Shown: positions 1 to 64,000 of the stretch, piece after piece
Numbering within the stretch: the stretch's first letter is position 1
Layout of the letters: the number at the start of each line of letters is the position of its first letter
Source: Thermococcus guaymasensis DSM 11113
Lineage (GTDB): Archaea > Methanobacteriota_B > Thermococci > Thermococcales > Thermococcaceae
DNA: 64,000 nucleotides
Direction of reading: 5' to 3'
NCBI RefSeq assembly: GCF_000816105.1
Contig: NZ_CP007140.1
Location: 1,514,388 to 1,578,387, forward strand
Position numbers and translations under genes: made by a program
Notes under the pieces: generated by a model
Seen by the model: only the letters and a program-made list of their open reading frames with translations
Told to the model about the DNA's origin: nothing
Databases searched by the model: none

Positions 1-2
1 TC

Positions 3-1130
3 AAGGGCTACATCATCGAGGAGGTTGACGCCGACGAGTACCACCGCTCGCTCCTCCCCGGAATGGCCTACTTCTCCCGCGGGGAGCTGTACATGGCCAG
101 AGATAGGCTCACCATCGGGAAGCTCCACTTCGTCTTCGCGAGGCAACTCAACCGCTTCTGGGACGTTGAGACCTTCGCGGCCAAGAGGGAGGAGGTCGAG
201 ATACTCGAAACCGTCGCGAGCAAGGAGCACGCTGGCGTTGAGATCGGCCTCGGCCGCCTAAGGGTCCGGCACATCTACACGGGGTTCGCCGTTAAGGGCA
301 ACGATGTGGGCAACTACGTTGCCGAGCTCATGAAACTCAAGGAAGCCGGAATTCTGAAGGGCGAAATCTACTCTCCCGTCAGCGGTGAGAGGGTCGAGGC
401 CGATGAGGACTTTTCAATCTTAAACTGGGAGAAGTTCGCGAAGGTCGAGTTTGAAAAACCCCACGTCAGGGAGTTCGAGACTGAGGGGATTTGGCTCGTC
501 TTCCCGGACTGGATACGGGATGTCACGAGCGAGGAGTTCAGAGAGTTCTTTGCCGTGGCCACTGAAAAGGGCTTTGAGGACGTTGCGTTCACAATCTACA
601 GCAACCTCGACAGGAGGAAGCTATTCCCGCTTTACCTCGGCGCTACAACTCACGTCATAAGGAAGAGCATCGGCGACGCCCTCCAGAAGCTCGGAATCGG
701 CGATGAGGAGCTGGCCTTCGCGATAAAGAAGATGGTGGACAGCAAGGACGGGATAGGCCCGGCGCTCCACGCGATAGAGCACAACCTCATAAAGATAGCC
801 CCCATCTTCACCTACATCGACAGCAGGGAGCTGGGCGGCTACAGCTACGCGAGCTTCCCCGGCTCACCCCACGCCGGAAAGCCTGTCGTGTTCATCTACG
901 ACGGCAACGAAGGGGGAGCGGGCCTCGCGCCGATACTCTACGAGAACATCGAGAAGCTTATGGAGAAGAGCCTTGAGCACCTCCGCTCTTGCCCCTGTAA
1001 GGACGGCTGTCCGGTGTGCACGCTCTCCCCGAAGTGCGGCACCTTCAACGAGTTCCTGGACAAGTGGGCCGCGATAAAGGTTTGGGAGAGGGTTTTGGGA
1101 AGCAAAGAGGAGGGCATCACTGGAGATTGA
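3..1130 (+). CDS. DEAD/DEAH helicase with DUF1998 domain, C-terminal part
   Basis: The frame is already open at the left edge (K-G-Y-I-I-E-E), so only the last 375 or so residues of a larger helicase are present. What remains is the DUF1998 (MrfA/Hrq1-like) C-terminal region. It has the diagnostic cysteine cluster near the end, C-x-C-x3-C-x2-C-x5-C, followed by FLDKW. In bacteria this helicase family (MrfA) acts in repair of DNA damage such as mitomycin adducts; an archaeal repair role is inferred. The helicase motor motifs would lie upstream of the window. Its stop overlaps the convergent ATPase remnant by 14 bases. Confidence 0.85.
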   Translation, partial: KGYIIEEVDADEYHRSLLPGMAYFSRGELYMARDRLTIGKLHFVFARQLNRFWDVETFAAKREEVEILETVASKEHAGVEIGLGRLRVRHIYTGFAVKGNDVGNYVAELMKLKEAGILKGEIYSPVSGERVEADEDFSILNWEKFAKVEFEKPHVREFETEGIWLVFPDWIRDVTSEEFREFFAVATEKGFEDVAFTIYSNLDRRKLFPLYLGATTHVIRKSIGDALQKLGIGDEELAFAIKKMVDSKDGIGPALHAIEHNLIKIAPIFTYIDSRELGGYSYASFPGSPHAGKPVVFIYDGNEGGAGLAPILYENIEKLMEKSLEHLRSCPCKDGCPVCTLSPKCGTFNEFLDKWAAIKVWERVLGSKEEGITGD

Positions 1131-1802
1131 AGCTCCTCATCGTCTCCCTGAGGAGGGGGTCCTCGACCCAGTACCTCTTTTCCGCCGAGCGGACGAATCC
1201 GGCCTTTTCCAGGGTTTCAAGGTATTTGTAGACGTGCTGTACCCTTTTGGGAGCGAGGCCAAGGGGCTTGAGTCTCCGATAGACCTCTGCCCCCCTGAGG
1301 GCGCTTGGGTAGGCCTCCGCCAGCACTCTAAGAATCCCAATGTAAACCCCGCTGCTGTAAACATTTAGAAAGGCCTCCACGTCCCTGCGCCATTCTTCAA
1401 GGGCGTATCTCCGGCTCTCTTCGAGTGCCAGCAGAAGCGCTTCTTCCGGGCTTTTTCCGTCCCGAACAAGGTTGACGACAGTAAGGCCGTAGTAGGATAT
1501 GAACCCAGGAACGCCCCCCAGTTCCCCAACGGCCCTTGAGAGCTCAAGTTCGTTTGTGATGCTTATGCTGTAACTCCTGAACCCTTCTTTGAGGTAGCCC
1601 TCCCTCTTCTGTAGTCCACCTTGGGAGCGTGAAGACCTCCGCCGAGCGCATGAAGTTGGGTTTTTCGGCGCCGGGGTTCAGGTACTCGACCAGCATGCCC
1701 GGCATCGCTTAGGAGGTCTTCAACGGCCTTTTTATGTCCCTCCCCCCAGAGGCACTCCTCCTCCATCACCGGCCTTGTCCGGAAGAAGTTTTTACACCCC
1801 AT
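1117..1802 (-). pseudogene. Decayed archaeal AAA ATPase (ATPase_2/DUF234 type)
   Basis: Read on the minus strand, one frame stays open from about 1704 down to 1117. It encodes a typical C-terminal half of an archaeal ATPase: GMLVEYLNPGAEKPNFMRS, then LPRWTTEEGG, GGVPGFISYYGL, ALEEWRRDVEAFLNVY, and a winged-helix tail ending MRSFNLQ. The apparent start at 1802 lies in another frame, and only about 30 codons separate it from the preserved part. The Walker A and B region is therefore missing and the two ends are out of frame. Intact members have roughly 350-450 residues; at most about 228 codons are left here. I read it as a pseudogene from internal deletion plus frameshift. A palindromic motif overlaps the old start codon. 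Confidence 0.85.
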
Positions 1803-1824
1803 GTAAATTACATACCGTGTAAAT
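1801..1824. promoter_or_regulatory. Palindromic TGTAAA-type element at the ATPase remnant start
   Basis: The 13 bases at 1801-1813 are the palindrome ATGTAA-A-TTACAT. They are flanked by outward copies of the same half-site: GTGTAAA is read on the minus strand at 1791-1797, and a matching TGTAAATTT lies at 1818-1826. The cluster overlaps the start codon of the decayed ATPase gene and looks like an operator. The binding protein is unknown. Confidence 0.45.
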
Positions 1825-1945
1825 TTAAAGGTTGTCCCGCACTGACAATTAAGTTTTTAATCCTGCCTAAGAACTGAGGATGGATATTTTATCCCCTCGT
1901 CGCATTGAGGATGCCTCCACATCTATGCCCTTAACGGTGATAGAA

Positions 1946-2764
1946 ATGAACGTTGAGGAGCTCATAGCGGTGGGAGAGCTTGAAGCGGCCAGAGAAGTCC
2001 TGCGCAGCATTGATAGAAGGAAGCTCAACGATGGAGAGCTGTCCGATTACACTCGCAACGTCATAAACCTTGGTCTCGCCTTTATGGAGAACGGTAAGCT
2101 TGACGATGGTGTGAATACAATTGTAGCACTCCTTGATGACCTCGAAAGTATCTCCTGGGGTCTCTGGAGGCTTTTCTATGAGTATTTGGAGGAGTGCACA
2201 CCAGAACGCGCCCGCGAGGTTTGGGAGAGAGTTTATCTTATCCCCGGACCAAGGGAGAAAGCTGAAATCCTGCAAAAGGTGGGATGGTGCTTAGACGATC
2301 CCAATGAAAAAAGGAAGGTGCTGGTAGAAGCATTCACGTGGGCCCTTCACGTTAAGGGGCGCTCATGGAGGACATACACGCTTTCGAAAGTTCTGGGTAG
2401 GGTGCATGACGTCAACGACTACGATCTAATGCTGGAGCTCTGCCGCAGGATAAAAAGGCAGGAAAGAAGGCTTGTGTTCGAGGACTTTCTCTTCGAGGGG
2501 GAGAGTGCGGAGACCTGCGAGGAGTTCGTTGAAGTCCTAAAACGAAGATCTGGGAGTGCTGATGCACTTGAATTGCTCATAGGGGCGTACCTTGAACATG
2601 AGGAAGAGTTCCTGCGATCTAGAGGGTTCAATCCAAAACTCTACAAGCTGGTGCCGAGGAAAACCTCCGGTGGAGTCACCTTTCACGCCGTCCTTAGACC
2701 CCTTTACCCGTTGGTGATCCTGCACTGGAAGCTCCGCGAACTCCTAAAAATAATGAGGGACTAA
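1946..2764 (+). CDS. Helical-repeat (TPR-like) hypothetical protein
   Basis: The protein has 272 residues from the ATG at 1946, chosen because GGTGAT lies just before it; the frame is open back to an ATG at 1880. It is almost entirely amphipathic helix with leucine- and glutamate-rich repeats (ELEAAREVLRSIDRRKL, PREKAEILQKVGWCL), as in Thermococcales TPR-like cytosolic proteins. No catalytic motif or signal peptide is visible. A T-rich TATA-like element lies near 1853-1860. The stop overlaps the convergent YigZ gene by 4 bases. Function is unknown; a protein-interaction role is a guess from the fold. Confidence 0.7.
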   Translation: MNVEELIAVGELEAAREVLRSIDRRKLNDGELSDYTRNVINLGLAFMENGKLDDGVNTIVALLDDLESISWGLWRLFYEYLEECTPERAREVWERVYLIPGPREKAEILQKVGWCLDDPNEKRKVLVEAFTWALHVKGRSWRTYTLSKVLGRVHDVNDYDLMLELCRRIKRQERRLVFEDFLFEGESAETCEEFVEVLKRRSGSADALELLIGAYLEHEEEFLRSRGFNPKLYKLVPRKTSGGVTFHAVLRPLYPLVILHWKLRELLKIMRD

Positions 2765-3390
2765 AGGTTCCCATCAAACAAGCTCATAAAGAGCCTTCTC
2801 AGCCTTGCTCTCCCCCGTGTTTTCTCCGTCAGGAGCTCCATCAGCCCATCGGCCTCGCCCTTCCTCGTCTCGACGGTGAACGTAACCAGCGCTCCGTAGT
2901 CTTCCCCAACGACCCTTCCGCCATAGCCTTCGATTGTCTCCCTGACGAGATGAAAGAGGCTGTAGGGGAACGTGACCTGGAAGCGCTCCGTCTCGTAAAC
3001 CTCAACTACCCCCGCGTTCTCAATTGCAAGGCTCGCGGCGTCGCTGTACGCCTTTACAAGCCCGCCGTAGCCGAGCTTTATGCCTCCGAAGTAGCGCGTA
3101 ACGACAACGACGACGTTGCTCAGCCCCTTGTTCTGAATCACCTTCAGCACGGGCTTTCCTGCGGAGCCCTTGGGCTCGCCGTCGTCATTGTAGCGGACTG
3201 CGAAGTTCTTCCCGTCGTTGATGAGGTAAGCTGAGACGTTGTGGGTCGCGTCGCTGTGGTGGGTCCTAATTTTTTCGATGAAGGCCTTGGCTTCCTCTTC
3301 AGTGTTTGCGGGGGAGGCGTAGCCTATGAAAACGGACTTTTTAATGACCAGCTCGGCAGTCCCGATGCCCTTCAGCGTCCTGTAGTCCAT
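2761..3390 (-). CDS. YigZ/IMPACT family protein
   Basis: The protein has 209 residues and matches the UPF0029/IMPACT family over its full length. The N-terminal domain carries the family signature (HHSDATHNVSAY near residue 44, then DDGEPKGSAGKPVL and VVVTRYFGGIKLGYGGL). A ferredoxin-like DUF1949 domain follows from about residue 135. In eukaryotes IMPACT modulates the Gcn2 translation-stress kinase; the bacterial and archaeal role is unclear. The ATG at 3390 follows GGTGAGGT. It lies 3 bases after the HAD gene on the same strand, so the two are probably one transcript. Confidence 0.88.
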   Translation of the reverse strand: MDYRTLKGIGTAELVIKKSVFIGYASPANTEEEAKAFIEKIRTHHSDATHNVSAYLINDGKNFAVRYNDDGEPKGSAGKPVLKVIQNKGLSNVVVVVTRYFGGIKLGYGGLVKAYSDAASLAIENAGVVEVYETERFQVTFPYSLFHLVRETIEGYGGRVVGEDYGALVTFTVETRKGEADGLMELLTEKTRGRARLRRLFMSLFDGNL

Positions 3391-3393
3391 ACC

Positions 3394-3846
3394 TCACCCC
3401 CTCAGGGTCGCTATCAGCTTCCTCTCGTCTAAAAGCGTCTCTATCGCGTCCCTCACGTCGGTGACGACAACATCACTCGCGAGGAGCGCATCAACTGCTG
3501 CACCTTCCTTCCCAATAACGCAGAAGGCGAGCTCAGCCTTTTCAAGCATCGCAACGTCGTTGTTCCCGTTCCCCACAGCGGCGTAAGGAGCGTAGCCTTC
3601 AGCTATCTCGGCCTTTTCTGCCCCAGTTGAGACCCTTTCAATCCTAACGGGGAGCCCTTTAAACTCCTCCTCCAGCGTACCAAAGGTGTCTGCACTTAAA
3701 ATGACGACCGTGTAGCGGTCGGCAAGCTTGGTAAGGAGCTTCTTGACGTCCTCTGGAACTTTCCCTTCAACCCCCAGAGTTCCGTTGAGGTCAAAGAGAA
3801 CCGCCTGAAATTCGAGCACGTTAAGGCCGGGGATTTCAATTCCCAT
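3394..3846 (-). CDS. HAD-superfamily hydrolase, soluble P-type-ATPase-like
   Basis: The protein has 150 residues from the ATG at 3846, which follows GGTGA; an upstream in-frame extension lacks a ribosome site. HAD motif I is FDLNGTL, motif II VVILSAD, and motif IV VGNGNNDVAML. Motif I has Asn where most HAD phosphatases have the second Asp (DxD). This variant is seen in the soluble P-type-ATPase-like group and suggests a slow or non-classical phosphatase. The substrate is unknown. It is followed after 3 bases by the YigZ-family gene. Confidence 0.82.
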   Translation of the reverse strand: MGIEIPGLNVLEFQAVLFDLNGTLGVEGKVPEDVKKLLTKLADRYTVVILSADTFGTLEEEFKGLPVRIERVSTGAEKAEIAEGYAPYAAVGNGNNDVAMLEKAELAFCVIGKEGAAVDALLASDVVVTDVRDAIETLLDERKLIATLRG

Positions 3847-3928
3847 AGGATTCACCGTTTTGGGTTGGCACATGGGACAGAAAAAGCCTTTGGTTCCTTT
3901 CCAACTCAAAGGATTGAAAAGTGAAAGA

Positions 3929-3937
3929 TTTAAATAG
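3929..3937 (+). promoter_or_regulatory. TATA box of the PAP2 gene
   Basis: TTTAAATA with an A/G-rich upstream element lies about 40 bases before the ATG at 3974. This gives a predicted start near 3957-3962 and a very short leader. Confidence 0.6.
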
Positions 3938-3973
3938 GGTACCCTATTACTAATGCAAGATGGGGGGAATCAT

Positions 3974-4771
3974 ATGAGACGACGATCTGTCATGAACCTT
4001 ATGGAGTCCCTCAACGATCACGATGTCCTCATAAGGCTTAACACCTTTCTTCTGCTTTACTTTGGGTGGATTGGGTTTACAGTCCTCTATGACAACATAA
4101 AACCCTACAGCAGGGACATCACACCCCTCCTTCTTAAACTGCCCTTCACTTCCTATCAGTTTGTGACGGGGGCCCTTGACTTTGTTAGGAGTTTCCTTCC
4201 CCTGTACCTCCTCATGAAGGCCGTCTACTACGTTGGATTCTCCGGCTCGATAGCCCTGACGGTTTTCTTTGTGCTGATATACAAAAGAGACCTCCAGAAG
4301 GCGGATGAGCTGGCCCTTGGATACCTCTTAACGTACTCCATTTCAGGCGTGATCTACTCAATTGCCCATGTTTATGCACCGCACTACGTTTACAATCTTC
4401 CAGGTTTCTACCCGGACAGGACTTACCTGACCCAGCAGGAGTTCGTCCTTCCCTCACTCCACAACACCATCGCAGCGTTTAACATCATCATACTCTGGAA
4501 GTACAGGAAAAACTTCATAACAAAACTCCTGATACTGCTTAACTCACTTGTCCCCTTTGCCACACTCCTCCTGGGTCATCACTGGATCTACGACGCTCTG
4601 GCTGGCATCTTCCTTGCAATACTCGTGGGGAAGCTGGTCAGGGGGAGGGAAATCAAAGTTCTATCCTCCCTAAGGAGCGTGAAGATCTCAATAATCAGGC
4701 ACATAACGTTATTCAGCTTCCTGGCCGGTGGCTTTATCCTCCTGCTTGCAATAACGATGCCCAAACCATAG
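3974..4771 (+). CDS. PAP2-superfamily membrane phosphatase/transferase
   Basis: The protein has 265 residues and about six transmembrane helices. PAP2 catalytic signatures are PSLHNT (motif 2) and GHHWIYDALAG (motif 3), giving the two active-site histidines and the aspartate. The layout resembles the inositol-phosphoceramide-synthase-like branch of PAP2. A role in lipid phosphate or polyprenyl phosphate turnover at the membrane is inferred. The ATG at 3974 is preferred over one at 3953 because a run of six G lies just before it. The gene is transcribed alone, away from the HAD gene. Confidence 0.8.
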   Translation: MRRRSVMNLMESLNDHDVLIRLNTFLLLYFGWIGFTVLYDNIKPYSRDITPLLLKLPFTSYQFVTGALDFVRSFLPLYLLMKAVYYVGFSGSIALTVFFVLIYKRDLQKADELALGYLLTYSISGVIYSIAHVYAPHYVYNLPGFYPDRTYLTQQEFVLPSLHNTIAAFNIIILWKYRKNFITKLLILLNSLVPFATLLLGHHWIYDALAGIFLAILVGKLVRGREIKVLSSLRSVKISIIRHITLFSFLAGGFILLLAITMPKP

Positions 4772-4778
4772 CGGAAAA

Positions 4779-4786
4779 CTTATAAA
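4779..4786 (+). promoter_or_regulatory. TATA box of tRNA-Thr
   Basis: CTTATAAA lies 26 bases before the mature 5' end of the tRNA, which is the expected spacing for an archaeal promoter. Confidence 0.7.
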
Positions 4787-4811
4787 CCTCCCCTCCTTCC
4801 TCTCCACCGGT

Positions 4812-4888
4812 GCCGGGGTAGCCTAGCTCGGCAGGGCGGGGGACTCGTAATCCCCAGGTCCCGGGTTCAAATCCCGGTCCCGGCTCCA
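4812..4888 (+). tRNA. tRNA-Thr (CGT)
   Basis: The cloverleaf folds fully: acceptor GCCGGGG with TCCCGGC (one G-U pair), anticodon stem GGGGA/TCCCC with loop CTCGTAA, and T arm CCGGG-TTCAAAT-CCCGG. The anticodon CGT reads ACG threonine codons. CCA is encoded and no intron is visible. Confidence 0.95.
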
Positions 4889-4931
4889 CCACGTTTTTAT
4901 ACCCCTTTTGCGAAGAACTTTGGGTGGTTCC

Positions 4932-5333
4932 GTGCACCCCCTCGAGAGCGCACTCAAAGTTAAGGGGAGCGGCGAGTTTTCAAGAAGCGAGCTGATAGGC
5001 ATCCTGACGTTCAGGCTACGGCTTATGAGCGTCAGTGAGGCCAAGGAAGCAATCTCAAAATGGATCGAGGAGGGGCTCCTTCTTGAAGAAGGGGACGTTT
5101 TAAAGATAAACTTTGAGGCGTTGGCCCGAACAGAGGGGGAGGAAGATCTTTTCCGGGAAATGCTGTCTTTCCTTGCATCGAAGCTCGGTGTCGAGGAGAC
5201 GGAGTTGATAGAAGAACTTGAGGAGTTCTCAAAGAGGTATGGCAACCTGGACAAGCGGCTCGTTCTCTACCTCTTTGGCATTGAGAAAGGTGTAGATATG
5301 TCATACTTCCTGGAAAAACTGGATCTCGATTGA
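4932..5333 (+). CDS. DUF2240 family protein
   Basis: A GTG at 4932 follows GGGTGG and gives 133 residues beginning V-H-P-L-E-S-A-L-K. The N-terminal third matches the archaeal DUF2240 pattern (KGSGEFSRSELIGILTFRLRLMS), a predicted winged-helix-like domain. The remainder is acidic and helical. The function is unknown; a nucleic-acid or regulatory role is only suggested by the fold. A TATA-like TTTTTATAC lies at 4893-4901, just after the tRNA, so the gene probably has its own promoter. Confidence 0.72.
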   Translation: MHPLESALKVKGSGEFSRSELIGILTFRLRLMSVSEAKEAISKWIEEGLLLEEGDVLKINFEALARTEGEEDLFREMLSFLASKLGVEETELIEELEEFSKRYGNLDKRLVLYLFGIEKGVDMSYFLEKLDLD

Positions 5334-5378
5334 AAAAACCTAATAACCCTGAAAATCGATACTCCAACGGTGGTGCCT

Positions 5379-5930
5379 ATGCCTGAGGAAGCACTCATAG
5401 TGGTTGATATGCAGAGGGATTTCATGCCCGGAGGGGCCTTACCAGTTCCCGAAGGGGACAGGATAATCCCAATCGTGAACGAGTGCGTGAGAAAATTCAG
5501 GGAAAGAAGGGCCCTGATCGTCGCCACCCGGGACTGGCACCCAGAAAACCACATCAGCTTTAAGGAGAGGGGCGGCCCGTGGCCAAGGCACTGCGTCCAA
5601 AACACGCCGGGAGCAGAGTTTGTAGTTGAACTCCCTCCCGATGCCGTGATAATCTCAAAGGCCGCAGACCCGGATAAGGAGGCCTATTCAGGATTTGAAG
5701 GGACAAACCTGGCAGAAATTCTCAAGGAAAAGGGCGTAAAGCGCGTTTACGTCTGTGGGGTTGCAACGGAGTACTGCGTGAGGGCAACGGCGCTGGATGC
5801 TGTTAAATACGGCTTCGAAACCTACTTGCTAAAGGATGCAATCAAGGGCATAAACCCCGAAGACGAGAAGAAAACCCTTGAAGAGCTCCAGCGTGCGGGG
5901 GTTAAGTTAGTTGAGTGCTCCTCCGTTTGA
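5379..5930 (+). CDS. pncA: Nicotinamidase/pyrazinamidase
   Basis: The protein has 183 residues and closely resembles the structurally known Pyrococcus horikoshii enzyme. It hydrolyses nicotinamide to nicotinate for NAD salvage. The catalytic triad is visible as Asp10 (IVVDMQRDF), Lys94 (IISKAADPD) and Cys133 (VATEYCVRA). The metal site is Asp52, His54 and His71. The ATG at 5379 is preceded by GGTGGTG; a GTG at 5370 is less likely. The 3' end overlaps the convergent permease gene by 24 bases. Confidence 0.95.
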   Translation: MPEEALIVVDMQRDFMPGGALPVPEGDRIIPIVNECVRKFRERRALIVATRDWHPENHISFKERGGPWPRHCVQNTPGAEFVVELPPDAVIISKAADPDKEAYSGFEGTNLAEILKEKGVKRVYVCGVATEYCVRATALDAVKYGFETYLLKDAIKGINPEDEKKTLEELQRAGVKLVECSSV

Positions 5931-6914
5931 TGTTCTCTTCTTCCATTCCTTCAGGAGAACGAGGGCAATACTCAGTATAACTGGCCCCAAAAGGAGGCCC
6001 TTCAGGCCGAAGGCCCATGTTCCGCCCAACATGCCTATGAACACCAGGGTCTCGTCGAGTTCTGCGTCTTTGGCAACGAGCAGTGGTCTTATCGTGTAGT
6101 CAGGAAGGGGCGAAACGAGAACTGCACCGTAGATTGAGATTCCAAGTGCCCCAAGGAGGGAACCCTTCATGTAGAGGTAGATCGCACCAGCAACCCAGAG
6201 CATCCATCCCTCAAGCAGGGGCACGAAGCTGAAGAGGAACGTCAGGAGCCCAGCTATTATCGCCGTATAAACGTCTCCCACCCCAAAAATAACATACCCA
6301 ATCGTCATCAGGAACCCCTTAGCGACATTCAGGAGGAGCCAGGCCCTCACAAGTGCGTCGAGAGTTTTGTCCGCCCTGTCAAGGATCTCAGCCAAAAGGG
6401 GGACTTGGTTTTGTGGGACGAGAGAAAGCACGAACTCTCTAAACCTTTCACCGTAGATGAGGGCGTAGTAAAAGGTAAAGAGGAAAACAACGAGCTGTAA
6501 AAGGTACTCCGGAACAGAAACAGTAAATGAGGAGACGTAATCGGCAAGCTTGGGTACTATCTGTGCCTGTACCTGCCCAAAGAATGTTTGTAGAGTCTCT
6601 GAAAACTGAAGCGAAGAAAGCCAGAGGAGGACATCCCTAACGTTGGTGTAAAACTCGTTAACAAGTTTTATGGAGATCAGCGTGAGAAATGCCAGAAATG
6701 CTGCTCCAAGGCCTACCATAGTCCCCGTCAGGATAGCGGCTGACTCCCGGGGCGAGAATCTCCGTCTAAGACGCGAGTAGAGGGGATACACTATGTAAGC
6801 AAGGAGAACCCCAAAGAAGAGCGGGGTAACTAGGGGTTTGATTGTCTTCCATGACAGGTAAACGATAACCAGGCTCACGGCGACCCAGATTGCTACCTCA
6901 GTTCTGCCCTTCAT
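5907..6914 (-). CDS. AI-2E/PerM family membrane permease
   Basis: The protein has 335 residues and about eight hydrophobic segments arranged as in the AI-2E (UPF0118/PerM) family. There are paired helices at the N-terminus, a soluble stretch near residues 95-135, then a C-terminal block ending GLKGLLLGPVILSIALVLLKEWKK, which is the family's hallmark tail. Family members export small molecules or act in Na+/H+ exchange; the archaeal substrate is unknown. It is divergent from the small gene at 6981, with about 66 bases between them. Confidence 0.85.
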   Translation of the reverse strand: MKGRTEVAIWVAVSLVIVYLSWKTIKPLVTPLFFGVLLAYIVYPLYSRLRRRFSPRESAAILTGTMVGLGAAFLAFLTLISIKLVNEFYTNVRDVLLWLSSLQFSETLQTFFGQVQAQIVPKLADYVSSFTVSVPEYLLQLVVFLFTFYYALIYGERFREFVLSLVPQNQVPLLAEILDRADKTLDALVRAWLLLNVAKGFLMTIGYVIFGVGDVYTAIIAGLLTFLFSFVPLLEGWMLWVAGAIYLYMKGSLLGALGISIYGAVLVSPLPDYTIRPLLVAKDAELDETLVFIGMLGGTWAFGLKGLLLGPVILSIALVLLKEWKKRTSNGGALN

Positions 6915-6980
6915 ACTTCTTTAGAATGTGGCTCAATGGTTATAAAGTTTAATGGGATGAAGATAAAGGTGGTGCTGTGT

Positions 6981-7253
6981 ATGGGGCTCTTTGAAGAGCT
7001 TATCAACGAGGCTTTGGAGCTTATAAACGCAGGTGATACCAAAAAAGCTGTGGAGGTGCTTTTAACTGCATGGGCTTACCAAGAGAGCGGCATGTTGATG
7101 TCCCCGCCCGAGGCACTCAGGTATTTAATGATCAGGTTCCCCGAAGTTGAGGAGCTTGCCTCGATTCAGGAAGAAGGGGAAAACCTAAATACCATTGCCC
7201 GGAAGATAAGTGCGAGGCTGGGAATGAAGAGTTTGCCGAGTGCTGAGCGGTGA
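6981..7253 (+). CDS. Small hypothetical protein
   Basis: The protein has 90 residues from the ATG at 6981, which follows GGTGGTG. It begins M-G-L-F-E-E-L-I-N-E-A and has an N-terminal helical hairpin resembling a TPR-like unit. No motif or membrane segment is recognised. An AT-rich TATA-like sequence (GGTTATAAAG) lies near 6938-6947. It stands alone between divergent and convergent neighbours, and its function is unknown. Confidence 0.6.
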   Translation: MGLFEELINEALELINAGDTKKAVEVLLTAWAYQESGMLMSPPEALRYLMIRFPEVEELASIQEEGENLNTIARKISARLGMKSLPSAER

Positions 7254-7257
7254 TGAC

Positions 7258-7701
7258 TCAAAAGCTCTGACCCCTGGCCAGCTCTATAATCCCATCCTCT
7301 CCTTTTCGTCTTATCTCCAAAGAATTTATGGCACTCCGCAACGTGGATTCCATGTCCTTGGCCCCGCGTAGAAATACACCGATGACGCCGTTTACCATTT
7401 CGTAAGATCCGTGTGGCTCTATAAGAATGTAGAGATCATCTTTCCTTGAAAACACTGAAACCCTACTTGTATCGGCTAATAACCTAACCCCGTTCTCACC
7501 GCCAGGGCCCCAGATTGTGTAAACCTCAAGAAAGCCATTGGAATAGAATATCGAGACGTACTCTGTACACTCAACGGGGCTCAGAAAGTGCACTTCCCCG
7601 TTGTGCTCAACGAACACAAACCCCTTGGCTGAGCCCAGGTATATCGAGCCTGAAAGGCTGTCCAGGTAGTGTCCTAAAATTTCATAAGCCGTGCCGTTCA
7701 T
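7258..7701 (-). CDS. Hypothetical protein, start uncertain
   Basis: The frame is open to 7791. I place the start at the ATG at 7701, because a longer form would run into the divergent DUF4152 gene and a TATA-like CTATTTTC lies about 30 bases before 7701; an ATG at 7770 is possible. The 147-residue product is beta-rich (GSIYLGSAKGFVFVEHNGEV, YTIWGPGGENG), with a basic C-terminal helix. I recognise no family. There is no clear signal peptide in either version. Confidence 0.5.
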   Translation of the reverse strand: MNGTAYEILGHYLDSLSGSIYLGSAKGFVFVEHNGEVHFLSPVECTEYVSIFYSNGFLEVYTIWGPGGENGVRLLADTSRVSVFSRKDDLYILIEPHGSYEMVNGVIGVFLRGAKDMESTLRSAINSLEIRRKGEDGIIELARGQSF

Positions 7702-7768
7702 AACCAAATCACTATTTACCTTGACGGTAAAGGTGAAAATAGGTAATTGGTAGTTACCGGTGATTGCC

Positions 7769-8452
7769 ATGAGGATCGTTGCGGCTGACACTGGTGGGGC
7801 ACTCTTAACGGAGGACTATCAGCCGATCGGCCTGATAGCAACCGCGGCAGTGCTCGTCGAGAAGCCCTACAGGACGGCGACGCTCAGCAGGGTGAGATAC
7901 GCCAACCCCTTCGACTACGACATGAGCGGCAGACAGGCAATAAGGGACGAGGCTTTTCTTGCCGTGGAGTTCGCGAGGGAGGTCAAACCCGACGTCGTCC
8001 ACCTCGACTCGACCATCGGCGGAATCGAAGTGAGAAAGCTCGACGAGCCTACCATTGACGCCCTGACCATAACGGACAGGGGAAAGGAAGTCTGGAAAGA
8101 CCTCGCGAAGGACCTTCAACCGCTGGCGAAGAAGTTCTGGGAGGAAACCGGGATAGAAATAATCGCCATCGGCAAGTCCAGCGTCCCGGTTAGGATAGCG
8201 GAAATTTACGCGGGCCTGTACACCGCCAAGTGGGCCATTGAGTACGCAAGGAAGGAAGGGAAAGCCATCGTCGGCCTTCCGCGCTACATGAAGGTGGAAA
8301 TCCACCCCGGAAAAATCTACGGTGCAAGCCTCGACCCGCGCGAGGGCGGTCTCTTCGGAGAAATCGAGGCCGAAACCGAGGGAATAGGCTGGGAGCTCTA
8401 CCCGAACCCGCTCGTTAGGCGCTTCATGGTTCTTGAGGTGTGGAAGGAGTGA
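7769..8452 (+). CDS. DUF4152 protein, probable RNase H-fold 3'-5' exonuclease
   Basis: The 227-residue protein begins MRIVAADTGGALL, with an acidic residue on the first beta strand as in RNase H folds. It contains further conserved acidic patches (VVHLDSTIGGIEV, LDALTITDRG). It matches DUF4152. As I recall, the Pyrococcus furiosus member PF2046 was reported as a single-strand-specific 3'-5' exonuclease, so a DNA-processing role is likely but rests on that homologue. The ATG at 7769 follows GGTGAT. Confidence 0.75.
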   Translation: MRIVAADTGGALLTEDYQPIGLIATAAVLVEKPYRTATLSRVRYANPFDYDMSGRQAIRDEAFLAVEFAREVKPDVVHLDSTIGGIEVRKLDEPTIDALTITDRGKEVWKDLAKDLQPLAKKFWEETGIEIIAIGKSSVPVRIAEIYAGLYTAKWAIEYARKEGKAIVGLPRYMKVEIHPGKIYGASLDPREGGLFGEIEAETEGIGWELYPNPLVRRFMVLEVWKE

Positions 8453-8491
8453 TAGCAAATTTTTTAACCTGCTTGCCCATTACTTCTTTTG

Positions 8492-8857
8492 ATGGTTGAG
8501 CTAACAGCCCCCCTGCTGTATACGTTTGTGATACTCCTTGAGGTTATATTAGTCTGGATTAGAGCCACAGAGTTCTTCTACTACTTCCACGACTGGTTCA
8601 CCACCGAAAATATCTGCGGGCCGGATTACATGGACTCCGAAAACTGGAGGCGTGTCCTTCGGGGAGCCCTGATTCTCGCGGTTCCGACGATACTAGCCAT
8701 CTGGTTGCTGAATCTCGCAGATGAAGACGTAATTCCCATTGTGGGAGGAATTGGAGTCATAATCCTGTATCAGCTTCTTATCGGTGCCCTGATCTCCGAC
8801 GAAATAGAAAAATCAAGAAGAGAGCGGAAAGGCGGCTGGCGCTACGGCTGGTATTAA
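8492..8857 (+). CDS. Small integral membrane protein
   Basis: The protein has 121 residues. Hydrophobic segments near residues 8-24, 58-76 and 82-99 predict three membrane helices, with a charged C-terminal tail (SDEIEKSRRERKGG). An ATTTTTTAACC TATA-like element at about 8458-8468 places transcription start almost on the ATG, so the mRNA is probably leaderless. The last 4 bases overlap the convergent iorA stop. The function is unknown. Confidence 0.65.
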   Translation: MVELTAPLLYTFVILLEVILVWIRATEFFYYFHDWFTTENICGPDYMDSENWRRVLRGALILAVPTILAIWLLNLADEDVIPIVGGIGVIILYQLLIGALISDEIEKSRRERKGGWRYGWY

Positions 8858-10758
8858 TCCAGCTCGCTCGGGAACTTTATGGCCTCGAAGGGGCAGAGCT
8901 GGTTGCAGAGGCCGCAGCCGGTGCATATGAGGCCGTCTATTCTGACCTTCTTCGTCTCCGGGTCGTAAACGAGCGCCGGACAGCCAGTCAGGAGTATGCA
9001 GGCCTTACAGCCGGTGCACTTGTCCTCGACGACGAGCGGTATCTCGCCTATCTCCCCGCGCCTTATGACGGGAATGACGCACTCGCGCTTCGCTATTATG
9101 ACAGCCGGCCCCTCAACCTGCATGGCCTCCTTGATTGCCTCCCTTGTTGCTTTGAGGTCGTAGGGGTCAACGGTCTTCACGTACTTAACTCCCAGCGCCT
9201 TGACGAGCGCCTCGATGTCAATCTCGTTGAACTTCCTGCCGGTTTCGCTTCCGCCGGTTCCAGGGTGGGGCTGGTGGCCGGTCATCGCCGTCGTCCTGTT
9301 GTCGAGTATCATCACCAGAACGTTCAGGTTCTTGTAAACGGCGTCAATCAGCGGCTGGATTCCGTTGTGGAAGAACGTAGAGTCGCCTATGGTGGCTATT
9401 ATCTTCTTGTCCATGACGACGCTCTGCCCGTTGGCAAGGCTTATGCTCGCGCCCATGACGTACTCGGTCCAGATGGCTTCAAGCGGCGGGAGGAGCGAGA
9501 GGGCGTAACAGCCTATGTCGCCGTGTATCGGGATTTTGTAACGGCCGAGCTTGAGGTCTCTCAACGCATCCAGAACGGCCCTGTATGAACCGCGGTGCGG
9601 ACAGCCGGGGCACATCACGGGTGGTCTCTTCGGTGCGAGGCTCTCGGCGAACTTCACTTCTTCCGGCTTCTCGTAGGTCTCTCCCTCCTCGTCGAGGAGC
9701 TTCAGAAGGGCGTTTCTGACGAGGCTCGGCGTAAGCTCGCCTTCAAGCGGGAGGTGTCCGGTCCTCTTGCCGTAGATCGGGACGTTGAGGCCCGCCTCGT
9801 ATGCGGCTATCTTGACCTCCTCCTCAAGGAACGGCGCGCCCTCCTCGATTACAATCGCGTAGTCAACGGTCTTGAGGAAGTCGGTGACCAACTTCTTCGG
9901 TAGCGGGTGCGGCGTCGAGAGCTTGAGAACCTTGAAGTCGGCGTCAATCTTCGGGAGGACCTCCTTCACGTAGTTGTAGGGGGCACCCTCGACGATTATG
10001 CCGATTTTGGCGTCCTCTCTGCCCTCGACCCAGTTGAAGGGCATTGAGTTGAACTCCTCCTCAATCTTTCTCAGCGTCTCGTTAAGCCACCTGTGGCGCT
10101 TTCTGTTGCCTTCCATGCTCGCGCGCACATACCTCTCGATGTCCTTCTTGAAGATTGGCTCTCTGTTAAGTTCAATGAACTCGCCGACCTCTACATCGGC
10201 GGTCGTGTGGTTGACCCTCGTGGTCGTCCGGAATATGACCGGAACGTTGTACTTTTCGCTCAGCTCGTAGGCGTACTTGATGAGGTCGTGGGCCTCCTGC
10301 GGGTCGGCGGGCTCAAGAACAGGCAGGAGCGAGATTTTACCATAGTAGCGGTCGTCCTGCTCGGTCTGGCTGGTGTGCGGCCCAGGGTCGTCGGCGACGA
10401 GAATTACCAAGCCACCCTCAACGCCTGAATAGGCGAGGCTCATGAGCGGGTCGGCGGCGACGTTGAGGCCGACGCACTTCATCGTAACGAGCGCTCTGAG
10501 GCCTGTGTATGCGACTCCGGCCGCTTCCTCCAAAGCGACTTTCTCGTTGGGGGCCCACTCGGCAAAAACTTCTGGCTTGAGCCTGGCTATAGTTTCCACG
10601 ACTTCAGTCGAGGGCGTTCCAGGATAACCGGTGGCAAAAACGACACCGCTCTCAAGGGCACCGTAGGCTATCGCCTCATTGCCCATGAGAAGCTTCTTCT
10701 CGCGCTTTTCATCCTTTGCCCCGGTAGAGTCAGAAGGGTAAGCCTTAACCGTCTCCAT
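8854..10758 (-). CDS. iorA: Indolepyruvate:ferredoxin oxidoreductase, alpha subunit
   Basis: The protein has 634 residues. It oxidatively decarboxylates aryl pyruvates made from Trp, Tyr and Phe to aryl acetyl-CoA, reducing ferredoxin. The order is a pyruvate:ferredoxin-oxidoreductase-like core, a TPP-binding domain (GDIGCYALSLLPP, then IGDSTFFHNGIQPL), and a C-terminal two-cluster ferredoxin domain with C-T-G-C-K-A-C and C-T-G-C-G-L-C motifs. The ATG at 10758 follows GGTGGTGGT. The beta subunit gene iorB, adjacent in Pyrococcus and T. kodakarensis, is not next to it here. Confidence 0.95.
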   Translation of the reverse strand: METVKAYPSDSTGAKDEKREKKLLMGNEAIAYGALESGVVFATGYPGTPSTEVVETIARLKPEVFAEWAPNEKVALEEAAGVAYTGLRALVTMKCVGLNVAADPLMSLAYSGVEGGLVILVADDPGPHTSQTEQDDRYYGKISLLPVLEPADPQEAHDLIKYAYELSEKYNVPVIFRTTTRVNHTTADVEVGEFIELNREPIFKKDIERYVRASMEGNRKRHRWLNETLRKIEEEFNSMPFNWVEGREDAKIGIIVEGAPYNYVKEVLPKIDADFKVLKLSTPHPLPKKLVTDFLKTVDYAIVIEEGAPFLEEEVKIAAYEAGLNVPIYGKRTGHLPLEGELTPSLVRNALLKLLDEEGETYEKPEEVKFAESLAPKRPPVMCPGCPHRGSYRAVLDALRDLKLGRYKIPIHGDIGCYALSLLPPLEAIWTEYVMGASISLANGQSVVMDKKIIATIGDSTFFHNGIQPLIDAVYKNLNVLVMILDNRTTAMTGHQPHPGTGGSETGRKFNEIDIEALVKALGVKYVKTVDPYDLKATREAIKEAMQVEGPAVIIAKRECVIPVIRRGEIGEIPLVVEDKCTGCKACILLTGCPALVYDPETKKVRIDGLICTGCGLCNQLCPFEAIKFPSELD

Positions 10759-10845
10759 ACCACCACCAGAAAAACATCGTTTTGCTGGTATAAAACTTGT
10801 GGCTCGGAAGAGGGCTGAAAAAGTCAAAGAATTTTCACGAAACTC

Positions 10846-11103
10846 TCAAGGTTTCTTTCCGTATTTCGGGTCATAGAAGTACTTTCCTTGGGCCTCTCCA
10901 TATGCGTTGAGGTATCTGTGCTTAACAAAGAACGCGTACACTGCCACACTGATGAGGAACAGTCCCCCGAGCAGGAGCCCGTAGAGCTTCAGGAACGAGT
11001 ACACGGAGAGCAGAACAATCCCGAACATCAGCAGAACGATGCCCCCAAATATCGCGAAGAGTATCTTATACCCATACCTCTCCATAAAGAGGGCGAAGTC
11101 CAT
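10846..11103 (-). CDS. Small membrane protein, two helices
   Basis: The protein has 85 residues. Two hydrophobic segments (residues about 14-34 and 38-58) are followed by a basic tail ending YFYDPKYGKKP. The ATG at 11103 follows GGTGATG, and GTTTATATC at about 11139-11147 on the minus strand is a well-placed TATA box. It ends 88 bases before iorA and could be cotranscribed with it. The function is unknown. Confidence 0.6.
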   Translation of the reverse strand: MDFALFMERYGYKILFAIFGGIVLLMFGIVLLSVYSFLKLYGLLLGGLFLISVAVYAFFVKHRYLNAYGEAQGKYFYDPKYGKKP

Positions 11104-11194
11104 GCCCATCACCGTTATAAATTTTTTCTCTTTGGGTGATATAAACGTTTTGGCATGGGGGCAAAGTTATTAAGGAAAAAGCTGAGGTTCTTTC

Positions 11195-11482
11195 ATGAAG
11201 GTTGGAGAGCTCCTTGAACTGGTTGAGGAGGCCATCGGCGACCTTAAGGTCGCGATAGTGGCGAATCAGACGAGGTCATTTGAGAGCCCGTACACGAGCC
11301 TTGAGTTTACACAGCGGGCTGTGGAACTGCAAGAGGATCTCGAGGAGCTTGTTAAGCTGCGCGATCGTCTGTTGAAGATTGACCCCGAGACAGATGCAGA
11401 GGAAATCTTTGAAAAGACCGAACTCGAAAAACTCATTGAGTACCTTACATTGCTCCGGGAGAGCAAAAGCTACCTGTACTGA
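11195..11482 (+). CDS. Small helical hypothetical protein
   Basis: The protein has 95 residues, is acidic and helical (VEEAIGDLKVAIVANQTRSF, VELQEDLEELVKLRDRLLKI), and probably forms a short coiled-coil hairpin. A TATA-like AGTTATTAAGG lies near 11164, so the leader is short. The membrane protein gene follows after 9 bases, suggesting a two-gene unit. No family is recognised. Confidence 0.6.
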   Translation: MKVGELLELVEEAIGDLKVAIVANQTRSFESPYTSLEFTQRAVELQEDLEELVKLRDRLLKIDPETDAEEIFEKTELEKLIEYLTLLRESKSYLY

Positions 11483-11491
11483 GGGATTGAG

Positions 11492-11812
11492 ATGAAGTTT
11501 GGGGATTTGAAAGTCACGACTCTAGTGCTGGCCATCCAGGGTCTGCTGGCGCTCTATCAGGGAACTAAGTTCCCGGAGGTTTACCTTCCCTTCGCCCTCT
11601 TCGACTTTCTGCTGGCTTGGGGTGTTTACGTCAGCAACAAGACGGCGATAAAGGTTTCTCTCGTTTATCTCGCCATTGACCTCTTCCTTGCGATATTCTA
11701 CCTGATCTCGGGAGTTCTCTTGAAAGGGATAATCGTCCTGCTCGATTTCTTGGCGATCCACGACATGCTCTCATACATACAGGATCTCTACCGCGAGGAG
11801 CAAAGCTTATAA
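11492..11812 (+). CDS. Small four-helix membrane protein
   Basis: The protein has 106 residues with four closely spaced hydrophobic segments (TLVLAIQGLLALYQG; FALFDFLLAWGVYV; VSLVYLAIDLFLAIFYLI; LLKGIIVLLDFLAI) and an acidic C-terminus. It follows the preceding small gene by 9 bases. Its last bases contain the CTTATAAGG TATA box of the next operon. The function is unknown. Confidence 0.6.
   Translation: MKFGDLKVTTLVLAIQGLLALYQGTKFPEVYLPFALFDFLLAWGVYVSNKTAIKVSLVYLAIDLFLAIFYLISGVLLKGIIVLLDFLAIHDMLSYIQDLYREEQSL
11804..11812 (+). promoter_or_regulatory. TATA box of the DUF2178/ABC exporter operon
   Basis: GCTTATAAG lies about 25 bases upstream of the second palindrome. The predicted transcription start is therefore near 11833-11840, inside the operator pair. 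The box lies in the last codons of the upstream gene. Confidence 0.6.
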
Positions 11813-11816
11813 GGAT

Positions 11817-11848
11817 GTAAAGGAAGCTTTACGTAAAGGAAACTTTAC
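11817..11848. promoter_or_regulatory. Tandem perfect palindromic operators
   Basis: Two directly abutting 16-bp dyads each have the form GTAAAG-N4-CTTTAC: 11817-11832 with spacer GAAG and 11833-11848 with spacer GAAA. They cover the predicted transcription start and end 12 bases before the first gene's ATG. The operon encodes a 65-residue XRE repressor, whose dimer is the obvious candidate ligand. Autoregulation by blocking transcription start is inferred. Confidence 0.75.
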
Positions 11849-11860
11849 ATGGTGATGGGG

Positions 11861-12244
11861 ATGAAAGCCAAACACTGGTTCGGCTGGGGAGTGATATTCG
11901 CGGTAGTTCTCGGGCTGTTCATCGTGGCCTCGAACAGGGGGAGCGTGCTCCTCGGCGTTGCGGCCCTTTTCCTTGGCGCCGTTATCGCCACGGCATACGA
12001 ACGTTACCTCGAAAGAATTGGTGAAATGATGGTTGACGAGCGTATTGAGAGGATTGAGGAGAAGAGCCACGCCCTGACGATGCGCGTCCTCGGCTTTACC
12101 ATAGCCCTGACTTTCGTTTCGACGAGCATAATTTCCCAGAGCGACCCCTTCTGGAAGAGCGCCTCCATTGTGAGCGGGCTTTTCATGTTCGTCTATGCTC
12201 TCGTGCCCTTCTTTGCAAAGGCCCACTATGAAGAGGTGATGTGA
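11861..12244 (+). CDS. DUF2178 membrane protein (copy 1)
   Basis: The protein has 127 residues from the ATG at 11861, chosen because GGTGATGGGG precedes it; in-frame ATGs at 11849 and 11855 would leave no leader. It has four hydrophobic segments in two pairs, separated by the charged family motif V-D-E-R-I-E-R-I-E-E-K. It is the first gene of a seven-gene operon with two paralogues, an XRE regulator and an ABC exporter. DUF2178 has no known function; a sensor or accessory role for the exporter is inferred from context. Confidence 0.8.
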   Translation: MKAKHWFGWGVIFAVVLGLFIVASNRGSVLLGVAALFLGAVIATAYERYLERIGEMMVDERIERIEEKSHALTMRVLGFTIALTFVSTSIISQSDPFWKSASIVSGLFMFVYALVPFFAKAHYEEVM

Positions 12245-12245
12245 G

Positions 12246-12608
12246 ATGAAGTACGAACACCTGCTGGGAATTCTCGTTACGGGCATGATAATTGGGCTGG
12301 CTTACTCGACGAAGTCCGGGAGGGCTCTCTTAGCCGTGGGAATCTTTGTAGCGGGCTTTTTGCTTAGCTATCTGCTCACCTGGTACTACGACTCAAGGAT
12401 CGAGAGGGTTGAGGACGAGAGGACCGAGTTCATAAGCGCGAAGAGCGCGAGAAACGGCTACGCGGTAATGAGTTTTCTCCTCTTCCTTGAATACCTCTGG
12501 GAGTACAGCCAGGGAAACGTCGAGGTGGCAACGAAGCTTATAATCCCCCTCGCTGCAGGGGCAGCGGTGCTCCTCCTATCGCACTACCACTACTCGCGGG
12601 TGATGTGA
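12246..12608 (+). CDS. DUF2178 membrane protein (copy 2)
   Basis: The protein has 120 residues with four hydrophobic segments and the central motif V-E-D-E-R-T-E-F-I-S-A-K. It ends HYHYSRVM, nearly the same as copy 3 (RYHYSRVM), which marks the two as a recent duplication. It starts one base after the stop of copy 1 and is followed immediately by copy 3. Confidence 0.8.
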   Translation: MKYEHLLGILVTGMIIGLAYSTKSGRALLAVGIFVAGFLLSYLLTWYYDSRIERVEDERTEFISAKSARNGYAVMSFLLFLEYLWEYSQGNVEVATKLIIPLAAGAAVLLLSHYHYSRVM

Positions 12609-12899
12609 ATGGGGAGCGAAGCCCTCTTCATTTTTATAGCGGCCGCCACAGTGGTATACTGGTTCGCCTTCTACCGCTTCATGAAAGAGACGGGACAGAT
12701 GAAGGACGAGCGCGGAAGGAGGATAAACCAGGTCGCCTCGGAGAAGATCCTCATAATCGTCCAGATGCTCCTCCTCGTGGGAATTCTCGCGGTTGATGCC
12801 TTTCAGTGGCTCGACCCCGCCAAGGTGCTCGCCCTCATCTACGTTGTTGCCCTGTTCGGACATGCCCTGATGAGGTACCACTATTCGAGGGTGATGTGA
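12609..12899 (+). CDS. DUF2178 membrane protein (copy 3, short)
   Basis: The protein has 96 residues. The first hydrophobic pair is reduced to a single helix, followed by the motif K-D-E-R-G-R-R-I-N-Q-V-A-S and two more helices, ending RYHYSRVM. The ATG follows the previous stop without a gap. Being about 25-30 residues shorter than its paralogues, it probably has one helix fewer and may form a hetero-oligomer with them. Confidence 0.75.
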   Translation: MGSEALFIFIAAATVVYWFAFYRFMKETGQMKDERGRRINQVASEKILIIVQMLLLVGILAVDAFQWLDPAKVLALIYVVALFGHALMRYHYSRVM

Positions 12900-13097
12900 G
12901 TGAAGAACCGCCTGCGCGAGCTGAGGGAGGCAAAGGGACTTACTCAGGAGGAGCTGGCGAAGGCCCTCGGCGTCACGAGGCAGACTATCATAGCAATCGA
13001 GAAGGGGAAGTACGACCCGTCCCTAAGGTTAGCCTTCAAAATCGCGAGGTTTTTTAACGTCAAGATTGAGGACGTATTCATCTATGAGGGTGAATGA
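12900..13097 (+). CDS. Small XRE-family HTH repressor
   Basis: The protein has 65 residues from a GTG directly after the previous stop. It is a single helix-turn-helix domain (LTQEELAKALGVTRQTIIAIE) with the VSXRE signature typical of small archaeal and Firmicutes regulators, plus a short C-terminal strand. It has no ligand-binding domain. Lying inside the operon behind the paired palindromes, it is the likely repressor of its own operon. Confidence 0.9.
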   Translation: MKNRLRELREAKGLTQEELAKALGVTRQTIIAIEKGKYDPSLRLAFKIARFFNVKIEDVFIYEGE

Positions 13098-13098
13098 G

Positions 13099-13455
13099 AT
13101 GAACTATACAAAACTGGGTGGGCTGCTGGTCTATCTCTCCGGAATCGGCCTGGGAATTGCCAGACCCCCCGTTGAGAGACTCGCCTGCATGGAGGTGCCG
13201 AGCGGAGAGGTCTGCACGGGAATAAACACCCCACTGCTGGTGATTGAGCTTTTCTTGGTAATGCTCGGCGCTATTCTAATGGCGTTCTCCACCGATTTTA
13301 GGAACACTCGCCAGCTCAACGGGTGGCTCGGCGTTGTCACTGGTCTGGGAATTGCCTTTGTCGGAGGCTACGCCGGTCTTGGGGCACTTACGATTTTTGG
13401 TGCAGCGCTAGCGACCCTTGGACTGATCCTGTACAAATGGGGGGAGAGGGAATGA
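13099..13455 (+). CDS. Small membrane protein of the exporter operon
   Basis: The protein has 118 residues from the ATG at 13099. Four hydrophobic segments are interrupted by an extracytoplasmic loop holding two cysteines (LACMEVPSGEVCTG), which could form a disulfide. It overlaps the following ABC ATPase gene by 4 bases (ATGA), implying translational coupling. No family is recognised. Confidence 0.65.
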   Translation: MNYTKLGGLLVYLSGIGLGIARPPVERLACMEVPSGEVCTGINTPLLVIELFLVMLGAILMAFSTDFRNTRQLNGWLGVVTGLGIAFVGGYAGLGALTIFGAALATLGLILYKWGERE

Positions 13456-14210
13456 AGGCGGTTGAGGTTGAAAACCTCGAAAAGGACTACGGCAGGGTTA
13501 AGGCCCTCAGGGGAATAAGCTTCTATATCAAAGAGGGCGAAATCTTCGGGCTCATTGGGCCGAACGGTGCCGGGAAGAGCACGACCCTCAAAATCCTCGC
13601 TACACTCCTCACTCCTACGGGTGGGAGGGCGGAAGTCTTTGGCCACGACGTCGTCAACGAGGCCGAGAAAGTTAGGGCACTCATAAGCTACCTGCCGGAA
13701 GAGGCGGGCGCCTACAAGAACCTCACCGGGAGGGAGTACCTGGAGTTCATGGCACGGCTCTACGCCAAGGACGAGAGAAAAGCGAGGGAAATGTTCGAGC
13801 TCGGGGTTAAGCTGTCCGGTCTTGGGGAAAGGCTTGAGGATAAGGTCTCGACGTACTCAAAGGGCATGACGAGAAAGCTTCTCCTGGCGAGGGCCCTCAT
13901 GGTGAGGCCCAAGCTGGCGATCCTCGACGAGCCTGCGAGCGGACTGGACATAGTAAACGCCTACGAGATCAGGAAGACGATAAAGCGCTTTGCCCGGAGT
14001 GAAGGGGTCACGTTCCTAGTCTCAAGTCACAACATGCTTGAGGTTGAGTTCCTCTGCGACCGCGTTGCCATGATAGCGGAAGGCAGGATAGTGGAAATGG
14101 GGACGCCGAAAGAGCTGAAGGATAAATACGATGCAGAGAACCTCGAAGAGGTCTTCATGCAGGCCATCGGAGTTAGAATCCCTGAACCCGTCGGAGGTGA
14201 GGGGTCATGA
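13452..14210 (+). CDS. ABC transporter ATP-binding protein (ABC-2 type)
   Basis: The protein has 252 residues. It has Walker A GPNGAGKST, the Q-loop region in SYLPEEAGAY, an ABC signature variant YSKGMTRKLLLARAL, Walker B LAILDEPASGLD, and a switch histidine in VSSHNMLEVE. Closest in style to the NatA/CcmA group of exporter ATPases. It is translationally coupled at both ends to a membrane protein and to the permease, so it powers the exporter encoded next. Confidence 0.93.
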   Translation: MKAVEVENLEKDYGRVKALRGISFYIKEGEIFGLIGPNGAGKSTTLKILATLLTPTGGRAEVFGHDVVNEAEKVRALISYLPEEAGAYKNLTGREYLEFMARLYAKDERKAREMFELGVKLSGLGERLEDKVSTYSKGMTRKLLLARALMVRPKLAILDEPASGLDIVNAYEIRKTIKRFARSEGVTFLVSSHNMLEVEFLCDRVAMIAEGRIVEMGTPKELKDKYDAENLEEVFMQAIGVRIPEPVGGEGS

Positions 14211-15478
14211 GCGATTTTCTTGTTCTGGCGAAAAAGGAGATAATGAACCTTATGCGGGACAAAAAGCTGCTCTTTGGGCTCATAATAGTCCCCCTGATCA
14301 TCTACCCGGCGCTCGGCAAGATGATGCAGTTCGGTCTTGAGAGTGCAACGAAGGAAACGCATGTTGCGATAGTGAATTTTGACGAGGGAAAATACGGGGA
14401 ACTGCTGATAAAGGCGCTGAATACGAGCCCGAACGTGAGTGTTACGGTCATCTCTGCACCATCTGTTGGAGAAGCCCTTAGCAACGCCCTCCAAAAAGGT
14501 CAGAATGTTGTGGTGGTGATCCCCCAAAACTTCAGTGAGAGCATTGAATCCGACCGGATTGCGACGGTAGAGGTATACGGCGTTTTCAAGGGGCTGAGTT
14601 CTGGGATGAAGGAGAGCGTGAGCGAAGGTAGAATCAATGCCATCATCAGCGTTCTCTCTGAAGAAATTGCACGGCTTAAAGTGAACAAACTCGGTGCTTC
14701 AAACCCTGAGGCAGTTCTGCACCCAATACGAGCGGAGAGCAAGTCCTACTTCATGGGCAGGATAGTGGACGTCTCCCCGACGGTAGTCTCTCAGGTTCTC
14801 TCATCCCAGTCGCTGAGTTTGCCCCTCATCGTCTTCCTGATGGTCACGATAACGGCCCAGATGTCCGCGGGGGCGGTGGCGGCCGAGAAGGAGAACAAGA
14901 CCCTGGAGACCCTTCTGACGCTTCCGGTAAAGAGAACCACGATAGTGGCGTCCAAGATATCTGGAACCGCCGTCATGGGGCTCGTGGCTGCGCTGGCCTA
15001 CATGATAGGCCTCAGGAGCTACCTCGGAACTTTCCAGACTGATACGGGCATAAGCCTCGAAGACCTCGGGCTCGGTATAACGCCAGTGGGGATGCTGCTC
15101 TTCGCGCTCATAGTGTTCCTGACGATAATATTCGCCCTCTCACTGGCGATGCTGCTGGCCGTCTACGCTGAGGACGTGCAGAGCGCCAACACCGTCGTCA
15201 GCTCTGTTATACTGCCCCTCGCTTTCCCGGCGTTCCTGCTGATGTTCATCGACCTAACCCAGCTGCCCCCAGTTGCCCGCTACATCCTTCTGGCAATACC
15301 GTTCACACACCCGATAGTCGGCTACAGGTACGCTGTGACAGGTGAATACTCTCCAATGCTCTTCAGTATTGCCTACTTAGGAGCCATCGCCCTCGTGACT
15401 CTCTATCTGACGGCAAGAATCTTCTCCAGCGAGAAAGTACTGACTGCAAAGATCAGCTGGGGCAAAAGAAAGCACTGA
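14207..15478 (+). CDS. ABC-2 family permease (NatB-like)
   Basis: The protein has 423 residues: one N-terminal membrane helix (LLFGLIIVPLIIYPALG), an extracytoplasmic domain of about 170 residues, then five to six C-terminal helices with the KENKTLETLLTLPV coupling motif of NatB-type permeases. It pairs with the ATPase just upstream (4-base overlap). The substrate cannot be read from sequence; NatAB systems export Na+ or drugs and peptides. It closes the operon that starts at 11861. Confidence 0.9.
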   Translation: MSDFLVLAKKEIMNLMRDKKLLFGLIIVPLIIYPALGKMMQFGLESATKETHVAIVNFDEGKYGELLIKALNTSPNVSVTVISAPSVGEALSNALQKGQNVVVVIPQNFSESIESDRIATVEVYGVFKGLSSGMKESVSEGRINAIISVLSEEIARLKVNKLGASNPEAVLHPIRAESKSYFMGRIVDVSPTVVSQVLSSQSLSLPLIVFLMVTITAQMSAGAVAAEKENKTLETLLTLPVKRTTIVASKISGTAVMGLVAALAYMIGLRSYLGTFQTDTGISLEDLGLGITPVGMLLFALIVFLTIIFALSLAMLLAVYAEDVQSANTVVSSVILPLAFPAFLLMFIDLTQLPPVARYILLAIPFTHPIVGYRYAVTGEYSPMLFSIAYLGAIALVTLYLTARIFSSEKVLTAKISWGKRKH

Positions 15479-15506
15479 GGGGTTAGAATTGGAGAAAACG
15501 ACAGTT

Positions 15507-15584
15507 TGGTAGCGGGGGGAGGATTTGAACCTCCGACCTCCGGGTTATGAGCCCGGCGGGCACTCCTAGCTGCCCCACCCCGCT
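15507..15584 (-). tRNA. Initiator tRNA-Met (CAT)
   Basis: On the minus strand the acceptor is AGCGGGG/CCCCGCT, with an A1-U72 pair. The anticodon stem CCGGG/CCCGG has the three G-C pairs next to the loop that mark initiator tRNAs, and the loop CTCATAA gives anticodon CAT. CCA is encoded and no intron is seen. A strong TATA box lies upstream at 15617-15624. Confidence 0.94.
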
Positions 15585-15616
15585 GCTCGACCCGTTAGTT
15601 AGTGAGCTGAGAGAGG

Positions 15617-15624
15617 TTTATAAA
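15617..15624 (-). promoter_or_regulatory. TATA box of initiator tRNA-Met
   Basis: TTTATAAA lies 33-40 bases before the tRNA 5' end on the minus strand, with the upstream element GAAAGA matching a BRE. Confidence 0.7.
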
Positions 15625-15680
15625 TCTTTCGGAGCTGTTGGATTTATATTTCCCTACGATGTAGACGGTATGGTGGTGCT

Positions 15681-16841
15681 ATGTACTTAACGAAAGAAGA
15701 GGAACTAATTTTGGCGGGAGAGTACGGCTACGCCCTTCAAAAGGCCATGGAAATCCTTGTTGCCCTTGGGGACATCTACGGTGCAGAGCGCCTGATACCA
15801 ATAAAGAGCGCCCAGATTGCGGGCGTCTCCTACAAGAACATCGGGGACGCCGGCATTGAGTTTCTGAGGGACTTCGCTGATGCAGGTGCGAAGGTAAGCG
15901 TTTACACGACCCTGAATCCCGCGGGGATAGGCGATGACGAGTTCATGGAGAAGCAGAGGGAAGTCCTCGAACTCTACCGCGCGATGGGGATAGAGGTAAC
16001 ATCCACCTGCACGCCGTACTACGGCGCAAACCTGCCGAAGTTCGGCGACCACCTGGCCTGGAGTGAGAGCTCGGCGGTGAGCTTTGCGAACTCCGTAATC
16101 GGGGCGAGGACAAACAGGGAAGGGGGCCCATCGAGCTTAGCGGCCGCTATAGTCGGGAAGACCCCTGAGTACGGCCTCCACCTCGACGAGAACAGAAAAG
16201 CCACGATAGCGGTTAAAGTGGAAGCGAACGTGAAACGCTTCGTTGATTACTCGGCCCTCGGCTACCACCTCGGGAAGGCCCTTGGGAACGACGTCCCATA
16301 CCTAACGGGGCTCAAACCGGAAAGCGTCGATTACCTTAAGGAGCTTGGGGCATCTATGGCCGCTACCGGCTCGATAGCGCTGTACCACGTCGAGGGCGAG
16401 ACCCCGGAATACAGGCACGCGGTTGATGACAGGGTTGAGACCCTGACCGTGGAGGAGAAAGACATCAAGGCCGTCAGAGAGAGCTTCTCGGACGACTGGA
16501 GCGAGATAGACATGATCCTAATCGGCTGTCCCCACGCCTCACTGGTGGAGATAAAGGAGGTAGCGGAGCTCCTCAGGATGCGCGGCAGACCCCTCAGGAT
16601 TCCGCTCTTCATCACCGCGAGCAGAACCGTAAAGGCTCTGGCGGATTCTCTAGGCTATACCGAGATCATAGAGCGCTACAATGGCAGGATTATCGTGGAC
16701 TCGTGCTTTGTTGTATCCCCAATTAAGGGCTGGTACAGGGGTATAGCGACAAACAGCGGAAAGTCAGCGTTCTACTTCCGCTCGTTCGGCTTCAGCGTGA
16801 GGCTCGACGATGCGGAAAGGCTCATTAAGGAGGCACCGTGA
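15681..16841 (+). CDS. Phosphomevalonate dehydratase large subunit (aconitase X)
   Basis: The protein has 386 residues and matches the aconitase X catalytic domain (DUF521). In archaea the two-subunit enzyme dehydrates (R)-5-phosphomevalonate to trans-anhydromevalonate phosphate, a step of the archaeal mevalonate pathway for isoprenoid lipids. Three cysteines sit where the iron-sulfur cluster is bound: Cys110 (TSTCTPYYG), Cys283 (IGCPHAS) and Cys342 (VDSCFVVSP). The small subunit gene follows after 9 bases. Confidence 0.92.
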   Translation: MYLTKEEELILAGEYGYALQKAMEILVALGDIYGAERLIPIKSAQIAGVSYKNIGDAGIEFLRDFADAGAKVSVYTTLNPAGIGDDEFMEKQREVLELYRAMGIEVTSTCTPYYGANLPKFGDHLAWSESSAVSFANSVIGARTNREGGPSSLAAAIVGKTPEYGLHLDENRKATIAVKVEANVKRFVDYSALGYHLGKALGNDVPYLTGLKPESVDYLKELGASMAATGSIALYHVEGETPEYRHAVDDRVETLTVEEKDIKAVRESFSDDWSEIDMILIGCPHASLVEIKEVAELLRMRGRPLRIPLFITASRTVKALADSLGYTEIIERYNGRIIVDSCFVVSPIKGWYRGIATNSGKSAFYFRSFGFSVRLDDAERLIKEAP

Positions 16842-16850
16842 GGTGGGAGC

Positions 16851-17246
16851 ATGAAGCTGAAGGGTAGAAAGGTTGTGGGAGGAAAGGCGGAGGGCGAGCT
16901 GATAGTCTCGCAGAAGCCGCTCTCTTTCCTCGGCGGGGTTGACCCCGAGACTGGAATCGTAACCGACGCGGAGAGCGACATAAGGGGCCAGAGCATAGCG
17001 GGCAAAATATTGGCGTTTCCGCGCGGAAAGGGCTCAACGGTCGGCTCTTACGTAATCTACGCCCTCAAAAAGAGTGGAAAGGCCCCCAAGGCAATAATTG
17101 TGGAGGAAGCGGAGACGATAGTGGCGACGGGGGCCATAATAGCGGGCATTCCCATGGTTCAGGGGATAGATGTATCGAAGCTTAAAACCGGCCAGAAGGT
17201 TAGGGTGGACGCCGACAGCGGTGAGATCAAGGTTCTCGATGGGTAG
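16851..17246 (+). CDS. Phosphomevalonate dehydratase small subunit (DUF126)
   Basis: The protein has 131 residues, with the swivelling domain of the aconitase X small subunit (VVGGKAEGELIVSQKPLSF, DIRGQSIAGKILAFPRGKGS, then IIAGIPMVQGID). It pairs with the large subunit to close the active site. The ATG at 16851 follows GAGGTGGGAG. The M50 protease gene is 39 bases downstream, possibly with its own start signal. Confidence 0.92.
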   Translation: MKLKGRKVVGGKAEGELIVSQKPLSFLGGVDPETGIVTDAESDIRGQSIAGKILAFPRGKGSTVGSYVIYALKKSGKAPKAIIVEEAETIVATGAIIAGIPMVQGIDVSKLKTGQKVRVDADSGEIKVLDG

Positions 17247-17285
17247 ATTTTTAACCCTTCATTCCCTCTTTTATCGGGGGAGAGC

Positions 17286-18527
17286 ATGCCGAAGGGAATT
17301 TACGAGTGCGTGAACTGCGGACATAGGGAAGTTTTTGAGTCAAACGAAGCTCTCCTTGAGGGAGCGTGTCCGAAGTGCGGAGGAGACATGGTTCTGGTCG
17401 GCTTCAGCCTTGAGGCCGGAGAAGACAGGGTCGTAAGCGATGTTTCTGCGGAGGTAGAGGAACTTGTTTCGCGGTTCTATCAAGCAGAGCTCGTCGAAAA
17501 AAGGGGAGAGGTATACGTTTTTAGAGTTCAGGAGATATTTGAGCGGAATTTTGAAGTCGTTCTCGGGGAGTTTGAGAGTAAAGGTTACTGGGCCGCACTG
17601 AAGAAGGCCAACGGAGATGTAGTACTTTACGTTTTCCCGGCCGGCGAGATTAAGCCGGATAACCCCAAGATGGGAATAACGCTTTTCATCCTCACCCTCC
17701 TCTCCACCCTGTGGGCTGGCTACGTCCTCGCCCTTAACTACATAGCGACCCTTGATGAGTTTGGCCTACCCGGCTACAGGAACCCCTACGTTACCGCCAT
17801 AGCGTTCTCCCTCAGCGTCTTGGCGATCTTGGGAACCCACGAGATGGGTCACAAAATAGCGGCCACGATTCACAACGTTAAGGCAACGTTTCCCTACTTT
17901 ATTCCGTTCCCGAATATTCTCGGCACACTGGGGGCTGTGATACGGGTGAAGTCCCCGGTTCCGACGAGGGATGCTGCCGTTGACCTAGGGGTTAGCGGGC
18001 CACTCGCGGGCATCCTGGTGGCGATCCCTGTTACGATAATCGGACTTCGGCTCTCGCCTCTGGTTCCAAAGTCTCTAGTCCCACCCACGGAAGGGGGTGT
18101 TTACTTTGGTACGAACCTCTTCTTCGTTATACTTGAGAGGCTTGTACTGGGTGGGGCAATCACAGAAAATGACTACGTGGTATTCCTCCATCCCGTTGCA
18201 ATCGCCGGCTGGGTTGGGATCCTCGTTACTTTCCTGAACCTCATCCCCGCGGCACAGCTCGACGGCGGCCACATAGCGAGGGCCTTCATGAGCGAAAGGC
18301 TTCACCGGCGCTTCTCAATAGGAATCGGGCTGGCCCTTATACTCCTGAGCTATCTCTGGAGCGGATGGTTGATCTGGGGGCTTTTGATTCTCTTCATCGG
18401 CAGTACCGGGAACCCTGGAGCCCTTGACGAGGTAACCCCCGTGTCGCGGAGCAGAAAAGCTCTGGCAATCTTGGCCCTGTTTATATTTATACTGACGGCC
18501 ACCCCGGTGCCGCTGTCCGTTGAGTGA
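17286..18527 (+). CDS. Site-2 protease (M50) with N-terminal zinc ribbon
   Basis: The protein has 413 residues. Cys8, Cys11, Cys28 and Cys31 form a zinc ribbon, followed by an alpha/beta domain to about residue 120 and then a six- to seven-helix membrane protease domain. The catalytic motif HEMGH is at 185-189 and the second metal-site motif is LNLIPAAQLDGGH. Such enzymes cut substrates inside the membrane; the target is unknown. It converges with the HTH regulator gene with no gap, but no functional link is implied by that. Confidence 0.9.
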   Translation: MPKGIYECVNCGHREVFESNEALLEGACPKCGGDMVLVGFSLEAGEDRVVSDVSAEVEELVSRFYQAELVEKRGEVYVFRVQEIFERNFEVVLGEFESKGYWAALKKANGDVVLYVFPAGEIKPDNPKMGITLFILTLLSTLWAGYVLALNYIATLDEFGLPGYRNPYVTAIAFSLSVLAILGTHEMGHKIAATIHNVKATFPYFIPFPNILGTLGAVIRVKSPVPTRDAAVDLGVSGPLAGILVAIPVTIIGLRLSPLVPKSLVPPTEGGVYFGTNLFFVILERLVLGGAITENDYVVFLHPVAIAGWVGILVTFLNLIPAAQLDGGHIARAFMSERLHRRFSIGIGLALILLSYLWSGWLIWGLLILFIGSTGNPGALDEVTPVSRSRKALAILALFIFILTATPVPLSVE

Positions 18528-19076
18528 TCACTTTTCCCTCTCTTTCAATATCTGCTGGATGTCGTGGTATATTGTATCCCTGGAAACGTTGAAGATCCTT
18601 GCCAGTTCGGATATATTGAGGACCCTTGGGTTGTAATCAAAGAGCGACAGGACGTGAGCCAGAAGCTTTCTCCTGTCGGGGGTGCTGGTTATTTGAGTTG
18701 CCGGCTTCATCGGCAGGTTGTAGGCGACGACCCCAACGGCGTAAGTTTTCCTGGTTACTGGGGTCGTGTAGGTCCCGATTTTGAATGCAACAACTTCCGC
18801 ATTGTTGATCAGCGGATTTATCTCCGCCAGAACGCTTTCAATGGCCCTATCCCTGCTCCTGCCGGTTGAATACTTTGCAACAACCCTGCCCCCAAAATTT
18901 GAGGGATCTGCAAGAAGACTGGCCGAGAGATGCATAAAAGCACCGAACGTTAGGTCGATTTTGGCTGATTTTATGTAACCTCCAGACGCATTGAGGGCAC
19001 TCTCTATTTTCGAAGTGAACTCTTTAATGCAGTCCTCCACGCTCGCTGACTCACAGACGACATGGATAAGTCTCAT
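18528..19076 (-). CDS. HTH transcriptional regulator, archaeal
   Basis: The protein has 182 residues from the ATG at 19076. An alpha/beta domain of about 130 residues is followed by a C-terminal helix-turn-helix (VLNISELARIFNVSRDTIYHDIQQIL). A strong TATA box (TTATATATTTTG, about 19104-19116) puts transcription start within a few bases of this ATG. The N-terminal domain resembles no ligand-binding fold I can name. It may regulate genes of the AT-rich stretch to its right. Confidence 0.75.
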   Translation of the reverse strand: MRLIHVVCESASVEDCIKEFTSKIESALNASGGYIKSAKIDLTFGAFMHLSASLLADPSNFGGRVVAKYSTGRSRDRAIESVLAEINPLINNAEVVAFKIGTYTTPVTRKTYAVGVVAYNLPMKPATQITSTPDRRKLLAHVLSLFDYNPRVLNISELARIFNVSRDTIYHDIQQILKEREK

Positions 19077-19106
19077 TTCCGTCCCCTGCTTTATTTTGGA
19101 GCGCAA

Positions 19107-19375
19107 AATATATAAGCTCTTCTTTGTTAGGCTTTTTCTGTTAGTTACGGTGCATCAGTGAACTAATTTCAATCGGAGTTGGCTCAAATTAGGTTGTACT
19201 TACTCCAAAGTGGTCGGGGTTATTTTGTGGTGTCTCCAATACATTTACATTCTCGTTAAAGCTCACTATCTGTTCCCTCAATTTTGATAGGAAATTCGAC
19301 AAAATTACGGAGAAACCTATTTAAGGGGATCTTGTCTATAGCTATTTTGAAGATACCTACCGGAGGTGATGCGAA
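19107..19375. other. AT-rich intergenic region with divergent promoters
   Basis: These 269 bases contain no supported gene. They hold the regulator promoter at the left end and, at 19316-19325, the TATA-like CTATTTAAGG of the first pilin-like gene. The sequence between is AT-rich with no clear repeat or RNA motif. Confidence 0.6.
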
Positions 19376-19561
19376 ATGAAGAGGAAGGCCCAGGGTGCAA
19401 TCGAGTACCTGTTCATGATTGCGGCGGCGCTTATCATAGTTGCAGTGGTTATAAGGTACCTCAAGAGCTCAGGCGAGAGCACCGGTGAAACTATCAGCTC
19501 TGGCCAGAGCCAGATTAACGAGAAGGTTAGCGAAGAGCTCAGCTCGGCTCTTAGTGGGTGA
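19376..19561 (+). CDS. Class III signal peptide (pilin-like) protein
   Basis: The protein has only 61 residues. It begins MKRKAQGAIEYLFMIAAAL, the archaeal class III signal: a basic leader, then Q-G-A-I-E-Y before a hydrophobic helix, cleaved by an EppA-type prepilin peptidase. The mature part is a single helix plus a short Ser/Glu-rich tail, so it would be a minimal pilin or minor pseudopilin. The ribosome site GGAGGTGAT is strong. A similar gene follows 90 bases later. Confidence 0.85.
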   Translation: MKRKAQGAIEYLFMIAAALIIVAVVIRYLKSSGESTGETISSGQSQINEKVSEELSSALSG

Positions 19562-19651
19562 TTTGTTTTCACGCCATTTAAATTTTATTTGTAATTGATT
19601 TTTTCATAATGCTTTTATACAAGCTTTGTTTTCATTTATGAGGGTGATAAT

Positions 19652-19846
19652 ATGAAAAGGGTGGCCCAAGGTACAGTTGAGTACCTCCTGATGACAGCGC
19701 TTGTTTTAATAATAATCGTGTGGGGGATCTATTATGTGAGGATCCTTAAAGGCGGCCAAGAAAAACTCGCTGATAATCTTTCGAATGCAGAAAAAAGGTT
19801 TAATGAGAAGGTTCTAAGTGAGGTTTCATCTAACATTGGAGGATGA
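19652..19846 (+). CDS. Second class III signal peptide (pilin-like) protein
   Basis: The protein has 64 residues and begins MKRVAQGTVEYLLMTALVL, so it carries the same class III signal. The helix is followed by a short charged tail (KRFNEKVLSEVSSNIGG) that resembles the end of the first protein, suggesting duplication. It has its own TATA (CTTTTATAC, about 19612-19620) and GAGGGTGAT ribosome site. It overlaps the convergent membrane-protein gene by 17 bases. Confidence 0.85.
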   Translation: MKRVAQGTVEYLLMTALVLIIIVWGIYYVRILKGGQEKLADNLSNAEKRFNEKVLSEVSSNIGG

Positions 19847-21998
19847 CCTTTTCTATGTAAACTCCCCCCTCAAACTTTAGAACGTGGAGTCCGTCCTTGG
19901 TAATCTCGATCTGAAATACTGCGGGCCCATCGTTTAGAGTCCCAATGTATTCCCCGTCCAGATAGACTTTTGTATTGTCGCCAAGCCCCACTATTTTCAG
20001 GTGGGAATAGTTTCTATCGGAGACAAAAACTATGTATGACTCATTTGCCCTTGAAAAGACACCGTTCCATTCTTTAAGGAGAATTCCCTTGACGACCACA
20101 GGGTGCCGTAATAGAAAACCGTAACCAAAGTGCTTCCATTCGTCGGGGCTTGACGCATCAATAGTGTTATCTCTGAGCCGGAGAGCCCGGTAGAGCTCCT
20201 TAATGGCCTCGGGGCTCGAAGCATTCGCTGGTTTGGAGAGGTTAAAGACCCATATTCCATCTTGGTAAATTACAAGGGCTTTCCTGTCGAGGAGTGTTAG
20301 GGGTTTTATCGGCTCGATCTTGATATCCCCAAAGCCTCTGGAGTCTATGTACAAAATGCCGTCTGACGGTGGTGTGCTGACCTGTTTGATCTGCTTCCTA
20401 GCAAGCAGGGGTATCCAGTAGCCGGAGTCCTTGAAATCTGGCACGTAAAGCTGTTGCTCACCTATTGTCTTGAGCTCATTGAAAACGAGGAGTGCAGACT
20501 CATCTACAGTAGAGCAGAGCTCTCTGGAGTAATTGTCAACATTAACATAAAGCCCGGGTATCGTGAGCAGGAAAACAAACGCAACCACGCTCTTTTTGGT
20601 AGGGGGAAAGACTTCAAGAAAGCCGCTTATTCCGTATCCAATAATTAGTGGGAAGACTGGTGCCAATAGGATGTAGATTCTCTCGGAGTTCCATATAGCA
20701 GTGTAAAATGGTATATTAATATGGAACCATATTTTATCAAAAATCAGGAAGAAAGCAAATAAGACTGTGAGCAGGAGAGCTATCCCATTTTTTGACTTCC
20801 TCTTGAATATCAGGGCAACTCCCAAAACAAAAAACGGCAGGAACACGAACTGCCCGTTGTCCCAAAATGTTTGCTTTAAGATGTACGCTAACCAATGGGG
20901 ATTGTCCTTGAACGCATAGCCCGGGCTGTTGAATATTGGCCTTGTGTATACCTCCACTTTGAGCCGATTCGGGTACTCAAGAACGTAATACCCAACATAG
21001 CTTCCGAGTGCTTGGACAAAGAAAGTACGAATTGCAGGGATTCCCTGATGACGGTGGTGTATTAAATGCACGAACAACAATGATAGAGCAAATGCCTGAA
21101 ACATTAGGTACACATATGGATGAATCAAAAGAAGGGACAGTGTAATCAAGACTAGTAGGCTTAAATCTCCGAGGGGTACCTCGTTTTTCTTTTGTTTTGA
21201 AATGGCATGTGTATAAACAGTAATCGCAGCCAGGAAAAGGTAATAAGCTAAGAACATGTGAAGAAGAGAATAGTGAAGGTAGTAGTAGTACAAATAAGTT
21301 AAGGGAGCAACGATAGCAGATACTCTTGCTGTGTTTTCACTTCCAAAAAGTTCTTTTGCGGCTATGTAACTCCCGAGAGGTATAAACACCCATGTGAACA
21401 GTTTGAGGGCCTCCATTGCGAAGGGAACTTCAACCCTGCTGGCCAAGGAGATCCAGGATATCAAAGCGTGATACCCAGCAGGATACGTCAAAAATCCTGA
21501 GAAGCCTAAGGGATTATCTCGAATAAAAATTGTCTCCTCCCTCAGGATTTCCCATGATCTATACGCATGGAAGATTGCATCTGCCCCGACAGCTCCGGGG
21601 TAAGCTGGAACCTGCAAGAAAAACGCCTTAATCCCCGCAGATAGAAAAACTGAAAGCGAAAGGAAGAGTCTGTCCATTGAGGAAATATTCTTCCAGATCT
21701 CTAGCAGCGAGGCTTTACTGGGCCTCTTGAGCCAGAACAATAGAGTAATGAAATAGACGGTAGGCACGCTCATCCACAGTGGAAGCCTCAAAAGACTGAC
21801 AAGGTGGGCGGTAACAATAACGATACCTATACCCACTGCTGGTCCAAGAGTTAGCCTCCATACTGCAGGCTTCGACTCCAAAACAAGAATACCTAGGTAC
21901 CAAGGGACTAAAATTGAAAAGTATGGGCTAACAAGGCCAAGCACGAGTATCAAGATGAGCTCCATCAACTGGACTGCAACACCTTTAGTTCTCTGCAT
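19830..21998 (-). CDS. Large GT-C-type membrane protein, putative glycosyltransferase
   Basis: The protein has 722 residues, about 12-13 membrane helices up to residue 500, then a C-terminal beta-rich extracytoplasmic domain of about 200 residues. After the first helices there is a GADAIFHAYRSWEIL segment that resembles the acidic loop of GT-C enzymes. The ATG at 21998 follows AAGGAGGTGGT, a strong site, and overlaps the preceding gene by 34 bases, implying coupling. Donor and acceptor are unknown. Base composition is visibly AT-richer than the flanks. Confidence 0.7.
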   Translation of the reverse strand: MQRTKGVAVQLMELILILVLGLVSPYFSILVPWYLGILVLESKPAVWRLTLGPAVGIGIVIVTAHLVSLLRLPLWMSVPTVYFITLLFWLKRPSKASLLEIWKNISSMDRLFLSLSVFLSAGIKAFFLQVPAYPGAVGADAIFHAYRSWEILREETIFIRDNPLGFSGFLTYPAGYHALISWISLASRVEVPFAMEALKLFTWVFIPLGSYIAAKELFGSENTARVSAIVAPLTYLYYYYLHYSLLHMFLAYYLFLAAITVYTHAISKQKKNEVPLGDLSLLVLITLSLLLIHPYVYLMFQAFALSLLFVHLIHHRHQGIPAIRTFFVQALGSYVGYYVLEYPNRLKVEVYTRPIFNSPGYAFKDNPHWLAYILKQTFWDNGQFVFLPFFVLGVALIFKRKSKNGIALLLTVLFAFFLIFDKIWFHINIPFYTAIWNSERIYILLAPVFPLIIGYGISGFLEVFPPTKKSVVAFVFLLTIPGLYVNVDNYSRELCSTVDESALLVFNELKTIGEQQLYVPDFKDSGYWIPLLARKQIKQVSTPPSDGILYIDSRGFGDIKIEPIKPLTLLDRKALVIYQDGIWVFNLSKPANASSPEAIKELYRALRLRDNTIDASSPDEWKHFGYGFLLRHPVVVKGILLKEWNGVFSRANESYIVFVSDRNYSHLKIVGLGDNTKVYLDGEYIGTLNDGPAVFQIEITKDGLHVLKFEGGVYIEKVILQC

Positions 21999-24202
21999 TC
22001 AATGACCACCTCCTTCGAGGAGACGGAAACTATCCTGCCATCGCCAACATCAAGAATGAACTCAACCATATGCTCCGGACTGTAAACCTTGAAAGCTCCT
22101 CTTCCTCCCGGGCTTGCATAGCTTCCCTGATTATTGAGGATGACGACTGGCTCAGTAAACTCCAACGTGACGTTGATGACCTTTGGAAAGTGGAAGGTCG
22201 TGCCGTTTTCTCCGGGAGATATTGAGAATTTCAATTCAGTTCCATTTACCCTCTGCGTTGCGGTGTACACTCCGTCCACCAGCTTGATTTCCGTAAAGTC
22301 ATCATCCTTTAAGGGGCTCCTAAACACATGGAGGTAAAACACGGACGAGCCATTAATCCAGACCCTCACCTTTCCAAGGTAAGCCTCGAAAGAGAGTGCT
22401 CTGCTCCTGTTGTCCCTTTTTATCAGGGTTATCACGTCACCCTGAGGATACGATTTGGAGAATAGAAGCGTGTACCTCGAGTGTGCAGTCTTTTCCAGTT
22501 CTCCGAAAGAGTTCTTAAATACTGAAGACTCTTTTTCCATGGTGTACATCCACGTACTGAAAATTAGATAATCACTCTTGTTGACTGCCTCCCACAGTTG
22601 GCTCGAATTGTAGAGGTACGTGAGGCCAAATGTATCAAGGTACCATGGTTCTATCTTCAGATGGAGGTAATAGGCGTTAAAGGGATTCATAGCAAGATAT
22701 GTCCCTTCCGAAATGTTATGCTGAGAGATGTACCTGCCCAGATCGTCCCTGAGTTCTTTTCCATGGGCCTGCCATGCTATGAGGAGATCCCCTTTTGGAT
22801 ACCGGTATGCCATTCCGATTCCTGAGGCTCCCACAAGAATCATCATTACTATGAAAACCGCGAGGGAGGTTTTCCAGCTATTTTCCAACTCGAACTGGTC
22901 GAGGAGTGCATAGAGCACAACGAGGTAGAACACCATAAAAAACGGGTACAAAAACCTCTGGTTGGGGACTATTGGGAACACTATGAAGTACATCAAAAAG
23001 TTCATTAGAAGGAGGGATCCGAGGGACTTTTCAAGCCTGAACCTCCTGCCTTTTGCCCACCCTGTCAGGAGAACCGCGAGCAGTACCATCACAGGAATAT
23101 AGAAGACTAAGTAGTCTTGGGACTTGTCGGAGTACAGATGCTTGAGGATATTGTTAACATATGAAAACGGATTGATTATTGGGGCGTAGCGGCTTTTCTG
23201 TGCCAGGTATGTCTGGGTAAAGTAAGACATGGAGACCCCAAGGCCGAGGGTTCCTTCAACCACTATCTTTGGAATCAACAGGGCAAGGGTCAGTTCGAGC
23301 GCCGGCTTAATGTTTTCCACTACTACCCTAATGGTGCGTAGCAGAGGTTTTACATAGGAAATCTTCGTGACGTAAAGGAAGAGAAGACCCCAGATTATCA
23401 GAAAGAGTCCAACGGAGAAAATCTGCCCGACGATCTCTATGGGGTGTATTCCGGGAACTATCAGGATGCTCCTCATGAAATCGGAGGGGTAAGAAACTAT
23501 CACATCAACAATGATCACAGTTAGAAAGAGCGTCGTGGCGGTGAGTATGAACGTCTGAACCCGATTAAAGATGAGAGCCGCAGCCCTTTCCAGGTAGTCT
23601 CTCGTTTCTTTGCTCAGGAAAAGTACTAGTGTTAAATACAGTGCAACCGCATAGGGGATCATCGTGAACTTGGACGTGGTTCCCAACCCTGCCCAGAAAA
23701 GTGAAAAGTAGGCGTGCTTTGCTTCGTCCGTCTTGGAGTACTTGACGAAATGATAGAGCGACAGCACAGTGAAAAGTTCTATCGAGGTTTCATGGAATAC
23801 AAGGGAGTTCATCTCAACCATAGTTGGGTCAAAGATGAGGACAAGGGCAAAGAGCGCCCCCAGACGCCAGTCTTTCAGCTCTTTTCCAGTAAAATAAGCA
23901 AAAACAGCTGCAATCAGGCCTAAAACAATAGAAAAAGACCTGCCAACAATATAGCTGTCCCCAAAAAGACGGAGCCAGAGTGCCAGGAGGTAGTAGTAGA
24001 GTGGTGGGTGAACTGCAAAAACGTCTCTGTATGGGAGTATTCCTTGGTTTATGAAACGAGCTATCATGAGGTATGTGCCTTCGTCATAGTCAAAATATTC
24101 ATTCATCCCACCTTGAATAATCATAACCCTGAGGAGGAAATAGGGAATTGATAGCAGTGCAACTACAACAACATCGCGCTTCTGGAAGCCGTCGAATCTC
24201 AT
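21965..24202 (-). CDS. ArnT/PMT-like glycosyltransferase (GT39/GT83 type)
   Basis: The protein has 745 residues. It has the N-terminal GT-C signature: first helix, then YFDYDEGTYLMIARFINQG with the acidic catalytic pair, followed by HPPLYYYLLALWLRLFG. About 11-12 helices extend to residue 465, then a 270-residue soluble domain. Such enzymes move sugars from lipid-phosphate donors onto lipids or proteins outside the membrane. It is coupled with the second large membrane protein. Nearby pilin-like proteins are possible acceptors, but that is speculation. Confidence 0.82.
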   Translation of the reverse strand: MRFDGFQKRDVVVVALLSIPYFLLRVMIIQGGMNEYFDYDEGTYLMIARFINQGILPYRDVFAVHPPLYYYLLALWLRLFGDSYIVGRSFSIVLGLIAAVFAYFTGKELKDWRLGALFALVLIFDPTMVEMNSLVFHETSIELFTVLSLYHFVKYSKTDEAKHAYFSLFWAGLGTTSKFTMIPYAVALYLTLVLFLSKETRDYLERAAALIFNRVQTFILTATTLFLTVIIVDVIVSYPSDFMRSILIVPGIHPIEIVGQIFSVGLFLIIWGLLFLYVTKISYVKPLLRTIRVVVENIKPALELTLALLIPKIVVEGTLGLGVSMSYFTQTYLAQKSRYAPIINPFSYVNNILKHLYSDKSQDYLVFYIPVMVLLAVLLTGWAKGRRFRLEKSLGSLLLMNFLMYFIVFPIVPNQRFLYPFFMVFYLVVLYALLDQFELENSWKTSLAVFIVMMILVGASGIGMAYRYPKGDLLIAWQAHGKELRDDLGRYISQHNISEGTYLAMNPFNAYYLHLKIEPWYLDTFGLTYLYNSSQLWEAVNKSDYLIFSTWMYTMEKESSVFKNSFGELEKTAHSRYTLLFSKSYPQGDVITLIKRDNRSRALSFEAYLGKVRVWINGSSVFYLHVFRSPLKDDDFTEIKLVDGVYTATQRVNGTELKFSISPGENGTTFHFPKVINVTLEFTEPVVILNNQGSYASPGGRGAFKVYSPEHMVEFILDVGDGRIVSVSSKEVVIECRELKVLQSS

Positions 24203-24302
24203 GCACTTTCCCCTTTAAACGGGGAACTCTCTCCTTTTAAGCTTTAAGCAGCTCCAAAAAACATTTAACCTTTTAGGGCTAAATCAAAGAAAGGTGATAG
24301 CA

Positions 24303-24866
24303 ATGCCCTTCCTCTCATTCGGCTCAAAAAAGGGTAAAGTCAGAAAGATGCTTGAGAGTGACCAGATAGGGCAGGTTGTTGAAGAAGCAGCCAAAGACAA
24401 AAAGATCCGAGAGGCGCTTTTTGAGCTCCTCCAGGACTCCAACCCGGGTATTGTTGGAGATGCACTTCTCACTATAACGATGGTTATGGAGAATAACCCT
24501 GATGTCATAAGGCCCCATTTTACCGAAGAAACCGTCAAGAAGCTTTTGAGCCTGTCAGAATCCCGCAACCCCTACGTCCGCGAGAACTCAATGGTACTCC
24601 TCTACCGCCTCGCGAAGGACATGCCCGAGGTGGCGAGGAAGTACTGGCCTCTTTTCAAGAGCGAAGCAGAGCGGGTCTTAAAGGAAGGAGACGCAAACCA
24701 AAAAGGTTTCATGATGGTTCTGATCGGCGAGCTTGGGATGAAAGAACTCGGTGGTCTTGTTGAAGACTTCGTTAACGTTGAAGACAAGGTTATCCTCCCC
24801 TTTGAGGGCAAGAAGTGGGTAAAGCTCGGGGACATAGCAAGGGAAACTCTTGAAAAGCTTGTTTAG
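24303..24866 (+). CDS. HEAT-repeat protein
   Basis: The protein has 187 residues starting at the ATG at 24303 after AGGTGATAG. Repeated helical pairs (LFELLQDSNPGIVGDALLTI, VKKLLSLSESRNPYVRENS) show HEAT/armadillo repeats; no catalytic motif is present. It is probably a scaffold or adaptor. Its last 4 bases overlap the convergent CYTH gene. Confidence 0.75.
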   Translation: MPFLSFGSKKGKVRKMLESDQIGQVVEEAAKDKKIREALFELLQDSNPGIVGDALLTITMVMENNPDVIRPHFTEETVKKLLSLSESRNPYVRENSMVLLYRLAKDMPEVARKYWPLFKSEAERVLKEGDANQKGFMMVLIGELGMKELGGLVEDFVNVEDKVILPFEGKKWVKLGDIARETLEKLV

Positions 24867-25372
24867 CGGCTTTTTTCTTTAATCAGTTCTGTATAAAGCC
24901 TTGGCTCTACGTCTCTTTCAGTGAGGCCTAGTTTTTCTGCGAGGGCCCATATTTTTTTCTTCGCTTCATCAGGTGAGTCTGAGATGACCTCTATATCGAG
25001 AAAGCTTCCAATGTTTTCAACGTTGCTCAGCTCGAAGGTAACGTCGTTGAGCTTGTAGACGAGGCGGTGTTTTCGTATCAGCACGTCTTCACGGAAGCCG
25101 AGTCTCTTCAATATCTCCCTGGTCTTTTCGAAGCTCGAAACTTCGACTTCTATTTCATCGAATTCCTCGTTCCTGCCCGGGTCTTTAATGAGCTTGTATG
25201 TGAGGAAGGATTTCCCAAGGTTCCGGATCCGTCTAATCCTTAGGAGTTCATTTGAAGGAAGGGAAAAATAGAGATCCTCCTGCTCCTCGACCCGGACCAG
25301 TTTGGCCCCTAGGGACTTTAGTTTCCTTTCGATCTCTTCAAAATCAACTCGGAACTTTACTTCAATTTCCAA
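24863..25372 (-). CDS. CYTH-domain protein (class IV adenylate cyclase/ThTPase-like)
   Basis: The protein has 169 residues and covers a complete CYTH domain. The hallmark EIEVKFR is at the N-terminus, then basic and acidic tunnel residues (RIRRIR, SFLTYKLIKDP, EFDEIEVEV, SFLDIEVIS). Family members act on triphosphates (cAMP synthesis, thiamine triphosphate or polyphosphate hydrolysis); the archaeal activity is not settled. The start is an unusual TTG, supported by GGAGGTG nine bases earlier; no ATG is available in frame. It is last in a UbiX-Lrp-CYTH unit. Confidence 0.85.
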   Translation of the reverse strand: MEIEVKFRVDFEEIERKLKSLGAKLVRVEEQEDLYFSLPSNELLRIRRIRNLGKSFLTYKLIKDPGRNEEFDEIEVEVSSFEKTREILKRLGFREDVLIRKHRLVYKLNDVTFELSNVENIGSFLDIEVISDSPDEAKKKIWALAEKLGLTERDVEPRLYTELIKEKSR

Positions 25373-25378
25373 GGGGCA

Positions 25379-25861
25379 TTACACCTCCACGAGGAAGCCT
25401 ACGAGCTCCTCGCCCTTCTTCACGTCATCCAGGGGGTAGACGTTGACGGACTTGAGCGTTGGCAGGGTTTTTATGTTCTCTTCAATGAAGGCGTTGAGCT
25501 TTTCCTCGGTCTCGTCGCCGAGAAGGGCTATTACTGTATCCTTTCCGCTCTTGGCAACGAAGAGGACGTTGGGAAGCATCGAGAGGGTTCTCATGATGTG
25601 GTTAACGTAACGCTCAAGGAAGTCTTCAATTATTGGAGTCTCGACTTGTAGAATAACCAACGCGGTCTTTTTTGGTCTTAGCTCAGGTCCAAGAAGTATT
25701 GTGTAGTGATCTATAACTCCCCTCTCAATGAGTTTCTTAATCCTAAAGTGGATGGTGGATTCGGGCCTGCCAAGCTCTTCCGCTATTTCAGATATCGTGA
25801 GCCTTGCATCTTTTTTAAGCAGCCTGAGTATGGCCCTGTCGAGATCATCGAGCTGCATCAT
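25379..25861 (-). CDS. Lrp/AsnC family transcriptional regulator
   Basis: The protein has 160 residues: an N-terminal winged HTH ([24 protein letters not shown]) and a C-terminal RAM (ligand-binding) domain, which is somewhat divergent. The ATG overlaps the UbiX stop (ATGA), so it is translationally coupled to that gene. It precedes the CYTH gene by 6 bases. It may regulate its own unit; the effector is unknown. Confidence 0.9.
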
Positions 25862-26406
25862 GACCTCTCACCCCACCTTGGATAATCTACATTCACACCG
25901 ATCTGATCTAAGATCCTCCATATTATAAAGTTTATCATGTCATCCAATGTCTTAGGCTTTGTGTAAAAACCTGGAGAAGCTGGCATAACTATCGCCCCCG
26001 CCCTGGAGGCCCGTAGCATGTTCTCAATGTGTATCACGTTGAGTGGTGTTTCCCGGATTAGGAGCACGAGCTTTCTCCTTTCTTTAAGGGCAACGTCCGC
26101 GGCCCGGGCTATCAGGTTATCTGTTATACCGTTGGCTATAGATGCAAGCGTCTTCATTGAACACGGTGCTATGACCATTGCATCAAAACGGTAAGAACCG
26201 GAGGCGACTGGGGCAAAGAGGTCATCTTCGTCATAATCCGGTTTCAGCTCTATTCCGAGCTCATGCTTTGCAACGGCGATCCCGCTCTTTGAAGCCAGCG
26301 TTATTACTTCATGGCCAAGGTTTCTGAGTGTTTCAATGAGCCTAACCCCGTAGACACTGCCGCTGGCGCCGGTTATCGCTACTACAATGCGGAGCTTTCC
26401 TTCCAT
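25858..26406 (-). CDS. ubiX: UbiX-type flavin prenyltransferase
   Basis: The protein has 182 residues. The N-terminal FMN-binding signature is [20 protein letters not shown]; other family blocks are [28 protein letters not shown] and [33 protein letters not shown]. UbiX makes prenylated FMN from FMN and dimethylallyl phosphate for UbiD decarboxylases. No UbiD partner is in the window. The ATG at 26406 follows GGGGGAAAGG. Confidence 0.92.
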
Positions 26407-26550
26407 TCCTTTCCCCCAACGTATCACTCTGCTCTCTCCTTTTAAGTTTACCTAATTCCTGAATTTTCCTTTTCTTCCAGAATCAATGAATCTCAAAGCA
26501 ACAAAAATCTTAAATAATTCGCAGAAGGAGTACTTTAAGGGCTTCAAAAA

Positions 26551-27357
26551 ATGGCAATCGACGTTCTCAGCCAGAGCGCCGTAGAGATTGCCGAAAAGAT
26601 AAATTCTAGGGTAGTTCTTTTTTTAGAAGCCCCACCAAAAGAAATCGAGTCCCGGATACTCTCAAACACAGAACTGACTGTGGTGGTTATAGGCCCCGTC
26701 TTCGATGTCCGCAACAGACGCCTCATCAGGCTTAGCATTCCCCTAACGCTCGACAGGGAGAGCGTCCTCAACCTTGTTTCTGCATTTCTCCTTGAGCAGG
26801 GCCTCATAAAAGAGGGCGAATCGTTTGTCTACGTCTCAAGCTCCGAGATCGGTATCAGACCCGTTAAAAGGAACCTCTTTGCGGTCAATGGGTTCTTCTC
26901 CCAGTCCCGCTCCGTCGTCCAGAAGCTCCTTGAGATCGCCATTGAGCTGAGCATCGAGGGGAGGGAAGGCCACCCGATCGGCACAATCTTCGTCGTTGGA
27001 GATGTTAAAAACGTCATGAAGCACTCCCACAGCATGCTGCCAAATCCCTTCAAGGGGCACAAGATAAACGTCCTCGACAGGAACAGCAAGGAGATCATCA
27101 AGGAGTTCGCCCAGCTCGATGGAGCTTTCATAGTGAGCTCCCGGGGGAGGATCCTGGCGGCGGGAGTTTACCTTGAGGTTGACCCGAAGAGCCTTGATCT
27201 CAGGCTTCCGCCCGGTCTGGGAAGCAGGCACATAGCCGCGGCGGGTATAACCAAACTGACCAAGGCAACGGCGATAAGCCTATCTGAGAGCGGGACGATA
27301 AGGATCTTCAAGAACGGGATGATGCTCCTCGAGTACAACCCGAGGATGAAGTATTGA
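26551..27357 (+). CDS. dacZ: Diadenylate cyclase (archaeal DacZ type)
   Basis: The protein has 268 residues. The N-terminal 105 residues form an alpha/beta domain specific to archaeal enzymes. The C-terminal DisA_N domain has DGA at 190-192 (QLDGAFIVSSRG) and GSRH at 224-227, the motif pair that binds ATP and metal. It condenses two ATP to cyclic di-AMP, a second messenger linked to osmotic and potassium control. A TATA-like CTTAAATAA at about 26509-26517 drives it alone. Confidence 0.9.
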   Translation: MAIDVLSQSAVEIAEKINSRVVLFLEAPPKEIESRILSNTELTVVVIGPVFDVRNRRLIRLSIPLTLDRESVLNLVSAFLLEQGLIKEGESFVYVSSSEIGIRPVKRNLFAVNGFFSQSRSVVQKLLEIAIELSIEGREGHPIGTIFVVGDVKNVMKHSHSMLPNPFKGHKINVLDRNSKEIIKEFAQLDGAFIVSSRGRILAAGVYLEVDPKSLDLRLPPGLGSRHIAAAGITKLTKATAISLSESGTIRIFKNGMMLLEYNPRMKY

Positions 27358-27439
27358 CTAAAGAAAGAAAATTAAAATCGCCAGATCAGCTTCCACTCCC
27401 CGGCGAGCTCCACGCTAAACTTTCGTTCAGCTTCCTTCT

Positions 27440-27458
27440 GGGTGTTATATAAACACCC
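27440..27458. repeat. Inverted repeat enclosing a TATA sequence
   Basis: GGGTGTT and AACACCC arms (7 bp, perfect) flank ATATA. The element lies in a 176-base gap that has no supported gene. It could be a promoter with built-in dyad or a short hairpin; on the minus strand an open but start-less frame runs through it to a TAA near 27376. Confidence 0.5.
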
Positions 27459-27533
27459 GCAAGTGGCATCGACCCTGAGATGGGGACCAACACAAAGGGC
27501 CAGGGGGGATGTTCCAATTTCCTATCCCTACGT

Positions 27534-28421
27534 TTACCTTCCTATGAATCTTTCAGGATTGGCAAGCTTGTACCAAGCCCAGAATATTTTGAGATATTTT
27601 TCATTGACCTCTTTCGGATTGCTTGAATGGTGATAGTCCCAACTCCACCAATTGGCCAAGTAAAGGAGGGGCGGTTTAAAGAGGGACTCCGCATAGGGGT
27701 CTTTCTCAAGTTCTGCACTCAGGTTTGTAAGCAACGAGGCGCTCTTCTTGGGGGTATAGTCAGACAGAAAAGGTTCCACAAGGGACTCATTGTATATTGC
27801 CCGGTAAATAAAATGCTTGAGGAGAACCCTAACATCAACAATCCACGAATTCGAGAAAGGATACCCGTAGGTTTTGTAAGTGAAATTCCTGAAGGCCAAA
27901 CTGAGGTTTGAGATGTCATCAAAAGAGAAAGACGGTTCACCGTACACTTCAAGGGCCTTTTTTCTGTACGCCTCAAAATTCTCCAGGCGGTTCTCCATTA
28001 AACAAATTCTCTCCGCAAATGGGGAGAGCTGGCCTGCTGTAAGAGTTCTCATCCTTTCGTTAAGATCTGCCAGAAGCAGGACACCAATCAGATCCTTGTT
28101 AGAGGTCGCATTAACTGACAGGTTTTTGTACATCTGGAGGATGATTCTTGCTTTTTCGTTAAGGATAAGGAAGCCCTCGTTGCTACTTAAGTTGCAGCTG
28201 TAGTTTTTCAGATCGAGCTTTTTCCATAGGTACTCGCCTTCAATCCCCTCATCCCACTCGTGGTAGCTGTTATATCCGGCTATTATGGATTCAAATGGGC
28301 TTTCATTTTCATCTTGAGGGACTTCAGACGTCCTATGGCTGTCTTTGAGTATTCCCACAACTGCATATGTACCAACTAGGAGCAGGATTATGAGTGAAAT
28401 ATAGATGTGAGCCTTCTTCAT
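27534..28421 (-). CDS. Exported or membrane-anchored hypothetical protein
   Basis: The protein has 295 residues from the ATG at 28421. It begins MKKAHIYISLIILLLVGTYAVVG, a signal anchor, and is followed by a helical, aromatic-rich extracytoplasmic domain with several N-glycosylation sequons (NESP, NLSV, NATS, NLSL, NFTY, NESL, NLSA). A 15-codon extension to 28466 is open. It is AT-richer than its surroundings and I recognise no family. Its location outside the cell is inferred. Confidence 0.6.
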   Translation of the reverse strand: MKKAHIYISLIILLLVGTYAVVGILKDSHRTSEVPQDENESPFESIIAGYNSYHEWDEGIEGEYLWKKLDLKNYSCNLSSNEGFLILNEKARIILQMYKNLSVNATSNKDLIGVLLLADLNERMRTLTAGQLSPFAERICLMENRLENFEAYRKKALEVYGEPSFSFDDISNLSLAFRNFTYKTYGYPFSNSWIVDVRVLLKHFIYRAIYNESLVEPFLSDYTPKKSASLLTNLSAELEKDPYAESLFKPPLLYLANWWSWDYHHSSNPKEVNEKYLKIFWAWYKLANPERFIGR

Positions 28422-28600
28422 GACGAATCCCTCATCCTGTGATTTATACAATTCGGGGGTTCTCATTCTTGACCTAATACATACTGCACAAAGAAGTATA
28501 TAACTTTTATGGCATTAGTTGACATAGTGATGTGCATTTGAAAGATAAAACTCAAAAGAGCAGTAATACAAACAGCACAAAAACAAAGAGGTAGAAAAGT
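28422..28600. other. Two AT-rich stretches flanking the exported-protein promoter
   Basis: On the minus strand, AGTTATATAC at about 28497-28505 is a likely TATA box for the exported-protein gene. Bases 28520-28600 hold nothing I can name apart from A-rich sequence following the nucleotidylyltransferase stop. Confidence 0.45.
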
Positions 28601-29842
28601 TCAGAACAGCCACTGGTTCTCAATGCACTCGTCGCACGGCGGCTTCTCGCCGGCTATTGCCTTGAACTTCTTGTAGATGCACTCAGGAAGGCCGAGCGGA
28701 CAGCGGTCGGGGTACTGGCCGGGCCTGACCTTCGTCGGGTCGAGCTTTATCTTGATGTAAGCCTCATACTCCTCGACCTTCTTCCAGGGCAGGACTTTGG
28801 CGCCGTAGATGACGAGCCCGTCGTAAATCTTGGCGTAGTCTCCGATAACGGCGTTCTCCTTTATAATTACCTCTTTGCCGACGACAACTCCTTCGCCGAG
28901 GATCGCGTCCTTGAGCTCTGCCCTCTCCCGTATTATGTCGTTCCCGAGGAGAACGGAGCGCTTGATGTAGGCCTTGTCCTCTATCACGGTGTTCGGCCCG
29001 ATGTAGGAGTACGCCTTTATTTTGACGCCGTGGCCCATCTTAACTCCTTCGTCTATGTAAGCTGGCCCCTGGATCTCAACGTCCTCCGGAACCTCGGCAG
29101 TCTCGGCGATGTAGAAGTAGCCATTCTCCCTCGCCATCTCATCGAGCGCAATCTGGTGGGCGTAGAAGAAGTCCTCTGGCGTTCCGAGGTCAACCCAGTA
29201 TGTTCCCTTCGGCATCTTGTAAGCGTAAACCTGGCCGCGCTCGACGAACCTCGGAAGGACTTCGCGCTCGAAGTAGACCTCCTTCCCCTTGGGAATTTCC
29301 TCAAGTACCTTCTTGTTGACGACGTAGATTCCCGCATCAACGAGGTTGCTCCTCGGCCTCTTAGGCTTCTCTTCAAAGTGGAGCACCTTTCCACTCTCGT
29401 CCATCTCAAGGACTCCAAAGCGCTCTGGGTCATAGACCTTGGTCGCCGCGACCGTTATAAGGCCCTCGTTCTCGCGGTGGGCCTTTATGAGCTCGCGGTA
29501 GTCGAAGTTCGTGAAGACGTCCCCGTAAATCACGAGGAAGTCATCACTAACGTACTCCTCAACGTTCTTCAGCGCACCCCCTGTCTCGAGTGGCATCGGA
29601 TCGTTTACGAAGCGTATCTCTTTGGGATAATCTGGCATCTTTTCGTCTATGAACTCCCTTATCTCGCCCCTCATGTAGTGGACTGAGAGAATGACCTCGT
29701 CGATCTCCTCAACCTTCTCAAGGGCATCGAGGATGTACTGGAGGTTAGGCTTTCCAAGAACAGGGATCATTGGCTTGGGCCTCGTTGATGAGAGTGGCCT
29801 GAGCCTCGTTCCAAAACCGCCTGCAAGGATGACAGCTTTCAT
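28601..29842 (-). CDS. Sugar-1-phosphate nucleotidylyltransferase, bifunctional GlmU-like
   Basis: The protein has 413 residues. The N-terminal nucleotidyltransferase domain begins MKAVILAGGFGTRLRPLS and has the RPKPMIPV lysine motif, VIYGDVF metal site and VDAGIYVV. From about residue 240 there is a left-handed beta helix of hexapeptide repeats. A tail with four cysteines (381, 388, 403, 406) looks like a small metal site. It makes an NDP-sugar; the sugar and nucleotide are not certain. The ATG at 29842 follows GGTGATAACC. Confidence 0.88.
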   Translation of the reverse strand: MKAVILAGGFGTRLRPLSSTRPKPMIPVLGKPNLQYILDALEKVEEIDEVILSVHYMRGEIREFIDEKMPDYPKEIRFVNDPMPLETGGALKNVEEYVSDDFLVIYGDVFTNFDYRELIKAHRENEGLITVAATKVYDPERFGVLEMDESGKVLHFEEKPKRPRSNLVDAGIYVVNKKVLEEIPKGKEVYFEREVLPRFVERGQVYAYKMPKGTYWVDLGTPEDFFYAHQIALDEMARENGYFYIAETAEVPEDVEIQGPAYIDEGVKMGHGVKIKAYSYIGPNTVIEDKAYIKRSVLLGNDIIRERAELKDAILGEGVVVGKEVIIKENAVIGDYAKIYDGLVIYGAKVLPWKKVEEYEAYIKIKLDPTKVRPGQYPDRCPLGLPECIYKKFKAIAGEKPPCDECIENQWLF

Positions 29843-29877
29843 GGTTATCACCGGTTATAGATACCACCCGGTGGCTT

Positions 29878-29903
29878 ATATATTTTACGGCCATAAAATA
29901 TAT
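29878..29903. promoter_or_regulatory. Palindromic double TATA element
   Basis: ATATATTTTA and its exact complement TAAAATATAT flank a 6-base GC core (CGGCCA). The left arm, read on the minus strand, is correctly placed as the TATA box of the nucleotidylyltransferase gene; read on the plus strand it could also serve a small divergent frame at 29917. Confidence 0.55.
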
Positions 29904-29916
29904 CACCCTCAGGGAG

Positions 29917-30006
29917 ATGTATATCAGAAATCAAAGCCAGCAAAGATTTGACGTGAAAACCCAAAAGATGGCAACCCGGGAGCAGTATGCGGCGTTTTTG
30001 GAGTGA
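29917..30006 (+). CDS. Possible 29-residue small ORF
   Basis: The frame begins MYIRNQSQQRF and ends REQYAAFLE, then TGA. A purine-rich AGGGAG directly precedes the ATG, and a TATA sequence at about 29877-29883 would give a near-leaderless transcript. No homologue is known to me. It could be chance, but it is the only frame in the 220-base gap. Confidence 0.25.
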   Translation: MYIRNQSQQRFDVKTQKMATREQYAAFLE

Positions 30007-30071
30007 AGAGCATCGGCCTAATCGATCTAATTAGAATTGTGAAAAATGGCAAAAATTGAATTAAATCTCTG

Positions 30072-30326
30072 TCACTCCCCCTGCACCTTGAAGCTCGGCT
30101 TAAACACCTTCACCCTCGGCACGAGGCACTTCCCGTAGCAGATTTTCCTGAGCGGGCAGGTTTCGCAGGACGGCCCCTGCTCAATCTCCTCGATGTAGCC
30201 GAGACTTTTAAGGAGCTCAATGATTCCCTCGACTTCCTCAACGGTAATCCCGAGCTCCCTCGCGATGTCCCCCGGAAACCGCTTGCCCTCTTTGATGAGC
30301 CTCAGCACTTCCTCCATCTTGCCCAT
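30072..30326 (-). CDS. FeoC-like winged-helix Fe-S protein
   Basis: The protein has 84 residues. The N-terminal half is a winged helix (RFPGDIARELGITVEEVEGIIELL). The C-terminal half has Cys54, Cys57, Cys63 and Cys67 in a C-x2-C-x5-C-x3-C pattern, as expected for an iron-sulfur cluster. It is the last gene of the feo operon, starting 3 bases after the feoB stop. By position and fold it is a FeoC-type accessory or regulator sensing iron or redox; that role is inferred. Confidence 0.82.
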   Translation of the reverse strand: MGKMEEVLRLIKEGKRFPGDIARELGITVEEVEGIIELLKSLGYIEEIEQGPSCETCPLRKICYGKCLVPRVKVFKPSFKVQGE

Positions 30327-30328
30327 TT

Positions 30329-32317
30329 TCACAACCCCAGTGCCGTTCCAACGTGCCAGATTATAATCCCCACGAGGGAAGCGACTGTTATCATGTACAC
30401 CGTGACCGCGAGCGCCCACTTCCAGTTGCTCTCGGCCCTTATGGCACCGATGGTGGCTATGCACGGTATGTAGAGCGTGGTAACGATGGCCAAGACGAAG
30501 CCCTGGAGCGGGCTCATGGCGGACATCATCGCCTCCCTTAGGGCGTCACCGCTCAGACCCCCGTAGAGGATGCTGTAGGTTGAGATGACGTTCTCCTTGG
30601 CGATTATTCCAAAGATTAAGCTAACTCCCGCCTTCCAATCGAGACCCATGAGGTTGAGATAGGGCGCGACGAGGTGGCCGAGTCTTTCGGCGTAGCTATT
30701 CCCCGTCCCCATCGGTACCGGGTAGTTGCTGAGGTACCATATGATTATCGAGCCAACGAGGATTACCGTCCCGGCTTTCTGGACGAACTCCTTGCTCCTC
30801 TCCCATGAGTGCAGGAGCAGGCTCTTCCAGCTGGGCAGGAGAAACTCTGGGAGCTCGATGACGAACGGGCTCTCCTCGCCCGGGACGAACCTGCTGACGA
30901 GCTTGGCGGAGAGTAGCGCCATCGCGAAGGAGAGCAGGTAAATGGCCAGCGCCACGAGCGCGTTCCCGCCAAAGAACGCCCCAACGAGGAAGCTGATGAC
31001 GCTCAAGCGGGCGGAGCAGGGAATGAACGGATTGACGAACATGGCAACGAGCCTGTCCTTCTCCTCGTCGAGCGTCCTCGTGGCCATCACCGCCGGGACG
31101 TTACAGCCGAGGCCGAGGATGAGGGGTATTATCGCTTTCCCGGGCAGGCCGAACTTCCTGAGGATACCCTCCATGAGAACCGCTACCCTCGCCATGTACC
31201 CGAGGTCTTCGAGGAAGGACAGCGCGAGGAACAGTAGGAAGACGAGCGGGAAGAAGCTCAGCACCGCGCCGACACCGCCGATGATTCCGTCCACAAGGAG
31301 ACCGCGGAGGGTCTCGTTTGCTATGTGTGGCCCGAGCCACTCCCCGAACCTGCTGAAGGCGTCGTCGAGAATCCCCTGGAGGGGCATTCCAAAGGCGAAG
31401 ACGAACTTGAAGACGAGGTAGAAGACGAAGGCCATCGCTATGAACCCGTAAACCGGGTGGACGAGGATTCTGTCGAGCTGGTCTGTGAGCGTCTCCTTCG
31501 CCTCGCCATAGCTCATGAACTCGTGGGTCAGGCTGTCGATGAACTCGTACTTCTGGCCGGCTATGATTAGGTCCATCGCCCGCCCGTAGCGCTCTTCGGC
31601 CTCGCCTATGTGGGTCATTATCTCCTTCAGCTTCTCCTCGCCGAGGTGTCTAAGAACGAGCTTCATGACCTCGTCGTCGCGCTGGAGGAGCTTTATCGCC
31701 AGCCAGCGGAGGGGATAGCGGTCGGCTAACTCGGTTCCCTTGAGGCACCGGGAGATGTGCTCGATTTCCCTCTCGACCTCTGGATCATAGCGCGGTAGAA
31801 CAGGGTTTGTCTTTATTTTACCATGCGCCATCTCCCAGATTTTCCCCTTGAGCTCTTCGATTCCGGTTCCTTCCTTCGCGTTGAGCGGGACGACCGGGAC
31901 GCCGAGGGCCTTTGACATTTTAACATGGTCTATCTTTATGCCCTTCTTCTCGGCCAGGTCAATCTTGTTGAGGGCTATGATTACGTTCTTCAGCCCCATC
32001 TCGAAGATTTCCATCGTGAGGTAGAGGTTCCTCAGAACGGAGGTGGCATCGATGACGTCCACGACGACATCGGGGTTCCCGTTGAGGAGGAAGTTCCTCG
32101 CCACGAGCTCGTCAACGGAGTGGGCGGTGAGGGAGTAAGTCCCGGGCAGGTCAACCACCAGGAAGCGCTCCCCGTTGTACTCGAAAACCCCCTCTTTCTT
32201 CTCGACTGTGACACCCGGCCAGTTGCCCACGTGCTGGCGCATTCCAGTCAGGTCGTTGAATATCGTAGTTTTCCCCACGTTCGGGTTCCCGGCCAGAGCA
32301 ACGACCCTCATTGCCAT
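30329..32317 (-). CDS. feoB: Ferrous iron transporter FeoB
   Basis: The protein has 662 residues. The N-terminal G domain has G1 GNPNVGKTT, G3 DLPGTYSL and G4 NKID, followed by a helical GDI domain to about residue 270. The membrane part has two Gate motifs, with conserved cysteines in LGLGCNVPAVMATRT and FIPCSARL. It imports Fe2+ at the cytoplasmic membrane. The start follows GGGGATAAC. The gene lies between feoA (10 bases upstream) and feoC. Confidence 0.96.
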   Translation of the reverse strand: MAMRVVALAGNPNVGKTTIFNDLTGMRQHVGNWPGVTVEKKEGVFEYNGERFLVVDLPGTYSLTAHSVDELVARNFLLNGNPDVVVDVIDATSVLRNLYLTMEIFEMGLKNVIIALNKIDLAEKKGIKIDHVKMSKALGVPVVPLNAKEGTGIEELKGKIWEMAHGKIKTNPVLPRYDPEVEREIEHISRCLKGTELADRYPLRWLAIKLLQRDDEVMKLVLRHLGEEKLKEIMTHIGEAEERYGRAMDLIIAGQKYEFIDSLTHEFMSYGEAKETLTDQLDRILVHPVYGFIAMAFVFYLVFKFVFAFGMPLQGILDDAFSRFGEWLGPHIANETLRGLLVDGIIGGVGAVLSFFPLVFLLFLALSFLEDLGYMARVAVLMEGILRKFGLPGKAIIPLILGLGCNVPAVMATRTLDEEKDRLVAMFVNPFIPCSARLSVISFLVGAFFGGNALVALAIYLLSFAMALLSAKLVSRFVPGEESPFVIELPEFLLPSWKSLLLHSWERSKEFVQKAGTVILVGSIIIWYLSNYPVPMGTGNSYAERLGHLVAPYLNLMGLDWKAGVSLIFGIIAKENVISTYSILYGGLSGDALREAMMSAMSPLQGFVLAIVTTLYIPCIATIGAIRAESNWKWALAVTVYMITVASLVGIIIWHVGTALGL

Positions 32318-32327
32318 TGTTATCCCC

Positions 32328-32555
32328 TTAGAGCTTTCTTACAAGAACCCTCGCAGCCATTCCTCTGCCCAGTGCAATCCTTGTCCCGCCGATTTCAACT
32401 ATGAGGGGGCCTCTGGGATAGTTCCCCAGAACCTTGACAACGGCCCCAGGGGCCAATCCCATTGCGTAGAGTCTACTCCTGAAGTTCGAGCCACCCCTCA
32501 GGTCGACCACAATTCCCCTCTCGTTTGGTGCCAATGAGAGTAAAGGCACAATCAT
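32328..32555 (-). CDS. feoA: Ferrous iron transport protein FeoA
   Basis: The protein has 75 residues from the ATG at 32555, which follows GGTGATGA. It has the SH3-like FeoA fold (LAPNERGIVVDLRGG, RLYAMGLAPGAVVKVLG, GPLIVEIGGTRIALGRGMAARVLV). It is a small cytosolic partner of FeoB and the first gene of the feo operon. A dyad operator starts 11 bases upstream of the ATG. Confidence 0.94.
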   Translation of the reverse strand: MIVPLLSLAPNERGIVVDLRGGSNFRSRLYAMGLAPGAVVKVLGNYPRGPLIVEIGGTRIALGRGMAARVLVRKL

Positions 32556-32566
32556 GTTCATCACCG

Positions 32567-32580
32567 TTAGGTTTTCCTAA
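32567..32580. promoter_or_regulatory. Dyad operator 1 of the feo operon
   Basis: TTAGG-TTTT-CCTAA is a perfect 5-bp inverted repeat. It overlaps the predicted transcription start of feoA. The half-site resembles DtxR/IdeR/MDR1-type iron-repressor sites, so iron-dependent repression is inferred. Confidence 0.7.
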
Positions 32581-32604
32581 TTCCACTTGATGTTGGCGAT
32601 GTCC

Positions 32605-32612
32605 TTAATAAA
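32605..32612 (-). promoter_or_regulatory. TATA box of the feo operon
   Basis: TTTATTAA on the minus strand, preceded by an AAAG BRE-like element, is 25 bases upstream of operator 1. It is flanked by the two operators. Confidence 0.6.
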
Positions 32613-32614
32613 TC

Positions 32615-32628
32615 TTTGGTGAGCCTAA
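32615..32628. promoter_or_regulatory. Dyad operator 2 of the feo operon
   Basis: TTTGG-TGAG-CCTAA differs from operator 1 at one base of the dyad. It covers the BRE just upstream of the TATA box, 48 bases from operator 1. Two sites on either side of the promoter suggest cooperative blocking of TBP/TFB. Confidence 0.6.
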
Positions 32629-32784
32629 CAAAACTTAGAGGTTCGAACTCGGGCTGAGAAGGTTGGAAAACCGCCCCTGATTTTCGCAGGCTCCAGAGTA
32701 TACAGGGCAAGAGGAAAAACGCTGGCTTATCGCCCACTTGGGGGTGTGCAGGCAATTAAAATTTTTACAGTTTTCTCCCGAAAG

Positions 32785-32814
32785 CCTCGCCGTTCACGGC
32801 GGGGAGGAGGTCAG
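32785..32814 (+). mobile_element. Solitary IS200/IS605-type right end (tnpB omega-RNA-like)
   Basis: A hairpin with arms CCTCGCCG and CGGCGGGG around TTCA is followed by AGGAGGTCAG. This hairpin-plus-GGAGGTCA tail is the usual 3' end of archaeal IS605-family elements, where it forms the scaffold of the TnpB guide RNA. No tnpA or tnpB frame is nearby. A near copy is at 61418-61447. The other 250 bases of this gap show nothing further. Confidence 0.6.
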
Positions 32815-32902
32815 AGGCTTTGGATTTGGAAAGTGGCGTATGTAGGCGAGAAGAAAGCCTTGAAGACATAGGCTTTTTAAGCCGTTATACCCACCTTTTT
32901 CC

Positions 32903-33715
32903 ATGATTGAAAGAGTCGTCGGGGAAATCAGGGACTTCGCGGAGAAGATAGGGCTCGCCGAGAAGAAAATCCTCGTCCTTTTCTCGGGAGGAAAAGACAG
33001 TTCTCTTGTCCTTTACCTGCTAAAAAAGGCGGGGTTAAACGTCTCTGCGCTCACGTTCTTCCACCGCTGGAGCTGGCGCGAGACACTAAGCTGGGCAATG
33101 AAGTTCACGAAAAGCCTTGGGGTTGAGCACTACCTCGTTGACATTACCGAGGGCCTGCTCCGGGAGGCCGTTGGCAGGAAGGGGCCCGTTTGCATTCACT
33201 GCAAGAAGGTGATGCTCTGGAACGCCAAATGGTTCGCCCTTAACAACGGCTTTGAGGTTCTGGCCAAAGGAGATAACGCCAACGACAAGATAATCGGGGC
33301 CCTGCTCGACCAGTGTGAAGGCGATATAAGGCTCTGCGGGATCCCGAGGATTGGACTTCCTATCCTCCGCCCCCTGATAAAGTACACGGCAGAGGAAGTT
33401 GAGAGGCTCGCGGATGAAGCCGGAATAAAACCGTACCGCATGTACGAGCACGCGAGAAGGAGGCAGTGGCGCGAGGGCTGTCCGCTCCAATACATAGATA
33501 AGGAAGAAACGATAAAACCCGAACTGATGGATCTCGCTTACAGGGTGAACTACGAGGTGAGCAAAATAGCGAGGAGACGGGAGGTAAGGGTTAGCGTCCG
33601 CGTCCCCAGCTTTGAGGTGATGGCCTGGAATCAAGAGGAGGAGATCCTCCGCGAGGTCGGTGAGGTTGTCAGGCGCTTTAGAGGTGGTTCCTATGCTCCC
33701 GCTGGGAAAGCTTAG
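32903..33715 (+). CDS. PP-loop ATPase, TtcA/TtuA-like sulfurtransferase candidate
   Basis: The protein has 270 residues. The PP-loop SGGKDSS is at 28-34. Cys97 and Cys100 (PVCIHCKK) plus Cys145 (LCGIPRIGLPILRPL) are placed as in TtcA/TtuA-type tRNA thiolases, where three cysteines hold a 4Fe-4S cluster. AKGDNANDK replaces the usual GHNxDD motif. It would adenylate a substrate, perhaps for thiolation; the substrate is unknown. The 3' end overlaps the AIR-synthase-like gene by 23 bases, so the two probably work together. Confidence 0.8.
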   Translation: MIERVVGEIRDFAEKIGLAEKKILVLFSGGKDSSLVLYLLKKAGLNVSALTFFHRWSWRETLSWAMKFTKSLGVEHYLVDITEGLLREAVGRKGPVCIHCKKVMLWNAKWFALNNGFEVLAKGDNANDKIIGALLDQCEGDIRLCGIPRIGLPILRPLIKYTAEEVERLADEAGIKPYRMYEHARRRQWREGCPLQYIDKEETIKPELMDLAYRVNYEVSKIARRREVRVSVRVPSFEVMAWNQEEEILREVGEVVRRFRGGSYAPAGKA

Positions 33716-34688
33716 GAACGACGTCCTGGGTGAGATAATATTTCCGAACCTCGGCGTGGAGGATGCGAAGGTAGTCTACGGGCCGAGGGCAGGTTTTGAC
33801 TCTGCAGTCCTGGAATATGAGGGAGAGAATTACTTGGTCGTTGCGACAGATCCCGTCTTTGGTGTTCCCCCCGAAACCTTTGGCTTCTTTGCATACCATT
33901 TCGCGGCCAGCGACGTGGCCGTATTTGGGGCGAGACCGAGATGGCTCGTGCTGGACTTCCTTTTCCCTCCCGGAACCTCCAAAGACTTTCTCTCCCGAGT
34001 TATGAGGGACGTCCACGAGGAGTGCCTGAAGTACGGGGGCTCGGTTGTTGGGGGCCATACTGGAGTTTATCCATTGCTTAATGAACCGGTTGGAGTCACA
34101 ACGATTGCAGGGGTCGTCAGGAAAAGCGAGCTGAAACTGCCTATAGCAAAGCCTGGAGATAAGATAGTGGTAACTGCCAAAGTTGGCCTAGAGTTTGCAG
34201 TTTCGGCCGCGTATTTCAGGGAGAAGGAACTCCTCGAAGCGTTCACAAAGAAGGAACTGATGAGGCTCAAACGGTCGTTCTACTTCGAAACCGTAGTCCC
34301 TGATGCCCTTATCGCAAGGAAATTCGTTAGGGGGATGCACGACGCTACCGAGGGTGGTTTAACGGCCCTCCACGAGATAGCGGACAACTCCGGGGTCGGA
34401 TTCAGAGTTTACGCCGATAAGCTCCACCTCGATCCCCTCGTCAGGAAGGTTCTCGATTTCTACGGGCTTGAACCCTGGAGTGTATCCTCAACGGGAACCC
34501 TGATAGCCATTACACCGCCCGGGAAAAGCGAGGCTTTAATTGTTGAATTAGTTAAAAATGGAATTCTGGCGTTTGAGCTCGGCGAGTTCACCGAAGAGAG
34601 GGAGAGGGTTCTCGTTGAGGACGGCGATGAAAAACCCTTCCCCGAGTTCAAGGGCGACCCCTACGTGGAGCTATATGGCAAGTCGTGA
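33693..34688 (+). CDS. AIR synthase-related (PurM/HypE/SelD-like) protein
   Basis: The protein has 331 residues from the ATG at 33693 (site GAGGTGG). It has the PurM-superfamily two-domain layout: an N-terminal ATP-binding half with VVATDPVFG and a G-G-H-T (VVGGHTGVYP) motif, and a C-terminal half with MHDATEGGLTALHEIADNSGVG. Family members (PurM, ThiL, HypE, SelD) phosphorylate or dehydrate small groups with ATP. The overlap with the PP-loop gene suggests a joint sulfur- or selenium-type chemistry, which is inference. Confidence 0.85.
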   Translation: MLPLGKLRNDVLGEIIFPNLGVEDAKVVYGPRAGFDSAVLEYEGENYLVVATDPVFGVPPETFGFFAYHFAASDVAVFGARPRWLVLDFLFPPGTSKDFLSRVMRDVHEECLKYGGSVVGGHTGVYPLLNEPVGVTTIAGVVRKSELKLPIAKPGDKIVVTAKVGLEFAVSAAYFREKELLEAFTKKELMRLKRSFYFETVVPDALIARKFVRGMHDATEGGLTALHEIADNSGVGFRVYADKLHLDPLVRKVLDFYGLEPWSVSSTGTLIAITPPGKSEALIVELVKNGILAFELGEFTEERERVLVEDGDEKPFPEFKGDPYVELYGKS

Positions 34689-34767
34689 GAAATACAACCT
34701 CCTAGGGAAAGAAGCCGAAAAGCGATAAAGCTTGCGGAACTCGCCCTCTCATTTGTGCGCTCCAGAC

Positions 34768-35841
34768 TCACTTCACCCTGAACCTCAGCAGAGCCGCCAG
34801 GCCACCTAAGGCCTTCAGCTTCTCTCCGCCCTCGTGCTCCGAGCTGACGATAACCACTTCGCCCCTCGCGTATCTCACAGCGTCCATGAGTTCCTCTATC
34901 TTCCCTCTGTGCTCGCTCTTCAGGAGCTCGTCGAGGACGAGGAGAGTTTCAACCGCGCCGTAGTTGACCGCTTCCTCGACCTCCCTGAGGCCGTAGGTGG
35001 CTAACCCCGTGTTCCTCGCGACGTGCTCAAGGACTTTCTCGACGAGCTGAACCTCCTTCGCGACGCGATTCTCGTGGTAGACCCTGTCAACGGTTCCGCG
35101 CTTGATGACCTCGTAGATGCCCGTCCTTCCGGTTACGCTCGTATCTTCGATGACGACTTTCTTGGCCAGCTCCGGGTAGTTCTCCTTCAAAAACTTCTGG
35201 AAGTCCTCCTTGACGAAACCGGGGCCCGCCACAATAGCCTTTTCAATCTTTTCCCTCTCCATTAGCTCGGCCATCGTCTTAGCTAAGTCGTGGAAGAACT
35301 TCTTTTCCTCGCTTTCGCGGTCGGTGTTGTAGCGCTTTCCGCCGAGGTTCCTCCTTATGCTGGCCACCATTTCGACGCCGTACTCGCGGACGAGCGCTAT
35401 GTCGGCCTCTCCCTCATCTATCACCACAATCATGACTTTGGCCCTCTTCGAGGCCTCTATCGCTTCCCTGAGGCGCTCGATGTGGTGCTCCTTCCAGCGG
35501 GGCTTCTGGATTGTTACGACAGTTCCTTCCTCAACAGTTATCGTGTGGTACTTGCCGAGGGGAACATCTTCCCTGCTCGCGTAGACTATCGGCCCGGTAA
35601 CGCGAACCTGATTTGCAAACTTGTGAAAGTTTATCTTTTCCGCCTTAACCCCGAGGTAAACCGGGATAATCTCGACCTTCTCAGCCCTAAGCGCATCGGC
35701 TCTCTGGGCCTGCTTCCTCAGGGTTTTCGCGTAAACTACATCACCGGGATCTATGACGTGGTAGAGGTGCCACAGGTCGTCCAGCGTTTCGGCCTTTACT
35801 TTCACTATACCCTCCTTGGGCTTCTCTTCGAGTATCTGCAT
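34768..35841 (-). CDS. pelA: mRNA surveillance protein Pelota
   Basis: The protein has 357 residues with three domains: an N-terminal Sm-like domain (DLWHLYHVIDPGDVVYAKTLRK), a central eRF1-like domain (IVVIDEGEADIALVREYG, then VAGPGFVKEDF) and a C-terminal L7Ae-like domain (ETLLVLDELL). It lacks GGQ, as Pelota proteins do. With aEF1A and ABCE1 it rescues stalled ribosomes. The ATG at 35841 follows GGGTGATG, which contains the stop of the relE remnant. Confidence 0.95.
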   Translation of the reverse strand: MQILEEKPKEGIVKVKAETLDDLWHLYHVIDPGDVVYAKTLRKQAQRADALRAEKVEIIPVYLGVKAEKINFHKFANQVRVTGPIVYASREDVPLGKYHTITVEEGTVVTIQKPRWKEHHIERLREAIEASKRAKVMIVVIDEGEADIALVREYGVEMVASIRRNLGGKRYNTDRESEEKKFFHDLAKTMAELMEREKIEKAIVAGPGFVKEDFQKFLKENYPELAKKVVIEDTSVTGRTGIYEVIKRGTVDRVYHENRVAKEVQLVEKVLEHVARNTGLATYGLREVEEAVNYGAVETLLVLDELLKSEHRGKIEELMDAVRYARGEVVIVSSEHEGGEKLKALGGLAALLRFRVK

Positions 35842-35846
35842 GAGCA

Positions 35847-36108
35847 TCACCCGATGTTCCTGTAAACCTCATCCCTCTTCCCGATTCTTACAACGTACAC
35901 GGTCTTCGAGTTCTCATCAACGCTGTAGATTACACGATAATCCCCGACCCTTATGCGGTAAAAAGGATACCCCTGAGCTTTTTATACTGAGTGAACCAGG
36001 GGTCTGGCTGAGTCTAAGAAGGGCATCCTTTATCCGCCCCCTGTCAGCCGGAGGCAGTTTCTTGAGAAATTTCAAAGCGTTTCGCGAAAGAATGACCTCA
36101 TAGCTCAT
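35847..36108 (-). pseudogene. RelE-family toxin, double frameshift
   Basis: The first 37 or so codons read MSYEVILSRNALKFLKKLPP, a normal RelE start. The next block (PWFTQYKKLRG) is in a second frame, and the rest (GYPFYRIRVGDYRVIYSVDE, then RIGKRDEVYRNIG) in a third. Two indels, near 36006 and 35972, therefore break a reading frame that would have given about 87 residues. The uninterrupted frame gives only a 63-residue truncated product lacking the catalytic C-terminus. Its start overlaps the antitoxin gene. Confidence 0.85.
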
Positions 36109-36292
36109 GGAGAACCTCCTCTAACTTCACGCCGTTTTTCTTGGCATCCTCCAGTTCTCTCATCAGCTTCTGAAGCTCATTTTCATCGGCTTCGAAATAG
36201 CCGGCAAAGTTGTCAATCTTCGAGTTGAGTGCCTTAAGCTCCTCCTTGATCTCGCGAAGCTCTTGGAGGATGAGCTTTTCAATGCTTTCCAT
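36098..36292 (-). CDS. RelB-like antitoxin
   Basis: The protein has 64 residues, starting at the ATG at 36292 after GGTGATGACG. It is highly charged and helical (LILQELREIKEELKALNSKI), as is typical of archaeal RelB antitoxins that wrap RelE. It overlaps the toxin start by 11 bases, the usual TA arrangement. Because the toxin frame is broken, it is probably a solitary survivor. Confidence 0.75.
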   Translation of the reverse strand: MESIEKLILQELREIKEELKALNSKIDNFAGYFEADENELQKLMRELEDAKKNGVKLEEVLHEL

Positions 36293-36342
36293 CGTCATCA
36301 CCGTCCAATAGTAATGTGTGAATGTGAATAAAAAGGTTGGGA

Positions 36343-37389
36343 TCAAATAAGCTCCCTCTCCGTCTTGGTAAGCCTCCTAGCACCGTTTTCGGTGATGACT
36401 ATCGTGTCCTCTATCCTGACTCCGCCGAACTTTGGAATGTAGATGCCAGGCTCAACGGTAACGACCATGCCCGGCTTGAGGACGGTCTCGTCGCTCTGGT
36501 TCACGCCGGGCCACTCGTGTATTTCAAGGCCGACACCGTGCCCCGTTGAGTGAATGAAGTAATCGCCGTAGCCGTACTCCTTAATGACGTCCCTAACGAT
36601 GGTGTCGAGCTCCTTTGCCGTCATTCCGGGCCTTGCCATCTCGACACCCTTCTTCTGGGCCTCAAGAACGATCTCGTATATCTCCTTCTGCTTCTCGCTG
36701 GGACTGCCAACAACGATGGTTCTCGTCGTGTCGGAGTTGTAGTGGTTGTAGAGCGCGCCTTCGTCGATGACGACGAGCTCTCCCCTCTCTATCCTCTTGT
36801 CGCTCGCGACGCCGTGAGGTAAAGCAGAACGCCATCCGCTGGCTATTATCGTGTCGAAGGCCGGCTTCTCGGCCCCCTTTATCTTCATGACGTACTCCAT
36901 CTTCGCCGCTATTTCCCTCTCGCGCTTGCCCGCGCTTATCTCCTCTATGGCAACGAGCATCGCCTGGTCAGCTATCTCGCACGCGGCCTGGATGACTTCA
37001 AGCTCCTCCTTTGTCTTAATCATTCTCAGCTCCTTTATGACCTTATCAACCGTAACGAACTCCTCGACACCGAGCTTCTCGCGGTAGTTCTGGACGGTTG
37101 AGTACGCGGTTCTCCCCTCGATTCCGAGCTTCCTCAGTTTGAAGGACTTGAGCCTCTCGAAGAGCTCCGAACCGCGCTTGAAGGCTTCAACAGGGACGCG
37201 CGAGGTTTCTCTGGCCTCTTCGTACTCCAGCTGGGGGACGAGGAACAAAGCATCGTCGGAAGTTACGACAAGATAGCCACCGAGAACTGGGGCGGAACCT
37301 GTAAAGTAGTAGAGGTTCGGCTTGTGGGTTATTATCACGCCGTCCAGTTCCTTTTCTGCGATAAATTCGCGAAGCCTTTCGATCCTCAT
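36343..37389 (-). CDS. pepQ: Xaa-Pro dipeptidase (prolidase)
   Basis: The protein has 348 residues, the same as the characterised P. furiosus prolidase. The dinuclear metal ligands are all present at matching positions: Asp209, Asp220, His284, Glu313 and Glu327. The creatinase-like N-terminal domain covers residues 1-125. It hydrolyses X-Pro dipeptides in the cytosol. The ATG at 37389 follows GGTGATTC. Confidence 0.95.
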   Translation of the reverse strand: MRIERLREFIAEKELDGVIITHKPNLYYFTGSAPVLGGYLVVTSDDALFLVPQLEYEEARETSRVPVEAFKRGSELFERLKSFKLRKLGIEGRTAYSTVQNYREKLGVEEFVTVDKVIKELRMIKTKEELEVIQAACEIADQAMLVAIEEISAGKREREIAAKMEYVMKIKGAEKPAFDTIIASGWRSALPHGVASDKRIERGELVVIDEGALYNHYNSDTTRTIVVGSPSEKQKEIYEIVLEAQKKGVEMARPGMTAKELDTIVRDVIKEYGYGDYFIHSTGHGVGLEIHEWPGVNQSDETVLKPGMVVTVEPGIYIPKFGGVRIEDTIVITENGARRLTKTERELI

Positions 37390-37482
37390 CTGAATCACCA
37401 GACGTGTATCAGAGAGTGCCAATAAAATCCTTTCGTCGGCAAAAGTTTTATACCGTTCCGCCTATTCTCACCGGCTGAAACC

Positions 37483-37674
37483 ATGTACCGCAGAATCGAC
37501 GAGTTCATTGGACAGGGAACTATCACAAAGAAGGAACAGGAAACACGGAAGAAAAAGAAACGCTTAAGGGAGACGAGGCTAGACCTGTTTCTGCCGGAGG
37601 AACACGTTGATTACTTCAAAAACCTCAGGATCGGCTCGAAGAAAATCAGGAATGCAAAGATAGAGGAGTTATAA
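37483..37674 (+). CDS. Small basic hypothetical protein
   Basis: The protein has 63 residues and is strongly basic in the middle ([18 protein letters not shown]), which suggests nucleic-acid contact. AGTTTTATACC at about 37444-37454 is a good TATA box and leaves a short leader. It converges on the methyltransferase gene with a 4-base gap. I recognise no family. Confidence 0.6.
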
Positions 37675-37678
37675 CAGG

Positions 37679-38836
37679 CTACACTTCTTCAGCGATTATA
37701 GCCTTTTCACCAAGCTGGAAGACGAAGGCTCTCCTATCTCCCTTTAGCCCTGCCTCAACCTTTCTGCGGAAGCGCCAGTACTCCCCCTCGGGCAGGCTTA
37801 TCCTGAGGGTGGCCCTGCCGAAGCCCTCCCGCCTGAGGAAGTCGTTGATCCTGACGGGGTGGAAGGGGAGAACTGCAACGACGGTATAGACCCTCTTGAA
37901 GTAGTCGCTTCTGATCTCCTCATCCCCCGTGGCTAAGACACGCCTCTTTTCACGGAGGAGCATCTTCATTTCACCGCTGACCGCATGGAAGAGCTCGTTT
38001 ATCAGGTCGGCGTAGTCTATGCTCTGGGGAATCTCGTAGAGGTACTGGCCCGGCTTCTCGGTCCATTCAACTATGTTCTCAAGGTTCGGGTCGCTCTCAA
38101 GCCGCGCACCCTTCGGGAGGGTCACGGCACTTCTCTCGGCCCTCGCAAGGGGCTCAAAGTAGAAGGTCAGCCGGTTTATCGCCCCGAAGAGGTCAATGTA
38201 CTCGAACTCCCCCTTCCAGGGGACGCGGTTCCGCCTCATCTGGGGGGGAAGGTCGAAGATGAAGCCGTCGGTCTTTGACCTGTACGCTTCATAGACCTTG
38301 AGCGGGCTGGGCACCAGCCCATCGAGGGTTCTCTCCGGGGCCTCAGGCGGCCTCGCAGGATCGGAGAAAATAACGTCTGCATCAACCCTCTTGACAGTCT
38401 CTTCCGAGAGAGAATCGGCGTTTATGAACTCGATGTTGCTCACGCCGTATTTCTCGGCGTTCCTCCGTGCGAACTCTATCTTGACTGGATCGATATCAAT
38501 CCCGTAGGCCTTTTCCACGTTCATTGCGTAGAAGATGAGCTGTATCCCTATCCCGCACGAAACGTCCGCGACGCTCTTCACTCCAAGCTCCTTGAGCCTC
38601 TCTGCCCGGTACTTGGCCACTACCTCGTGGGTTGCGTAGCGGAGCCCCTCAAGATCCATCCACAGATCCTGTCTGGAAAACTTGTCCTTTGCCCTAAGCC
38701 TGGCCCTCGCTATCTCTGCGATCTCTCTCCAGTAGGGGCCGAGCTTTGAGCGGAGCTTTTTCTCGTCAAGGCCCCTCTTAATGAGCTCCACTGCAAGATT
38801 TACCTGTTCTTCCGTGACTTGTTCTACCCAGCTCAT
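37679..38836 (-). CDS. Class I SAM methyltransferase with THUMP-like C-terminal domain
   Basis: The protein has 385 residues. A helical N-terminal region (about 90 residues) precedes the methyltransferase core: motif I VADVSCGIGIQLIFYA, acidic loop YGIDIDP, motif IV DVIFSDPARPP. The C-terminal 100 residues resemble the THUMP-like domain found with some methyltransferases (HPVRINDFLRREGFGRATLRI). A role in RNA or protein methylation is plausible; the substrate is unknown. Confidence 0.8.
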   Translation of the reverse strand: MSWVEQVTEEQVNLAVELIKRGLDEKKLRSKLGPYWREIAEIARARLRAKDKFSRQDLWMDLEGLRYATHEVVAKYRAERLKELGVKSVADVSCGIGIQLIFYAMNVEKAYGIDIDPVKIEFARRNAEKYGVSNIEFINADSLSEETVKRVDADVIFSDPARPPEAPERTLDGLVPSPLKVYEAYRSKTDGFIFDLPPQMRRNRVPWKGEFEYIDLFGAINRLTFYFEPLARAERSAVTLPKGARLESDPNLENIVEWTEKPGQYLYEIPQSIDYADLINELFHAVSGEMKMLLREKRRVLATGDEEIRSDYFKRVYTVVAVLPFHPVRINDFLRREGFGRATLRISLPEGEYWRFRRKVEAGLKGDRRAFVFQLGEKAIIAEEV

Positions 38837-38921
38837 CGGCGTTAGATGGGAGGGAGCGTTTAAAAAGTTGAGGCATGGAGAAACTTAAAAGGAGTTGAAC
38901 ACAATATCGGCGGGTGGTAGG

Positions 38922-40733
38922 ATGGTAACGACGAAACAGGTAAAATTAGTCCTGTTCATTCTGGTGGCTGTAGGTATGATGGGTGCATCGCTCTGGTACG
39001 CTTTTGATACGGCTTCCCGCGCCGACCTCAAGGATTACGTGGGCGATGAAGTCTGGTACGTGCCGGCTTCAAGGAACATGCTCCACCGGTTGGGGCTTGA
39101 GGCCCACTACGTTCACAACGGGTACGAGGGTGTAAATGTAATTTTCTCAAACGATGAAGCAAAGAAAAAGTACGTTCGCGTTGTCACTAGGGCCGTAGCA
39201 ATCTATAGGGGAAACACCTCGGCCACGGTTCGTTATCAGGAGTTCCCCGGGATCTACGTTGAGATCCCAAGCGAGAGGCTCGGGGAGTTCCTGGACTACC
39301 TCAAGGGCAACATCCCTGAAGACGCGTACTATATCGTGACGGGCTTCAGGTACCCGGACAAAGACAACATCCAGAACTATCTAAACCTTGAGCATCCCCT
39401 CCTAGGCAAGGACTTCATAATGCTCTCAATGCTCCTCCTGGGAGATGAACCCCTTTACTGGCGCGTCCCTGGGCTGGTACTCTACGGCCTCCTTCAGATC
39501 CTCGTCCTCCTCACAGCTTACAGGATAACAAAGAGCTACCTCGCCTCCCTAGTCGCTCTCTTTTTCGTGGCCGTGGATCCGACTCTGCAGGCAACCGCCG
39601 TGACGGCAATGCTCGACATATACGTCGGCGCGTTCGTTGCCCTCTTTACGTTCCTCCTTGTGTATGGGTGGCGGAACTGGGCCGGCTTTGGGGTCGGTCT
39701 AGCCAGTGCAACAAAGCTGAGCGGGGCCTTTGGGTATCCCGTCCTATTCCTCCGCCTCCTTGCCGACCTGAAGAAAAAGGTCGAATGGAAGAATATCGCC
39801 AGGATGGTCGTCATCCTGGTGCTGCTCGGCCTCACGATAGCCGCGTACGCGGAGTATCTGGCGGACTACTGGGGGGCCAAGTACTTCCAGATTCTATCAG
39901 TTCTGACGGTTCTGGCCGTTGCTGAGTTCGTGTACTCAAGCAGGGAGCAGGCAAACGCTCTCATGACTTTCCTCACGGCCGGTCTCTTCCTTCCCCTCGT
40001 CGGGTTCCTCCTGCCGGAGCTTCCGGCCATCAAGGTCGTTGGCCTGAGCGAATGGCTCAGAAACTTCCTCGGGAGCTTTAAGTGGCATCTCAGCTACAAG
40101 GGCCCCAACCCGTGGACATCACCGTTCTGGGAGTGGTTCTACAACGGCAACCCATTCCACTTCCACTTCAACCCCGACATAGTTGCGGACACCAACCCAA
40201 CGCTCCTGCTCTTCATGGTTGTGGCGATCTTTGCAATTCCTTACGTCTGGAAGAAGAGGAAGTTGGCAATCGTTCCGTTCGGGATATTCTGGAGCACCGT
40301 CGGTTTCTTTGCCCTCCAGTACGCCCTCGGTGGAAAGACCCAGTTCAGCTTCTACGCCACTGCCCTCGTCCCCGAGGCGGCGGTTGCTATGGGCGTGGTC
40401 GTCTACGAGATAGTCAAGTGGGAGGCCTTCACCGACTCCCTGCTCGATTACCTCTACTGGCTCGGAAAGGTGCTCAGGATCAGAAGGTTCGTGGAGTACG
40501 TTGAGGAGAAAAGGAAGAGAGAGGAGCCCGAGCCCCAGCCGGTCGGCATCCCGGCAATACCCCTTCCACCGACCGTTTACGTGGAGCAGAGGGGACTTCC
40601 CAAGAAGGTTTCTCTATCAAAAGGACGGAGGGAGAGGAGGCCAAGGCCAGGGGGACTCCCCAAGAAGAGGTCCCCAGAGGAGGCAGAAGGGGAAGAGGAG
40701 CCTCAATCCAGGAAGGAGTCGAGCGTCAGCTGA
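38922..40733 (+). CDS. Protein-mannosyltransferase-like GT-C protein (GT39)
   Basis: The protein has 603 residues from the ATG at 38922 (GGGTGGTAG). The N-terminal helix is followed by the acidic loop KDYVGDEVWYVPASRNM, and the segment LEHPLLGKDFIMLSM matches the PMT HPPL motif. About ten membrane helices extend to residue 500. The C-terminal tail of about 75 residues is very basic and acidic, with two GLPKK repeats, and is probably cytosolic. It may mannosylate secreted proteins. The end overlaps rnhB by 31 bases. Confidence 0.82.
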   Translation: MVTTKQVKLVLFILVAVGMMGASLWYAFDTASRADLKDYVGDEVWYVPASRNMLHRLGLEAHYVHNGYEGVNVIFSNDEAKKKYVRVVTRAVAIYRGNTSATVRYQEFPGIYVEIPSERLGEFLDYLKGNIPEDAYYIVTGFRYPDKDNIQNYLNLEHPLLGKDFIMLSMLLLGDEPLYWRVPGLVLYGLLQILVLLTAYRITKSYLASLVALFFVAVDPTLQATAVTAMLDIYVGAFVALFTFLLVYGWRNWAGFGVGLASATKLSGAFGYPVLFLRLLADLKKKVEWKNIARMVVILVLLGLTIAAYAEYLADYWGAKYFQILSVLTVLAVAEFVYSSREQANALMTFLTAGLFLPLVGFLLPELPAIKVVGLSEWLRNFLGSFKWHLSYKGPNPWTSPFWEWFYNGNPFHFHFNPDIVADTNPTLLLFMVVAIFAIPYVWKKRKLAIVPFGIFWSTVGFFALQYALGGKTQFSFYATALVPEAAVAMGVVVYEIVKWEAFTDSLLDYLYWLGKVLRIRRFVEYVEEKRKREEPEPQPVGIPAIPLPPTVYVEQRGLPKKVSLSKGRRERRPRPGGLPKKRSPEEAEGEEEPQSRKESSVS

Positions 40734-41383
40734 GGCTTCCTTTTCCTTTCCTCCAGCTTTTTCCTGATTTTCTCAACGGTTTTCCACGTCCTCCTGACTA
40801 TCGGCGGAAAGTCCCCGTGCTCAAGGTAGTACTTTTCAAGGAAGTCCCTCGTCCGCGGGTCGCTCGGATAACCCGAGCCGATCTCCCCGTACTCTTCCCT
40901 GAGCTTCTCAATCGCCCTGTCCCTTCTCACCTTCGCAAGGATAGAGGCCGCCGAGACGGGAATGAATTTATCATCTGCCCTGTGCTCGGCCACGATCTCC
41001 GCTTTGAACTTGAGTAGCTTTGCTATTGCCTCGCCGAACCGTCCTTCCTTAACGTCAGCAGCATCAATGTAAACGATGTCCGGCTTCACTTTCAGGGAGT
41101 TCAATGCCCTCGCAAAGTTTTCTACCTCTAGCTCGTTGAGGCTTACATCCCGCGAGTCTATCTCCTCAGGCCACAATTCAACAATTGCATAATCGTCTAA
41201 TTGTTCAATTATCTCGTCGAAGAGCCGCTCCCTTCTCCGGGGGGTGAGCTTTTTCGAGTCCTTTACACCAAGAGCCTCAAGGTTCGTTACATTTTCCTCG
41301 TCAACGACCACAGCCGCTATCACCATCGGCCCTATAACCGGCCCTCTACCGGCCTCGTCAATTCCAGCTAACTTTTTGCCCAT
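40703..41383 (-). CDS. rnhB: Ribonuclease HII
   Basis: The protein has 226 residues. It has the catalytic DEDD set: Asp7 and Glu8 (GIDEAGRGPVIGPM), an Asp in DIVYIDAAD and one near VSAASILAKVRRDRAI. It cuts RNA in RNA-DNA hybrids. The C-terminus QLTLDSFL is a PIP box for PCNA binding. The ATG at 41383 follows GTGAGGG and lies 6 bases after the metal permease stop on the same strand. Confidence 0.95.
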   Translation of the reverse strand: MGKKLAGIDEAGRGPVIGPMVIAAVVVDEENVTNLEALGVKDSKKLTPRRRERLFDEIIEQLDDYAIVELWPEEIDSRDVSLNELEVENFARALNSLKVKPDIVYIDAADVKEGRFGEAIAKLLKFKAEIVAEHRADDKFIPVSAASILAKVRRDRAIEKLREEYGEIGSGYPSDPRTRDFLEKYYLEHGDFPPIVRRTWKTVEKIRKKLEERKRKPQLTLDSFLD

Positions 41384-41388
41384 TGCCC

Positions 41389-42210
41389 TCACTTCCTGAG
41401 GAGTAAAGCGCCGTACAGTATCCCTAGGATTATCGTGGCTATCCCACTTGGGGGAATTGAGGTGAAGTAAGCGATCACTACCGAGGAGAGCTGGACGGCG
41501 AGGGTCACCAACAGGCTCGTCAAGACGATCTGCCTAAGGTCCTCGCTCACCATGAGGGCAATTGCCCCGGGCAAGACTGCAACCACCTGAAGGGTCACCA
41601 GTCCAACGCTCTGCACGATCAGGGATCCCATAAGGCCCACGAGGACGTAGAGGAGAACTAGGTAAAACCTTGAGTTTCCGCCGTAGCTCTCAACTCCCTC
41701 CATGTCGAAGCTTATGTAGAGGAAGTCCCGGTAGAAGAGGAGGAGCACGAGGAGGATAATGAACCCGAATACAGTGAGGGTGAGGAGGTTCTCCTTTGTT
41801 AAGAGGAAGAGTTCTCCGGTTAGGTACGAAACAACGTTCTCTGTGAGCGGGAAGTAGGGCCTGCCGGCCATAACCTTATACAGCACCCCAAAGCCGAGGA
41901 CTGTCAAACCTGCAATAAAGCTGGCCACTATTCCGACGGCTGAATCGGGAGAAAACCCGAAGCGTTCAAGCTCCGCTATCGTGAGAACTACGAGAACCGT
42001 CACCAGGGTCGCCACGACCATGACAAGGGAAAGGTTGTTGAGGATAAGCCCTAATATCATGCCGAGGACGGCCCCAAAGAGGAGCGCGTGGAAAAGTGCG
42101 TGGGTAAGAAACGCTAGACCTTTCATGTTTATTAACGGGCTTAGCAGGCCGAGAAGAACGCTTATGGTAATGCTCGCAAGTATAGCCCGAAGGATGAACT
42201 CGGGGATCAC
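41389..42210 (-). CDS. Metal ABC transporter permease (ZnuB/MntB type)
   Basis: The protein has 273 residues and about eight helices, with the ABC-3 family pattern (FLTHALFHALLFGAVLGMILG; YVLVGLMGSLIVQSVGLVTLQVVAVLPGAIALM). The GTG start at 42210 shares a GTGA with the ATPase stop, so the genes are coupled; an upstream GTG at 42228 is less likely. It imports Zn2+ or Mn2+ with the ATPase. The substrate-binding protein is not in the window. Confidence 0.9.
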   Translation of the reverse strand: MIPEFILRAILASITISVLLGLLSPLINMKGLAFLTHALFHALLFGAVLGMILGLILNNLSLVMVVATLVTVLVVLTIAELERFGFSPDSAVGIVASFIAGLTVLGFGVLYKVMAGRPYFPLTENVVSYLTGELFLLTKENLLTLTVFGFIILLVLLLFYRDFLYISFDMEGVESYGGNSRFYLVLLYVLVGLMGSLIVQSVGLVTLQVVAVLPGAIALMVSEDLRQIVLTSLLVTLAVQLSSVVIAYFTSIPPSGIATIILGILYGALLLRK

Positions 42211-43004
42211 CTTACCTCCCTCCCCCACCGGTGAATGTGGAAGTCCCCGGTTATGCAGTAGAGCCGGTCTTCGACCTTTATTGCCCTTGCCATGGGGCCA
42301 TAGACACTCTTTATTATCTCGTCCCGCAGGGCCTCGTCGGGTCTGCCAAAGGTAATCATCCTTTTATTGATGAGCATGACCTTGTCGCCTATCTCCAGGA
42401 GGGGGTTTACGTCGTGGGTTGTTATTATCATTGCTATCTTCCTTTTTTCCTTTATCTTTCCGAGAACGGACGTTACTTCAGCCCTCGCAGATGGATCAAG
42501 GGCCGAAAGAGGCTCGTCGAGGAGAAGCAGTTTGGGGTCGCTGATGAGTGCCCTGGCAAGGAGAACCCTCTGCTTCTGGCCTCCGCTCAGGTTTCTGAAA
42601 AGCTTATCCGCAATCCCATCCAGGCCAACGAAGCGGAGCATTTTGAGGGCCCGTTCCTTAATCTCCGGAGGAACTATCCGGTGTACCAATCCTCTTCTAT
42701 ACATGGCCCCCATTGCAACCACATCAAGGGCTGTGAGTGGGACTTTTTCATTGAGAGAGTGGCTCTGGGGGACATAGGACACCAGATCCCTGGCTTCCTC
42801 TGGCCTCTTCCCAAGCACCCGAAGCTCACCGCGGTAGTCGGTGTGAAAGCCTGCTATGGTCCTCAGGAGTGTCGTTTTACCTGCTCCGTTTGGTCCGAGG
42901 AGGAGTAGCGTTTCCGATAGCCCAAGCTGGAAAGTAATGTCCCTGAGGGCCACCTGCTTTCCGTAGTATATCGTCAGATCCTTTGCCTCCACTGAGGTCT
43001 CCAT
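42207..43004 (-). CDS. Metal ABC transporter ATP-binding protein (ZnuC type)
   Basis: The protein has 265 residues. Walker A is GPNGAGKTT, the signature NLSGGQKQRVLLARAL, Walker B LLLLDEPLSALDP, and the switch H in TTHDVNP. The tail CITGDFHIHRWG has a cysteine and two histidines, as in zinc importers, and may bind metal. I chose the ATG at 43004; the frame also has an ATG at 43013. A TATA-like GATTTAAAAGG lies at about 43040-43050. Confidence 0.92.
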   Translation of the reverse strand: METSVEAKDLTIYYGKQVALRDITFQLGLSETLLLLGPNGAGKTTLLRTIAGFHTDYRGELRVLGKRPEEARDLVSYVPQSHSLNEKVPLTALDVVAMGAMYRRGLVHRIVPPEIKERALKMLRFVGLDGIADKLFRNLSGGQKQRVLLARALISDPKLLLLDEPLSALDPSARAEVTSVLGKIKEKRKIAMIITTHDVNPLLEIGDKVMLINKRMITFGRPDEALRDEIIKSVYGPMARAIKVEDRLYCITGDFHIHRWGREVR

Positions 43005-43115
43005 ATTGGCCATCCCATTCTACGGAAACTCCAGATACCTTTTAAATCTGTTCCCGAGACCAAAAGCGAATATTAATTAATTCGGAGGGACAGAAGGTGC
43101 ACTTTCCCCCGGCCA

Positions 43116-43329
43116 ATGAGCCGGGCGGACTGCGCGCTGATAGAGATGGCCGTGGATTTCACAGGGCTCAGGATTGCAAAGGGGCCAAAGGTTAAGGAAC
43201 TTTACTCCAGAATGCTCGACAACTACCGCCTCTACGAGCGTCTTGAGGGAAGAGACCCAGTCGCAAAAAAAGATAATGGAGTGGGCGTCAGAGCTCGGCC
43301 TCTCCGAGGAACTCCAAGAGATCGAGTAG
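43116..43329 (+). pseudogene. Small protein gene with a frameshift in an A7 run
   Basis: The first frame reads MSRADCALIEMAVDFTGLRI, continues to EGRDPVAKK, and then loses sense. Removing one A from the seven-A run at 43265-43271 restores KIMEWASELGLSEELQEIE and a TAG at 43327. The composite gives about 70 residues. A TATA-like TTAATTAA at about 43072-43079 precedes it. It is either a real frameshift, a sequencing error in the homopolymer, or slippage. The family is unknown to me. Confidence 0.6.
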
Positions 43330-44253
43330 CCTTTTGTCCTTGACCTTTTCGAGCACCTTCTTGAGCTTTTCCCCTTCGGCTTTTCCGTCCTTGAAGAGGG
43401 CAAGGTACTTGACGCCCTCAAAGAACTCCTTCAGATCTGGGAATGCCCTTATGAACATGTCGGCGTTGTTGTATATCCTCTTAAAGTCGTCCTCGAGGAA
43501 CAGCTGCCACAGGACATCGATGAGGGCGTCGAAAGCAACGTCGTAGTACTCAGTATCCCTGGCCCAGAGCATTGAGTAGAAGCACTCCTGGAGGGCAGCG
43601 TCGTAGTTTTCGTCGTCCTCGAACATTTCCTCAAAGCTCAGGTGGACTTCGGTGAGGAGCCTTCTGTCCCCCAGCTCCAAGATGCGCGGGAGCACTTCTG
43701 CCAGCATCCCCTTTGCCTCGGGGGTTTCTCCCATCTCGAACTTCACATAAGCCTTGTAAATGAGGACGTGAAGCAGTTTTTCCTCATCCCCAAGCTCGCG
43801 GTAGTACTTCTCAGCTTTCTCAAGCAGTTCATAGGCCTTTTCGTAGTCCTGGAGCTCCTCCTCGATCATCGCCATGTTGTGATAGATCTCGGCCACGTGC
43901 TCTAAGTTGCCCTTTGTGAGCTCTTCTTCAATGAGTGCCTGGTAAAGGGCGAGGCTTTTTTCTAACTCTCCGAGGAGGAAGTAGAGGTCCGCCAGATGGA
44001 ACTTTGCCTCAAAGCTTCCATCTTTCTCCGCCAGCTCCTCGAACTCGCTTATCTTGTCTATCTCAAGGAACTCGTGGTAATAATAGACGACCAGCTTGTA
44101 AAGTTCGTAGTCCTTCTTCTCCAGCGCGAGCTTTTCGGCCCTTTTGAGGATCTCTTCAAGTTGGTCGTCGCTTAGCTCATCGAGTTTGTAATAGAGCAGG
44201 CTTGCGAGTTTTTTCGTGTTTTTCTCTTCCAAAGCCTTCAGAAGTTCTTCCAT
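43288..44253 (-). CDS. TPR-repeat protein
   Basis: The protein has 321 residues from the ATG at 44253 (GGTGAACTGG). It has repeated 34-residue helical pairs, clearest around residues 90-200 (FHLADLYFLLGELEKSLALY, EIYHNMAMIEEELQDYEKAY). It is acidic and cytosolic, with no enzyme motif. It probably acts as a scaffold. Its 3' end overlaps the frameshifted small gene by 42 bases. Confidence 0.85.
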   Translation of the reverse strand: MEELLKALEEKNTKKLASLLYYKLDELSDDQLEEILKRAEKLALEKKDYELYKLVVYYYHEFLEIDKISEFEELAEKDGSFEAKFHLADLYFLLGELEKSLALYQALIEEELTKGNLEHVAEIYHNMAMIEEELQDYEKAYELLEKAEKYYRELGDEEKLLHVLIYKAYVKFEMGETPEAKGMLAEVLPRILELGDRRLLTEVHLSFEEMFEDDENYDAALQECFYSMLWARDTEYYDVAFDALIDVLWQLFLEDDFKRIYNNADMFIRAFPDLKEFFEGVKYLALFKDGKAEGEKLKKVLEKVKDKRLLDLLEFLGEAEL

Positions 44254-44353
44254 CCAGTTCACCATGTTATCTATGTCTTTGAGGGTTTTAATCCTTTCCT
44301 ATGAACCTGCGGGCTGAGCCCACATTTTTAAACCCTCCCGTGTAGGGGGATAC

Positions 44354-45298
44354 ATGCTTGAAGTGATTTTTCTTGGCACAGGCGGGATAATGCCCACGCG
44401 TGAGAGAAACGTCCCGGCCATAGCGATTCGGTATAAAGGTGAGATCTTGCTCTTCGATGTCGGGGAGGGGACTATACGGCAAATGAACACCGCAAAGATA
44501 AGCCCGATGAAGGTCGAAAAGATCTTCATCACCCACTTTCATGGCGATCACTACCTAGGCTTGGCGGCATTGATTCAGACTATGAACCTCTGGAACCGGG
44601 AGAAGCCGCTCCACATCTACGGCCCCAAATACACCTTCGAGTTCGTTCAGAACTTCCTCAACAGCGGTTTCTTCAGGCCAGGATTTGAGGTACACGTCCA
44701 CGAGCTGGGGGAGACGAGGTTGAAGTTTGGGGATTACGAGGTATGGAGCTTCAAAGTCGAGCATGGGATCCCCGCTCTGGGCTACGTCTTCAAGGAGCGG
44801 GACAGGCGCGGGAAGTTTGTTTCCGAGAAACTAGCTCAATACGGCCTCAAGCCGGGGCCGATACTTGGAAAGCTTGAGAAAGAGGGTAAGATCGAGGTTA
44901 ACGGGAAGGTAATCCGCCTTGAAGACGTTACCGGACCGAAGAGGAGGGGAGTTAAGATAGCCTACACCGGAGACACTGAGCCCGCGGAGAGGGTGAAGCT
45001 CTTCTCCGAGAGGGCGGATTTGCTCATTCATGACGCCACTTACCTAAGCGCCGAAGACCGGGGCGAGGGCTACCACTCAACGGTTGGTGAGGCCTGTGAG
45101 ATAGCCAAGAAAGCAAGGGTAAAACTTCTGGCACTGTTCCACAGGGCCTTCCGCTACACCTATGACGAATATCTGAGGGAAGCGGAGGCGATATGCAGGG
45201 AATTCGGGGTAAATTTTGTCGTTCCACGGGACTTTGACGTTTTAGAGTACAAAGCCGGTAACTGGCAGTTTAAAAATCTCCTGGAGGGAGCAGAATGA
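44354..45298 (+). CDS. rnz: Ribonuclease Z (tRNA 3' endonuclease)
   Basis: The protein has 314 residues and the beta-lactamase fold. Metal ligands are His61, His63, Asp65 and His66 (THFHGDHYLGL), with later histidines in VEHGIPALGY and LFHRAF, and Asp in AYTGDTEP. It removes the 3' trailer of tRNA precursors. A TATA-like TTTTTAAACC at about 44325-44334 means a leaderless or near-leaderless message. It overlaps the TraB gene by 4 bases. Confidence 0.95.
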   Translation: MLEVIFLGTGGIMPTRERNVPAIAIRYKGEILLFDVGEGTIRQMNTAKISPMKVEKIFITHFHGDHYLGLAALIQTMNLWNREKPLHIYGPKYTFEFVQNFLNSGFFRPGFEVHVHELGETRLKFGDYEVWSFKVEHGIPALGYVFKERDRRGKFVSEKLAQYGLKPGPILGKLEKEGKIEVNGKVIRLEDVTGPKRRGVKIAYTGDTEPAERVKLFSERADLLIHDATYLSAEDRGEGYHSTVGEACEIAKKARVKLLALFHRAFRYTYDEYLREAEAICREFGVNFVVPRDFDVLEYKAGNWQFKNLLEGAE

Positions 45299-46008
45299 GC
45301 TACCTGCGCTACGTCAGAGTCATTGGGACGATGCACGTCTCGCCGAGGAGCAGAGAGGAGGTCATGAGAGAGATAGAGAAGATCAGACCAAATGTCGTGG
45401 CCCTCGAACTGGACCCGCTGAGGTTTCAGGGGATACTCAGCGGGAAGAAGGCCGAGCTGAGGGAAAGTCTTGCACTTGGGAGGGCCGGGCTGGTCAGCTA
45501 CCTGCTCACGAAGTTCGAAGAGAAACTGGGAGAGGAGTTTGGAATGTCGCCCGGAGGGGAGATGCTCGCGGCCATTGAGAGTGCTCGAACCCTCGGCGTC
45601 CCGGTTGCCCTTATAGATGAAGATATACGGCTGATAATGAGCAAAATCCTTCAGGCTCCTGCAAGGGAAAAGCTCTTTCTTGCCCTTGAGGGGTCCATCT
45701 TTTTCATTCCGGGACTTGGAGGCGAAGTAGCGACGGATTCCGATGTCCTGGCCTCCTACGAAGACATGATGCACGAATTCAGGCTCAGGTACCCCTACCT
45801 CTACCACGTTCTGGTGGAGGAGAGGAACAGAATAATGGCCGCTAACATCAGAAGGATCGTAGATGACATGCTACTGAAAGGTGTTAGAAAACCCAAAGTC
45901 GTTGCCGTTGTGGGCATGGGCCACAAAAAGGGCATAGAGAGAATTCTCAACTCGTGGAAACCGGGAAGGGGGTTTATTTATCCACCAAGAACTGGGCAAC
46001 CTTTATAA
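45295..46008 (+). CDS. TraB/PrgY-domain protein
   Basis: The protein has 237 residues. The family GxxH motifs are GTMHVSPRSREEV at the N-terminus and VVGMGHKKGI near residue 205, with conserved Glu-Leu-Asp (VALELDPLRFQG) and DEDI. TraB-like proteins resemble the metal-dependent Tiki/EreA fold. It lacks the C-terminal membrane segments of longer archaeal members. It is coupled to rnz through an ATGA overlap; the shared role is unknown. Confidence 0.85.
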   Translation: MSYLRYVRVIGTMHVSPRSREEVMREIEKIRPNVVALELDPLRFQGILSGKKAELRESLALGRAGLVSYLLTKFEEKLGEEFGMSPGGEMLAAIESARTLGVPVALIDEDIRLIMSKILQAPAREKLFLALEGSIFFIPGLGGEVATDSDVLASYEDMMHEFRLRYPYLYHVLVEERNRIMAANIRRIVDDMLLKGVRKPKVVAVVGMGHKKGIERILNSWKPGRGFIYPPRTGQPL

Positions 46009-46039
46009 CTGAAAACGGGTAGAACCTGAGGGAGGAGCC

Positions 46040-46228
46040 ATGACAGACACCCTTGAAAGACTCAAGAAGATGCTCAACGTTGAGATTCTTGAAGTTGAGT
46101 ACCAAGGGGACACCATCGTGGTCTACGTTCCTGAGGATCAAGTCAGAATGGCAGTCGGAACCGGGGGTGCAGCGGTCAAAGCCGCGGAGCTGGTGCTCGG
46201 CCGGAAGATTGAGGTGAGAGCTAGATGA
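46040..46228 (+). CDS. Small KH-domain RNA-binding protein
   Basis: The protein has 62 residues, a single KH domain of the NusA type. The GxxG loop is in VGTGGAAVKAAELVLGRKIEV. It follows GGAGGAGCC and is coupled by a 4-base overlap to the next gene. As a free KH domain beside RNase Z it may assist RNA handling; this is inference from location. Confidence 0.8.
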   Translation: MTDTLERLKKMLNVEILEVEYQGDTIVVYVPEDQVRMAVGTGGAAVKAAELVLGRKIEVRAR

Positions 46229-46788
46229 ATCCCAGGGAGGTTGAGGATCTTCTCGTATCTTTTTTGACCCTCTTGCTCCTATTTTCGAACTTTGAAATAA
46301 GGTCAATGCCCCTGGTCGCCCCTGCAGTCGTGACGGCCTTTGTCTTTCATGAGCTCGCCCATCGCTGGGCCGCCGAGAGATACGGTTACCGGGCGTTCTA
46401 CCGAAGATGGGATACGGGTATAGTCATAGCGTTGCTCCTGGGTTTGATTACCAAGATACTAACCGGAAACGCCTGGATATTTGCGGCTCTTGGGGCAGTT
46501 CACATTTCCGCGCCCTACATGCTCGCCGATAGGGAAGCCTTCGGAAAGATAGCCCTTGCCGGCCCTCTTGCCAACATAGTGGTTGGTGTCGCTGCCCTCG
46601 GGAGCTCTCATTTTGTCTCTGGAGTAGTAGGGGACATCCTCTCGCTGGTAGCGGGAGTGAATCTGTGGCTGGCGTTCTTCAACCTGTGGCCTATTCCTCC
46701 CCTGGACGGTTACAAAGTCCTTCGCTGGAGTCCTGCATACTGGGCGATAAGCGTAGGTGTTGCCTACTCCCTGAACCTGATTGTGTAA
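46225..46788 (+). CDS. Small site-2 protease (M50)
   Basis: The protein has 187 residues and about five or six helices. The zinc motif HELAH is at 42-46 and the second site is NLWPIPPLDGYKV. It is a minimal M50 intramembrane protease without extra domains. It is the last of four coupled or closely spaced genes beginning with rnz. Confidence 0.88.
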   Translation: MNPREVEDLLVSFLTLLLLFSNFEIRSMPLVAPAVVTAFVFHELAHRWAAERYGYRAFYRRWDTGIVIALLLGLITKILTGNAWIFAALGAVHISAPYMLADREAFGKIALAGPLANIVVGVAALGSSHFVSGVVGDILSLVAGVNLWLAFFNLWPIPPLDGYKVLRWSPAYWAISVGVAYSLNLIV

Positions 46789-46853
46789 CACTTTCAGTGA
46801 TACAGAAGGGAAAGGTTAAATAGCACCTCTTCTATCTATCTCTGGTGATCCCG

Positions 46854-47423
46854 ATGGATTACAAGACGCCGTTTGGGGTTAAGATAGACCTTGAGACTGG
46901 AGTCATTCCTGGGGCCAACAAGCTCGTCAGGAGACTCAGCGACATGAGGGGCTACTTCCTCGATGAAAAGGCCTACGAGGAACTCTTAAAGGAAGATCCA
47001 ATCGTCTATGAGGTTTACGCAATCGAGCAGGAGGAGAAAGAGGGCGACCTTAACTTCGCCACCACAGTGCTTTACCCCGGCAAGGTCGGAAAGGAGTTCT
47101 TCTTCACCAAGGGCCACTACCACGCAAAAGCTGACCGAGCTGAGATCTACTGCGGGATAAAGGGCAGGGGGGGAATGCTCCTCCAGACGCCGGAAGGCGA
47201 AGCCAAGTGGATACCGATGGAGCCGGGAACAGTTGTTTATGTACCTCCCTATTGGGCGCACAGAACCGTTAACACTGGCAACGAGCCCTTCATTTTCCTT
47301 GCCATCTATCCAGCAGATGCTGGTCACGACTACGGAAGCATAAAAGAGAAGGGCTTCTCGAAGATCGTTATCGAGGAAGATGGTGAGGTCAAAGTCGTCG
47401 ACAACCCACGCTGGAAGCTCTGA
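46854..47423 (+). CDS. pgiA: Glucose-6-phosphate isomerase, cupin type
   Basis: The protein has 189 residues, the same length as the P. furiosus enzyme. The cupin metal ligands His88, His90, Glu97 and His136 are all in place (TKGHYHAKADRAEIY; PYWAHRTVN). It interconverts glucose-6-phosphate and fructose-6-phosphate in the modified Embden-Meyerhof pathway. The ATG at 46854 follows GGTGATCC. A T-rich tract follows the stop. Confidence 0.96.
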   Translation: MDYKTPFGVKIDLETGVIPGANKLVRRLSDMRGYFLDEKAYEELLKEDPIVYEVYAIEQEEKEGDLNFATTVLYPGKVGKEFFFTKGHYHAKADRAEIYCGIKGRGGMLLQTPEGEAKWIPMEPGTVVYVPPYWAHRTVNTGNEPFIFLAIYPADAGHDYGSIKEKGFSKIVIEEDGEVKVVDNPRWKL

Positions 47424-47446
47424 TTTTCCTTTATCCTCCTTTTCAT
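47424..47446 (+). terminator. Pyrimidine-rich terminator after pgiA
   Basis: The stop codon is followed by TTTTCC, TTTATCC and TCCTTTTC runs, typical of archaeal intrinsic termination. Gene start signals of the aminotransferase follow. Confidence 0.45.
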
Positions 47447-47497
47447 TCATGAAAAGGTTTTTATGAAACGATTCTCAACATTCATATGGTGATCCTA

Positions 47498-48694
47498 ATG
47501 GTTCGTCCAGCCGAGAGGGCCATGGGTATTGAGTACGCTATCAGGGACGTTGTCCTCCCCGCAAGGGAGCTCGAAAAGAAGGGAATAAATGTCATCAGGC
47601 TCAACATAGGTGACCCCGGAAAATTCGACTTCCAGCCGCCGAAGCACATGAGGGACGCATACTGCAGGGCCATTCAGGAGGGCCACAACTACTACGGCCC
47701 GAGCGAGGGCCTGCCCGAGCTGAGGGAAGCGATAGTGGAGCGCGAAAAGAGGAAGAACGGCGTTGATATAACCCCCGACGACGTCCGCGTTACAGCAGCT
47801 GTTACCGAGGCCCTCCAGCTAATATTCGGCGGGCTTCTGAACCCAGGAGAAAACATACTCGTCCCAAGCCCGAGCTATCCACCGTACACCGGCCTCGTCA
47901 AGTTCTACGCTGCCGAGCCGAGGGAGTACCTCACCGTTGAGGAGAACGGCTGGCAGCCTGACATAGACGACATGAGGAAGAAGATTGACGAGAAGACGAA
48001 GGCCATAGCCGTCATAAACCCCAACAACCCGACCGGAGCGCTCTACGAGAAGAAGACCATAAAGGAGATACTCGACCTCGCGGGCGAGTACGACCTGCCC
48101 GTCATAAGCGACGAGATATACGACCTCATGACATACGAAGGAAAGCACGTCTCTCCGGGCTCACTCACCAAGGACGTTCCGGTAATAGTGATGAACGGCC
48201 TCTCAAAGGTCTACTTTGCCACAGGCTGGCGCCTCGGCTACTTCTACTACGTTGATCCAGAGGGCAAGCTCGACGAGCTCAGGGAGGCGATAGACAAGCT
48301 CATGCGCATAAGGCTCTGTCCAAGCACTCCAGCCCAGTTCGCGGCAATAGCCGGCCTGACTGGTCCGATGGACTACCTTGAGGAGTACATGGCGAAGCTC
48401 AAGGAGAGAAGGGACTACGTCTACAAGCGCCTCACCGAGATTCCGGGAGTCAGCACCGTCAAGCCGCAGGGAGCGTTCTACATCTTCCCGAGGATCGAGG
48501 AACGCTCAAAGTGGAAGAACGACAAGGAGTTCGTGCTCGACGTCCTCCACGGGGCCCACGTGCTCTTCGTCCACGGCTCGGGCTTCGGAAAGGCCGGCGA
48601 GTGGCACTTCAGGATAGTCTTCCTCCCGCCGGTCGAGATACTCGAGGAAGCCATGAACCGCTTCGAGGAGTTTATGAGAAAGAAGCTGAGCTAA
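47498..48694 (+). CDS. Alanine aminotransferase
   Basis: The protein has 398 residues and closely follows the P. furiosus alanine aminotransferase throughout (YAIRDVVLPARELEKKGI, EGHNYYGPSEGLPELREAI). The PLP lysine is in NGLSKVYFATGWRLGY, with AVINPNNPTGA and the C-terminal Arg in HFRIVFLPP. It transfers amino groups between alanine, pyruvate and 2-oxoglutarate, feeding peptide fermentation. The ATG at 47498 follows GGTGATCC. Confidence 0.93.
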   Translation: MVRPAERAMGIEYAIRDVVLPARELEKKGINVIRLNIGDPGKFDFQPPKHMRDAYCRAIQEGHNYYGPSEGLPELREAIVEREKRKNGVDITPDDVRVTAAVTEALQLIFGGLLNPGENILVPSPSYPPYTGLVKFYAAEPREYLTVEENGWQPDIDDMRKKIDEKTKAIAVINPNNPTGALYEKKTIKEILDLAGEYDLPVISDEIYDLMTYEGKHVSPGSLTKDVPVIVMNGLSKVYFATGWRLGYFYYVDPEGKLDELREAIDKLMRIRLCPSTPAQFAAIAGLTGPMDYLEEYMAKLKERRDYVYKRLTEIPGVSTVKPQGAFYIFPRIEERSKWKNDKEFVLDVLHGAHVLFVHGSGFGKAGEWHFRIVFLPPVEILEEAMNRFEEFMRKKLS

Positions 48695-48718
48695 TTTCTC
48701 TTTAATCTTTCTTGGAGG

Positions 48719-48784
48719 AAAGCCTCAGGAGTGGTGGCCCTCCACACCGATCGGTGCCGGGCCAAATCGCTCATCATCGGCCCT
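48719..48784 (-). ncRNA. Candidate C/D box guide sRNA
   Basis: On the minus strand: box C ATGATGA (48777-48771), a 16-base guide, D' CCGA, a 3-base gap, C' GTGTGGA (5 of 7 to consensus), a 12-base guide GGGCCACCACTC, then box D CTGA (48728-48725). Closing stem GGGCC/GGCTTT is possible. The 42 bases between C and D and the 12-base D guide match archaeal C/D RNAs, which direct 2'-O-methylation. Targets were not checked. Confidence 0.55.
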
Positions 48785-48851
48785 CTAGAAGTTGTTAACA
48801 CTTAGAAAAGCTTTTATGGTTTATGTCAGAAATTAGTTTGGAGGGTTGAAA

Positions 48852-49220
48852 ATGGAACCCCACGAGTTCAAGCTCACCGAAGAAGGTATCAAAGCCGTGC
48901 TTCCCCCTCTTGAAGCTGAGATAATGGAGTATATGTGGAGGGTCAGGGTGGCCACTGCCGGTGAAGTCTACGATTACATGAAGACTAAACACCCTGAAAT
49001 TAGGCGATCCACGGTTAGCATACTGATGAACCGCCTCTGTGAGAGGGGTCTTCTCTCAAGAAGTGTGGATCACGGAAGGGGAGGCATGAGGTACGTTTAT
49101 TCCATAACGACCACGCGGGAAGAGTTCGAGGAGAAGGTCGTCCAGCGCATCTTGGACGCACTCATGAGCAACTTCAGAGAGGCAACCTACGCATATCTAT
49201 CAAGAATCAAAAAGGAGTGA
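48852..49220 (+). CDS. BlaI/MecI-like transcriptional repressor
   Basis: The protein has 122 residues. It has a winged helix (LPPLEAEIMEYMWRVRVATAGEVYDYM, then RRSTVSILMNRLCERGLLSR) and a helical dimerisation tail, as in BlaI/MecI/CopY. In bacteria these repressors are inactivated by cleavage through a BlaR1 membrane metalloprotease. Here a membrane M48 peptidase gene follows after 10 bases. The ATG at 48852 follows GGAGGGTTG. Confidence 0.85.
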   Translation: MEPHEFKLTEEGIKAVLPPLEAEIMEYMWRVRVATAGEVYDYMKTKHPEIRRSTVSILMNRLCERGLLSRSVDHGRGGMRYVYSITTTREEFEEKVVQRILDALMSNFREATYAYLSRIKKE

Positions 49221-49230
49221 GGGGAAAAGA

Positions 49231-50043
49231 ATGATACCCGTCCCCTTGGCATTGATGATTCTTCTCATCTATATCGCTTCTGGCTATGTAGGTTTAGGGG
49301 TGGCAGGTGTTCTCTTCGCATGTATAACGGTTATCGGAAAGCTATCCCTCCAGGGGAAGTGTCAGAAATGCTACATGATATCCCAAGCTGCTCCAAGAGA
49401 TCTCGTTGATAAGTTTTACTCGGTTCTCAAACGGGCGAACCTTAAGGACGTAGAGATCTACGTCTTGGAAGAATACATCCCTAACGCTTACTCTTACGGT
49501 AGAAAGATCGTTTTATCGCTGGGCCTTTTTGAGATATTGGATGATGATGAGATAACCGCAGTTGTTGCTCACGAACTCGGTCACATCCGGAACAAGGACA
49601 CGTTTATCTTCCCTCTAGTGGCCTACCTTAGGGTGTTTATGTTTTTAATGCCTCCCCTCCTTCTGATCCTAACCTGGAAGTTTTGGGCTGCTGTAGTGGG
49701 ATTCGTTTTATACCTGTGGTTCGAGTTTGAGAGGTCAAGATTTCTTCGAGAGAGGGAGTTCAAGGCTGACGACTTCGCGCTTAGACTCCTCGATAGGCCC
49801 CTGTCTCTAAAAGCTGCCCTTGAAGAGCTGAAGTACTATGAAGATCTCAGGGTTGAAGTTAAGAACCAAACCCTGCCCGGAATAGACCCTACAATAGAGA
49901 GGCCATCCCAGAAGGAACACAACTACTGGAGGCCAAGCTTTTTGATGTTCCCCACTCATCCCACTTACGAGGAAAGAATTATTCGGATAACGGCTTATAC
50001 CGATATCTCTCCTCTCCCTAAGGAGGTGCGAGGGTGGGAGTAG
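49231..50043 (+). CDS. M48-family membrane metallopeptidase
   Basis: The protein has 270 residues: a membrane segment at 5-38, the zinc motif HELGH at 114-118, two more membrane segments (about 126-165), and the third ligand Glu in REREFKADDFA. It resembles HtpX/BlaR1-type proteases without a sensor domain. It directly follows the BlaI-like gene and overlaps the dCMP deaminase by 10 bases. I infer it may cleave or control the repressor. Confidence 0.88.
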   Translation: MIPVPLALMILLIYIASGYVGLGVAGVLFACITVIGKLSLQGKCQKCYMISQAAPRDLVDKFYSVLKRANLKDVEIYVLEEYIPNAYSYGRKIVLSLGLFEILDDDEITAVVAHELGHIRNKDTFIFPLVAYLRVFMFLMPPLLLILTWKFWAAVVGFVLYLWFEFERSRFLREREFKADDFALRLLDRPLSLKAALEELKYYEDLRVEVKNQTLPGIDPTIERPSQKEHNYWRPSFLMFPTHPTYEERIIRITAYTDISPLPKEVRGWE

Positions 50044-50567
50044 AAATTTTTCTTGACGAGATGAAGGCGAGGAGAATACGAAAAATCAGGCCGACGAAGG
50101 ACGAGTACTTCATGCTGATAGCAAAGCTCGTATCCCTCAGAGCCACCTGTCCGCGCCTCAGGGTCGGCGCGGTCGCTGTAAAAGACGGCTACATTCTGGC
50201 GACCGGCTACAACGGCGCGCCGAGGGGGATGGATCACTGTATTGACGTGGGCTGTCTCATCGTTGACGGGCACTGCCATCGGGCCGTCCACGCGGAGCAG
50301 AACGTCATAGCAATGGCGGCGAGGAAGGGAATCAGCCTCGAAGGGGCAACGCTCTACGTGACCCATTTTCCATGTGACACCTGCTTCAAGCTCCTCGTCA
50401 ACGCAGGGATCAAGGAGATAGTCTACGAGGAGATGTATCCAAACGAAGCTACCGAGATACTCCTTAAAGAGGCCCAGGAAAAAGGAATAATAAAGATCAG
50501 ACAGTTCAAGCTGCCGAAGGAGAGGGTAAAGCTCTTCCTTGAAGAGCTGTTTGGTGACGACTTTTAG
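50034..50567 (+). CDS. Deoxycytidylate (dCMP) deaminase family protein
   Basis: The protein has 177 residues from a GTG at 50034 with GGAGGTG upstream. The zinc-deaminase signature is HAEQN (RAVHAEQNVIAM) with PCDTC. An additional cysteine-histidine set (DHCIDVGC, GHCH) forms the second zinc site found in ComEB-type dCMP deaminases. It makes dUMP for thymidylate synthesis. It converges with the DUF2304 gene (4-base overlap). Confidence 0.92.
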   Translation: MGVEIFLDEMKARRIRKIRPTKDEYFMLIAKLVSLRATCPRLRVGAVAVKDGYILATGYNGAPRGMDHCIDVGCLIVDGHCHRAVHAEQNVIAMAARKGISLEGATLYVTHFPCDTCFKLLVNAGIKEIVYEEMYPNEATEILLKEAQEKGIIKIRQFKLPKERVKLFLEELFGDDF

Positions 50568-50926
50568 CGCTCTTCCAGTTCTTTTAACCTCTCGTTTATC
50601 TCCTCCAGCTCTATAGCAACCTTTCTCGTGAGTTCTGTTATCTCTCTCTTTGTTTTGTCGATCTCAATGTAGAGCTGGAACATCAGCAGGAATATCAAGC
50701 CTATTGACACGACGAAGAGGGCATCAAGGCCCCTGCCGAGACCGAGGATGTCCTTGATTTCTTTTGACAGCTCAACTGGAAACACTGCAATCACGGCAAA
50801 AATCCCAAAGATCAGGAGCCATGAAAGAAAACCCTGCCAGTCTACCCTCCCCCGCCGGTACTCGTTGATAATCCTTACCAGGAGGTAAAGTATCGCCACG
50901 AGGGCTACGATCTGAACAACGTACAT
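50564..50926 (-). CDS. DUF2304 membrane protein
   Basis: The protein has 120 residues with three hydrophobic segments and a C-terminal coiled coil (KTKREITELTRKVAIELEEINERLKEL). DUF2304 proteins commonly sit beside family 2 glycosyltransferases, as here. It probably anchors or assists the upstream enzyme. The ATG at 50926 follows GAGGTGATG, which overlaps the end of the fusion gene. Confidence 0.85.
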   Translation of the reverse strand: MYVVQIVALVAILYLLVRIINEYRRGRVDWQGFLSWLLIFGIFAVIAVFPVELSKEIKDILGLGRGLDALFVVSIGLIFLLMFQLYIEIDKTKREITELTRKVAIELEEINERLKELEER

Positions 50927-50931
50927 TTCCA

Positions 50932-52254
50932 TCACCTCAGCTTGTCAAACAGCAGGTTCAACGCGATCTTCACACCCTCCATGACATTGGTTCCCTTTTT
51001 CATTGAGTATTCGGTGTAAACCGCCTTAATTGGAACCTCAACTATCCTGCATCCGTGTTTTGAGGCCTCTATTATAATCTCGCTCGAAACTGCGTAACGG
51101 TCGCAGGTTATCCGGATCTTGGATGCGCATTCTCGGTTGAAGCACCTCAGCCCGCTCTGGCTATCGCTCACGTACTTCCTGGCAAAAATTGCCGTTATCA
51201 CATCGAGAACGAAATTTCCAAACTTTTTGACGAGGGGCATTTCGCTCGTGTCTCCCTTGAGCCTCGAACCCACCGCAAAATCTGCCTTTCCCTCTGCAAC
51301 AGGCCTCATTACCCTGAGCGCGTCGCTCACGAGGTGCTGACCGTCGGCGTCAAAGGTTAAAATGAGCTCGGCTCCCTTCCTAACCGCAAAAGCCAGCCCC
51401 GTCCCCAGGGCACCTCCAAGTCCCCTGTTCACTAAGTGGTTCAGGACATGAACCCCGTACGACTCGGCGATCTCCCTTGTCCTGTCCCGGGATCCATCGT
51501 TTACCACTACTATCTCCTCCCTTCTGAAATATCTGAGGAGGTCGTTAAGAACTGCTGGAAGGGTCTTTTCCTCGTTGTACGCTGGAACGACAACATAAGT
51601 CGAGAGCAGTCTTTCCAGGAGCTTTTTCAACTCTTTGAGATCCAGAACTTCGAAGTCTGGTTCCACCTCCACCGAGAAGCTCATTCTTCCAGAATCGTGG
51701 CCTGTCACGAGGACGCTCAGCGTCCCCGCACTCCTTGCTGCCAGGACGTCGTAGCCATGATCCCCGACCACTATCGCCTTCTCAGGAGGGACATTAAGAT
51801 CGGAGAGCGCCTTTTGTATCTGGCCCGGGTTTGGCTTAAGATCCTCGGGTTTAACGTCCTCTCTAGCAACTATCGAGTCAAAATAGTTAGTTATGCCGTT
51901 TTTTTCAAGCGCGAGAAGTGCGGCCTTCCTTGAGCTCCTTGTTACGAGGGCCAGCTTTATTCCCTTTCCCTTCAAATATTCAAGAACTTCACGGGCATCA
52001 TCAAAGAGGAAGCTCTCCCGCATGCGTTCCGTTTCGAGCTCCACCTGAACCGAGTGAAGCCTCTCAAAGTCAATTCCCGTTTTCTCCGAGACCTTCAGCA
52101 GGGTCTCGTACATTGGGGTTAGGTCTCCCAAGAGCTCTTCTGCGATTCCAATTTCTAGCAGGCGCTTTTTGAGGCGTTCTTTTATCTCTGAAAAGGGTGT
52201 TGGAGCCCCCACCAGTGTGCCGTCGAGGTCAAATATGACCGCCCTTATGTCCAT
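50932..52254 (-). CDS. HAD phosphatase-family 2 glycosyltransferase fusion
   Basis: The protein has 440 residues. Residues 1-210 are a HAD hydrolase (VIFDLDGTLVG, LVTRSSRKAA, IVVGDHGYDVLAARSAG). Residues 217-440 are a GT2 domain (TYVVVPAYNEEKTL, VVNDGSRDRT, LTFDADGQH with DxD, then GSRLKGD) of the dolichyl-phosphate sugar synthase type. The HAD part may remove a phosphate from the sugar or lipid intermediate; that is inference. A 26-base overlap with the Lrp-type gene and the adjoining DUF2304 gene suggest one operon. Confidence 0.9.
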   Translation of the reverse strand: MDIRAVIFDLDGTLVGAPTPFSEIKERLKKRLLEIGIAEELLGDLTPMYETLLKVSEKTGIDFERLHSVQVELETERMRESFLFDDAREVLEYLKGKGIKLALVTRSSRKAALLALEKNGITNYFDSIVAREDVKPEDLKPNPGQIQKALSDLNVPPEKAIVVGDHGYDVLAARSAGTLSVLVTGHDSGRMSFSVEVEPDFEVLDLKELKKLLERLLSTYVVVPAYNEEKTLPAVLNDLLRYFRREEIVVVNDGSRDRTREIAESYGVHVLNHLVNRGLGGALGTGLAFAVRKGAELILTFDADGQHLVSDALRVMRPVAEGKADFAVGSRLKGDTSEMPLVKKFGNFVLDVITAIFARKYVSDSQSGLRCFNRECASKIRITCDRYAVSSEIIIEASKHGCRIVEVPIKAVYTEYSMKKGTNVMEGVKIALNLLFDKLR

Positions 52255-52729
52255 GACTGCCTCCCCTCTTTTTGGTATCGGTCCAGCATTCTTTGATGGA
52301 GTCGTAGATCGTTCCCCATTCTATATACTCAAGCAGTGAGCCCAGAGAGTGCTTCAACCGTCCGGCAAACCTCTTCATCTCGTCCATGTCCTCAAACTCT
52401 GCTATTATTAGGGCCTGAGTTCTACCTGTGGTTCTGTAGATGGTCTGAACGTTGTCCAGCACCGCGAACTTGGAGAGTATCCTGTCGACCTCTGGGTCTT
52501 CGGCCTTAAGCTTTAGGAGCATGAACACTCTGACATATCGATCAAGAAAAGAAGGATCGACGACAGCTGAAAATCCCTGGATTGCCCCCAGCTCCCGCAG
52601 CTTGTCAATCCGGTTCTTAACGCTTGCTGGTGATAGTCCCAGCTCCCTGCCTAGCTCTGTGAGAGTAATTCTGCCGTTTTTTCTCAGGATTTTGAGGATC
52701 TCTCTGTCTTTCTCGTCGAAGCGAACCAT
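52229..52729 (-). CDS. Lrp/AsnC family transcriptional regulator
   Basis: The protein has 166 residues: winged HTH (RITLTELGRELGLSPASVKNRIDKLRELG), then a RAM domain (VFMLLKLKAEDPEVDRIL, YRTTGRTQALIIAEFEDM). Its C-terminal tail is rich in Gly, His and Lys. The ATG at 52729 follows GGTGGGCGG. It lies 15 bases after the TyrRS stop and overlaps the fusion gene, so it could regulate either. Confidence 0.9.
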   Translation of the reverse strand: MVRFDEKDREILKILRKNGRITLTELGRELGLSPASVKNRIDKLRELGAIQGFSAVVDPSFLDRYVRVFMLLKLKAEDPEVDRILSKFAVLDNVQTIYRTTGRTQALIIAEFEDMDEMKRFAGRLKHSLGSLLEYIEWGTIYDSIKECWTDTKKRGGSHGHKGGHI

Positions 52730-52744
52730 TCCGCCCACCGGTCT

Positions 52745-53872
52745 TCAGCGGGTAATCTGCACCTCTTTCATGAGCTCCAGCGGCTCTGGGTGCTTCTCGA
52801 AGTACTCTCTGACAGGCTTGAGGAGCTCAATGAGGTATTCGGCGACCGCGTTCTTGAGGTCGAGCGGGTGAAGCTTTCCTTCCGCGAAGTCTCTCTTGAG
52901 CTCCTCGAAGGTCGTGTAGGTAACGTCGCCGCCGAATTTGGCCGGGCGGTGGATTGTGAACTCAGTCGGCTCCTCGCGGAAGATTATGTACTCGGCCCAG
53001 TCGAGGACGGGATTGTACTTAACCTCCCTAGCGGGGCAGAAGGCCTTCCTGAGCTTCTGCCTGATTTCCTCCGGGCTGTCGTGGATGAATACGGCCGAGT
53101 AGGGCTTGCTCTTGCTCATCTTCATCTGGGTCTTCAGCTCTTTGAACTGCTCCTCGCTCTCTATCGGCCAGACCGGTGGCTCCTGCAGGCCGAGGAGGAG
53201 GTGGTGGTGCAGAGCGACAGGCTTGAGCTTCTCGCCCTTCCACTCAAGCGGGTGGTATCTGAGCTTCGGGGCGACCTCGATGGCTATGACGTGGGCCTTC
53301 CTCTGATCCATTCCAGCGTGGGTGATGGTAACGCCCTGGTAGAAGATGTCGGCGACCTGCATTGCCGGGTATATGAGCTTGGCGAAGTCTATCGCCTCCC
53401 CCATCTGGCGGCCCATGATGGTTATGGAGCGCATCATCCTTGCGAGGGTAACGTTCTTGGAGATGTCTATGACCGTCTGCCAGTAGTCGCCCTTCTCCAG
53501 TATCTCACTCGCGAGGACGAACTCAACCTTGTCCGGGTCTCCGCCCATGACCTTTATGCTCTGCTTCATGCCCTCCTTGAAGTAAGTGAGCGCGACCTTC
53601 TGTATCGTCTCTAGATCGCCGCCGAGCTTGTCGTTTATCCAGCTGTGCCAGTCGGCGAGGAAAATCCTCGTCTTGATTCCAGCCTCCTGGAGGTCGGCTA
53701 TCTTCGCTCCAGCCATGAGACCGGTACCAAGGTGAATGTAACCGCTTATCTCGAAGCCTATGTAGTGCTGCATGGGAACGCCAACCTCAAACAGGCGCCT
53801 CAGGTTCTCTTCGGTAAGAAGTTCCTCCGTTGGCTTTCTCTTTATCAGCTCTATCTTTTTTTCCACGTCCAT
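52745..53872 (-). CDS. tyrS: Tyrosyl-tRNA synthetase
   Basis: The protein has 375 residues of the archaeal/eukaryal TyrRS type. The HIGH-like motif is HLGTG (47-51) and the KMSKS loop is MKMSKSKP near residue 235. The C-terminal anticodon-binding domain covers the last 130 residues. It charges tRNA-Tyr. The ATG at 53872 follows GGTGGGAC. Confidence 0.96.
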   Translation of the reverse strand: MDVEKKIELIKRKPTEELLTEENLRRLFEVGVPMQHYIGFEISGYIHLGTGLMAGAKIADLQEAGIKTRIFLADWHSWINDKLGGDLETIQKVALTYFKEGMKQSIKVMGGDPDKVEFVLASEILEKGDYWQTVIDISKNVTLARMMRSITIMGRQMGEAIDFAKLIYPAMQVADIFYQGVTITHAGMDQRKAHVIAIEVAPKLRYHPLEWKGEKLKPVALHHHLLLGLQEPPVWPIESEEQFKELKTQMKMSKSKPYSAVFIHDSPEEIRQKLRKAFCPAREVKYNPVLDWAEYIIFREEPTEFTIHRPAKFGGDVTYTTFEELKRDFAEGKLHPLDLKNAVAEYLIELLKPVREYFEKHPEPLELMKEVQITR

Positions 53873-53979
53873 TTGTCCCACCTATCCTAAAAACGAGGAT
53901 CGGTTTAAGGATTTTGCGGCCGAAAGGTTAATTTAGATTCTCCAACTACATACATCTGAACGTTATGGGGGTGTTCAAC

Positions 53980-54480
53980 ATGAGGGTACTGTTTTTGACT
54001 GCCGATGGTTTTGAAGACTTGGAACTGATTTATCCGCTTCACAGGATAAAGGAGGAGGGCCACGAGGTCTACGTGGCAAGCTTCAAGAGGGGCAAGATAA
54101 CTGGAAAGCACGGCTACTCCGTTGATGTTGATCTGACCTTCGATGAGGTCGATCCCGACGAGTTCGACGCACTCGTCCTGCCGGGAGGAAAGGCGCCGGA
54201 GATCGTCAGGCTCAACGAGACGACCGTCGAGATAGCGAGGAAGATGTTCGAGGCAGGGAAGCCCGTCGCAAGCATCTGCCACGGTCCGCAGATACTCATC
54301 TCAGCGGGCGTGCTCAAGGGCAGGAAGGGGACGAGCACGATAACCATCAGGGATGACGTGATAAACGCCGGTGCCGAATGGGTTAACGAGGAAGTAGTCG
54401 TTGACGGCAACTGGGTCAGCTCAAGACACCCCGGCGACCTCTACGCCTGGATGAGGGAGTTCGTCAAGCTCCTCCGCTGA
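53980..54480 (+). CDS. pfpI: DJ-1/PfpI-family peptidase or deglycase
   Basis: The protein has 166 residues, the length of PfpI of P. furiosus. The catalytic Cys100-His101 lies in the nucleophile elbow ASICHGPQ, with Glu12 nearby in GFEDLELIYPL. Known family members form hexamers with protease activity and have been reported as glyoxalase/deglycase enzymes. The ATG at 53980 follows GGGGGTG. Confidence 0.94.
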   Translation: MRVLFLTADGFEDLELIYPLHRIKEEGHEVYVASFKRGKITGKHGYSVDVDLTFDEVDPDEFDALVLPGGKAPEIVRLNETTVEIARKMFEAGKPVASICHGPQILISAGVLKGRKGTSTITIRDDVINAGAEWVNEEVVVDGNWVSSRHPGDLYAWMREFVKLLR

Positions 54481-54709
54481 ACTTTTTATGATTTTCCCTT
54501 TTAGTTTGTTTGGTTTGAACAGAATCTCTTAAGAGGCACTGGTTGTTCTCCAAAGTATCTGGTTATAAATCAAAATTTTGGAATTGTTGTAATTTCTTTT
54601 GTATTTTTTCCAAGTTTCATTGATATATGATGCATAAAATCCAATATATCGCTAAATATTTTGGAAAATTCTTAAATAGGATGAGGGTGCAGTATGGGTG
54701 GTGAGGGGT
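54481..54709. other. AT-rich intergenic region
   Basis: These 229 bases are strongly AT-rich. They begin with T-runs (ACTTTTTATG, TTTCCCTTTT) that likely terminate pfpI, and end with TATA-like ATTCTTAAATAGG at about 54668-54680 for the next gene. No gene or RNA is supported. Confidence 0.55.
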
Positions 54710-55150
54710 ATGCGGGTGTGGGAGGGAATAAGACTCTACGAAAACGTTGTGTGCAGATCCCCTGAAGATCTGTTCCTCCTCATCCAGGAGGCGCTACGTG
54801 TGGGCGAGGGTGCTCTTGTCAGGGTGTTTCCCAGTAACGAAAGGAGTGCCTACATCCACATCCTAGTTGATGAAGAAAAACTTCTGTTGGCAGAGGTAGT
54901 CTTTATACGGACAGGGGGCAGACTTAGGGGGGAGTCTGCAGTTAGGTACCTCTTGGAAGCTTTAAGTGCCCCAGTAGTCGCGGACGTTTACTCCCTCGGG
55001 GATGAGGAGGTCAAAAAGACGGTGCTCTCTAACTTGGAACTATATGAAGAAACACCTCACACACTCCTCTTCGAAATGTTTTTACCGAAACTGTGGCGGT
55101 CCTCCCCCACCTTCCTCAAATCAGCTTTTTCTTCATGCTCGCTTAAATAA
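54710..55150 (+). CDS. Hypothetical protein, DUF2226-like N-terminus
   Basis: The protein has 146 residues from the ATG at 54710 (GGTGAGGGG). Residues 1-110 resemble the N-terminal region of thermococcal DUF2226 proteins (RLYENVVCRSPEDLFLLIQ, RVFPSNERSAYIHILVD). The last 25 residues (FLPKLWRSSPTFLKSAFSSC) look unlike the rest and may result from a truncation or frameshift. The function is unknown. Confidence 0.5.
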   Translation: MRVWEGIRLYENVVCRSPEDLFLLIQEALRVGEGALVRVFPSNERSAYIHILVDEEKLLLAEVVFIRTGGRLRGESAVRYLLEALSAPVVADVYSLGDEEVKKTVLSNLELYEETPHTLLFEMFLPKLWRSSPTFLKSAFSSCSLK

Positions 55151-55236
55151 GAGGGCTTAAATTGGCCTGTTCTGAATACTTTTCTGGACATTTTGCCAAA
55201 GTTTTAAAGCACCCTTAAAACAAAGGAGGTAGGGTT

Positions 55237-55677
55237 GTGAAGATGGACGAGAGCACGAAGAAATTAACAAGATCCAGAAAGAACCGTGTCTTCTTTGGAG
55301 TCGTTGGGGGTTTAGCTGAGTACCTGAATATAGATCCCACTCTCCTCAGGGTTATACTTGTCGTTCTGCTGGTCTTCAACCCCTTTGCAATGATACTTCT
55401 CTACTTCCTGCTCGCTCTTGTCATCCCAGAAGAGAACCGCGAAGAAAGGCCCCTTGGAGATAGGCTCAGTGAGCTAGCCGAAGAGACTGAAAAACGGGTC
55501 AATGAAATAATTTCAAGTGGTGACACCAGAACCCTTGCCATAATCCTGATAGTACTGGGAGCGACCCTCGTGGCAAAGTCCTTCCTTCCTCTGATAATCA
55601 GGCCCGTGGATGAAACAACGCTCTTGGCGATCGTGCTCCTTATCATGGGTGCAATACTGCTCGTGGAGGGTGATTGA
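55237..55677 (+). CDS. PspC-domain membrane protein
   Basis: The protein has 146 residues from a GTG at 55237 well spaced from GGAGGT; an ATG at 55243 is possible. The PspC domain is N-terminal (FFGVVGGLAEYLNIDPTLLRV, then a helix and YFLLALVIPEE), followed by a linker and two more membrane helices. PspC proteins respond to membrane stress. It leads a three-gene unit with a small membrane protein and a CitG-like enzyme. Confidence 0.88.
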   Translation: MKMDESTKKLTRSRKNRVFFGVVGGLAEYLNIDPTLLRVILVVLLVFNPFAMILLYFLLALVIPEENREERPLGDRLSELAEETEKRVNEIISSGDTRTLAIILIVLGATLVAKSFLPLIIRPVDETTLLAIVLLIMGAILLVEGD

Positions 55678-55678
55678 C

Positions 55679-55906
55679 GTGAGGACGCTTGGGATAATCT
55701 TCATCTTTATTGGGCTCGTTCTCCTGCTGAAGCAGTTCAATCCGGAGTTTATAGCCTGGCTTCGGCCGTATGCAGGGGCTATAAAGAATGCCTTCTGGGG
55801 TGTTACACTTATAGCCCTAGGCCTTTACCTTATGGCGAAGAGAACCGCCAGAAAAGTCGTACTAGCTCTGTATCTCGTATATCTGATCATTTACCTGGTG
55901 GTGTGA
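55679..55906 (+). CDS. Small membrane protein after the PspC gene
   Basis: The protein has 75 residues from a GTG at 55679 with GGAGGGTGAT just upstream. It has three hydrophobic segments separated by short basic loops (LGIIFIFIGLVLLLKQF; AFWGVTLIALGLYLMAKR; VVLALYLVYLIIYLVV). It resembles the helical second half of the PspC protein. It abuts the CitG-like gene exactly. Confidence 0.7.
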   Translation: MRTLGIIFIFIGLVLLLKQFNPEFIAWLRPYAGAIKNAFWGVTLIALGLYLMAKRTARKVVLALYLVYLIIYLVV

Positions 55907-56833
55907 ATGGAGAGGTGGAAGATAGTCCGTGCATTCCTCCTCGGGCCGCTTATCGAGGCAGCGGTTCCCAAGCCCGGCAACGTAAACCGCTTTAGGGACT
56001 TCGAGGATTTGACATTTTACCACTTCCTGTTTGCGGACACGGCCGTTGCGGGGGTTTACTACGAGGCCGTGAAGACCGCGGAGCTTTTGAAGAAAGGCAT
56101 TCTTGAGCCCTGGGAAGCAGGATTGGGGGAGCTGATGCGGCGGGCAGTTCAGGCGTCGCGCGAGGCTCAAGACGCCAACCCAAACTTCGGTATCATTGCC
56201 CTCTCACTTCCGCTCATGATGGGGATGGCAATCGGGAGAAACATGCTTGATGCAAGGAAAAAGGCGAGACTTCTGATAGAAGAATCAACGGTCAGGGACA
56301 CCATGGAGTTCTACCGGGCGATACGGATTGCCAACCCCAAGGGAATCCCCAGCGGCGTTAAATATGACGTCTATTCCGACGACTCCTTCAGAGAGCTGTT
56401 CCAGGACGAAATAAACCTGGCAAGGCTGGCTGAGATAAGCTGTGAGCGAGAGCTGATATTCTGCGAGTGGCTCAATGAATACGAGCTGAGCTACTCGACC
56501 TTCGGACGTCTCTACGAGCTGATAAAGGAGCTTCCACTGGAAGATGCCGTGGTGAGGGCCTTCGTAGAGCTGCTCGCGAACAACCTTGACACGCTCATCA
56601 TACGAAAAGCAGGGGTTGAAGAGGCGAAGCTTGTCCAGGAGAAAGCAAAGAAAGTTCTCAAGGGGGAACTGACCGTTGAGGAGCTGGACGCTTTTATGCG
56701 GGAAAAAGGCGACCTGAGAAACCCGGGTAGCTTGGCCGACATTATGGCAGTCTCGCTCAGCCTGCTCGTCTTGAGGGGATTAAGAATAGAATTGAAAGAT
56801 GGAAAAGTCTGGGGAGTTACAGGACGACCTTAA
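55907..56833 (+). CDS. CitG/MdcB-family protein (triphosphoribosyl-dephospho-CoA synthase-like)
   Basis: The protein has 308 residues, all helical, with the family blocks EAAVPKPGNVNRF, ANPNFGIIALSLPLMM and RNPGSLADIMAVSLSLLV. In bacteria CitG builds the citrate lyase prosthetic group from ATP and dephospho-CoA. No citrate or malonate lyase gene is in the window, so the archaeal substrate is an open question. Its end overlaps the DUF1884 gene by 17 bases. Confidence 0.85.
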   Translation: MERWKIVRAFLLGPLIEAAVPKPGNVNRFRDFEDLTFYHFLFADTAVAGVYYEAVKTAELLKKGILEPWEAGLGELMRRAVQASREAQDANPNFGIIALSLPLMMGMAIGRNMLDARKKARLLIEESTVRDTMEFYRAIRIANPKGIPSGVKYDVYSDDSFRELFQDEINLARLAEISCERELIFCEWLNEYELSYSTFGRLYELIKELPLEDAVVRAFVELLANNLDTLIIRKAGVEEAKLVQEKAKKVLKGELTVEELDAFMREKGDLRNPGSLADIMAVSLSLLVLRGLRIELKDGKVWGVTGRP

Positions 56834-57098
56834 AGCGCTTCGCCCCACCCAAACCGAGGCCTAGCGCCTTGCTGTCTATAACAACCGCGTCTCCTTCAAG
56901 CTCCTCCAGAACCCTGACTTTCAGTCCCGAAAGCTCAATGACGTCTTCCTCACCTCCAAATTCTTCCCTCACTTGCTCTTTTATAAAATCGTAGGCCTGT
57001 TTCCCGACCACCACAACATCTGGGTTGTATCCATCGAGTTTTAGCTCATTGGCCTTCTCTTCCACTGTACTCAGAATACGGATCAAGTCTCCTCTCAT
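56817..57098 (-). CDS. DUF1884 protein, probable family 4 (A-domain) mini-encapsulin
   Basis: The protein has 93 residues. The sequence (RGDLIRILSTVEEKANELKLDGYNPDVV, then DAVVIDSKALGLGLGGAKR) strongly recalls P. furiosus PF0899, a structure with only the axial domain of the HK97 phage capsid fold that has been classed as a family 4 encapsulin. This identification is from memory of the family. The ATG follows GGTGTAAACC, and GGCTTTTAAG at about 57130-57138 is its TATA. No obvious cargo enzyme shares its strand. Confidence 0.65.
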   Translation of the reverse strand: MRGDLIRILSTVEEKANELKLDGYNPDVVVVGKQAYDFIKEQVREEFGGEEDVIELSGLKVRVLEELEGDAVVIDSKALGLGLGGAKRFKVVL

Positions 57099-57144
57099 GG
57101 TTTACACCGATAAAAGATGAAGGGCGGAACTTAAAAGCCTTCCT

Positions 57145-57786
57145 TCAGAGCCCAAAAGCTCCCTTGATCCCGTTTATGATCATCTGCACGGCCATTGAGG
57201 TCAGTATCAGACCCATCATTCTCGTCATCACTTTGATACCAACTCTTCCAAGTCTTTTCTGTATCCTGTTGGAAGAGCAGAGAACCAGCCAGACCGTTAG
57301 GCCTATCGCTAGGATGCTTGCTATTACTGCAGCTTTCTCCGGGATGGTAGTGCTCTTGGCGGTATAGATCATCACGGTGGTTATCGCACCCGGGCCGGAG
57401 ATCAGTGGTATTGCGAGCGGGATTATGGCGACTTCCTCCAGTGTAACGACTTCTTCGCTGAACTCCTCTGTTTCTTCATCGCTTATCTTTACTGAGGACA
57501 ACTTTCCGGACAGCATCTCCATCGCCATCTTGAAGAGAAGAATGCCGCCGGCTATGGCAAAGGCATCTACACTGGAACCAAAGAACCGAAATATCCACTG
57601 CCCGAGGAGGGCAAAGACCATGAGCGTTACCGCTACGGTTATGGATGTTTTTCTTGCTATCTCTCGCCGCACTCCCTCTGAGAGGTCGTGGGTAACGCTG
57701 AGGAACACTGGGACAGCGCCAATGGGATTCGTTATGGCAAAAAGCCCGGAATAGATTATGAGAAAGTACTTAATGGCCTCTATCAC
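57145..57786 (-). CDS. MarC/SnatA-family membrane transporter
   Basis: The protein has 213 residues and six membrane helices. The family motif NPIGAVPVFLSVT is near residue 20 and a second, IPLAIPLISGPGAITTVM, near 125. The Thermococcus sp. KS-1 member SnatA carries small neutral amino acids such as glycine and alanine, so a similar role is likely. It starts at a GTG with GGTGATAAA directly upstream. Confidence 0.92.
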   Translation of the reverse strand: MIEAIKYFLIIYSGLFAITNPIGAVPVFLSVTHDLSEGVRREIARKTSITVAVTLMVFALLGQWIFRFFGSSVDAFAIAGGILLFKMAMEMLSGKLSSVKISDEETEEFSEEVVTLEEVAIIPLAIPLISGPGAITTVMIYTAKSTTIPEKAAVIASILAIGLTVWLVLCSSNRIQKRLGRVGIKVMTRMMGLILTSMAVQMIINGIKGAFGL

Positions 57787-57827
57787 TTTATCACCCTGTG
57801 CGGCTGGAAGAAAGGAAGTTAAAAAAA

Positions 57828-58235
57828 CTAACTTTTGATGATCTCGACAGAATACGTAACTTCCGCTCCACTGAGCTTCATGTGTGCACTTGCGGAGCAG
57901 TATTTATCCTGGCTGAGTTCTATTGCTCGCCGGGCTTTCTCCTCGCTCACATTTCCGTAGATCTTGTAGTGGAGATGGACTTTCTTGTATATCCGGGGAT
58001 GCCCTTCTCTCCTTTCTCCTGAGATCTCGACCTCAAGGCCTTCAATTGGCTCCCTCATTTTATTGAGGATCATAACAACGTCGTAGGCAGTGCAGCCAGC
58101 AACGCTTAGAAGGAGGAGCCTCATCGGGCTTATGCCGCCCTCTCCGAGGATGATTGAGCACTTATCACCTTCTATACTCCCGATGAATTGATAGTCTTTA
58201 AACCACTCTACTTTACCTTTAATTTCGTCTGCCAT
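57828..58235 (-). CDS. OsmC-family protein
   Basis: The protein has 135 residues. The two catalytic cysteines of OsmC/Ohr proteins are at Cys48 (SVAGCTAYDV) and Cys113 (DKYCSASAHM). The family reduces organic peroxides with thiols. The ATG at 58235 follows GGGTGA. It is divergent from the radical SAM gene, with a 58-base gap that contains both promoters. Confidence 0.92.
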   Translation of the reverse strand: MADEIKGKVEWFKDYQFIGSIEGDKCSIILGEGGISPMRLLLLSVAGCTAYDVVMILNKMREPIEGLEVEISGERREGHPRIYKKVHLHYKIYGNVSEEKARRAIELSQDKYCSASAHMKLSGAEVTYSVEIIKS

Positions 58236-58293
58236 ATTTTTCACCCATCAGGGTAAACGCAATCCCTTTTAAGGCCTTTTCGTAGGCACAGAC

Positions 58294-59133
58294 ATGTATA
58301 TCCGGCCCTTTGATCCGTGGAAGTCGAAACTCTGCACCTGCCCCTTCAAGTACACTCTGAACGTGTACACAGGCTGCGATCACGCTTGCGTTTACTGCTA
58401 CATAACCAGTTACATCCCCAATGCTTTCCGGGTGAGGATTAAGGAGGGCCTGCTTCCAAAGCTTGAACGGGAACTCAGAAAGCTCGACAAACGATACATT
58501 GTGGCGCTCTCATACTCTTCTGACCCATACCCCACTGTGGAACGGGAGCTTGGGATAACAAGGAAGGTTCTCGAACTCTTCCGGCGCTATGACGTCCGCT
58601 GTCTGCTCCTGACGAAGTCAGACATCTTTAAGCGCGACCTAGACATTCTGAGTGAACTTCGCTGTGCCGTGGGAGTCACCGTTACGACTGTGGACGAGCG
58701 GAAGGCCAAGCTCCTTGAACCGAATGCTCCTTCCCCAAAGGCAAGAATACGGGCGCTCCGGGCGGCCAAAAGGGAGGGAATTCCTGTCTATGCTCGGATT
58801 GACCCAATAATCCCGCTCTATACTTGGGAAGACTTTGAAGAGACGCTGAACGCTTTGGACTTTGTGAACCACATCACAGTCTCCACTCTCAAGCTGAGAC
58901 CCGACTCAAAAAAAAGAATGTTCGCCAAGTTTCCCCGGCTCATGGAAAGGCTGTGGCCACTCTACGAGAAGGGGGAGAGGATCGGGGGTTACTACTACCT
59001 GCCCAGAGAGCTTCGGCTCCGAATTCTCCAAAGGGCGGAGAAAGAAATAACGGAACGGGGGATAACTTTTGGCTCGTGCAGGGAGAGTTACCGCTCGTAC
59101 CCCAGCTGTGATGGGTCTCACTTGGTTCCTTGA
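58294..59133 (+). CDS. Radical SAM protein, spore photoproduct lyase-like group
   Basis: The protein has 279 residues. The cluster motif C-x3-C-x2-C is at Cys28, Cys32 and Cys35 (TGCDHACVYCY). Later blocks (SYSSDPYPTVE, LLTKSDIFKRD, VGVTVTTVDE, RIDPIIPLYT) match the SPL/Rv2578c-like branch. Three cysteines near the ends (Cys14, Cys16 and in SYPSCDGSH) could hold an auxiliary cluster. The reaction is unknown. The end overlaps the amidotransferase gene by 16 bases. Confidence 0.87.
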   Translation: MYIRPFDPWKSKLCTCPFKYTLNVYTGCDHACVYCYITSYIPNAFRVRIKEGLLPKLERELRKLDKRYIVALSYSSDPYPTVERELGITRKVLELFRRYDVRCLLLTKSDIFKRDLDILSELRCAVGVTVTTVDERKAKLLEPNAPSPKARIRALRAAKREGIPVYARIDPIIPLYTWEDFEETLNALDFVNHITVSTLKLRPDSKKRMFAKFPRLMERLWPLYEKGERIGGYYYLPRELRLRILQRAEKEITERGITFGSCRESYRSYPSCDGSHLVP

Positions 59134-59894
59134 TCTTCGGCCTCCATCTCTATGTTCTCCCTTTCGATCCTTCTCTTCTGGCTCTCTTTGGCAGCCTTAA
59201 CCAGCGCCTCGTAGAGGGAGAGCATTTCAGGGAGGAACTGGGGGTTCCACTGGACACCGATATAGAACCCGTCGTCGGATTCGATTGCTTCTGTGACCCC
59301 ATCTATGGAAAATGCCACTGCCCTGAACCCTTCCCCGACTCGCTTTATACCCTGGTGGTGGAAGCTGTTGACGTGGATAAACACCTCGTTAGTGCTGGCG
59401 ACATTGAGTCTGTCTTTAAGGATGTCGTAGAGCTTTGAGGAAGCCTTCAGTCTTATGCTGTGAAGCCGCTGTTCTGGACTTGTCATCGAGGGGTCCCAGT
59501 CGTGCTTTATGCCCTTAGGGATCTCTTTTTCTAGGTCTTGATAGAGTGTCCCATTAGTGGCAACATTCATAACATGCATTCCCCTGCAAACTCCGAGAAC
59601 GGGTATGTCCATTTTGCGTGCTTGTTTAAACAGCCCGATCTCAAACTTGTCCCTCTCGTAGTCAACGTTCCTGATGTGTGGGGAGGGGTCTTCACCGTAG
59701 AAATAGGGGTGCACGTCCGGCCCCTCTGTGAGGAGTATCCCATCGGCTATCTCGGTCACGTCTTTTGGATTCCCAACACCTAGGTGCATTACAGGGATTC
59801 CACCCGCGCGCTCTATGGCCTTAAAATGATAAGGAGCCCATTTTGATTTGGGGTCAGTGAGGTTGCCCACTACTATTACAATAACAGGCTTCAT
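59118..59894 (-). CDS. Class I glutamine amidotransferase-like (peptidase C26) protein, catalytic His/Glu replaced
   Basis: The protein has 258 residues with a PuuD/C26 fold. The nucleophile Cys103 is present (VLGVCRGMHVMN). The usual catalytic motif Q-W-H-P-E is here VQWNPQFLP, so His is Asn217 and Glu is Gln219. Other family parts are intact (TNEVFIHVNSFHHQGIKRV). It may have lost hydrolase activity or use another histidine. It may have a binding role; the substrate is unknown. Confidence 0.85.
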   Translation of the reverse strand: MKPVIVIVVGNLTDPKSKWAPYHFKAIERAGGIPVMHLGVGNPKDVTEIADGILLTEGPDVHPYFYGEDPSPHIRNVDYERDKFEIGLFKQARKMDIPVLGVCRGMHVMNVATNGTLYQDLEKEIPKGIKHDWDPSMTSPEQRLHSIRLKASSKLYDILKDRLNVASTNEVFIHVNSFHHQGIKRVGEGFRAVAFSIDGVTEAIESDDGFYIGVQWNPQFLPEMLSLYEALVKAAKESQKRRIERENIEMEAEDQGTK

Positions 59895-59948
59895 GCCTAC
59901 CCCTCAGTGACAAATAGAAAAAGAGTGTATAAAAAAGTTCTGGAAACT

Positions 59949-61199
59949 TCAGGCCCTCTTGAGCTCTTCTTTAATCGTTTCTGCGAGCCTCCTAACGCCC
60001 TCGCGTATCTTCTCCTCGGGCACGTATGTGAAGTTCAGGCGCATGGTGTTCTTGACATCGCGGTGAGCGAAGAATGCCTCGCCCGGAACATAGGCGACGC
60101 CCTTTGCAACGGCCTTCTCCATCATGAGCTTGGTATCGATGCCCTCTGGCAGGGTGACCCAGATGAACATTCCTCCGTCCGGTTTGGTCCACTCAACGCC
60201 TTCCGGCATGTACTCCTCCAAAGCTTCGAGCATGGCGTCTCTCCTTGGCCTGTAGAACTCTATTATCTTGGGTATGTGCTCGTCGAGGTATCCTCCCTCG
60301 ACGTACTTCCACGCTATGACCTGTCCCAATGTGTTGGCACAGAGGTCAACGGCCTGCTTTGCTATCTCTATTTTCCTTATGAAGTGCGGGTGAGCTGCAA
60401 TCCATCCAAGCCTGAAGCCGGGGGCAAGTATCTTGGAGAACGTTCCAAGGTAGAGGACGCGTCCTTCGTCATCGAAGTGCTTTATCGGTGGGACGGGCTT
60501 ACCGGAGTAGCGGAGTTCACTGTATGGGTTATCTTCAACGATCAGGAAGTCGTACTCCTTAGCAAGTTCTATGAGGTGTTTTCTTCTCTCAAGGCTCATC
60601 GTAACTCCCATGGGGTTCTGGAAGGTGGACACGGTATATACGAACTTAACGCGCTTTCCTGCCCTCTTCAGTTCCTCCAGCTTTTCTTCGAGGATGTCCA
60701 TTCTCATTCCGTCGTGGTCCATGGGGATGCTGACAAACTCCGGTTCATAGTATTTAAAGGCGTTGAGTGCCGCGAGGTACGTGGGGCCCTCAACGATAAC
60801 CACATCGCCTGGGTTTATGAAGACCCTACCGATAAGGTCGAGGGCCTGCTGCGACCCGGCGACCATCATTACTTCGACCTTGCTCATCGGAATATCATAG
60901 CGCTTTTCCATCCACCTCGCGAGGGCAAGGCGGAGAGGGGTAAATCCCTTTGTCGTGCCGTACTGCAGGGCCTTATCGGCGTGTTCTGTCAGGACTTCTT
61001 CAGCGATCTTCTTGATGATGTCTACTGGAAACGTTTCAGGAGCAGGGAGACCACCCGCAAGGCTTATGACATCACTAGTTTCGACAAGCTTTAGGAGCTC
61101 CCTAATCTCTGAAGCCTTCATCTGGAGGGCTTTCTCCGAAAAGAATGACTCAAAGTTTAGGGACCCAGATGCGAGCTTTCTCTCAAGCTTTTCCTGCAT
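59949..61199 (-). CDS. Class I PLP aminotransferase (aminoadipate/kynurenine type)
   Basis: The protein has 416 residues and matches the P. horikoshii PH0207 group (FFSEKALQMKASEIRELLKLVE, LQYGTTKGFTPLRLALARWM). The PLP lysine is in LGTFSKILAPGFRLGW; DNPYSELRYSG supplies the cofactor-binding Asp/Tyr. The substrate range is probably aromatic or long amino acids with 2-oxoglutarate. The ATG at 61199 follows GGGGTGGTAT. Confidence 0.9.
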   Translation of the reverse strand: MQEKLERKLASGSLNFESFFSEKALQMKASEIRELLKLVETSDVISLAGGLPAPETFPVDIIKKIAEEVLTEHADKALQYGTTKGFTPLRLALARWMEKRYDIPMSKVEVMMVAGSQQALDLIGRVFINPGDVVIVEGPTYLAALNAFKYYEPEFVSIPMDHDGMRMDILEEKLEELKRAGKRVKFVYTVSTFQNPMGVTMSLERRKHLIELAKEYDFLIVEDNPYSELRYSGKPVPPIKHFDDEGRVLYLGTFSKILAPGFRLGWIAAHPHFIRKIEIAKQAVDLCANTLGQVIAWKYVEGGYLDEHIPKIIEFYRPRRDAMLEALEEYMPEGVEWTKPDGGMFIWVTLPEGIDTKLMMEKAVAKGVAYVPGEAFFAHRDVKNTMRLNFTYVPEEKIREGVRRLAETIKEELKRA

Positions 61200-61497
61200 G
61201 GATACCACCCCAATGAACATTTAAATTCATCAGTACCAAACTGTACATGGATAACTAGAGCCTAGGAGTTATAAACTTTTCTTTAAATGGCTGTTCTGGT
61301 CTTTCTGTTTGTAAAGCAGAGCTTTGAGGAAATTTTATGGACATGGATTGGATTTTTAATACCTCAAACTCCCAGAACTAACTTGAATGATCAATTTTGA
61401 CTTTTATCTTTCTCAAGCCTCGCCCTTCAGGGCGGGGAGGAGGTCAGTTGAAAATTGAAGAACACGTTATCAGTTTTGTTTCGAGATAGAAGGGTTT
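61200..61497. other. Intergenic region with an IS605-type end
   Basis: The 298 bases contain no supported gene. TATA-like TTATAAACTTTTC lies near 61269, and the only structured element is the hairpin at 61418. The rest is AT-rich. Confidence 0.5.
61418..61447 (+). mobile_element. Second solitary IS200/IS605-type right end (omega-RNA-like)
   Basis: Arms CCTCGCCC and GGGCGGGG around TTCA are followed by AGGAGGTCAG, the same tail as at 32805-32814. The upstream flank (TTTCTC) is also shared by the two copies. No tnpB or tnpA is within the window. The bases after GGTCA would be the guide in a TnpB system. Confidence 0.6.
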
Positions 61498-61584
61498 TGG
61501 CGCCGGGGCAGGGATTTGAACCCTGGCGGGCAAACGCCCACGGACTCTCCAGGCCCGCGCCTTCCCAGGCTAGGCTACCCCGGC
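61498..61584 (-). tRNA. tRNA-Ser (GGA)
   Basis: On the minus strand the acceptor is GCCGGGG/CCCCGGC, anticodon stem CGGGC/GTCCG with loop CTGGAGA, a long class II variable arm (GGGC-GTTT-GCCC), and T arm CAGGG-TTCAAAT-CCCTG. The anticodon GGA reads UCC/UCU. CCA is encoded. It starts 16 bases after the S10 stop with no room for its own promoter, so it is probably cut from the EF-1alpha/S10 transcript. Confidence 0.95.
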
Positions 61585-61600
61585 GCATAAATGAGAGGAA

Positions 61601-61909
61601 TCAGGAGATGAGTTCGATCTCAATGGTGACGTCCTCAGGGACACGGATGCGCATGATCTGGCGCATGGCCCTTTCATCAGCTTCGATGTCGACGAGCCTC
61701 TTGTGAACGCGAAGCTCCCAGCGGTCGAAAGTGGCTGTTCCCTCCCCGTCAGGGCTCTTCCTGGTGGTGATCCTTATCCTCTTGGTGGGAAGAGGTATCG
61801 GACCGCTCATCCTGACACCGGTTCTCTCGGCAATCTGCTTGATCTGGTCGGTGACCTCGTTGAGGGCCTTGATGTTCGTGCTCGCAAGCTTAATCCTAGC
61901 CTTCTGCAT
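61601..61909 (-). CDS. rps10: Ribosomal protein S10
   Basis: The protein has 102 residues with the universal S10 blocks ([54 protein letters not shown]). It is a small-subunit protein at the 30S head. It follows the EF-1alpha gene by 52 bases, with AGGAGGGACGG before the ATG, as in other Thermococcales. Confidence 0.97.
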
Positions 61910-61961
61910 TTCCGTCCCTCCTAAAAGTTCAGGGAAGTAAAGGAAAGGTCAGAGAAGGCCT

Positions 61962-63248
61962 TCACTCGGCCTTCTGGATGGAGATAACCATACCGGCAGC
62001 GACGGTCTGGCCCATGTCACGGATAGCGAACCTGCCGAGCTGTGGGATCTCCTTGACCGGCTCGATGACCATGGCCTTGGTCGGCCTGAGGATGACGATG
62101 GCGGAGTCACCGGTCTTGATGAACTGCGGGTTCTCCTCGAGGACGTTACCGGTCCTCGGGTCAAGCTTGGCGAGGAGCTGCTCGAACCTGACGGCAACCT
62201 GGGTGGTGTGGGCGTGGAGAACCGGGGTGTAGCCGACGGTTATTGCAGTCGGGTGGTTGAGGACGATGATCTGGGCCTTGAAGGTGTCCTTCGGCCTGAC
62301 GACGGTCGGCGGGTTGTTGGTGTGTCCGGCAACGTCACCGCGCTTTATGTCGTTCTTACCAACGCCACGGACGTTGAATCCGATATTGTCGCCCGGAAGG
62401 GCTTCCTGGAGCGGCTCGTGGTGCATCTCGATGGACTTGACCTCACCCTGGATCGGCTTGTGGAAGATGGTGCTGGCCGGCTCGAAGATGACGACGTCAC
62501 CGACCTTGAGGATACCGGTCTCGACACGACCGACCGGGACGGTACCGACACCCTTGATGGAGTAAACGTCCTGGATCGGTATCCTGAGCGGCTTGTCGGT
62601 CGGCTTCGGCGGCTCGGGTATCTGGTCGAGGGCCTCGATGAGGGTCGGGCCGTTGTACCAGGGCATCTTGTCGCTCTTCTTAACGACGTTGTCGCCCTCC
62701 CAAGCGCTGATCGGGATGACCGGGAAGTCCTTGTAGCCGAGCATCTTGAGGAGCTTCTCGACCTGAGCCTTGACCTTCTCGAAGACCTTCTGGTCGTAGT
62801 TGACCATGTCCATCTTGTTGACGGCGACGATTATGTGGTTGATACCGAGGGTCCTGGCAAGGAAGGCGTGCTCCTTGGTCTGCGGCATGACACCGTCGGT
62901 GGCGGCGACGACGAGAACTGCCGCGTCAGCCTGGCTGGCACCGGTGATCATGTTCTTAACGAAGTCCCTGTGGCCAGGAGCGTCGATGATGGTGATGTAC
63001 CTGTGCGGGGTCTCGAACTTGGTGTGGGCGACGTCAATGGTGATACCCCTCTCGCGCTCCTCCTTGAGCCTGTCCATGACCCAAGCGAACTTGAAGGACT
63101 TGCCCTTCTCACCCATCTCCTCGAACTTCTTGATGATCTGCTCCGGGATGTTGGCGGTGTCGAAGAGCAGCCTTCCGATGGTGGTGCTCTTTCCGTGGTC
63201 GACGTGGCCTATAAAGACTATATTAACGTGCGGCTTCTCCTTAGCCAT
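61962..63248 (-). CDS. tuf: Translation elongation factor EF-1alpha
   Basis: The protein has 428 residues, the usual Thermococcales length. The P-loop GHVDHGKST is at 14-22, switch regions contain [12 protein letters not shown] and [12 protein letters not shown], and G4 is NKMD. Domains 2 and 3 are complete. It delivers aminoacyl-tRNA to the ribosome and also partners Pelota. The ATG at 63248 has GGAGGTG upstream; codon use is highly biased, as expected for strong expression. Confidence 0.98.
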
Positions 63249-63272
63249 TTTCAAACACCTCCAGTTTTTGGT

Positions 63273-63303
63273 CTAGTCTCGTTGACTAGGACGGCTTTTT
63301 AAA
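63273..63303 (-). promoter_or_regulatory. EF-1alpha promoter with leader inverted repeat
   Basis: On the minus strand TTTAAAAA (63303-63296) is the TATA box. The start is predicted near 63272-63278, where a 6-bp inverted repeat (CTAGTC and GACTAG around 5 bases, 63273-63289) lies. It may be an operator or the first leader hairpin. Confidence 0.5.
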
Positions 63304-63326
63304 TCTTTCGAACCTCGGCCCCCTCG

Positions 63327-63347
63327 GGCGGGAAACCCGCCTTTTTT
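63327..63347. terminator. GC-rich hairpin with T6 tail upstream of EF-1alpha
   Basis: GGCGGG-AAA-CCCGCC is followed by TTTTTT on the plus strand. An outer set of C and G runs (63318-63355) can extend the stem. No plus-strand gene leads into it. It lies between the carbamoyltransferase and the EF-1alpha promoter, and may separate the two units or stop antisense transcription. Confidence 0.45.
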
Positions 63348-63460
63348 CGGGGGGACCTCACGAGTTCCGTCCATAACTTAAAGAGCGGGTTTAAAAAGTT
63401 AACTAATCGGGTTTGGACTTGAATTTGTCAATTCTGAGTGATGCAAAAGAGGAGAACTCT

Positions 63461-64000
63461 TCAGTGCCCCACAATAGCAAACCCATCAATGACCAGAACG
63501 TCCAGCCCGGCCCTTCTAAAGGTTCTCAGCGCATCTTCTGGAGAGCAGACTATCGGCTCGCCGTGCATGTTGAAGCTCGTGTTCAGGACGGCCCCGATAC
63601 CGGTTCTCCTCTCGAAGGCTTTGATGACTTTGTAATAGCTCGGGTTCACCTCCTTCTTAACCGCCTGGGGCCTCGTCGTGCCGTCAACGTGAACAACGGC
63701 CGGAGCAAGCTCCCTGAAGACGTCGCTGGCGGTGTAGCTCATCGTCATGAACTCGTTCGGCCTGCCTTCAAGGTCTTCGAGGTAGTCTCCTGCCCTCCTC
63801 CAGAGCAGAGAGGGCGCGAAGGGCTGGAAGACGTCCCTCTTTAGCGCCAGATTAAGCCTCTCCTTGACGCTTTCATCGGAAGGGCTGGCTAAAATTGAGC
63901 GGTTGCCTAAAGCCCTCGGCCCGAACTCCATTGCCCCCTGGAAGAAGCCGACGAGCTTTCCCTCGGCAAGAACATCGGCGACAAACTTCTCGTCAACCTC
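63461..64000 (-). CDS. NodU/TobZ-family carbamoyltransferase, C-terminal part
   Basis: The frame runs off the right edge, so about 180 C-terminal residues are visible. The blocks LVGFFQGAMEFGPRALGNRSILA, LKRDVFQPFAPSLL, TRPQAVKKEVNPSYY and VLNTSFNMHGEPIVCSPEDAL are the Carbam_trans_C signature. The enzyme moves a carbamoyl group from carbamoyl phosphate to a sugar or small molecule after ATP activation. The acceptor is unknown here. Confidence 0.92.
   Translation of the reverse strand, partial: EVDEKFVADVLAEGKLVGFFQGAMEFGPRALGNRSILASPSDESVKERLNLALKRDVFQPFAPSLLWRRAGDYLEDLEGRPNEFMTMSYTASDVFRELAPAVVHVDGTTRPQAVKKEVNPSYYKVIKAFERRTGIGAVLNTSFNMHGEPIVCSPEDALRTFRRAGLDVLVIDGFAIVGH

What the first reader, a model, noticed from the sequence alone, without database searches (positions are those of the whole stretch)
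56817..57098. Probable family 4 mini-encapsulin without an obvious cargo gene
The 93-residue protein resembles P. furiosus PF0899 (DUF1884), which keeps only the axial domain of the HK97 capsid fold. Neighbours are a CitG-like enzyme (convergent, overlapping) and MarC, so a shell-forming or scaffolding role for a metabolic enzyme is open.
Basis: partly seen in the sequence, partly recalled or inferred. Interest (0 to 1): 0.6.

Follow-up and report, generated by a model that had tools for sequence, protein, structure and literature searches.

The report
Mini-capsid protein beside OsmC, Thermococcus
This small archaeal protein keeps only one domain of a virus-capsid fold and belongs to an already described family (4A encapsulins) found in nearly every Thermococcus and Pyrococcus genome; the 'missing' candidate partner gene, OsmC, is in fact there, but the gene seems to have its own promoter and its neighbours keep changing, so the published idea that it wraps its neighbour's enzyme is weakly supported.

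Summary
In detail: 56817-57098(-) encodes a 93-aa relative of PF0899. It passes NCBIfam's family 4A encapsulin model (E 4e-48). Its AlphaFold2 model matches 2PK8 (TM 0.96), and the next Foldseek hits are almost all HK97-fold capsids and encapsulins.

"Without an obvious cargo gene" is wrong. OsmC, MarC and this gene follow one another on the same strand, exactly the published 'OsmC-type' family 4A arrangement (Andreas & Giessen 2021). The genome also has a 4B copy overlapping DeoC.

New here: 94 Thermococcaceae genomes weaken the neighbour-is-cargo idea for 4A. The gene is in all 74 good-quality genomes (dN/dS 0.06-0.10), but OsmC is linked in only 57 of 82 loci, and in Pyrococcus-type genomes sulfhydrogenase genes lie there instead. 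Only the convergent CitG-like gene stays (75 of 76 loci outside that genus). A TATA-like element precedes the start in 78 of 78 loci (shuffle mean 6.4), and at about -30 in 8 of 8 Pyrococcus-type loci; DeoC-linked 4B copies lack one (0 of 17).

Most likely it is an independently transcribed, capsid-derived adaptor acting through a nearly invariant N-terminal helix. Assembly was not testable. Ordinary as a find; useful as a correction.

The parts
56817..57098 (-). Family 4A A-domain encapsulin-like gene, 93 aa
   Evidence: NF041190 E 4.4e-48; PF08967; 2PK8 E 3.2e-28; AF2/Foldseek
57130..57137 (-). TATA-like element CTTTTAAG of the 4A gene's own putative promoter, in the MarC/4A gap
   Evidence: Position conserved in 78/78 loci outside the Pyrococcus-type group; coordinates from the gap sequence
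57105..57108 (-). GGTG ribosome-binding motif
   Evidence: Present at -13..-4 in 75/78 loci
57145..57786 (-). MarC-family membrane protein, 46 bp upstream of the 4A gene
   Evidence: PF01914 E 1.6e-61; same-strand within 4 kb of 4A in 45/82 loci
57828..58244 (-). OsmC-like protein, the published candidate enzyme of this arrangement; ATG at 58235 is the likelier start. Three cysteines (29, 51, 116), two of them in the usual OsmC positions
   Evidence: PF02566 E 2.7e-16; solved OsmC relatives; within 4 kb of 4A in 57/82 loci
55907..56833 (+). CitG-like gene, convergent, 17-bp 3' overlap; the most constant neighbour
   Evidence: PF01874 E 4.6e-50; convergent in 75/76 loci outside the Pyrococcus-type genus, overlap 8-17 bp in 76/77

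Best explanation
The gene encodes a family 4A protein: a capsid-related domain reduced to the HK97 A-domain. It is a housekeeping gene of Thermococcaceae that appears to be transcribed from its own promoter and here lies next to OsmC and MarC. I think it most likely works as a small oligomer (dimer or pentamer), not as a closed icosahedral shell, and docks one constant partner (itself or a common cellular protein) through its nearly invariant N-terminal helix. OsmC is only a possible partner. Shown here: family membership, predicted fold, conservation, neighbour turnover and a conserved promoter-like element. Inferred: the oligomeric non-shell mode, the adaptor role and the role of the N-terminal helix.
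For: Fold = HK97 A-domain only. Present in all good-quality Thermococcaceae genomes, with purifying selection in every gene context. Neighbours turn over while the protein stays. TATA-like element in 78/78 loci, dinucleotide-shuffle mean 6.4 and maximum 12, plus 8/8 Pyrococcus-type loci at -30/-29; CitG control 7/76; DeoC-linked 4B copies 0/17. N-terminal helix: 74% of positions at least 90% conserved, including polar residues all round the helix. No P-domain or E-loop, which make the contacts between capsomers in HK97-fold shells (established knowledge). 2PK8 crystallised as a dimer (PMC8346489).
Against: The authors who defined the family expect self-assembly into pentameric facets and put the 2PK8 dimer down to the tag. 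For 4B, complex formation with GAPDH in P. furiosus is reported by them from a proteomics study, so enzyme neighbours can be real partners in the family. A promoter of its own does not exclude read-through from OsmC-MarC. No oligomer was modelled here.
Confidence: 0.5

Rival explanations
1. OsmC-type A-domain encapsulin as published: the protein assembles into pentameric facets or a small shell that holds or stabilises OsmC, with MarC as accessory, for peroxide or osmotic stress defence.
For: OsmC and MarC lie directly upstream, same strand, gaps of 41 and 46 bp. This matches a published arrangement. OsmC is within 4 kb in 57/82 loci and directly adjacent in two whole genera (g29, g30).
Against: OsmC has moved away or is absent in 17 of 74 loci outside the Pyrococcus-type genus and in all of that genus. 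Genome G111 (99% complete) has the 4A gene but no close OsmC, and in MAG G016 the OsmC beside an intact 4A gene carries 7 in-frame stops. Distances show no covariation with OsmC beyond the other neighbours (partial r 0.00, against 0.42 MarC and 0.55 CitG, weak test). OsmC ends with its domain, without a tail.
Confidence: 0.2
2. A self-assembling mini-shell or pentamer that does not depend on the neighbouring genes, with an unknown cargo or none.
For: HK97 A-domain fold; the authors' structural superposition on pentameric facets; conservation independent of gene context.
Against: No P-domain or E-loop for contacts between capsomers (established knowledge); the only solved structure is a dimer.
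Confidence: 0.2
3. A functional pair with the convergent CitG-like enzyme, the most constant neighbour.
For: Convergent CitG-like gene in 75/76 loci outside the Pyrococcus-type genus, with 8-17 bp 3' overlap in 76/77. Highest partial distance correlation with the 4A protein (0.55). No PF06857 acyl carrier protein in the genome for a normal CitG to modify.
Against: Convergent genes are not co-transcribed. Overlapping 3' ends can freeze gene order without shared function, and joint transfer of adjacent genes also raises the correlation. In Pyrococcus-type genomes the two genes are far apart.
Confidence: 0.1

Closest known systems
P. furiosus PF0899 (PDB 2PK8), family 4A A-domain encapsulin-like protein
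   Same: Orthologue: 52-53% identity, TM 0.96 over 92 columns, same N-terminal RGDLIRIL helix
   Different: Gene lies near the sulfhydrogenase in Pyrococcus-type genomes, here beside OsmC-MarC; Pyrococcus-type copies look leaderless
OsmC-type family 4A arrangement (Andreas & Giessen 2021, PMC8346489)
   Same: OsmC, MarC, 4A in this order on one strand
   Different: Own TATA-like elements before the 4A gene and apparently before MarC and OsmC question a single transcript
Family 4B with DeoC or GAPDH (own genome C1:854810-855037)
   Same: Same Pfam family and A-domain; 30% identity
   Different: 4B lacks most of the RGDLIR start of the helix, overlaps DeoC in 15 of 17 DeoC-linked loci and has no TATA-like element of its own
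HK97 major capsid protein and classical encapsulins (families 1-2)
   Same: A-domain topology (8cfa TMq 0.58, 1ohg 0.53, encapsulins 7odw and 9bkx 0.47-0.56)
   Different: No P-domain, E-loop or N-arm; about a third of the length; no sequence match in phage records

Membership tests
Family 4A A-domain encapsulin | Sequence family PF08967, subfamily model NF041190 | tested here: met
   161.6 bits against cut-off 90; 4B model only 38.1 bits
Family 4A A-domain encapsulin | About 100 aa, HK97 A-domain fold only | tested here: met
   93 aa; AF2 pLDDT 89.5; 2PK8 TM 0.96, then HK97-fold hits
Family 4A A-domain encapsulin | Located downstream of an enzyme gene (OsmC with MarC) | tested here: met
   OsmC 57828-58244, MarC 57145-57786, same strand
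Family 4A A-domain encapsulin | Operon (shared transcript) with that enzyme | tested here: inconclusive
   Short gaps allow read-through, but a conserved TATA-like element precedes the 4A gene; no RNA data
Encapsulin in the strict sense | Complete HK97 fold with P-domain and E-loop | tested here: not met
   Only the A-domain is present
Encapsulin in the strict sense | Self-assembly into a closed shell | not testable with these tools
   No multimer prediction or EM available
Encapsulin in the strict sense | Dedicated cargo with a targeting peptide | tested here: inconclusive
   OsmC has no tail beyond its domain, but no loading rule is known for family 4
Hydrogenase-type family 4A arrangement | Sulfhydrogenase genes next to the 4A gene | tested here: not met
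   The alpha-subunit orthologue lies at C1:1346821, about 225 kb away

The most novel reading that the evidence does not exclude
A capsid-fold domain has become an autonomous, non-encapsulating housekeeping adaptor in all Thermococcaceae, with one constant partner bound through the N-terminal helix. The adjacent OsmC, MarC or hydrogenase genes would then be bystanders, so the published cargo classes for family 4A would not reflect function.
Probability: 0.4. Interest if true: 0.5.

Novelty: already known. Interest (0 to 1): 0.3.

Why it matters
Family 4 is the least understood encapsulin family, and its proposed functions rest largely on gene neighbourhood. If, as the comparison here suggests, the 4A gene is independently transcribed and keeps its sequence while its neighbours change, experiments should look for a common partner by pull-down before testing OsmC or the hydrogenase as cargo. 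It also separates 4A from 4B, where an overlapping gene pair with DeoC is well supported.

Tried and rejected
Convergent fold instead of an HK97 relation: disfavoured, since nearly all top Foldseek hits in two libraries are HK97-fold proteins. Recent phage origin: no match in phage records and only a chance-level PHROG hit. Co-assembly with a classical encapsulin in this genome: no PF04454. Sulfhydrogenase as local partner: its alpha-subunit orthologue is about 225 kb away. Co-occurrence as evidence for a partner: uninformative, because the 4A gene, CitG-like gene, OsmC and sulfhydrogenase are all near-universal in the family. Relatives outside Thermococcaceae: the one genome-contig scan returned only Thermococci, but its patterns were taken from 4A and would miss 4B/4C-like sequences; the 21 other genomes of the phylum searched had none. 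Papers on 2PK8 and on P. furiosus native complexes were not held. Thermococcus transcript-start papers were read only for the promoter consensus; per-gene tables were out of reach. The distance-correlation test is weak evidence, because pairwise distances are not independent and linked genes can be transferred together.

Full report
What is there. The minus strand of the window carries, in order of transcription, OsmC (58244-57828; the likelier start is the ATG at 58235), MarC (57786-57145) and the 93-aa gene of the finding (57098-56817). A CitG-like gene (55907-56833, +) converges on it and overlaps its 3' end by 17 bp. The 93-aa protein is a family 4A A-domain encapsulin-like protein by NCBIfam's own model, 161.6 bits against a cut-off of 90, with the 4B model at only 38 bits. 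It matches the solved PF0899 structure 2PK8. The genome is a Thermococcus by its nearest named relatives.

Fold. An AlphaFold2 model from 51 sequences (50 4A and one 4B; mean pLDDT 89.5) superposes on 2PK8 with TM 0.96. The following Foldseek matches are almost all HK97-fold capsid proteins and encapsulins, and viral models give the same picture. Individual E-values for those are weak (0.03 and above in the PDB), but the consistency is strong.

What is known. Andreas & Giessen 2021 (PMC8346489) described family 4, its subfamilies 4A-C and four archaeal arrangements: hydrogenase and OsmC (4A), GAPDH and DeoC (4B). [quoted passage not shown] The window is exactly that. The same paper states that Thermococcus and Pyrococcus generally carry one 4A and one 4B copy. 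This genome does too: its 4B copy overlaps DeoC by 11 bp. So the claim of no obvious cargo gene is wrong, and the system is not new.

New comparison, neighbours. In 94 Thermococcaceae genomes the 4A gene is over the cut-off in 88, and the six others are all under 90% complete. Purifying selection is strong in every gene context (median dN/dS 0.06-0.10). Among 82 loci with enough upstream sequence, OsmC lies within 4 kb on the same strand in 57 and MarC in 45; sulfhydrogenase genes are near it only in the Pyrococcus-type genus, in 7 of 8 loci. In one of those (L098, whose protein differs from PF0899 at two of the 91 aligned residues) four opposite-strand ORFs separate the two. OsmC and the sulfhydrogenase are nevertheless encoded in nearly all these genomes. 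The one constant neighbour outside the Pyrococcus-type genus is the convergent CitG-like gene (75 of 76, the last having a 1.8-kb insertion in between), with an 8-17 bp overlap in 76 of 77. Overlapping 3' ends may freeze this order mechanically, so I do not read it as proof of a functional link.

New comparison, promoter. Upstream of the 4A start codon a TATA-like element at -42..-32 is present in 78 of 78 loci outside the sulfhydrogenase-linked Pyrococcus-type group, against a mean of 6.4 and a maximum of 12 in dinucleotide shuffles. After removing similar upstream regions it is still 39 of 39 (shuffle mean 2.9). A GGTG ribosome-binding motif is present in 75 of 78. In the 8 Pyrococcus-type loci the element sits at -30/-29 in 8 of 8 and the GGTG is missing, as expected for leaderless mRNAs. 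The spacing fits the T. kodakarensis promoter map (TATA about 23 bp before the start site, 5'-UTR median 16 nt, about 14% leaderless; PMC4247193). Controls with the same motif list: CitG shows the element in 7 of 76; the 17 DeoC-linked 4B copies show it in none, and 15 of them overlap DeoC by 1-14 nt. MarC and OsmC also seem to have elements of their own. Two cautions: I set the motif list after looking at the upstream sequences, so the shuffle figures are descriptive; and in the 4B control the start codon nearest the DeoC stop was chosen, which favours overlap.

Mechanism. The N-terminal helix (residues 3-21) is by far the most conserved part: 74% of positions are at least 90% conserved, including G3, R7, S10, E13, E14, K15, N17, E18 and K20, residues that point in all directions round a helix. 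It does not change when the neighbours change. The simplest reading is a constant partner, either the protein itself or one common cellular protein. Without P-domain and E-loop a closed shell seems unlikely to me, though the discoverers hold it possible and it is untested. OsmC as cargo is further weakened by a lack of covariation (partial r 0.00 against 0.42 for MarC and 0.55 for CitG), by genome G111, which has the 4A gene but no close OsmC, and by MAG G016, where OsmC beside an intact 4A gene carries seven in-frame stops (assembly error possible). I put 0.5 on a non-shell adaptor or oligomer, 0.2 on the published OsmC-cargo model, 0.2 on a neighbour-independent mini-shell or pentamer and 0.1 on a CitG-linked role.

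Verdict. The useful new point is that gene neighbourhood is weak evidence for cargo in 4A, in contrast to 4B.

Noticed in passing
55237-56833 (+): The CitG-like gene follows a PspC-domain gene and a LiaI/LiaF-like membrane gene almost without gaps, although the genome has no citrate-lyase-type acyl carrier protein (PF06857) for a normal CitG to modify; its real substrate is unclear.
   Followed up: partly
57819-57827 and 58267-58274 (-): MarC and OsmC each seem to have their own TATA-like element (MarC in 38 of 47 orthologues), so the OsmC-MarC-4A row may be three separately started genes.
   Followed up: partly
L033:8331-9200, L046:8325-9230, L061:8342-10143: In about 20 loci one or two genes for a roughly 290-aa protein with an N-terminal membrane anchor (cluster 15) are found in the neighbourhood, often inserted between MarC and the 4A gene; family unknown.
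   Followed up: no
BFVD matches A0A127AW84 (phage SP-15, 128 aa), A0A068EMQ5 (phage CP-51, 82 aa), A0A410N6Q3 (HFTV1, 76 aa): Small uncharacterised phage proteins match the 4A model over most of their length, so stand-alone A-domain-like proteins may also exist in phages.
   Followed up: no
L064 (G016:C377:4990-5319): OsmC next to an intact 4A gene carries seven in-frame stops in this MAG; decay or assembly error.
   Followed up: no
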